Shown here: piece after piece, positions 1-23,585 of the stretch
How the letters are laid out: every line of letters starts with the position of its first letter
Numbering within the stretch: position 1 is the stretch's first letter
Source of the DNA: a virus
Length of the DNA stretch: 23,585 bases
Reading direction: 5' to 3' (one strand)
Virus record (IMG/VR): IMGVR_UViG_3300022198_003902
Coordinates: 1-23,585 of that record
The notes under the pieces: model-generated
Told to the model about the DNA's origin: nothing
The model's input: the letters and a program-made list of their open reading frames with translations, nothing else
Database searches by the model: none
Position numbers and translations under genes: made by a program

Positions 1-62
1 AACATTCACTCCTAATGGTACCTCTTCAAGAGTGTGTCATTTAACCTACGAGGAGATTGTAA
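1..62. other. Window edge: end of an upstream gene or leader
   Basis: The + strand frames entering from the left stop at 13-15, 42-44 and 110-112, so any upstream gene ends here. The frame stopping at 112 reads plausibly (common codons) but would run 50 nt into the next gene, so it cannot be decided which frame was translated. A clear ribosome-binding site (GAGGAG, 50-55) serves the gene starting at 63. By phage gene order the upstream gene could be the major capsid protein, but nothing visible here proves it. Confidence 0.3.
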
Positions 63-284
63 ATGGAGAACAATCACATCAAGGATCTTTACCAAACCAA
101 AAGATCGCTTGAGTTAGAGTGGGAGCAAGACCATATTAATAATGGTAAATATACCATTAATATGGTTAGGATAGATGAAGAGATTAAAAAAGTTATCAGT
201 CATATTAAAGTGGCTGAAGCTAAAGAAGCTTTTCATCAAGTAAAAATAGAATCCGCTGCTTCTGAATTTTCTATAGCTGGTTAA
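63..284 (+). CDS. Small charged helical phage protein, function unknown
   Basis: A 73-residue protein, highly charged and without membrane segments. Residues 5-60 look like one or two amphipathic helices rich in Lys, Glu and Ile, ending in a short Ala/Ser-rich tail. The start is supported by GAGGAG seven bases upstream of ATG. It sits ahead of the capsid/neck genes, and a 162-nt gap separates it from the next gene, so it may close an upstream transcription unit. I do not recognise a named family. A small scaffolding-like, head-associated or regulatory role is possible but unproven. Confidence 0.75.
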   Translation: MENNHIKDLYQTKRSLELEWEQDHINNGKYTINMVRIDEEIKKVISHIKVAEAKEAFHQVKIESAASEFSIAG

Positions 285-356
285 GTAAACCAAGCTATTT
301 ATCGCTGGAATGCCTTTTCCTTATAAGGACACCTTGCACTTCATTTAAAATTAGTC

Positions 357-380
357 TATAAATAAATCACTATATATAAT
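357..380 (+). promoter_or_regulatory. Promoter-like AT motifs (TATAAATA and TATAAT)
   Basis: The gap 285-446 is the only sizeable one in the window. It contains TATAAATA at 357-364, identical to the -10 element of T4-type late promoters, and TATAAT at 375-380, identical to the bacterial sigma-70 -10 box. No good TTGACA box lies 16-18 bases upstream of TATAAT. The sequence is very AT-rich, so chance matches are likely, but the position just ahead of the virion genes makes a late promoter plausible. No gp55-like sigma factor is in the window. Confidence 0.35.
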
Positions 381-381
381 T

Positions 382-426
382 TTTGGTACAGACGCATATA
401 GTCGACGGCCTAGAGACTGTATCAAA
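382..426 (+). promoter_or_regulatory. Leader stem-loop ahead of the 74-aa gene
   Basis: Bases 382-391 (TTTGGTACAG) pair with 417-426 (CTGTATCAAA) over ten consecutive positions, nine Watson-Crick and one G-U, enclosing a 25-nt loop that contains the palindrome GTCGAC. The stem ends seven bases before AGGAGG (433-438), which serves the start at 447. It could stabilise the 5' end of the mRNA or keep the ribosome-binding site exposed. The pairing is visible; the role is inference. Confidence 0.45.
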
Positions 427-446
427 TTAACTAGGAGGATAACACT

Positions 447-671
447 ATGGCACAAACAACTTTTTCAGGACCAGTCATTTCAGACAATGGCTTTCAAGTA
501 TCAGCAAGTGGAGGTGGAATTACTTTACCTTCATATCTTTTAGCTGCATTACCTACAGCAACTGCTGGATTGGTTATTTATGTTTCTGATGCAAATTCAA
601 GTGTTGGGACTATTGCTTTCGGTAATGGTACAAACTTTATTGATATCAAAACTGGCTTAACAGTAGCATAG
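447..671 (+). CDS. Small virion protein, possible head decoration protein
   Basis: A 74-residue protein rich in Gly, Ser, Thr and Ala with alternating beta-type segments, low charge, no Cys and no membrane helix. A textbook ribosome-binding site (AGGAGG, 433-438) lies eight bases before ATG. The strong site, the structured leader and the hairpin directly after the stop codon suggest abundant expression, as expected of a capsid decoration or other high-copy virion protein. The sequence does not match a named family that I can recall with certainty, so decoration is inferred from size, composition and position only. Confidence 0.7.
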   Translation: MAQTTFSGPVISDNGFQVSASGGGITLPSYLLAALPTATAGLVIYVSDANSSVGTIAFGNGTNFIDIKTGLTVA

Positions 672-680
672 TAAAAATTT

Positions 681-700
681 AGAGCTCCTTCGGGAGCTCT
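681..700 (+). terminator. Perfect 8-bp hairpin with UUCG loop
   Basis: AGAGCTCC (681-688) and GGAGCTCT (693-700) pair perfectly around a TTCG tetraloop closed by C-G, one of the most stable RNA hairpins known. It begins ten bases after the stop of the 74-aa gene and is followed by TTAACTAAGG rather than a T run. It therefore resembles a leaky terminator or an mRNA 3'-end stabiliser more than a full intrinsic terminator. The downstream AAGGAG (706-711) stays unpaired. Confidence 0.7.
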
Positions 701-720
701 TAACTAAGGAGATTTAACAT

Positions 721-996
721 ATGAAATCAGATGTAAAAGCAATAAGAGTTACTGGAACTGGTTCTGTATTTGGTGGAAGAACAAGATTAAGAGGAATTAT
801 TCTTGCTAACGCTACTGCAGGTGCTGGAACTATAACTTTACAAGATGGAAACGCTGCTACACAATTTGTTGGTGACTGTCCAGCAGGAGATGTTTTTGCT
901 TTCAATATTCCAGAAGATGGAATTTTATTTGAAGGTGGAATGACTGTTTCTGCAATATCAGGTTTAACAGCGGCTACAATATTATTAGATAAGTAG
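721..996 (+). CDS. Small beta-rich virion protein, unknown function
   Basis: A 91-residue protein with regular beta strands and many Gly, Thr and Ala residues, opening with a basic segment and the pattern FGGRTRLRGI around residues 17-26. AAGGAG nine bases upstream supports the start. It lies between the UUCG hairpin and the gp4-like gene, so it probably belongs to the head or neck. I recall similar short proteins in marine podovirus contigs, usually labelled hypothetical. A decoration or head-tail joining role is possible; nothing in the sequence settles it. Confidence 0.7.
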   Translation: MKSDVKAIRVTGTGSVFGGRTRLRGIILANATAGAGTITLQDGNAATQFVGDCPAGDVFAFNIPEDGILFEGGMTVSAISGLTAATILLDK

Positions 997-1004
997 GGGG
1001 CTAT

Positions 1005-1733
1005 ATGGCTAACACTACTTCAGGTACAACTACTTTCGAAAAAGGTTTTTCTATTGCAGATATAATAGAAGAAGCTTACGAGAGAATTGGTATTCAAGGA
1101 GTTTCTGGTTATCAATTAAAAGGTGCTAGACGTTCTTTAAACATTATGTTTCAAGAATGGGCCAATCGAGGACTTCATTATTGGGAAGTAAGAAATAATT
1201 CTATTACTTTAGTATCCGGTCAAGCGACTTATACTATGTACCGATCTACTGCAGATGGGACATCTAGTACAACCGCTGTATATGGAGTAGATGATGTATT
1301 GGAAGCAAGTTACAGAAATGCTTCTAGCATAGATGTACCTTTGACAAAAATTAATAGATCTGCTTATCAAGCATTGTCTAATAAAACTTCTACCGGACAA
1401 CCTACTCAATATTTTGTAGAACGATTTATTGATAAAATAACTATTACTTTATATTTAACACCAGGAAGTTCAGAAGCTGGAAATTATTTAAATTATTATT
1501 ACACAAAAAGAATACAAGACGCTGGAGATTATACTAACGATGCGGATGTACCATATCGTTTTGTTCCATGCATGTTAGCAGGGTTAGCTTATTATTTAGC
1601 TGTTAAATTTGCACCAGAAAGAATTCAAGCATTGAAATTATTATATGAAGATGAATTACAAAGAGCTTTAGCAGAAGATGGATCTTCTTCTAGTTCATTT
1701 ATAACCCCACAAACTTATTATCCAAATGGCTAA
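1005..1733 (+). CDS. P22 gp4-like tail accessory factor / head-tail adaptor
   Basis: A 242-residue protein resembling the P22 gp4 family, which binds the portal after DNA packaging and joins the tail hub to the head. It has an early helical region (residues 15-52, with LKGARRSLNIMFQEWANRG), a central beta region with aromatic strands (60-180), and a C-terminal helical segment (about 185-225, ALKLLYEDELQRALAEDG) followed by a Ser-rich end. This order matches what I remember of gp4-like proteins in marine podoviruses. AGGGGG four bases upstream sets the start. It overlaps the next gene by 8 nt, implying coupled translation. The family call is from pattern memory, not from a search. Confidence 0.75.
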   Translation: MANTTSGTTTFEKGFSIADIIEEAYERIGIQGVSGYQLKGARRSLNIMFQEWANRGLHYWEVRNNSITLVSGQATYTMYRSTADGTSSTTAVYGVDDVLEASYRNASSIDVPLTKINRSAYQALSNKTSTGQPTQYFVERFIDKITITLYLTPGSSEAGNYLNYYYTKRIQDAGDYTNDADVPYRFVPCMLAGLAYYLAVKFAPERIQALKLLYEDELQRALAEDGSSSSSFITPQTYYPNG

Positions 1734-2223
1734 TTTATCTAAAGGAAAATACGCATTAGCAATATCAGATAGAAGTGGACAAGCATTTCCTTATAAAGAA
1801 ATGGTAACAGAATGGAATGGTTCTTTTGTTCATATTTCAGAATTTGAAGCTAAACATCCACAATTAGAACCAAAACGATTTACGGCAGATGGACAAGGAC
1901 TACCAAAAGCAAGACCTGCAAGAGTAGAACCTGCAACTCCTAATTTATTACCAAGTAATCCTTTTTCTATCACATCTGGTTCTCAAACTATTACAGTGAC
2001 AGAGCCTTCTCATGGTAGAACTACTGGAGATACGGTGGTATTTAGAAATGTAGATGGAAGTCCAGGTGGATTAAATTATTCAGTATTTGAAAATGCATCA
2101 GGATTTAGTATAACAGTTACAAGTACAGATAAATATACTTTTACATTAGGAACGAATCCTACCGTAACTGAAAACGCAGGAGGAATGACTGTAACGGCTG
2201 GTCCAGTTACACTAACACCATAA
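1726..2223 (+). CDS. Virion protein with C-terminal FCCH-like beta domain
   Basis: A 165-residue protein with two parts. Residues 1-65 carry a conserved-looking segment (AISDRSGQAFPYKEM, then EWNGSFVHISEFE) followed by a Pro/Arg-rich linker. Residues about 84-160 form a beta domain with the pattern HG...GD.V...NV...F.V...FTL, resembling the E1_FCCH domain that is often detected in phage structural proteins. The same domain sits inside the gp10-like protein at 13580. The gene starts within the end of the gp4-like gene without its own ribosome-binding site, so it should be translated by coupling. A neck or tail role is likely from context. Confidence 0.75.
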   Translation: MANLSKGKYALAISDRSGQAFPYKEMVTEWNGSFVHISEFEAKHPQLEPKRFTADGQGLPKARPARVEPATPNLLPSNPFSITSGSQTITVTEPSHGRTTGDTVVFRNVDGSPGGLNYSVFENASGFSITVTSTDKYTFTLGTNPTVTENAGGMTVTAGPVTLTP

Positions 2224-2224
2224 T

Positions 2225-2899
2225 ATGAGCTACACTTTTTCTAATTTAAAAACAGACATAAGAAATTATACAGAAGTAGATAGTTCTGTATTAAGTGATT
2301 CAGTATTAACTACTATTGTTAAAAACGCTGAAAATAAAATTTATAGAGAAGTAGATGCAGATGATAATCGTTTTTATGCTACTTCTAATCTTCAAGCAGG
2401 AAATAGATATGTAACGATTCCTTCTGATCTTAGAATTATTCGTTATGCACAATTAACTGATTCTAATGGAGATCAAACTTATTTAGAAAAAAGAGACACT
2501 TCTTTCATGGCAGAGTATTACAATACTCCTAGCACTCAATCCGGATTACCTAAATACTATGCTAATTGGGATGCAAACTACTGGGTAGTAGCTCCTACAC
2601 CAGATAATACCTATTTAATTACTTTAGCTTATGTGAAACAACCTACTTCTATCACTACTTCTGACTCTGCTACGACTTATGTCAGTAATAAATATCAAGA
2701 TTTACTTTTGTATGCTTCTCTGGTAGAAGCATATGGATACTTGAAAGGTCCTGCAGATATGTTACAATATTATTCGCAGACTTATGATAGAGCAATGGCT
2801 TCGTATTCTATTGAACAACAAGGTAGAAGACGCAGAGACGAATATCAAGATGGTGCTATTCGTACTCCTATAAAATCTGAATCACCATCTAAATTTTAA
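2225..2899 (+). CDS. SU10-type adaptor / head-tail connector protein
   Basis: A 224-residue protein that resembles the adaptor family typified by phage SU10, which forms a ring under the portal and links head to short tail. It has an N-terminal helical region (3-45, including TIVKNAENKIYREVD), a central beta region (46-150) with YVTIPSDLR and a WVVAPTP strand, and C-terminal helices (150-205) with YQDLLLYASLVEAYGYLKGP. It ends in a basic, Gln/Arg-rich tail. It follows the previous stop by one base. Together with the gp4-like gene it defines the neck. The assignment rests on recognised family patterns. Confidence 0.75.
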   Translation: MSYTFSNLKTDIRNYTEVDSSVLSDSVLTTIVKNAENKIYREVDADDNRFYATSNLQAGNRYVTIPSDLRIIRYAQLTDSNGDQTYLEKRDTSFMAEYYNTPSTQSGLPKYYANWDANYWVVAPTPDNTYLITLAYVKQPTSITTSDSATTYVSNKYQDLLLYASLVEAYGYLKGPADMLQYYSQTYDRAMASYSIEQQGRRRRDEYQDGAIRTPIKSESPSKF

Positions 2900-2911
2900 G
2901 GAGAAAACTAA

Positions 2912-3340
2912 ATGGCAAACATAGTACCTGACTCTTTTAAAACAGATCTACTTGGTGGAGTGTTTGATTTTGATTCTGGTGGATCAACTTTCAAATTAGC
3001 ACTTTATACATCATTAGGTGGTTTTAGTACGGCTACTACTGCTTATACAACTTCCAATGAAGTACTTTCAGCTGGAACAAATTATACTGCAGGTGGTAAT
3101 ACTTTAACTAATAATGGTGTAGCAATATCAAGTAACATTGCATACGTTGACTTCGCAGATTTGACTTTCTCTTCTGTGACATTGTCTGCAGTAGGAGCTC
3201 TGATTTATAAAGGAACATCTAATGAAGCGGTATTGGTTTTAGATTTTGGCGGCACAAAAACTGCAACTAGCGGAGATTTCGTTATTCAGTTTCCAACTGC
3301 TGATTCATCTAATGCAATCATTAGACTTGGCGACGCATAA
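2912..3340 (+). CDS. Small beta-rich tail/virion protein, unknown function
   Basis: A 142-residue protein that starts MANIVPDSFKTDLLGGVFDF, continues with an ALYTS strand and ends with GDFVIQFPTADSSNAIIRLGDA. This layout is familiar from many marine and environmental phages, where the protein is usually unnamed. It looks all-beta, with no catalytic motif or membrane helix. AAGGAG eight bases upstream supports the start. It opens the adhesin block that separates the neck genes from the gp10-like hub, so a fibre-base or tail-decoration role fits, but this is inference. Confidence 0.75.
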   Translation: MANIVPDSFKTDLLGGVFDFDSGGSTFKLALYTSLGGFSTATTAYTTSNEVLSAGTNYTAGGNTLTNNGVAISSNIAYVDFADLTFSSVTLSAVGALIYKGTSNEAVLVLDFGGTKTATSGDFVIQFPTADSSNAIIRLGDA

Positions 3341-3358
3341 TAGTTATAAGGAGTAGAA

Positions 3359-3814
3359 ATGGCTTTTGTACTTAACGATAGAGTTAAAGAAACTAGCACA
3401 ACTACTGGAACAGGAACATTTTCACTAGCTGGTGCCGAAACTGGTTTTGAAAGTTTTGTTTCAGGTGTAGGAAATGCTAATGTAACTTATTACGCAATTT
3501 CAAATGATGGAACAGCAGAATTTGAAGTTGGTATAGGTACGGTTACATCTGGTTCTCCAGACACTTTATCTAGAGACACAATTATTTCTTCTTCTAACTC
3601 AGATGCTTTAGTTAATTTTTCCGCAGGTACGAAAACAGTATTTTGTACATTGCCTGCATCAAGAACACCTTCTGCAGGAATGACAGCACAAACTTTTGTT
3701 AATACTCACAATTCAACTTTATCTGATGATCAAACATTGGTATCAGGAGTCTTAGCAGGACCAGTTAGTATCACAGGAACACAAACCGTAACAGGAACAT
3801 TGGTAATTATATAA
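3359..3814 (+). CDS. Tail-fibre base-like small protein
   Basis: A 151-residue protein. Residues 1-105 match a pattern I recall from N-terminal regions of marine phage fibres (MAFVLNDRVKET, then TLSRDTIISSSNS and FSAGTKTVFCTLPA). The last 40 residues are Thr/Ser/Val-rich and resemble a fibre shaft rather than a globular domain. AAGGAG lies five bases before the start. The stop overlaps the next fibre gene as TAATG, which suggests coupled and roughly equimolar synthesis. It probably docks or starts a fibre; direct proof is absent. Confidence 0.7.
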   Translation: MAFVLNDRVKETSTTTGTGTFSLAGAETGFESFVSGVGNANVTYYAISNDGTAEFEVGIGTVTSGSPDTLSRDTIISSSNSDALVNFSAGTKTVFCTLPASRTPSAGMTAQTFVNTHNSTLSDDQTLVSGVLAGPVSITGTQTVTGTLVII

Positions 3815-4653
3815 TGAGTAAAATTGAAGTCGATGCAATAGTCCCACAATCTGGAACCACATTAACGGTTGGAGAATCTGGTGATACAATTACTATACCT
3901 TCAGGTGCAACGTTTGATGCATCTAATGCAACTACAACTTTACCTTCTACTATTGTTACTACAACTGGATCACAAACTTTAACGAATAAAACTATTGATG
4001 CTTCTCAATTAACTGGAACAATTACTCCTAGTGATGCAACAGTAACTACTGCAAAACTAGCTGACAGTTCTGTTACTACAGCAAAATTAAATGATGCTTC
4101 TGTTTCACTTGCTAAGCTAACAGCAACAGGAACTCCAAGTTCTTCTACTTTCCTAAGAGGAGATAATTCTTGGCAAGAAGCTGGTGGTGGCAAAGTATTG
4201 CAAGTTGTCAGCACAAATATTACAGCAATTACTGCCTCAACCACTACACAAAGTTTTCTAGATATTTCAGGTTTTAGTGTTGCAATTACCCCATCTAGTG
4301 CAAGTAATAAAGTTCTTGTTTTAGCAACATTTAATGTTGGAAGTACTAGCACAAGTGGTAATAATTATATAAGACTTGTAAGAGATTCAACCGCTATTAA
4401 TATTGGTGATGCAAATGGAAGTAATGCAAGAGCTTCATGGTATCAAAGAGGAGTTAATACAAATACTATGTATGCAGGAAGTATTAATTTTTTAGATTCT
4501 CCAGCAACAACTTCTTCAACAACTTATAAATTACAATGGTACAGAAATGATGGAACTTTTTATTTAAACAGACCAGGAGCTTTTGCTGGTGCGTCGGAAA
4601 GTGAAGGAGCAACAGCGACTTCAACTATTACTGTTATGGAGATTGCTGTATGA
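3814..4653 (+). CDS. Tail fibre protein with anchor, TAKL repeats and C-terminal head domain
   Basis: A 279-residue fibre-like protein. Residues 1-35 are an anchor-like module (MSKIEVDAIVPQSGTTLTVG) also present in the genes at 4956, 8081 and 8527. Residues 50-73 hold the common fibre segment SQTLTNKTIDASQLTGTITP. Residues 74-103 are three 10-residue TAKL repeats, then a linker with FLRGDNSW. Residues about 128-279 form a compact beta-rich tip with aromatic and Asn/Gly-rich loops. It starts by TAATG coupling and overlaps the chaperone-like gene by 4 nt (ATGA). Shaft and tip architecture indicates receptor binding; the receptor is unknown. Confidence 0.8.
   Translation: MSKIEVDAIVPQSGTTLTVGESGDTITIPSGATFDASNATTTLPSTIVTTTGSQTLTNKTIDASQLTGTITPSDATVTTAKLADSSVTTAKLNDASVSLAKLTATGTPSSSTFLRGDNSWQEAGGGKVLQVVSTNITAITASTTTQSFLDISGFSVAITPSSASNKVLVLATFNVGSTSTSGNNYIRLVRDSTAINIGDANGSNARASWYQRGVNTNTMYAGSINFLDSPATTSSTTYKLQWYRNDGTFYLNRPGAFAGASESEGATATSTITVMEIAV
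4033..4122 (+). repeat. Three in-frame 30-nt repeats coding TAKL shaft units
   Basis: Codons 74-103 of the fibre gene are three consecutive 10-residue units, DATVTTAKLA, DSSVTTAKLN and DASVSLAKLT. DNA identity between units is only moderate because of synonymous changes, so selection acts on the protein. Such units are common in trimeric phage fibre shafts. Confidence 0.8.
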
Positions 4654-4946
4654 GTATAATTGGAAAAGCAGAAGCAATATTATCTTTATTACCAACTGCA
4701 GAAGTTTCTGTTGATATTAACAATAATGTTACATGGATTTCTCCTTCAACACCCGCTCTTACAGATGAACAAATTAATGCTGAAATCAATCGTTTAGAAA
4801 ATGATTATTATTCTAAACAATATCAAAGAGATAGAGCAAAAGAATATCCATCTATTGTTGACCAATTAGATGACCTTTATCACAATGGTTATGATGGTTG
4901 GAAAGCAACTATTGAAGCAATTAAAAATAAATACCCAAAGGAATAA
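4650..4946 (+). CDS. Tail-fibre assembly chaperone-like protein
   Basis: A 98-residue protein with a beta N-terminus (residues 1-30, ending WISPSTPALT), a helix with EINRLENDYYSKQYQRDRAKEYP around 44-66, and the segment DQLDDLYHNGYDGWKATIEAI near the C-terminus. The pattern R..EYP..DQLD matches what I recall of phage tail assembly chaperone families (XkdW / Phage_tail_APC type), which help fibres fold. It directly follows, and overlaps by 4 nt, the fibre gene at 3814, the usual position for such a chaperone. Whether it also acts on the duplicated cassette downstream is unknown. Confidence 0.75.
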   Translation: MSIIGKAEAILSLLPTAEVSVDINNNVTWISPSTPALTDEQINAEINRLENDYYSKQYQRDRAKEYPSIVDQLDDLYHNGYDGWKATIEAIKNKYPKE

Positions 4947-4955
4947 AATATAATA

Positions 4956-5702
4956 ATGAGTGAAGTAAAAGTAAATAAGATTAGTCCACGAACAGGAACC
5001 ACATTTACCCTTGGCGATGCGGGAGACACGATTAGTACTGCAGGAACTATTTCTGCTAATGCATTAACCGTTAATGGTGAATCTATTACCGCTACACAAT
5101 TTCCAACGATCACATCTATTAGTCCTGATACGATTACCAATGATGCAACTTCTATTACGATTACAGGAACAAACTTTGTATCGGTTCCTTATGTAGATGC
5201 TATCAATGCATCCACAGGAGCTATCACTCCAGCAAATAGTGTAACATATAATTCATCTAGTTCTATTACAGCGAATTTTACTTTAACAACTGATGGAACT
5301 TATTATATAAGAATTGAAAACAATACAGGTTTAGCAGTACGATCTACTACAGCTATTCTTACTGTCTCTGATGCACCAACCTGGTCTACAGCAGCGGGAA
5401 GTATTGGAACGGTAGTAGCAGGGGATGCAGTATCGTTATCGGTTTCAGCAACATCGGATTCAACCGTTGCTTACAGTGAAACAACTTCCGTATTAACATC
5501 GAATGCAGATACACCTGCAAGTACAATGAATTTAAGTTTAAACAGTGCAACAGGTGCAATTACAGGAACAGCACCAAGTCCAGATTCAGAAACTACTTAT
5601 ACTTTTACATTAAGAGCAACGGACGCTGAAGCACAAACCGCTGACAGAACTTTTACTATTACTGTTTCCGTTGGCATAACAGAAGGGATGCAATTTAACT
5701 AA
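4956..5702 (+). CDS. Fibre anchor with IPT/TIG and He_PIG Ig-like domains (copy A)
   Basis: A 248-residue protein with an anchor-like N-terminus (1-45, MSEVKVNKISPRTGTTFTLG, then LTVNGESI), an IPT/TIG Ig-like domain (about 50-140, starting PTITSISPDTITN) and a He_PIG/cadherin-like domain (about 143-242, with NSATGAITGTAPSPDSETTY and FTLRATDAEAQTADRTFTIT). It ends GMQFN, and the stop overlaps the LamG-SPRY gene as TAATG. Its paralogue is the gene at 8527. The nearest ribosome-binding-like sequence (AAAGGA, 4937-4942) is 13 bases upstream, an unusually long spacing. It likely forms the shaft or adaptor of a multi-part adhesin. Confidence 0.8.
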   Translation: MSEVKVNKISPRTGTTFTLGDAGDTISTAGTISANALTVNGESITATQFPTITSISPDTITNDATSITITGTNFVSVPYVDAINASTGAITPANSVTYNSSSSITANFTLTTDGTYYIRIENNTGLAVRSTTAILTVSDAPTWSTAAGSIGTVVAGDAVSLSVSATSDSTVAYSETTSVLTSNADTPASTMNLSLNSATGAITGTAPSPDSETTYTFTLRATDAEAQTADRTFTITVSVGITEGMQFN

Positions 5703-7030
5703 TGGCTAGTACATATTTAACAAGAACACCATCAACATCAGGAAATGGTCAAATTTGGACTTATTCAGCTTGGATTAAAAGGTCAAACATAACTGATACT
5801 TATGGAACTATTTTTAATGCCTATAACACTTCAGGTTCTGCTGATACAGCCGTATGTGTTTTTTACTTACTAAATAATGAACTTGTAATTAGTGGTTCTA
5901 CAGGTAGTGCTGGTAGTTCTCCTCTGCTATTAAGAGATGTTTCAGCTTGGTATCATATAGTAGTTGCTTTTGACACAACACAAGCTTCTTTAGCCAATAG
6001 AATAAAAGCATATATAAATGGAGTTCAAATATCTTTAAATAACACAACTTATCCAGCTTTAAATTTAGTTACACCTGTTAATCAAAATGATGAACACACT
6101 ATTGGAAATAGAAGATGGGACGCACCAACTGTTGATAGATATTTTGGTGGCTTAATGGCTCATGTCCACCTTATAGATGGCACAGCATACGATGCTTCTG
6201 CCTTTGGACAAACGGACGCTACTTCGGGTATCTGGAAACCTATATTATCTCCAAGTGTGACTTATGGAACCAACGGATTCTTTTTAAAATTTGGAAATGC
6301 TGGATCATTAGGAACAGATTCATCAGGCAATGCAAATAACTTTACGTTATCTGGATCAGGCACCCAGACGCTCGATACTCCATCCAATGTTTTTGCTACA
6401 TTGAATCCTTTAAACAAAGCTGACTTAACTTATGCTTATGGTAATAACGAAATAACAAATAGCACTGCTTCTCATAATGGTACACAAGCAACATTAGCTG
6501 TTAATTCAGGTAAATGGTATTGGGAAACAAAATACATAGATGGTGCTACTACAAAAGCTATGGCTGGAATTAGCATTGTAACAGAAACTATTGGAAATAA
6601 TCTAGTAGGTGGAACAGCCAATTCTTATGGTTATTATAGAGCAAATGGTCAAAAATATAATAATGGTAGTGGTACTGCTTATGGAACAACACCTTCAAAT
6701 GGAAGTATTATAGGTGTTGCTTTTGATGCAGATAATGGAACACTTTGGTTTTCTTTAAATGGTGTTTGGCAAAATTCAGCAACTATATCTGAAATAGAAA
6801 ATGGAACAACAACCAATTCAGCTTTTAGTGGTATTAGTATGAGTGATTATTATGCACCAGCTTGTTCAGCAGAAAATTCTTCAGTTCAAACAAACTTCGG
6901 CAATGGCTACTTTGGCACAACAGCCGTAGCAACACCAGAATCGGATAGTGCAGGAATCGGAAAATTTGAATATAGTGTACCTTCAGGGTATTATGCATTA
7001 TGTACTAAAAACATAGCTACTTATGGATAG
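5702..7030 (+). CDS. LamG-like plus SPRY adhesin protein (copy A)
   Basis: A 442-residue protein. Residues 1-215 resemble a concanavalin A/LamG jelly roll: TYSAWIKRS near the start, DVSAWYHIVVAFDTTQ around 79-94, and HVHLIDGTAYDASAFG in the second half. Residues about 245-415 resemble a SPRY domain: GKWYWETKY at 270-278, and IIGVAFDADNGTLWFSLNG. The C-terminus has the familiar ending FEYSVPSGYYALCTKNI. Both folds bind glycans or proteins, so cell-surface recognition is the likely role. No ribosome-binding site lies close to the start, which overlaps the previous stop (TAATG). Its paralogue is at 9276. Confidence 0.8.
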   Translation: MASTYLTRTPSTSGNGQIWTYSAWIKRSNITDTYGTIFNAYNTSGSADTAVCVFYLLNNELVISGSTGSAGSSPLLLRDVSAWYHIVVAFDTTQASLANRIKAYINGVQISLNNTTYPALNLVTPVNQNDEHTIGNRRWDAPTVDRYFGGLMAHVHLIDGTAYDASAFGQTDATSGIWKPILSPSVTYGTNGFFLKFGNAGSLGTDSSGNANNFTLSGSGTQTLDTPSNVFATLNPLNKADLTYAYGNNEITNSTASHNGTQATLAVNSGKWYWETKYIDGATTKAMAGISIVTETIGNNLVGGTANSYGYYRANGQKYNNGSGTAYGTTPSNGSIIGVAFDADNGTLWFSLNGVWQNSATISEIENGTTTNSAFSGISMSDYYAPACSAENSSVQTNFGNGYFGTTAVATPESDSAGIGKFEYSVPSGYYALCTKNIATYG

Positions 7031-7039
7031 GAGATAAAC

Positions 7040-8077
7040 ATGGCTTATACAACAATTAACAAACCTTCAGATTATTTTAATACTAAACTTTATACAGGAG
7101 ATGGAACATCATCAAATGCAATTACAGGAGTAGGTTTTCAACCTGATTTAACTTGGATTAAACCTAGAAGTGATGCTAGTTTGCATTTTATTGTAAATAG
7201 TTTTGATGAAACTAAATTTTTACAATCGCAATCTACTTCGGCAGAATTAGATGCAACAACAGATTTTGTAAGTTTAGATAGTGATGGTTTTACAGTAAAA
7301 AATACAAATGATTGGACTAATAAAAATTCAAGTACATACGCCTCATGGAACTGGTTAGCTGGTGGAACAGGAGTATCCAACACAGATGGCTCAATTACAT
7401 CTACTGTTTCAGCTAATACTACAAGTGGATTTAGTATTGTAAGTTATACTGGTAATGGTTCTGCTAGTGCTACTATTGGTCATGGGTTAGGAACTTCTAA
7501 TGTTGGAATGATTATAACCAAAAATAGAGAGCAACCTGATGGCTGGCTAGTTTATCATAAAAGTTTAGGTGCAAATAATTATCTAGTTTTACAGACAACA
7601 GACCCATCAAGCGGAAGTGCAAATAAATATTTAAGTGTTCCAACACCTACTACTTATGAGATTGGAAATAGTGGAGATATGAATACAAATAACGAAGCCT
7701 ACATAGCTTACTGCTTTGCAGAAAAAAAAGGTTTCAGCAAGTTTGGTTCATATGTCGGTAATGGAAGTACAGATGGAACATTTGTTTATACTGGATTTAA
7801 ACCAGCTTGGTTAATGTATAAAAGAACTGATGATACAACTGGTGCTTGGGAAATGTGGGATAATAAAAGAAGTACATTTAATCCAGAAAACAAAGCACTA
7901 TTTGCAAATTCTAGTAATGCAGAAGCAACTGCATCTAATTTAGATTTTACTTCAAATGGATTTAAAATAAGAGTTTCAAGTGGTGGAATAAATGCTTCAG
8001 GAAGTACATACATCTATATGGCATTTGCAGAAAATCCACTCGTAACATCAACAAAGTTACCAGCAACAGCGAGGTAG
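7040..8077 (+). CDS. DUF7483-like adhesin, three internal repeats (copy A)
   Basis: A 345-residue protein resembling the DUF7483 family of phage fibre tips. Three divergent repeats of about 100-118 residues begin near 13 (NTKLYTGDGTS), 131 (FSIVSYTGNGS) and 232 (FSKFGSYVGNGS). Each continues with a G.GF.P or GHGL motif and a lysine-containing strand (TWIKPR, IITKNR, LMYKRT). AGGAG (7029-7033) six bases upstream supports the start. It is the third gene of cassette copy A; the paralogue is at 10655. It is probably a distal, receptor-facing part; the trimer-like internal repeat is seen, its function inferred. Confidence 0.75.
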   Translation: MAYTTINKPSDYFNTKLYTGDGTSSNAITGVGFQPDLTWIKPRSDASLHFIVNSFDETKFLQSQSTSAELDATTDFVSLDSDGFTVKNTNDWTNKNSSTYASWNWLAGGTGVSNTDGSITSTVSANTTSGFSIVSYTGNGSASATIGHGLGTSNVGMIITKNREQPDGWLVYHKSLGANNYLVLQTTDPSSGSANKYLSVPTPTTYEIGNSGDMNTNNEAYIAYCFAEKKGFSKFGSYVGNGSTDGTFVYTGFKPAWLMYKRTDDTTGAWEMWDNKRSTFNPENKALFANSSNAEATASNLDFTSNGFKIRVSSGGINASGSTYIYMAFAENPLVTSTKLPATAR

Positions 8078-8080
8078 ACC

Positions 8081-8527
8081 ATGGCTAGTATCTTAAAGAA
8101 TGATACTATCCAGAATAACTCTGGCTCTAACATCATCAACGAATCGGCAGGAACCATTACGATAGCAGCCTCGGGAAACACGGTTACTATTCCAGCAGGA
8201 GCAACGATGACCGCGGATAGTTTATTAGTAAATGGTCAAACAGTTACAGGAAGAGTTTTTCCTACGGTATCTAGTATCACTCCCACTACTGCATCTGCAT
8301 CGGTTCAAACGTCTATTAGTATTACAGGATCAGGCTTTATTGCAACTCCCGTAGTAGAAGCTATAGCTAGCACAGGTGCGATTAATTCAGCAGATAGTGT
8401 AACCTATAATAGTTCCAGTTCTTTAACTTGTAATTTTACATTGATTGCTGGGTCATATTATATTAGAGTAGAGAATAACACAGGATTTGCAGGCAGATCC
8501 GCAACAACATTATTAACAGTATCATAA
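8081..8527 (+). CDS. Fibre anchor with IPT/TIG domain, lacking the He_PIG domain
   Basis: A 148-residue protein with an anchor-like N-terminus (MASILKNDTIQNNSGSNII, then LLVNGQTVTG) and one IPT/TIG domain (about 65-148, PTVSSITPTTAS through YYIRVENNTGFAGRSATTLL). It ends LLTVS, exactly where its paralogues at 4956 and 8527 continue with DAPTW into the He_PIG domain. GAGG lies seven bases before ATG. It overlaps the next gene as TAATG. It may be a shortened relic of a third cassette copy, or a functional adaptor of reduced length. Confidence 0.75.
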   Translation: MASILKNDTIQNNSGSNIINESAGTITIAASGNTVTIPAGATMTADSLLVNGQTVTGRVFPTVSSITPTTASASVQTSISITGSGFIATPVVEAIASTGAINSADSVTYNSSSSLTCNFTLIAGSYYIRVENNTGFAGRSATTLLTVS

Positions 8528-9276
8528 TGACAGGAATTTTAAAAGTTGATGTAGTCCAAGATGTAGATGGTAATGATATCATCCAAGAATCTTCAGGAAC
8601 AGTTACCCTGGGTCAATCGGGCCAAACGGTTGCCGTTGCAAGTGGTGCTACCTTATCGGTACCTACGTTAACCGTAAATGGTCAACCTGTAACTGCTATT
8701 ACGTTACCTACCGTTTCATCGGTATCTCCAAGTGCAATTACCAATGCACAAACGAGTATTACCATTACAGGAACTAATTTTGTTAATGGTGCATTAGTCA
8801 ATGCTATTTCGACTACAGGAGCAATTTATACTCCTGATACTGTTACTTTTAATAGTTCTACTTCTATTAGTTGTCAGTTTACTTTAACCGTAGATGGAAC
8901 TTATTACTTACGAGTAGAAAATCCAGATGGACTTGCAGGACGATCGGCAACTGCTATCTTAACTGTATCCGATGCACCTACTTGGGTAACCGCAGCAGGA
9001 TCTTTAGGATCCGTTGCAGCAGAAGCTGCAGGATCCTTTACGGTAGAAGCTACCTCTGATAGTGCTGTAACGTATGCTAAAACTACAGGAGATTTTCCAG
9101 GAGGTTTTACTTTAAATGCTTCCACAGGTGTGATAAGTGGTACCGAGAGCGGTGCTACGGCAGAAACTACTTATGCTTTTACGATACGAGCAACTGATGC
9201 CGAGTCTCAAGTTGCAGATAGAGCGTTCTCTATTACCGTAACAGTGGGAATTAATAATGGAGGACAGTTTAACTAA
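8527..9276 (+). CDS. Fibre anchor with IPT/TIG and He_PIG Ig-like domains (copy B)
   Basis: A 249-residue paralogue of the gene at 4956 with the same order: anchor (1-50, MTGILKVDVVQDVDGNDIIQ, then LTVNGQPV), IPT/TIG (about 55-142, PTVSSVSPSAIT) and He_PIG-like domain (about 145-243, NASTGVISGTESGATAETTY, then FTIRATDAESQVADRAFSIT). It ends GGQFN, like GMQFN in copy A. No ribosome-binding site precedes the start, which overlaps the previous stop (TAATG), so translation should depend on re-initiation. It shares more C- and G-ending codons with copy A than the two following adhesin genes do. Confidence 0.8.
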   Translation: MTGILKVDVVQDVDGNDIIQESSGTVTLGQSGQTVAVASGATLSVPTLTVNGQPVTAITLPTVSSVSPSAITNAQTSITITGTNFVNGALVNAISTTGAIYTPDTVTFNSSTSISCQFTLTVDGTYYLRVENPDGLAGRSATAILTVSDAPTWVTAAGSLGSVAAEAAGSFTVEATSDSAVTYAKTTGDFPGGFTLNASTGVISGTESGATAETTYAFTIRATDAESQVADRAFSITVTVGINNGGQFN

Positions 9277-10655
9277 TGGCTAGTACATATTTAACAAGAA
9301 CACCTAGTGGCGATGGTAATAGAAAAACAATGACTTTTTCTTTTTGGTTTAAAAGAAGTATTCTTGGTTCTACTGAAAGAATTTTCAGCACTTGGAGTAA
9401 TAGTGCAGCAAATCAATTTTGGATAAGATGGACTAGTAGTAATGAATTATATTTAGTATCGTATACAAGTTCTTCTTTTACAACTCAACTTATAACTACA
9501 CAATTATTTAGAGATGTTTCTGCTTGGTATCATATAGTAATTGCTTACGATACGACTCAAGCAACAGCTTCAAATAGAATTAAATTATATGTAAATGGAA
9601 CTCAAGTAACTACATTTAGCACAGAAACTTATCCAACTCAAAATTTAGACACAGAATGGAATAGATCATCTGCTCCTAATATTATTGGTGGAGAGCCAAC
9701 AGGTGGAAATGGAGAATATATTAGTGGGTCTATGTCCCATGTTCACTTCATAGACGGCACAGCTTATGACGCATCAGCTTTTGGCGAAACAGATGCAACC
9801 ACAGGAATATGGAAACCTAAAACTGCACCTAGTGTTACTTATGGAACCAATGGTTTCTTTTTAAAGTTTGAAAATTCAGGTTCTATGGGAACAGATAGTT
9901 CAGGTAATGCAAATAACTTTACTGTGAATGGTACAATGACACAAACAATAGATACACCTAGTAATGTTTTTTGTACTCTTAATCCGTTAAACTCAACTTT
10001 AACAAACTCTACTTTATCTGATGGTAATTTACAATTTGCAGGTGGTTCTCAATCAGTTAATTATGCTTTTACTTCAGGCACTATTGCTCCATCTCAAGGT
10101 AAATGGTATTGGGAAGTTAAAGCAGTTGATAACGCTGAAATAGACCAAGTAGGTGTTGCTAAAATGGATTTAGCACAATTTGCAAGTATATCTAATTCTG
10201 GTGGACTACAAGCAACTACTTATGGTGGAAAAGGTGTTCAATTAACTAATGGAGTTAAAGTAGGAGATGGCTCTCAATCAACTTATATGGGTGGTTTTAG
10301 TGCTAATGATATTTTAATGGTGGCTTTGAATTTAGATAGTGGCAGTATATATTTTGGAAGAAATGGTCAATGGTCAGATGGTGCTGGAAACGCAAATCAA
10401 ACTTTTGCAAATGCAGTTGCCGCTTTCACAAATTTAACAGTTGGTGATGCTTATGTAGCTGCTCATTGTATGAGAAATTCTGGTGGGTCTAATCCAGGAG
10501 AAAGTGAATATAACTTCGGCAACGGCTACTTCGGAACAACTCCAGTATCTTCTGCTGAAAATCCTGATGATGGAATTGGTATCTTTGAATACACAGTTCC
10601 AACAGGTTATAAAGCACTTTGTACTAAATCAATTAACGCACAGGAGTACAGCTAA
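9276..10655 (+). CDS. LamG-like plus SPRY adhesin protein (copy B)
   Basis: A 459-residue paralogue of the gene at 5702. Residues 1-220 are LamG-like (MTFSFWFKRS, DVSAWYHIVIAYDTTQ, HVHFIDGTAYDASAFG, then TYGTNGFFLKFENSGSMGTD), and residues about 250-430 are SPRY-like (GKWYWEVK at 275-282, IYFGRNGQW). It ends with the EYTVPTGYKALCTKS motif. Strand cores are conserved between the copies, while the central SPRY loops differ strongly. The first 29 bases are identical to those of copy A, and both ends join neighbours by TAATG overlaps. Receptor or glycan binding is inferred from the folds. Confidence 0.8.
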   Translation: MASTYLTRTPSGDGNRKTMTFSFWFKRSILGSTERIFSTWSNSAANQFWIRWTSSNELYLVSYTSSSFTTQLITTQLFRDVSAWYHIVIAYDTTQATASNRIKLYVNGTQVTTFSTETYPTQNLDTEWNRSSAPNIIGGEPTGGNGEYISGSMSHVHFIDGTAYDASAFGETDATTGIWKPKTAPSVTYGTNGFFLKFENSGSMGTDSSGNANNFTVNGTMTQTIDTPSNVFCTLNPLNSTLTNSTLSDGNLQFAGGSQSVNYAFTSGTIAPSQGKWYWEVKAVDNAEIDQVGVAKMDLAQFASISNSGGLQATTYGGKGVQLTNGVKVGDGSQSTYMGGFSANDILMVALNLDSGSIYFGRNGQWSDGAGNANQTFANAVAAFTNLTVGDAYVAAHCMRNSGGSNPGESEYNFGNGYFGTTPVSSAENPDDGIGIFEYTVPTGYKALCTKSINAQEYS

Positions 10656-11752
10656 TGGCACAGATAAATAAACCTTCAGATTATTTTAATACAGTTACTT
10701 GGACAGGAGATAATACAGATAGAACAATTAGTGGAGTAGGGTTTCAACCTGATTGGATATGGTGGAAACAAAGAAATGGTACAGATGACCATAGATTAAT
10801 AGATTCTGTTAGAGGAGAAGGAACTACATCATATAAAATATTATTTTCTGACACTACAGATGCAGAATATGATGGAAATGACAATGGTGGCTCTCAAGGA
10901 AATATTAATGCAATTACATCAGATGGTTTTTCAGGAGTACAAGGTACAGTTGGTTGGAATAATTGGAATGGTTCTGGATTAAATTATGTAGGTTGGAACT
11001 GGTTAGCTTCAAATACAACTGCATCAAACACTCAAGGAAGCATAGCTTCTACTGTTTCAGTTAATACAACAAGTGGATTTAGTATTGTGTCTTGGACAGG
11101 TACAGGAAGTGGCTCAACCATAGGTCATGGTCTTGGTGTTAAACCTAAAATAATATTTGTAAAAAATAGAAGTAATTCAGGAAATTGGGTTGTCAATGTA
11201 GGAGAAATAATAGGAACAGATGAAAAAAGTTTATATTTAAATTCTACTGATGCAATAAAAAATGATGCTCAAGCAACCAATGGATATACTTATAATAACA
11301 CAACAACTACTTTTAGTACGGCGAGTGGTTCTAGTGGAAATCAAAATGATGTAAATCAAAGTGGTAGTTCAATTATTGCTTATTGCTTCGCAGAGAAAAA
11401 AGGTTTCAGCAAGTTTGGCTCTTACACAGGTAATGGAAGCACAGATGGAACATTTGTTTATACAGGATTTAAACCAGCTATGATTATTTTAAAAAATGCA
11501 AGTGATGCTTATAATTGGGAAATTAGAGATAATAAAAGAAGAACTTATAATGAAGCGAATGAAAATAGACTTTTTCCTAATTTAAGTAATGCTGAATCTG
11601 TTAATACAGAAACAATAGATTTTTTATCAAATGGTTTTAAAATTAGAAATGCTGGTGGCGGAGATAATGGTTCTGGCAATACAATAATCTACATGGCATT
11701 TGCCGAAAATCCTTTAGTAGGAACAAATAATATTCCAACAACGGCGAGGTAA
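10655..11752 (+). CDS. DUF7483-like adhesin, three internal repeats (copy B)
   Basis: A 365-residue paralogue of the gene at 7040. It opens MAQINKPSDYFNTVTWTGDN, and the repeats restart near FSIVSWTGTGSG and FSKFGSYTGNGSTDGT. Codons 242-275 differ from copy A at only one residue of 34. The first repeat is much more divergent, with a long Gly/Asn/Asp-rich insertion (about 70-110). AGGAG (10642-10646) eight bases upstream and the TAATG overlap both favour translation. The stop lies in the loop of a small hairpin that covers the next ribosome-binding site. It is likely the receptor-facing part of cassette copy B. Confidence 0.75.
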   Translation: MAQINKPSDYFNTVTWTGDNTDRTISGVGFQPDWIWWKQRNGTDDHRLIDSVRGEGTTSYKILFSDTTDAEYDGNDNGGSQGNINAITSDGFSGVQGTVGWNNWNGSGLNYVGWNWLASNTTASNTQGSIASTVSVNTTSGFSIVSWTGTGSGSTIGHGLGVKPKIIFVKNRSNSGNWVVNVGEIIGTDEKSLYLNSTDAIKNDAQATNGYTYNNTTTTFSTASGSSGNQNDVNQSGSSIIAYCFAEKKGFSKFGSYTGNGSTDGTFVYTGFKPAMIILKNASDAYNWEIRDNKRRTYNEANENRLFPNLSNAESVNTETIDFLSNGFKIRNAGGGDNGSGNTIIYMAFAENPLVGTNNIPTTAR

Positions 11753-11757
11753 TCGCC
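11743..11757 (+). promoter_or_regulatory. Small hairpin covering the start region of the repeat-protein gene
   Basis: GGCGA (11743-11747) pairs with TCGCC (11753-11757) around the loop GGTAA, which contains the TAA stop of the preceding gene. The likely ribosome-binding sequence GAGG (11746-11749) is half inside the stem, and ATG follows at 11759. A ribosome terminating at this stop would open the hairpin, so it could enforce coupling. The five-base stem is seen; the role is inferred. Confidence 0.4.
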
Positions 11758-11758
11758 T

Positions 11759-12589
11759 ATGTATTTCGGCGCAACTCCTTTTGCATCCTCGGCATTCTCT
11801 GATGTAGGATTTAATCCTAATGCATTAGTCAATGTCCTTGGTTCGCAGATTAATCAATCCAATAATACTGTAACTACCATTGGTAAAGCTTTAGTCATTC
11901 CTACGGGAAGTCAATTAAACTTTAGTATCGGTAATTTAAAAGTAGCTGATGTCGTTGGAGTCAATGGCATTCTCACGTCTCTTGCAACAGGAGTCGTGAC
12001 GGTTGCAGCGGGTGCTAATGTTAGTGTTACAGGAAACCAGGCTAACTTTACTACAGGTATTGTTAAAGTTGCGGATGTAGTAGGTGTAAGTGGAAATAGA
12101 GTTAATTTAACTACCGCAAATGTAACAACGACTGCCGATGCCAATGTATTCCCAACTGGAATACAAACGAATCTTGCAACGGGAATTGTTACTTTCCAAT
12201 TTAAATATTCGGTTACAGGTTCACGTGTCAATCTAAATACAGGAACCGTAGGGGTTACAGCAGATGCAAATGTATTCCCTATTGGATCTAGAGTTAATAC
12301 AGATACAGGAGATGTCACTGTTACTGCAGATGCAAACGTATCCGTAGTAGGAAATAGAGTAGAAATAACCGTTGGTAATGTTACCACTAAGGCCAATGCT
12401 ACTGCGATTGTTACTACGAATAGACAAAACCTATCTACAGGAACGGTTACTATCAAAGCCAATGCAACCGCTTTCCCAACAGGGTCTGCTTTTGAAATTG
12501 CAACATCTAATGTATTAGTTAAAAAATGGGATGGTATTGTACCTGGCGCAAGTCAAGTATGGGTACCTATTCAAACACGTAGAGGATAA
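11759..12589 (+). CDS. Tandem 21-22-residue repeat virion protein (long form)
   Basis: A 276-residue protein with a capping N-terminus (MYFGATPFASSAF) and about ten repeats of 21-22 residues from residue 49 to 262. The consensus is roughly TGSRVNL.TG.VTV.ADANVFP, as in SRVNLNTG, TADANVFP and KANATAFP. The C-terminal cap is WDGIVPGASQVWVPIQTRRG. The regular beta-strand/turn period suggests a stacked beta solenoid or fibrous shaft. There is no catalytic motif, Cys or membrane helix. The 83-residue neighbour shares both caps but has only two or three units. It is probably a fibre or tail-surface protein; I do not recognise a named family. Confidence 0.75.
   Translation: MYFGATPFASSAFSDVGFNPNALVNVLGSQINQSNNTVTTIGKALVIPTGSQLNFSIGNLKVADVVGVNGILTSLATGVVTVAAGANVSVTGNQANFTTGIVKVADVVGVSGNRVNLTTANVTTTADANVFPTGIQTNLATGIVTFQFKYSVTGSRVNLNTGTVGVTADANVFPIGSRVNTDTGDVTVTADANVSVVGNRVEITVGNVTTKANATAIVTTNRQNLSTGTVTIKANATAFPTGSAFEIATSNVLVKKWDGIVPGASQVWVPIQTRRG
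11903..12544 (+). repeat. About ten tandem 63-66-nt coding repeats
   Basis: Codons 49-262 encode repeats of 21-22 residues with the period marked by TG-N-TG-V-A-NV. The DNA is diverged between units, although short strings such as GCAGATGCAAA recur. The repeat keeps the antisense strand open over 550 nt, which explains a spurious antisense reading frame. Confidence 0.75.
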
Positions 12590-12591
12590 TT

Positions 12592-12843
12592 ATGTTTTTT
12601 GGAGCTACATCATTTGCAGCAACACCTTTTGCAGGAGTGGGTATTACTAATGTTATTGTAAATGCTACAGGAAATCGTATAAATGTTGCTATTGGTAATA
12701 CAGCTGTTAATATAGTCACTGCTGTTCCTGTTACAGGGCAAAGATTTAACCTTGCAACTAACACCATAGATGTGATAACATGGAACCAAATAAATCCAGG
12801 AGCAACTGGTATTTGGATTCCAATAGATCCAGATAATCCGTAG
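12592..12843 (+). CDS. Short form of the 21-residue repeat protein
   Basis: An 83-residue protein that begins MFFGATSFAATPFAGVG and ends WNQINPGATGIWIPIDPDNP, matching both caps of the 276-residue neighbour. Between the caps it holds only two or three repeat units (TGNRINVAIGNTAVNIV, TGQRFNLATNTIDVI). GAGGA five bases before ATG supports the start. Identical caps with different repeat number suggest duplication followed by loss or gain of repeats. The two proteins may co-assemble, the short one possibly ending a polymer; that is inference. Confidence 0.75.
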   Translation: MFFGATSFAATPFAGVGITNVIVNATGNRINVAIGNTAVNIVTAVPVTGQRFNLATNTIDVITWNQINPGATGIWIPIDPDNP

Positions 12844-12850
12844 GAGAAAT

Positions 12851-13570
12851 ATGGCAAGTACTTATTCAAGTGATTTAAAATTAGAACTCATGACTACAGG
12901 CGAAAAGTCTGGAACATGGGGTACTATTACTAACACCAATTTACAACAATTAGAACAAGCAGTATCAGGTTATATTGATATAGATGTAGCATCTTCCGAT
13001 GTTGCTTTATCTTTGGCCAATGGTGCGGTATCCAATGGTAAAAATTTATACTTTAAACTAACAGGAACATTAACAGCGAATAGAACGGTCACCATGCCAG
13101 ATTCCGCTGAGAGAGTTTTTATTGTAGAAGATGCAACTTCTAGGTCTGCTTCTTTATATACGTTAACCGTTAAAACGGTATCAGGAACAGGTGTAACTAT
13201 ACCTATTGCATCTAAAAATTTATTATATTCTGATGGAACTAATATTAGTTTAGGAATAAGACAAAAAGGTTATGTAACTCCAGGTGCAACTTATACAGCA
13301 GTCAATGGAGATCAAGTATTAGTCAATACCTCTGGATCAGGAATCGGGGCTCCTGTGACTATTAATTTACCAGCATCCCCATCGGTTGGAGACGAAGTAA
13401 CATTAATTGATAGTGGTAATAATTTAGCATCTAACAATTTAACCGTTGGAAGAAATGGTTCTACTATTAATGGATCTGCTTCTGATCTAACTATATCTAC
13501 CAATCTTTCAGCATTTACATTAGTATATGTAAACGCAACATTAGGTTGGGTGTATAAAGATAAGATATAG
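12851..13570 (+). CDS. Tail-fibre-like beta protein (MASTYSSDLKLELM family)
   Basis: A 239-residue protein with the pattern MASTYSSDLKLELMTTGEKS, followed by GTWGTITNTNLQQLEQAVSG, LYFKLTGTL and NRTVTMPDS. I recall this layout from tail-fibre-associated proteins of cyanophages and pelagiphages. Residues 140-239 form a second beta part with VNGDQVLVNTSG, INLPASPSVGDEVTLIDSG and a final LGWVYKD, typical of fibre C-terminal units. AGGAG lies four bases before ATG. It closes the adhesin block just before the gp10-like hub, which fits a fibre that attaches close to the tail hub. Confidence 0.75.
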   Translation: MASTYSSDLKLELMTTGEKSGTWGTITNTNLQQLEQAVSGYIDIDVASSDVALSLANGAVSNGKNLYFKLTGTLTANRTVTMPDSAERVFIVEDATSRSASLYTLTVKTVSGTGVTIPIASKNLLYSDGTNISLGIRQKGYVTPGATYTAVNGDQVLVNTSGSGIGAPVTINLPASPSVGDEVTLIDSGNNLASNNLTVGRNGSTINGSASDLTISTNLSAFTLVYVNATLGWVYKDKI

Positions 13571-13579
13571 GAGGAGGAC

Positions 13580-15499
13580 ATGCCTCTTCAGCAAATCAAA
13601 TTTTTACCGGGAATTGATAAACAAAATACCGAAGTCGGTGCAGATAATCGATGGGTAGATTGTGACAATGTTCGTTTTCGTTATGGACTTCCTGAAAAAG
13701 TTTCTGGTTGGGCTTCTTTAATCACGGATACGATTGTAGGTGTTTGTAGAAAGGAACATGCGTTTGTAGATATTTCTGGAAATAGATATGTTGCTTTAGG
13801 AACCGATAAATTTTTACTTATTTATTTTGAAGGTCAACTATATGATGTTACACCTTTACGAACTACATTAACTTCAGCGACCATTGCAACTACTAATGCT
13901 TCAGCGGTATGTACGATTACTACAGGAAGTGCTCATGGTTTAATTGCAGGAGATATTGTTTTATTAGACAATGTATCTTTACCTGCAGGAACAGGTTTTA
14001 CTGATGCAGACTTTGAAGATAAATTATTTCAAGTCACCGGTGTGACTTCCTCTACTGTATTTACCATTACACAAAGTTCAGCTGCAACAGCAACTGTTGC
14101 AACAGGAGGAAGTATAGATATTAAGCCTTATGAAAATGTAGGTCCTGCAGAACAATCGTATGGTTATGGTTGGGGAACCGATACATGGGGAGCAGGTGGA
14201 TGGGGAGAAGCATCTTCAGCGCAAGATGTTATTCTTGAACCAGGCCTCTGGTCTCTTGATAATTATGGACAAGTATTGATTGCAACCATTGCTAATGGTA
14301 AAACATTTACTTGGGATGCAGGAGCTGTTAATCCATTAACCGTACGAGCTTCTACTACCACTGCTAATTTTTCTACATCAGCGAATCCTACAGCAACTAG
14401 ATTGACGTTAGTATCTCCTACTACTCGTCACTTAATTCATTTTGGAACAGAGACAACTATTGGAACTCCATCCACTCAAGATGATATGTTTATTCGATTC
14501 TCGGACCAAGAAAACATTAATGATTATACTCCCACTGCTGTCAATACGGCGGGAACTTTTAGATTACAAGATGGAACAAAAATTGTAGGTGCATTAAAAG
14601 CAAAAGAAAATATTCTCGTTTGGACTGATAATGCTTTATATACCATGAAATATATTGGAGCTCCTTTTACTTTTGGATTTGAACAAGTAGGAACCAACTG
14701 CGGATTAATAGGAAAAAATGCGGTTATTGAAGTAGATGGTATTGCTTATTGGATGAGCTCTAATGGATTTTTTGCATTTGATGGTACAGTTAAAACATTA
14801 CCATGTTCGGTAGAAGATTATGTATATAATCAAATTGATGTGACGAAAGGTCAACAGATAGCAGCTGGTATTGATAACTTGCATACTGAAGTGATTTGGT
14901 ATTATACTTCTACCTCTTCTAATTTTAATGATCAGTACGTAGTTTATAATTATGGAGAAAGCTCTCCTCAATTACCTATTTGGTATATTGGAACAGAAGC
15001 AAGAACTTCTTGGATTGATGCTGTTGTCTATCCTAATCCATTTGCAACTAAATATGATTCTTCTGCATCGGGAACTTTTCCTGTGATTGTGGGGGAAAGT
15101 GGTTTAGGCCAAACTATTTTATTTGAACATCATGTAGGAACCGATCAAGTCAATCCAGATGGAACCACAACTGCTATTACTTCTTATATTAAATCTTATG
15201 ATTTTGATTTAGATGTACAAGGAACTAATGGAGAATTCTTTTTAGCTATGAGAAGATTCATTCCTGATTTTAAAAATTTACAAGGCAATTTAAGTGTAAC
15301 GATGTCGGTAAAACGATATCCATCAGAAGCAGATACTGCAACTGCTTTGAGTCCCTTTACGGTTACTACTTCTACCACAAAAGTAGATACCAGGACTAGA
15401 GGACGATTTGCTAATATTACAATAGCGAATAATAACATAAGTGAGGATTGGAGATTTGGAACCTTGCGTTTAGATTTACAACCGGATGGTAGAAGATAA
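13580..15499 (+). CDS. P22 gp10-like packaged-DNA stabilization / tail hub protein
   Basis: A 639-residue protein resembling the phage stabilisation (P22 gp10) family, which forms the hub below gp4 and holds packaged DNA in place. It opens QIKFLPGIDKQNTEVGADNR, followed by WVDCDNVRFRYGLPEKVSGW, a very typical start. Residues about 107-173 hold an FCCH-like insert (HG at 119-120, then GD) shared with the protein at 1726. Residues 194-210 are Gly/Trp/Tyr-rich (YGYGWGTDTWGAGGWGE). The rest looks like beta-propeller strands with ENILVWTDNALYTMKY and YWMSSNGFFAFDG. A strong GGAGGAGG site precedes ATG. The core tail function is well supported by pattern; the exact fold is inferred. Confidence 0.85.
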   Translation: MPLQQIKFLPGIDKQNTEVGADNRWVDCDNVRFRYGLPEKVSGWASLITDTIVGVCRKEHAFVDISGNRYVALGTDKFLLIYFEGQLYDVTPLRTTLTSATIATTNASAVCTITTGSAHGLIAGDIVLLDNVSLPAGTGFTDADFEDKLFQVTGVTSSTVFTITQSSAATATVATGGSIDIKPYENVGPAEQSYGYGWGTDTWGAGGWGEASSAQDVILEPGLWSLDNYGQVLIATIANGKTFTWDAGAVNPLTVRASTTTANFSTSANPTATRLTLVSPTTRHLIHFGTETTIGTPSTQDDMFIRFSDQENINDYTPTAVNTAGTFRLQDGTKIVGALKAKENILVWTDNALYTMKYIGAPFTFGFEQVGTNCGLIGKNAVIEVDGIAYWMSSNGFFAFDGTVKTLPCSVEDYVYNQIDVTKGQQIAAGIDNLHTEVIWYYTSTSSNFNDQYVVYNYGESSPQLPIWYIGTEARTSWIDAVVYPNPFATKYDSSASGTFPVIVGESGLGQTILFEHHVGTDQVNPDGTTTAITSYIKSYDFDLDVQGTNGEFFLAMRRFIPDFKNLQGNLSVTMSVKRYPSEADTATALSPFTVTTSTTKVDTRTRGRFANITIANNNISEDWRFGTLRLDLQPDGRR

Positions 15500-15684
15500 T
15501 GACTAAAATTGTAGTACGATTACCAGAACCAAAACAAGAATATGATGTTTCGAACCAGAAACAAATTAATAGAGCTATTAGTTCTATTGTAGAACAATTA
15601 AACTCTACTTATTTACAAGAATTAAAAGAAGATAGTGAACGCTATGCATGGTTTAAAGGTGGCAGCAGTGGAGGGGATTGTTAA
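15499..15684 (+). CDS. Small conserved-looking phage protein, unknown function
   Basis: A 61-residue protein with a beta N-terminus (TKIVVRLPEPKQEYDV), then one long helix (residues 19-48, QKQINRAISSIVEQLNSTYL) and a short aromatic, glycine-rich end. It joins both neighbours by TAATG overlaps, so its synthesis should be coupled to the gp10-like hub. I recall similar short proteins following the stabilisation gene in marine phages. A tail-needle-like or trimer-forming coiled-coil role could be imagined, but the length is far below P22 gp26 and no function can be assigned. Confidence 0.75.
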   Translation: MTKIVVRLPEPKQEYDVSNQKQINRAISSIVEQLNSTYLQELKEDSERYAWFKGGSSGGDC

Positions 15685-17156
15685 TGAGTTGTAACAATGT
15701 TAACGAACCTTTAGCATCAGCAACAGTATTAACTGCTTTTGGTGAACCTATTGCAGTTCCTATTTCACCTGTTGTTCAATTAGATGGTATTTATGGATTA
15801 GATACTAGAAAGTTTCAAACCTTTACAGCTGGTACAGGTGCTGTTTCTGCTAACGGAGTTATGCGTTGTGAAACAGGTACAGGTGCTTATGGTTATGGTG
15901 TGATACGATCTTTAAGAGTATTACGATACAGACCAGGTCAAGGAGCATTAACAAGATTTACAGCTAAATTTAGCACAGGTACAGCAGGTTACACACAAAG
16001 AGCAGGATTCTTTCAACAAGAAGGTGCGTTACAGATTGGATATGATGGAACTAGTTTTGGTGTATTACAATCTGCGGGTAAAGCATCTATTGTAGAATTT
16101 ACTATTACAGCAGCAGCTTCAGGATCAGAAACAGTAACTGTCACATTAAATGGAACAGCTTACAATATTGCAGTAACTTCTGGAACCATTGCTTTTAACA
16201 CATCACAACTTGGTGTTGCTACTTATGCTGGATGGACTACTTCTTACTATAATGGTAAACTTAGATTTGTAAGAACATCTAATGGTCCTACGGCAGGTTC
16301 ATTTAGTATCACTAGTACAGGTACTTTAACTGCTTCTGCGGTTACTTCATTACAAACAGGAGTTACCACTGTAGATACTTGGACACCACAATCAAGTTTT
16401 AATATTGATAAACTAGATGGCACTGGACCATCAGGTATGATTATAGATCCAACGAAATTTAACGTGTATCAAATTGATTTTAGATGGCTTGGTGCAGGTA
16501 TTATTAGTTTTGCTTTAGAGGATCAAGAAACAGGGACACTTATTTATTTTCATAGAATACATTATGTTAATCAAAACACTACTTTGCATATGGATAATCC
16601 AACTTATAGAATTGGATATGTTGCTGCTGATTTAACAGGAGGAGGTGGAACCAATGTTATAGTTGAAGGTGGTTCTATGATGGGAGCTATTGAAGGATTA
16701 ATTACTCCTACTTCTTATCCAGTTGCTTGTTATGGAGAACGAACAACTAGTTTAAGTTCAGGAAACTATGGTCATATTATAACCGTTAAAAATGATTTAA
16801 TTGATAATAATAAAATTACAACAAGAGAACTTATCATACAAAAAATATCAGTAGGTGCAACTGCTGCTGCATCTAATCCTTGTACAGTATTTTTATATTT
16901 AAACCCAACTTATTCTGTTAATTTACAATGGGATTTAGTACGAGAAAGTATTTTATGTTCTGATACAGATGGAACCATTACAGCTGCTAACTTTGTACCA
17001 TTAGCTGCATTTGCTATAACTTCTGGTGCTCCTGCTACCATTGATGTATCTGATTTACGAATTGTGATTCCACCTAATAATAGTATAGGTATGGCTATTG
17101 AATCATCTGGATTATTACAAACGATTCAAGGAACCATAACTTTCATTGAGGATTAA
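15684..17156 (+). CDS. Large beta-rich virion protein, possible tail or receptor-binding component
   Basis: A 490-residue protein. An in-frame TTG two codons earlier (15678) is less likely as the start than the ATG at 15684, which overlaps the previous stop (TAATG) and lies seven bases after GAGGGG. Residues 30-130 include QLDGIYGLDTRKFQTFTAGT and YGVIRSLRVLRYRPGQGALT. About 135-230 is a Ser/Thr-rich beta insert (VEFTITAAASGSETVTVTLN). About 235-330 contains FRWLGAGIISFALED and IYFHRIHYVNQN. The C-terminal part has KISVGATAAASNPCTVFLYL. I remember this as a common unnamed structural protein of marine podoviruses; a tail-surface role fits its place after the hub. Confidence 0.75.
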   Translation: MSCNNVNEPLASATVLTAFGEPIAVPISPVVQLDGIYGLDTRKFQTFTAGTGAVSANGVMRCETGTGAYGYGVIRSLRVLRYRPGQGALTRFTAKFSTGTAGYTQRAGFFQQEGALQIGYDGTSFGVLQSAGKASIVEFTITAAASGSETVTVTLNGTAYNIAVTSGTIAFNTSQLGVATYAGWTTSYYNGKLRFVRTSNGPTAGSFSITSTGTLTASAVTSLQTGVTTVDTWTPQSSFNIDKLDGTGPSGMIIDPTKFNVYQIDFRWLGAGIISFALEDQETGTLIYFHRIHYVNQNTTLHMDNPTYRIGYVAADLTGGGGTNVIVEGGSMMGAIEGLITPTSYPVACYGERTTSLSSGNYGHIITVKNDLIDNNKITTRELIIQKISVGATAAASNPCTVFLYLNPTYSVNLQWDLVRESILCSDTDGTITAANFVPLAAFAITSGAPATIDVSDLRIVIPPNNSIGMAIESSGLLQTIQGTITFIED

Positions 17157-17158
17157 TT

Positions 17159-17509
17159 ATGGCAAACGTATATAAAAACGCATTCTATGATCCAACTACA
17201 ACATCCGCAGAGACGGTGTATACTTGTCCTTCGGAAGCTAGAGCTATTTTTCAAACCGTACAGATAACCAATGAATCAGGTGGTAAAATTGTTAAAGTAT
17301 ATATTTATGATAACTCTGCTAGCACTCAATATCTAATTGCTTATGCCGATATATCAGGTCCTACGATTTGTAATTTATTAAAAGGATCCGTGGTTCTAGA
17401 AGAAAACGACGAGTTAAGGATTGAAACTTCTGTCACATCTGGTATAAGTGGAACAGCCGCTTTATTAGAAGTAAGCAGGGTTTATATAGCAGAAGTAGGA
17501 GGAGCATAA
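17159..17509 (+). CDS. Small beta-sandwich-like virion protein
   Basis: A 116-residue protein with regular beta strands: AIFQTVQITNESGGKIVKVY, then ADISGPTICNLLKGSVVLEE, then ELRIETSVTSGISGTAALLE. It has no signal peptide, membrane helix or catalytic motif. GAGGA six bases before ATG supports the start, and it follows the large virion protein with a two-base gap. The pattern resembles small phage proteins that accompany the upstream structural protein, possibly as a head or tail decoration. No named family is recognised. Confidence 0.7.
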   Translation: MANVYKNAFYDPTTTSAETVYTCPSEARAIFQTVQITNESGGKIVKVYIYDNSASTQYLIAYADISGPTICNLLKGSVVLEENDELRIETSVTSGISGTAALLEVSRVYIAEVGGA

Positions 17510-17510
17510 A

Positions 17511-17759
17511 ATGCCGTTTATTGAAGAAGGAGATGTCGCATATACTTTTATCAATGGTAAAAAAGTACCAGTGGTTAAATGCGAAACCGAAGTAGTATTA
17601 AGAAATAAAGTAACTAATCAAGAATACAGTTCAGATGAAGAAGCCGTTCAAGATATAAATAATCCAAGTACACCTACAAAACAAGAGGATGTAACTAGGT
17701 CTGTCAAGATAAAAGTGGCTGCAATGCCGCCTTTAGGAGCTTCTTCAAAAGAGTTGTAA
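17511..17759 (+). CDS. Small hypothetical phage protein
   Basis: An 82-residue acidic protein: beta hairpin near the start (VAYTFINGKKVPVVKCETEV), then a charged linker (residues 38-65) and the C-terminal segment VKIKVAAMPPLGASSKEL. A strong AGGAGGAG site lies six bases before ATG. It ends the structural run before a 75-base gap. I recognise no function. The conserved-looking C-terminal tail could be a short docking peptide, but that is only a guess. Confidence 0.7.
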   Translation: MPFIEEGDVAYTFINGKKVPVVKCETEVVLRNKVTNQEYSSDEEAVQDINNPSTPTKQEDVTRSVKIKVAAMPPLGASSKEL

Positions 17760-17834
17760 AAAGTTATTTTTTAGTTTAAATTACACGTTCCAGGACTATT
17801 GTGCCTGCCTTATTGTTAACAAATTACAAGGAAT
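17760..17834. other. 75-base gap before the ejection-protein genes
   Basis: The gap is AT-rich with a possible 4-bp stem CAGG/CCTG (around 17792-17808) and the palindrome GTTAAC. There is no TATAAT with a partner box and no T-run terminator. AAGGA (17828-17832) is only two bases from the ATG at 17835, an unusually short spacing. It may hold a weak promoter or processing site; nothing decisive is visible. Confidence 0.3.
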
Positions 17835-19868
17835 ATGATATCAAGATCACAGATGAATAGACAATTATATAACATGGGCGGAGAAGGAATTATGCAAGTA
17901 GCTCCTCAACAAAATTCTATGCCTTCAGATATGCAAGGTGAACAATATAGACCTATTGCAGAAAATTTAGCAAACGATCCTAAACAAGCAATTGAAGTCA
18001 TCGTTAAGATGTTAATGGAACAAGGTATTCCAGAAGAAGAAGCAAGAAGAATTGCAATGGAGATGATCCAAACTGTTGCACAAACAGGTAGTTTGGAAGA
18101 ATTTGATAATGAAGAAAGAGTAGAAGCAAGATTTGGTGGAAGAATAGGATACGCTAATGGAGGCATTGGTAGTTTAGTTAATAGAGAACAATATGGATTT
18201 GGAAGTATTGTTAAAGGAGTAGTAAAAGGTGTAACAGGAGCAGTAAAAGGTGTAGCCAACGCAGTTAAGTCTGTTGCGAAATCTCCCATAGGAAGGATTG
18301 CACTAACTGTTGGTGCAACAATGGCATTAGGTGGTTTAGGTGTTGGAGCAGGAATGTCACCATTTATGGGTGGAGCATTAAGAGCAGGACTTGCTAACTT
18401 AGCAGTGCAAGCTGCATCAGGACAAGGAATTGATTTAAAACAAGGTTTAATAGCTGCAGGATTAGGAGGAGTAACTTCTTCTTTAGGTGCAGGAACAGGA
18501 ACAGGGACCGAAGCTAGTGGAGCAGGAGCTACCAATTTTGCACCAGATCCTTTTCAAGAAGCAGCATTAGGTAATCCTACAGTTTCTGCTTTTGAACCAT
18601 CTGCATTCGCGCCAGATCCTTTTCAAGCAGCAGCTGTACCATCCCCAGATACTTATGCAAATATAGCAGGAGGAGCAGCTGATATTGGAGGAGAAGCGGC
18701 ATATACAAGTGCTTTTGATTATCAAAATACACCAAGTGTATTTGATACAAGTGCTCAAGCATCTATTACAGGAGGACCTGGAACTGGAATTCCAACAAGT
18801 GATTTCACTAATTATCCTGTTTATGATCCCACGGATCTTGGAGGTGGAGTTGTAGGAAGAGAACCTATATTAGGAAAATTTGGTCAAACAACTGGTTTAC
18901 GTTTAGATAATCCAGAGCTAGCAGGTTTTACTAATGTTGAAGGTGGTTCTCCTATGAATATTTTAGGACCAGGGGGTAGAGTAGAAACATTTAAAGAAGC
19001 ATTAGGTCAAGGAAATTATTTAGATGCATTAAAACAAATTTCAGGGACAGCTATGGATTATCCAGCAACTAGTATTGGTTTAGCATCTTTAGCTTCAACA
19101 GCTGCTATTCCGGAACCACCAAAACCAGAAGATTTTCCATCTAACGAAGAATATCAAAAAGCAGTTGCGGAATATCAAACTAGATATGCTGAATATCTAA
19201 AACAAAATCAATCAGGACTTTTACCATCTAGTGCTAAAAATCCTTATTATGCAGCAAATGGTGGAAGAATAGGATATGCTTTTGGAGATTTAGTAAGATC
19301 TTCAGGAGTAGTTTCAGCTGCTATGAATGCTGGTGATGCTCCTTCAAGTGCACCTTCTGGATCTGGAATAGGTGGATTATTATCTAGACTTATAAGAAAC
19401 AATCCTAGTATTTTTTCTGTTGTAAAAAACACATCTTCTCCTTTAAATACAATTCAAAAATTACTTGCTAGATATTATGGAAATATAAATCCAACATTAA
19501 GTTCAGAAGAAGTAGAAAAATATGCAAGAGAAAAAGCAGCATATGGTGGAAGAATGGGATATGCTTATGGATCCGTAGATGAAGGAATTATGGCTGCTCC
19601 GCAAATAGCTCAACAAATGGGAATGCCAGTAGGAAACCCTAGACAAAATCAACAAGGCGTAGCTGAATTAGATTATAGAGACCAAGGTGGATTTGTTCCA
19701 CCAATTGGTGTAAAAGAAAGAGCAGATGATATTCCTGCAATGTTATCTAATAATGAATTTGTATTTACTGCAGATGCTGTTAAAAATGCAGGTAGAGGAG
19801 ACCCAAATGTGGGAGCTCAGAAAATGTATACATTAATGAAAAGACTTGAAAGCGGAGGAATGGTATAA
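17835..19868 (+). CDS. Probable internal/ejection virion protein, Gly/Ala-rich, with GGRIGYA motifs
   Basis: A 677-residue protein. The N-terminal helical part (1-95) opens MISRSQMNRQLYNMGGEGIM. GGR(I/M)GYA occurs three times (residues 101-107, 476-482, 571-577). A Gly/Ala-rich, hydrophobic stretch (about 152-225, with LTVGATMALGGLGVGAGM) could insert in membrane. A 10-residue repeat, FAPDPFQ(E/A)AA, is found at 235-244 and 258-267. The C-terminal 65 residues (DYRDQGGFVPPIGVKERADD, then LSNNEFVFTADAVKNAGRG) form a module I recall from marine podovirus virion proteins. The start is chosen by the conserved-looking N-terminus, although the AAGGA spacing is only two bases. A role in DNA ejection is inferred from position and composition. 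Confidence 0.75.
   Translation: MISRSQMNRQLYNMGGEGIMQVAPQQNSMPSDMQGEQYRPIAENLANDPKQAIEVIVKMLMEQGIPEEEARRIAMEMIQTVAQTGSLEEFDNEERVEARFGGRIGYANGGIGSLVNREQYGFGSIVKGVVKGVTGAVKGVANAVKSVAKSPIGRIALTVGATMALGGLGVGAGMSPFMGGALRAGLANLAVQAASGQGIDLKQGLIAAGLGGVTSSLGAGTGTGTEASGAGATNFAPDPFQEAALGNPTVSAFEPSAFAPDPFQAAAVPSPDTYANIAGGAADIGGEAAYTSAFDYQNTPSVFDTSAQASITGGPGTGIPTSDFTNYPVYDPTDLGGGVVGREPILGKFGQTTGLRLDNPELAGFTNVEGGSPMNILGPGGRVETFKEALGQGNYLDALKQISGTAMDYPATSIGLASLASTAAIPEPPKPEDFPSNEEYQKAVAEYQTRYAEYLKQNQSGLLPSSAKNPYYAANGGRIGYAFGDLVRSSGVVSAAMNAGDAPSSAPSGSGIGGLLSRLIRNNPSIFSVVKNTSSPLNTIQKLLARYYGNINPTLSSEEVEKYAREKAAYGGRMGYAYGSVDEGIMAAPQIAQQMGMPVGNPRQNQQGVAELDYRDQGGFVPPIGVKERADDIPAMLSNNEFVFTADAVKNAGRGDPNVGAQKMYTLMKRLESGGMV
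18537..18635 (+). repeat. Two 30-nt direct repeats coding FAPDPFQ(E/A)AA
   Basis: 18537-18566 and 18606-18635 are near-identical 30-base segments in the same frame, separated by 39 bases, in the linker after the hydrophobic region of the 677-residue protein. Confidence 0.75.
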
Positions 19869-20671
19869 TGGCTGAATTACAACAAACACAAATATTACCA
19901 GCACCGTTTATTGAAGCTGCCGGTAAAACTTATTTAGATGAACTAACATCAGCCGTTGGTGGTATTAAAGGACTTGATCTTTCTAAATTATATGGATCTC
20001 AATTTGTTGCTGCACCAGGAGCATTACAAACTCAAGCAGAACAATTAGCAGGTGGACTAGGAGGATATCAACCTTATTTACAAGCAGCACAAGCTGCAAC
20101 AGGACCTACAGCTTACCAAGCTTATATGTCTCCTTATCAACAAGATGTTATTAATACTGCATTACAACAATATGATATTCAAGCACAAAAAGGTTTAGGC
20201 AATATATCTCAACAAGCAATTCAAGCAGGTGCATTTGGTGGTGGTAGAGAAGGAGTGCAAAGAGCTGAGTATCAAACACAATCAGATTTAAATAGAGCAG
20301 CTTTACAAGCACAATTATTACAACAAGGTTTTGGTCAAGCACAACAATTAGCAGCTAATCAATTTACTCAACAAATGAATTTAGCGCAAAACGCTCCTGC
20401 GTTATTGGGACAACAAATTTCAGCATTGAGTACATTAGGAACTCAACAACAAGCTCAACAACAAGCTGCATTAACAGCGCAACAACAATTAGCGCAAGAA
20501 CAAGCGTATCAACCTTTAAAAGCAGCTCAAACATTAGGTAGTGGTGTAACTCAATTAATTGCAGGATACCCAGGTCAAACACAACAAACACTGTCACCTT
20601 CTCCAACTGCATTACAAACTGGATTAGGAACTGCTGCTACGTTAGCTGGAATATATAAATTATTACGATAA
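19868..20671 (+). CDS. Gln/Ala-rich helical internal virion protein
   Basis: A 267-residue protein that is almost wholly helical and rich in Gln, Ala and Leu. It opens with ILPAPFIEAAGKTYLDEL. The middle holds PYLQAAQAATGPTAYQAYMS, DVINTALQQYDIQAQKGLGN and AGAFGGGREGVQRAEYQTQS, a pattern I recall from virion proteins of marine podoviruses. Residues 190-220 are nearly poly-Gln/Ala. GGAGGA eight bases before ATG, plus a TAATG overlap with the previous stop, support the start. Low charge and long helices fit an ejection protein that unfolds on delivery, as in P22 and T7 core proteins. No enzymatic motif is visible. Confidence 0.75.
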   Translation: MAELQQTQILPAPFIEAAGKTYLDELTSAVGGIKGLDLSKLYGSQFVAAPGALQTQAEQLAGGLGGYQPYLQAAQAATGPTAYQAYMSPYQQDVINTALQQYDIQAQKGLGNISQQAIQAGAFGGGREGVQRAEYQTQSDLNRAALQAQLLQQGFGQAQQLAANQFTQQMNLAQNAPALLGQQISALSTLGTQQQAQQQAALTAQQQLAQEQAYQPLKAAQTLGSGVTQLIAGYPGQTQQTLSPSPTALQTGLGTAATLAGIYKLLR

Positions 20672-20673
20672 CT

Positions 20674-21510
20674 ATGTCTAAAATATTAAAACGACCTATG
20701 TTTAGAAAAGGAGGATCTACCAACGAAGGTGTAGTGTCTTTAGCACAACCTAGAAGACAATATGCTTATTCTAATTTCGAAGATTTAATGAAACAATTTC
20801 CTGAATCAGCATCTGCAATTAAATCAGGTGTAGCTAGAGAAGCATTAATATCAGCATTTGCGGGACAAGGTAGAACTAAAGATGAGCGATTAGGAGATTT
20901 ATTAATTTCTGGTGGATTAAATCTTATGTCGGCAAGACCAAGAGGAAATATTTTTGCTACGGCTGCTGAATCATTCAAAGAGCCAACCGCTCAGTTATTA
21001 AAAGAAAAACAAGCAGAAGATGCATTTAAAAGACAAATTAGATTGCAAGCGATTACGGGTGCAATAAGTGATGAAGAAAAAATGAAATTAGCTCAAGTAA
21101 GAGCTCAAAAAGAATATGCAAAAGATAAACTTCTTAGCGAAGAACGAAGAAAAATAGATATAGAAAAAGAATTAAGTAAAATTTATGGACCACAAATAAA
21201 AGATGGAATGGAATTAAGGGGAGCAATTATAGATAGAGAATCAAGAGCTAAAATGGCAAAAACATTAGTAGATATTGAAAAAGGAAAAATAACAGGGCCA
21301 GGTAATCAACCTTTAGTGGGGGCAAATGTGTCTCGTGCACCTATTGTCGACGGAAGAATAACTAACGAAGAATTTTTAGATAAAAAAACTAAAGAACCAG
21401 ATCCTAATTATTATATACCAGGCAAGTTTTATGTTAATCACGATGGTAGTGTTTACTTGTATCAAGGCAAAAATAAATTTAAAAGAATAGATGGTTATCA
21501 AGGCCAGTAA
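20674..21510 (+). CDS. Basic helical internal/ejection-like virion protein
   Basis: A 278-residue protein. The N-terminus has KRPMFRKGGSTNEGVVSLAQ, echoing the GGEGIM start of the 677-residue protein. Residues 30-110 hold short helices and a GLNLMSARPRGNIFATAAES segment. Residues 110-205 form a long, highly charged coiled-coil-like region (Lys/Glu/Arg). The last 60 residues are a small beta unit (YYIPGKFYVNHDGSVYLYQG). It follows the previous stop by two bases without a clear ribosome-binding site, so coupling is likely. It is probably part of the ejection complex; function is inferred from neighbours. Confidence 0.7.
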   Translation: MSKILKRPMFRKGGSTNEGVVSLAQPRRQYAYSNFEDLMKQFPESASAIKSGVAREALISAFAGQGRTKDERLGDLLISGGLNLMSARPRGNIFATAAESFKEPTAQLLKEKQAEDAFKRQIRLQAITGAISDEEKMKLAQVRAQKEYAKDKLLSEERRKIDIEKELSKIYGPQIKDGMELRGAIIDRESRAKMAKTLVDIEKGKITGPGNQPLVGANVSRAPIVDGRITNEEFLDKKTKEPDPNYYIPGKFYVNHDGSVYLYQGKNKFKRIDGYQGQ

Positions 21511-21519
21511 GGAAAACTT

Positions 21520-23585
21520 ATGGCAGAAGACTTTTACATTGATGAGTTTTCTCTAACTCCGGAGAAAGAACCAGAGAAAGAAAAACCAGTTATACAGATT
21601 CCAGAACGTAAAGGAGAACCTTCTCCTATAGCTGATTTTTTATTTGGACCTAAGGGTACAGAACTTTCTGGTGATAGTTTCTTAGCTGCTGGAAAAGTAG
21701 CACGAAGAATCGGGGAGCGAGTGGCGGGCGTCAAGGAAGAAGACTTAACACCTTTAGGTGAGGTTGATCCTTTTAGCGCTTTTGTTGGAGGTGTTGTAGA
21801 TGGTACTATTAAAATTCCTTATGGAGTAGCATCCCTAACTGCAGAAATTATGGATGCGTTAGGAGAAGATAACATACCCGTAGACCAAGGAAAAGTAGCA
21901 CAATTAGAAAAATATTTTAGTAATACTGTATTTGGAAAAATACAACAAGGAGCAGAAGATACTATTAAAGATTCTGCTATTGGAAAATTAACTTCTGCTT
22001 TAACTCAATTATATGGATATGGTAGATTAGGTGCTGCAGGAGCAGTGAAAGTAGGAGATAAAGCAGTACAAATATATAATAAATTTTCTAATGCAGCTAA
22101 GTTAAATAAAGTAGCAAGAGCTAGTAACAATACGACTAAGGCAATTATTAGAGCAAAAGAATTAAATAAATTAACAGGTATTCCTAAACATGCTGCTGTG
22201 ATTTTAGGTGGTGCTACAGGGACAGCAATGGTAGCTGATGTAGAAGATATTGGAACTTGGGGAGATGTATTAGGAGGACCTACTGCATTAGATAGAGACG
22301 AAAGACCAACTTCGGATGAAGATGCTACTAGAAGATTATGGAATCGATTTAAATTTGGAACCGAAGGAGCTGTTGTTTCAGTTCCTTTAGCTTATGGAAT
22401 TAATAAAGTAGCTAAAAAAATTGCTAAACATGGAAATGAATTAAAATATAGTGATAAAAAAATTGATCAATTAATTAATAAGTACATGGTCCAACCATTT
22501 AGACCTGCTGGTAAAAAAGAACAATATTTATTCGAAGGCATAAAAAAAGTAGAAGGAAAAGTTTCTGCAGGACAAGTAACCGCAACTGATTTAATTAAAG
22601 ACATAGATCAAACTTTATACAATGTTGCTAAACAATCTGGATTATCTACAGGGAATAAAAATTGGAAACGAATCGTAGGACGATTAGATGAATTATTAAC
22701 ATCTTCAGACGATGTTATTCAAGGTGGTAAAATAATATTTAAAGGATTTGAACCTAAACAATTAAATCAATTTTATAATTTTTTAGATGAGGTTGGAATA
22801 TCTAAACCACAAGGAAGAACTTTAGTAGAAGAAATGATTAAAGTTAGAGAACAGTTTAATGTGTTTAAAAATAGTTTGTTTAAAGGTGGAAATATAAACG
22901 CAGCAAATAAAGAGTTTTCTTCTATCATGAGCGAAAGAATGAGAAATATATTTAATTCTGAATATAAAATTATGGAAGGTAAAAGTATATTTCCATGGTT
23001 AAATTATAAGCCAACCGACGCTGTTATTAATGATGTTAAAGGAGTATTTCAACGATATGCAAAACAAAATAATATTAATTTAAGTGAAACAGACTTAGAT
23101 GTCATTATTGAAGATATTTATAAGAACATTCGATTTAATGATTTAACTAAAACACCTGAATTTCCTTCAACTGTATTAAGTGTATTAGATGATAAAGCAA
23201 CTCAACTTATTAATATTGCAGACAATATTAAAGGCGGAGCATTTAAACCTACTACGTTAATCCAATCAGAAAAAGATTTAAGAGCTTTTCAAAGATTCTA
23301 TGGACAAAAAAGAGATTTAAGAAATACTATTATTAATACAATAAATGATCTTAGTACACTAGCTGCAAAAGATGAATTTTATAATGGCGTATTACAAAAA
23401 TCAAAAGAATTAGCAGCTAATGGACAACGAGCTACAGTATACCCAACTCGTTTACAAGCATTAAGAAATTTACCTAATCAACAAATTATAACTAATCCTC
23501 AAGGTCTTCAAATTAAATCTTCTTTAGGAGAATCTGTCTATACTAATCCTTTAAACGGACAATTTACTTCTAAAGAATTAAAAGA
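21520..23585 (+). CDS. Large internal/ejection virion protein, 3' end outside window
   Basis: An open frame of 688 codons that runs off the window end; AAGGA six bases before ATG supports the start. It begins MAEDFYIDEFSLTPEKEPEK, then a Lys/Glu/Pro-rich stretch and SPIADFLFGPKGTELSGDSF. There are hydrophobic helices near residues 224-242 (HAAVILGGATGTAMVADV) and 283-300 (GAVVSVPLAYGINKVAKK). From about 310 onward it is long, charged and helical. I see no lysozyme or transglycosylase motif in the visible part. By position and size it resembles the large internal proteins of podoviruses that cross the cell envelope with the DNA. A C-terminal enzyme domain beyond the window cannot be excluded. 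Confidence 0.8.
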   Translation, partial: MAEDFYIDEFSLTPEKEPEKEKPVIQIPERKGEPSPIADFLFGPKGTELSGDSFLAAGKVARRIGERVAGVKEEDLTPLGEVDPFSAFVGGVVDGTIKIPYGVASLTAEIMDALGEDNIPVDQGKVAQLEKYFSNTVFGKIQQGAEDTIKDSAIGKLTSALTQLYGYGRLGAAGAVKVGDKAVQIYNKFSNAAKLNKVARASNNTTKAIIRAKELNKLTGIPKHAAVILGGATGTAMVADVEDIGTWGDVLGGPTALDRDERPTSDEDATRRLWNRFKFGTEGAVVSVPLAYGINKVAKKIAKHGNELKYSDKKIDQLINKYMVQPFRPAGKKEQYLFEGIKKVEGKVSAGQVTATDLIKDIDQTLYNVAKQSGLSTGNKNWKRIVGRLDELLTSSDDVIQGGKIIFKGFEPKQLNQFYNFLDEVGISKPQGRTLVEEMIKVREQFNVFKNSLFKGGNINAANKEFSSIMSERMRNIFNSEYKIMEGKSIFPWLNYKPTDAVINDVKGVFQRYAKQNNINLSETDLDVIIEDIYKNIRFNDLTKTPEFPSTVLSVLDDKATQLINIADNIKGGAFKPTTLIQSEKDLRAFQRFYGQKRDLRNTIINTINDLSTLAAKDEFYNGVLQKSKELAANGQRATVYPTRLQALRNLPNQQIITNPQGLQIKSSLGESVYTNPLNGQFTSKELK

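Follow-up and report, generated by a model that had tools for sequence, protein, structure and literature searches.

Branched multi-spike complexes with exchangeable tips are known from the Ackermannviridae, whose phages carry several receptor-binding proteins each and swap whole tips by means of a conserved N-terminal part (PMC11414711). Each tip of these complexes is one spike protein, whereas in the podovirus locus described here the tip would consist of a LamG-SPRY protein and a DUF7483 protein set on an Ig-like anchor; branching is a feature of the Ackermannviridae complex. Variable host-recognition islands have been described in pelagiphages, with hypervariable lectin and tail-fibre genes in otherwise similar genomes, although the passages found in those reports deal with low read recruitment and not with docks, cassette copy number or exchange joints (PMC3909814, PMC10504331). 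A third point of comparison is provided by the HTVC023P-type pelagiphages, whose genome paper (PMC9599517) contains two matches for "tail" in its text and none for SPRY or lectin. Our literature search found no paper on DUF7483 and nothing on pelagiphage LamG-SPRY fibres.

The window, i.e. the whole stretch of DNA analysed here, is a linear IMG/VR virus record of 23,585 bases and represents part of a genome with virion genes. Its gene G (13580-15499) belongs to phrog_3287 (P22 gp10-like), and the protein shares 67% identity with that of phage 023Pt_psg01 and 45-46% with those of the Pelagibacter phages HTVC023P and HTVC027P, which makes the window phage a relative of the HTVC023P-type podoviruses. 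It thus has core virion genes related to those of this type, for which PMC9599517 relied on PolA and capsid phylogenies, and other genes of the window were also matched in L236 and L238. The host of the window phage would presumably be SAR11. All features given below are on the plus strand of the window unless stated otherwise. Among the genes scanned against PHROGs, which are part of the ORFs of this genome fragment, no reverse transcriptase and template repeat of a diversity-generating retroelement were detected. Just downstream of the region of interest, positions 11759-12589 encode a protein partly made of repeats of ~22 residues (66 nt), with a short paralogue at 12592-12843.

The initial annotation described a three-gene adhesin set occurring twice in the same order between positions 4956 and 11752, and ORF, Pfam and pairwise alignment analyses confirmed this. 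The first set comprises A1 (4956-5702), B1 (5702-7030) and C1 (7040-8077), and the second A2b (8527-9276), B2 (9276-10655) and C2 (10655-11752). The described layout had missed an additional short anchor gene in the second set, A2a (8081-8527), which codes for an anchor with a TIG domain (E 1.5e-4) and no He_PIG domain, so that the genes run A B C A' A B C. He_PIG was detected in both A1 (E 2.5e-9) and A2b (E 8e-12); TIG scored above the cut-off in A2b but not in A1, which has an IPT-like region. Both B proteins contain Laminin_G_3 and SPRY domains above the cut-off (E 6e-12 and 7e-12 in B1, 4e-15 and 1e-6 in B2), and both C proteins match DUF7483 (PF24299) over its full length, with E values of 1.7e-120 for C1 and 3.1e-118 for C2 (402 and 395 bits, for a curated cut-off of 27). 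TAATG start/stop overlaps with the preceding gene are found at 5702, 8527, 9276 and 10655. The aligned proteins share 55% (A1/A2b), 47% (B1/B2) and 50% (C1/C2) identity, far above chance (E 5e-79, 2e-114 and 3e-94, respectively). Direct DNA repeats of 277, 144, 136, 121 and 119 nt, spaced by ~3.6 kb, link the two sets. An identical copy (100%) of A1, B1 and the beginning of C1 lies on the partial contig L050.

We collected the corresponding loci of relatives, most of them metagenome contigs, by means of the flanking genes, and counted the ABC sets between the conserved core gene directly upstream of the array (3359-3814; 72-99% amino acid identity in ~80 loci) and genes D, E, F and G directly downstream (11759-15499). 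Between the same flanks, the number of sets ranges from zero to three. HTVC023P, 023Pt_psg01, L078, L211 and L227 have none, L161 has one, and L196, L200 and L212 have three. Two sets are present in the window, L168, L188, L189 and L190, and at least two in L167, whose locus ends at the contig end. HTVC027P also lacks an ABC set in the region compared.

At their N termini, the fibre genes bear one of three tags, which we call docks I (MSxIEVDxIxPQSGT), II (MSEVKVNKISPRSGT) and III (MSSILKVDTIQDQNGN). In the window, the dock I tag (MSKIEVDAIVPQSGT...) opens a fibre gene with an unrelated tip (3814-4653), and this tag is common to the first fibre of relatives. A1 starts with the dock II tag (MSEVKVNKISPRTGT...), and both A2a (MASILKNDTIQ...) and A2b (MTGILKVDVVQDVDGN...) start with that of dock III. 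A2a is 86-91% identical at the protein level to its counterparts in L009, L010, L167, L168 and L174, and A2b is 80-86% identical to those of L167, L168 and L009. The same tags occur in HTVC023P and 023Pt_psg01. They carry Gly_rich_2 tips in HTVC023P and belong to Peptidase_S74 fibres in L078, L227 and L203. Across HTVC023P-type loci, each of the three docks was found with each of the three tip types (ABC, Gly_rich_2 and Peptidase_S74), which gives nine combinations, the dock HMMs being short and a few anchors misassigned. The order of docks varies, from I-II-III in ABC arrays to I-III-II in HTVC023P-like arrays. Dock II is repeated in some arrays, and its tag is on the first fibre in L161 and L171.

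Two side observations concern these arrays. Dock III anchors of 385-400 residues, such as L152:4613-5767, have a domain with the motif YYQCSNHGxMGN inserted between tag and TIG; this insert is perhaps cupredoxin-like, and a Pfam search with it gave nothing over the cut-off. L161 contains three tandem paralogues of ~200 residues (11956-13745) between fibres of its array, with similar N termini and the motif xxISNGTTIxDxGA.

The initial annotation left open whether the two sets are used together or serve as a reservoir for host-range change. The N-terminal tag differs between the two anchors of the window, and relatives have the corresponding tags position by position, which favours joint use. 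With dock I occupied by the other fibre, dock II by set 1 and dock III by set 2, each virion would present two or more kinds of LamG-SPRY/DUF7483 adhesin. Expression or assembly of a single set, with the other as a silent store of tips brought in by recombination for host-range change, appears distinctly unlikely for the window, where each set has a complete anchor with its own tag, lies on the same strand and has coupled or near-coupled starts. Promoter- and terminator-like sites in the window were not above those of shuffled sequences, and there is thus no sign that one set is silenced. Such a store finds its best case in HTVC200P (L004:6422-11428), whose first C gene is on the minus strand and whose second tip set is surrounded by a 58-nt inverted repeat (95%) and a 168-nt direct repeat (98%). 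As this second set follows the direct repeat with only a 36-residue anchor tail in place of an anchor of its own, it is possibly a recombinable reserve tip, a model that fits the window less well.

Gene order links the three proteins closely. In 92 of 97 cases the gene after B was C, seven of these pairs forming a single ORF; C was preceded by B in 93 of 98, and B by A in 85 of 104. A and B are fused in L006. HTVC011P and HTVC200P have a tail fibre whose N-terminal domain is of the T7 type (PF03906), as in gp17, and whose C terminus is the A region, with B and C genes coming next; Pfam found no PF03906 in the window anchors, which have short dock tags instead. These fusions, and the anchors ending T7-type tail fibres, support the assembly of A, B and C into one multi-protein fibre. 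The multi-part receptor-binding complex proposed by the initial annotation is thereby supported indirectly, also by the S74 and glycine-rich fibres that use the same docks.

Structure prediction gave a confident LamG plus SPRY fold for B2 (pLDDT 88, AF2). Its N-terminal half aligns to lectin-like folds including a pentraxin (Z ~17-19) and its SPRY domain to those of Ash2L and DDX1 (Z ~22). Binding to glycan or protein receptors may be envisaged. The C1 model (AF2, pLDDT 94) consists of three mutually related beta repeats (hhalign probability 98%, controls <1%). Searches of the PDB with Foldseek and VIA-align yielded no convincing relative for DUF7483 (best Foldseek E 2.6e-3, best Z 5.1), and we found no virion proteomics or structure of any ABC phage.

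Ig-like domains are common on phage heads, and phrog_19943, which matches both B and C, is categorised under head and packaging. The three proteins might accordingly decorate the head or another part of the virion, as other Ig-domain proteins do. We regard this as highly improbable, since A ends T7-type tail fibres in two phages, S74-chaperone fibres sit on the same docks, and C also matches a family of tail fibres, phrog_24898. A location on the tail would fit these observations better.

The two sets had been interpreted as a tandem duplication, and this was tested in phylogenies. Forcing A1 and A2b to be sisters was rejected (p-AU 0.0012), as was a B1-B2 pairing in a careful tree of 38 rows (p-AU 0.0054); the latter replaced a quick 95-row B tree, which was dropped from the test because its free search had missed a better tree. 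The C tree was poorly resolved. B2 pairs with L006 (100/99), and a clade of seven rows adds L161, L167, L235 and the second sets of HTVC103P and HTVC104P; these last two phages have no matching core genes over the 25 kb that were compared. The SPRY half of B2 is 74% identical to that of L006 and 38% to that of B1, and the SPRY half of B1 in turn shares 53% with the second set of L168. When relatives are ranked by similarity, the other window copy comes at positions 21-22 of 89 for A, 2 and 7 of 94 for B, and 37 and 13 of 83 for C, and such discordance fits poorly with one duplicated block. Among 12 multi-cassette genomes, 27 of 27 B and C genes had a nearer counterpart in some other genome than in their own sibling, a figure that is weak alone, as ~90 foreign genes compete with one or two siblings. 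For anchors and LamG-SPRY proteins, the window copies are thus largely closer to genes of other phages than to each other, and a recent duplication is not supported by these comparisons.

An older event was also considered, namely a tandem duplication in the ancestor of the genus of the window phage, followed by divergence of the copies and domain exchange that blurred the signal. B2 is the second-best match of B1, the careful tree puts both in a clade of 17 rows, and the two-set layout is common to several relatives. Given the rejected sister placements, the discordant ranks and the clustering of B2 with phages that lack matching core genes, we nevertheless find it unlikely. Gene conversion between the window sets was a candidate for the 84% identical FSKFGSY tract (7703-7823), and it was discarded because other phages match this tract equally well (84-85%). 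The two look-alike sets would rather represent the same type of tip on two different anchors.

Comparisons at the DNA level point to such fitting of tips onto docks. Between the window and L171, the gene upstream of the array is mostly 93-100% identical, dock I 85-95%, the tip of the first fibre ~48% and A1 88-98% over the entire gene. Identity falls just past the A/B joint of set 1 (5587-5730), a stretch of conserved DNA that covers the anchor end and the tip start and corresponds to repeat D3, 76% identical to the joint of set 2 (9161-9304). Past A1, identity is 40-68% in B1, except at the hinge between LamG and SPRY, where it reaches 77-92%. This hinge joint, repeat D1, lies at 6139-6415 in B1 and 9716-9992 in B2; an 80.7% DNA match of L006 to B2 starts at 9971 and spans the SPRY part.

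The same pattern recurs among relatives. In a collection of 82 A-B units, anchors at 85-99% DNA identity go with tips at ~60%, the family background, in dozens of pairs, and a few pairs show the reverse. The anchor is kept while the tip is replaced, as in complexes of several receptor-binding proteins with conserved N-terminal anchors. In L196, L200 and L212, the anchors are mostly 75-98% identical and the tips ~40-70%; the tips differ at all three docks, and the first LamG is kept in L212 and L200. L007 and L009, from different phage types, have 737 nt at 99% in common, from the A/B junction to the hinge, and in L014 and L037 a stretch of 586 nt running from that junction into the hinge is identical (100%), but these are metagenome contigs, so that the identical blocks could be assembly chimeras. 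That risk is absent from the comparison of the isolates HTVC104P and HTVC103P, in which the second anchor is mostly 92-99% identical and the tip mostly 40-75%, with a peak of 90% at the hinge and flanks above 90%.

Between B genes with at most 75% DNA identity, windows of 93% or more concentrate at the hinge (columns 171-230; 40-85 pairs) and at columns 401-445 (84-89 pairs); a lesser peak lies near columns 331-360, and other columns have hardly any. When protein windows of equal conservation were compared, codon identity was 0.85-0.87 at hinge columns 201-230 and 0.61-0.66 in conserved parts of C. At the end of B, i.e. the B/C joint, it was 0.70-0.77, a weak signal much of which is explained by protein constraint. 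The mean synonymous identity over all pairs gave no joint signal; the signal is confined to near-identical windows in a smaller share of the pairs and, in part, to the codon level. The switch sites suggested by these alignments are the anchor/tip junction and the LamG-SPRY hinge, probably together with the B/C junction.

We consider it likely that the region is a tail-fibre array, in which separately anchored adhesins are carried by one virion and diversified by exchange of tips and domains. Each fibre would begin at an anchor gene. One of the three dock tags takes up the first ~30 residues of the anchor and most likely attaches to a tail site of its own, the remainder of the anchor, with its TIG and He_PIG Ig-like domains, forming the shaft end. 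The B and C proteins, from genes that are translationally coupled or closely spaced, would sit on this shaft as a composite adhesive tip. Homologous recombination between phages at the conserved joints would then exchange either the complete tip or one of its domains, LamG or SPRY. With such exchange, the paralogy of the two sets would reflect one tip family fitted onto different docks.

Related proteins are found beyond this group. Skadi phages have relatives of B and C. DUF7483 occurs at six places in MK016664 (S-B68) and at four in OQ984150 (C72C1), which suggests larger arrays in other phages. DUF7483 relatives were also seen in bacterial and MAG contigs (L239-L288), among them contigs of Patescibacteria and Oligoflexia (several from a single MAG, BroJett040); they may represent phage contamination, prophages or cellular adhesins. 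Marine phages might share a pool of plug-in adhesins, in which the three-protein tip (Ig anchor end, LamG-SPRY and DUF7483) and single domains move between unrelated groups of phages and among the three fixed docks of one phage through the conserved DNA joints, giving combinatorial sets of up to three adhesins per virion with DUF7483, a single-chain triple beta repeat, as the distal cap; we offer this as a conjecture, plausible rather than probable.

Little is known of how host recognition and host change work in phages of SAR11 and other dominant marine bacteria. An array of fixed docks and exchangeable tips would be a readable code, tip by dock, that can be compared with host range, and it offers a mechanism for the hypervariable islands. 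It would also give DUF7483 its first functional context.
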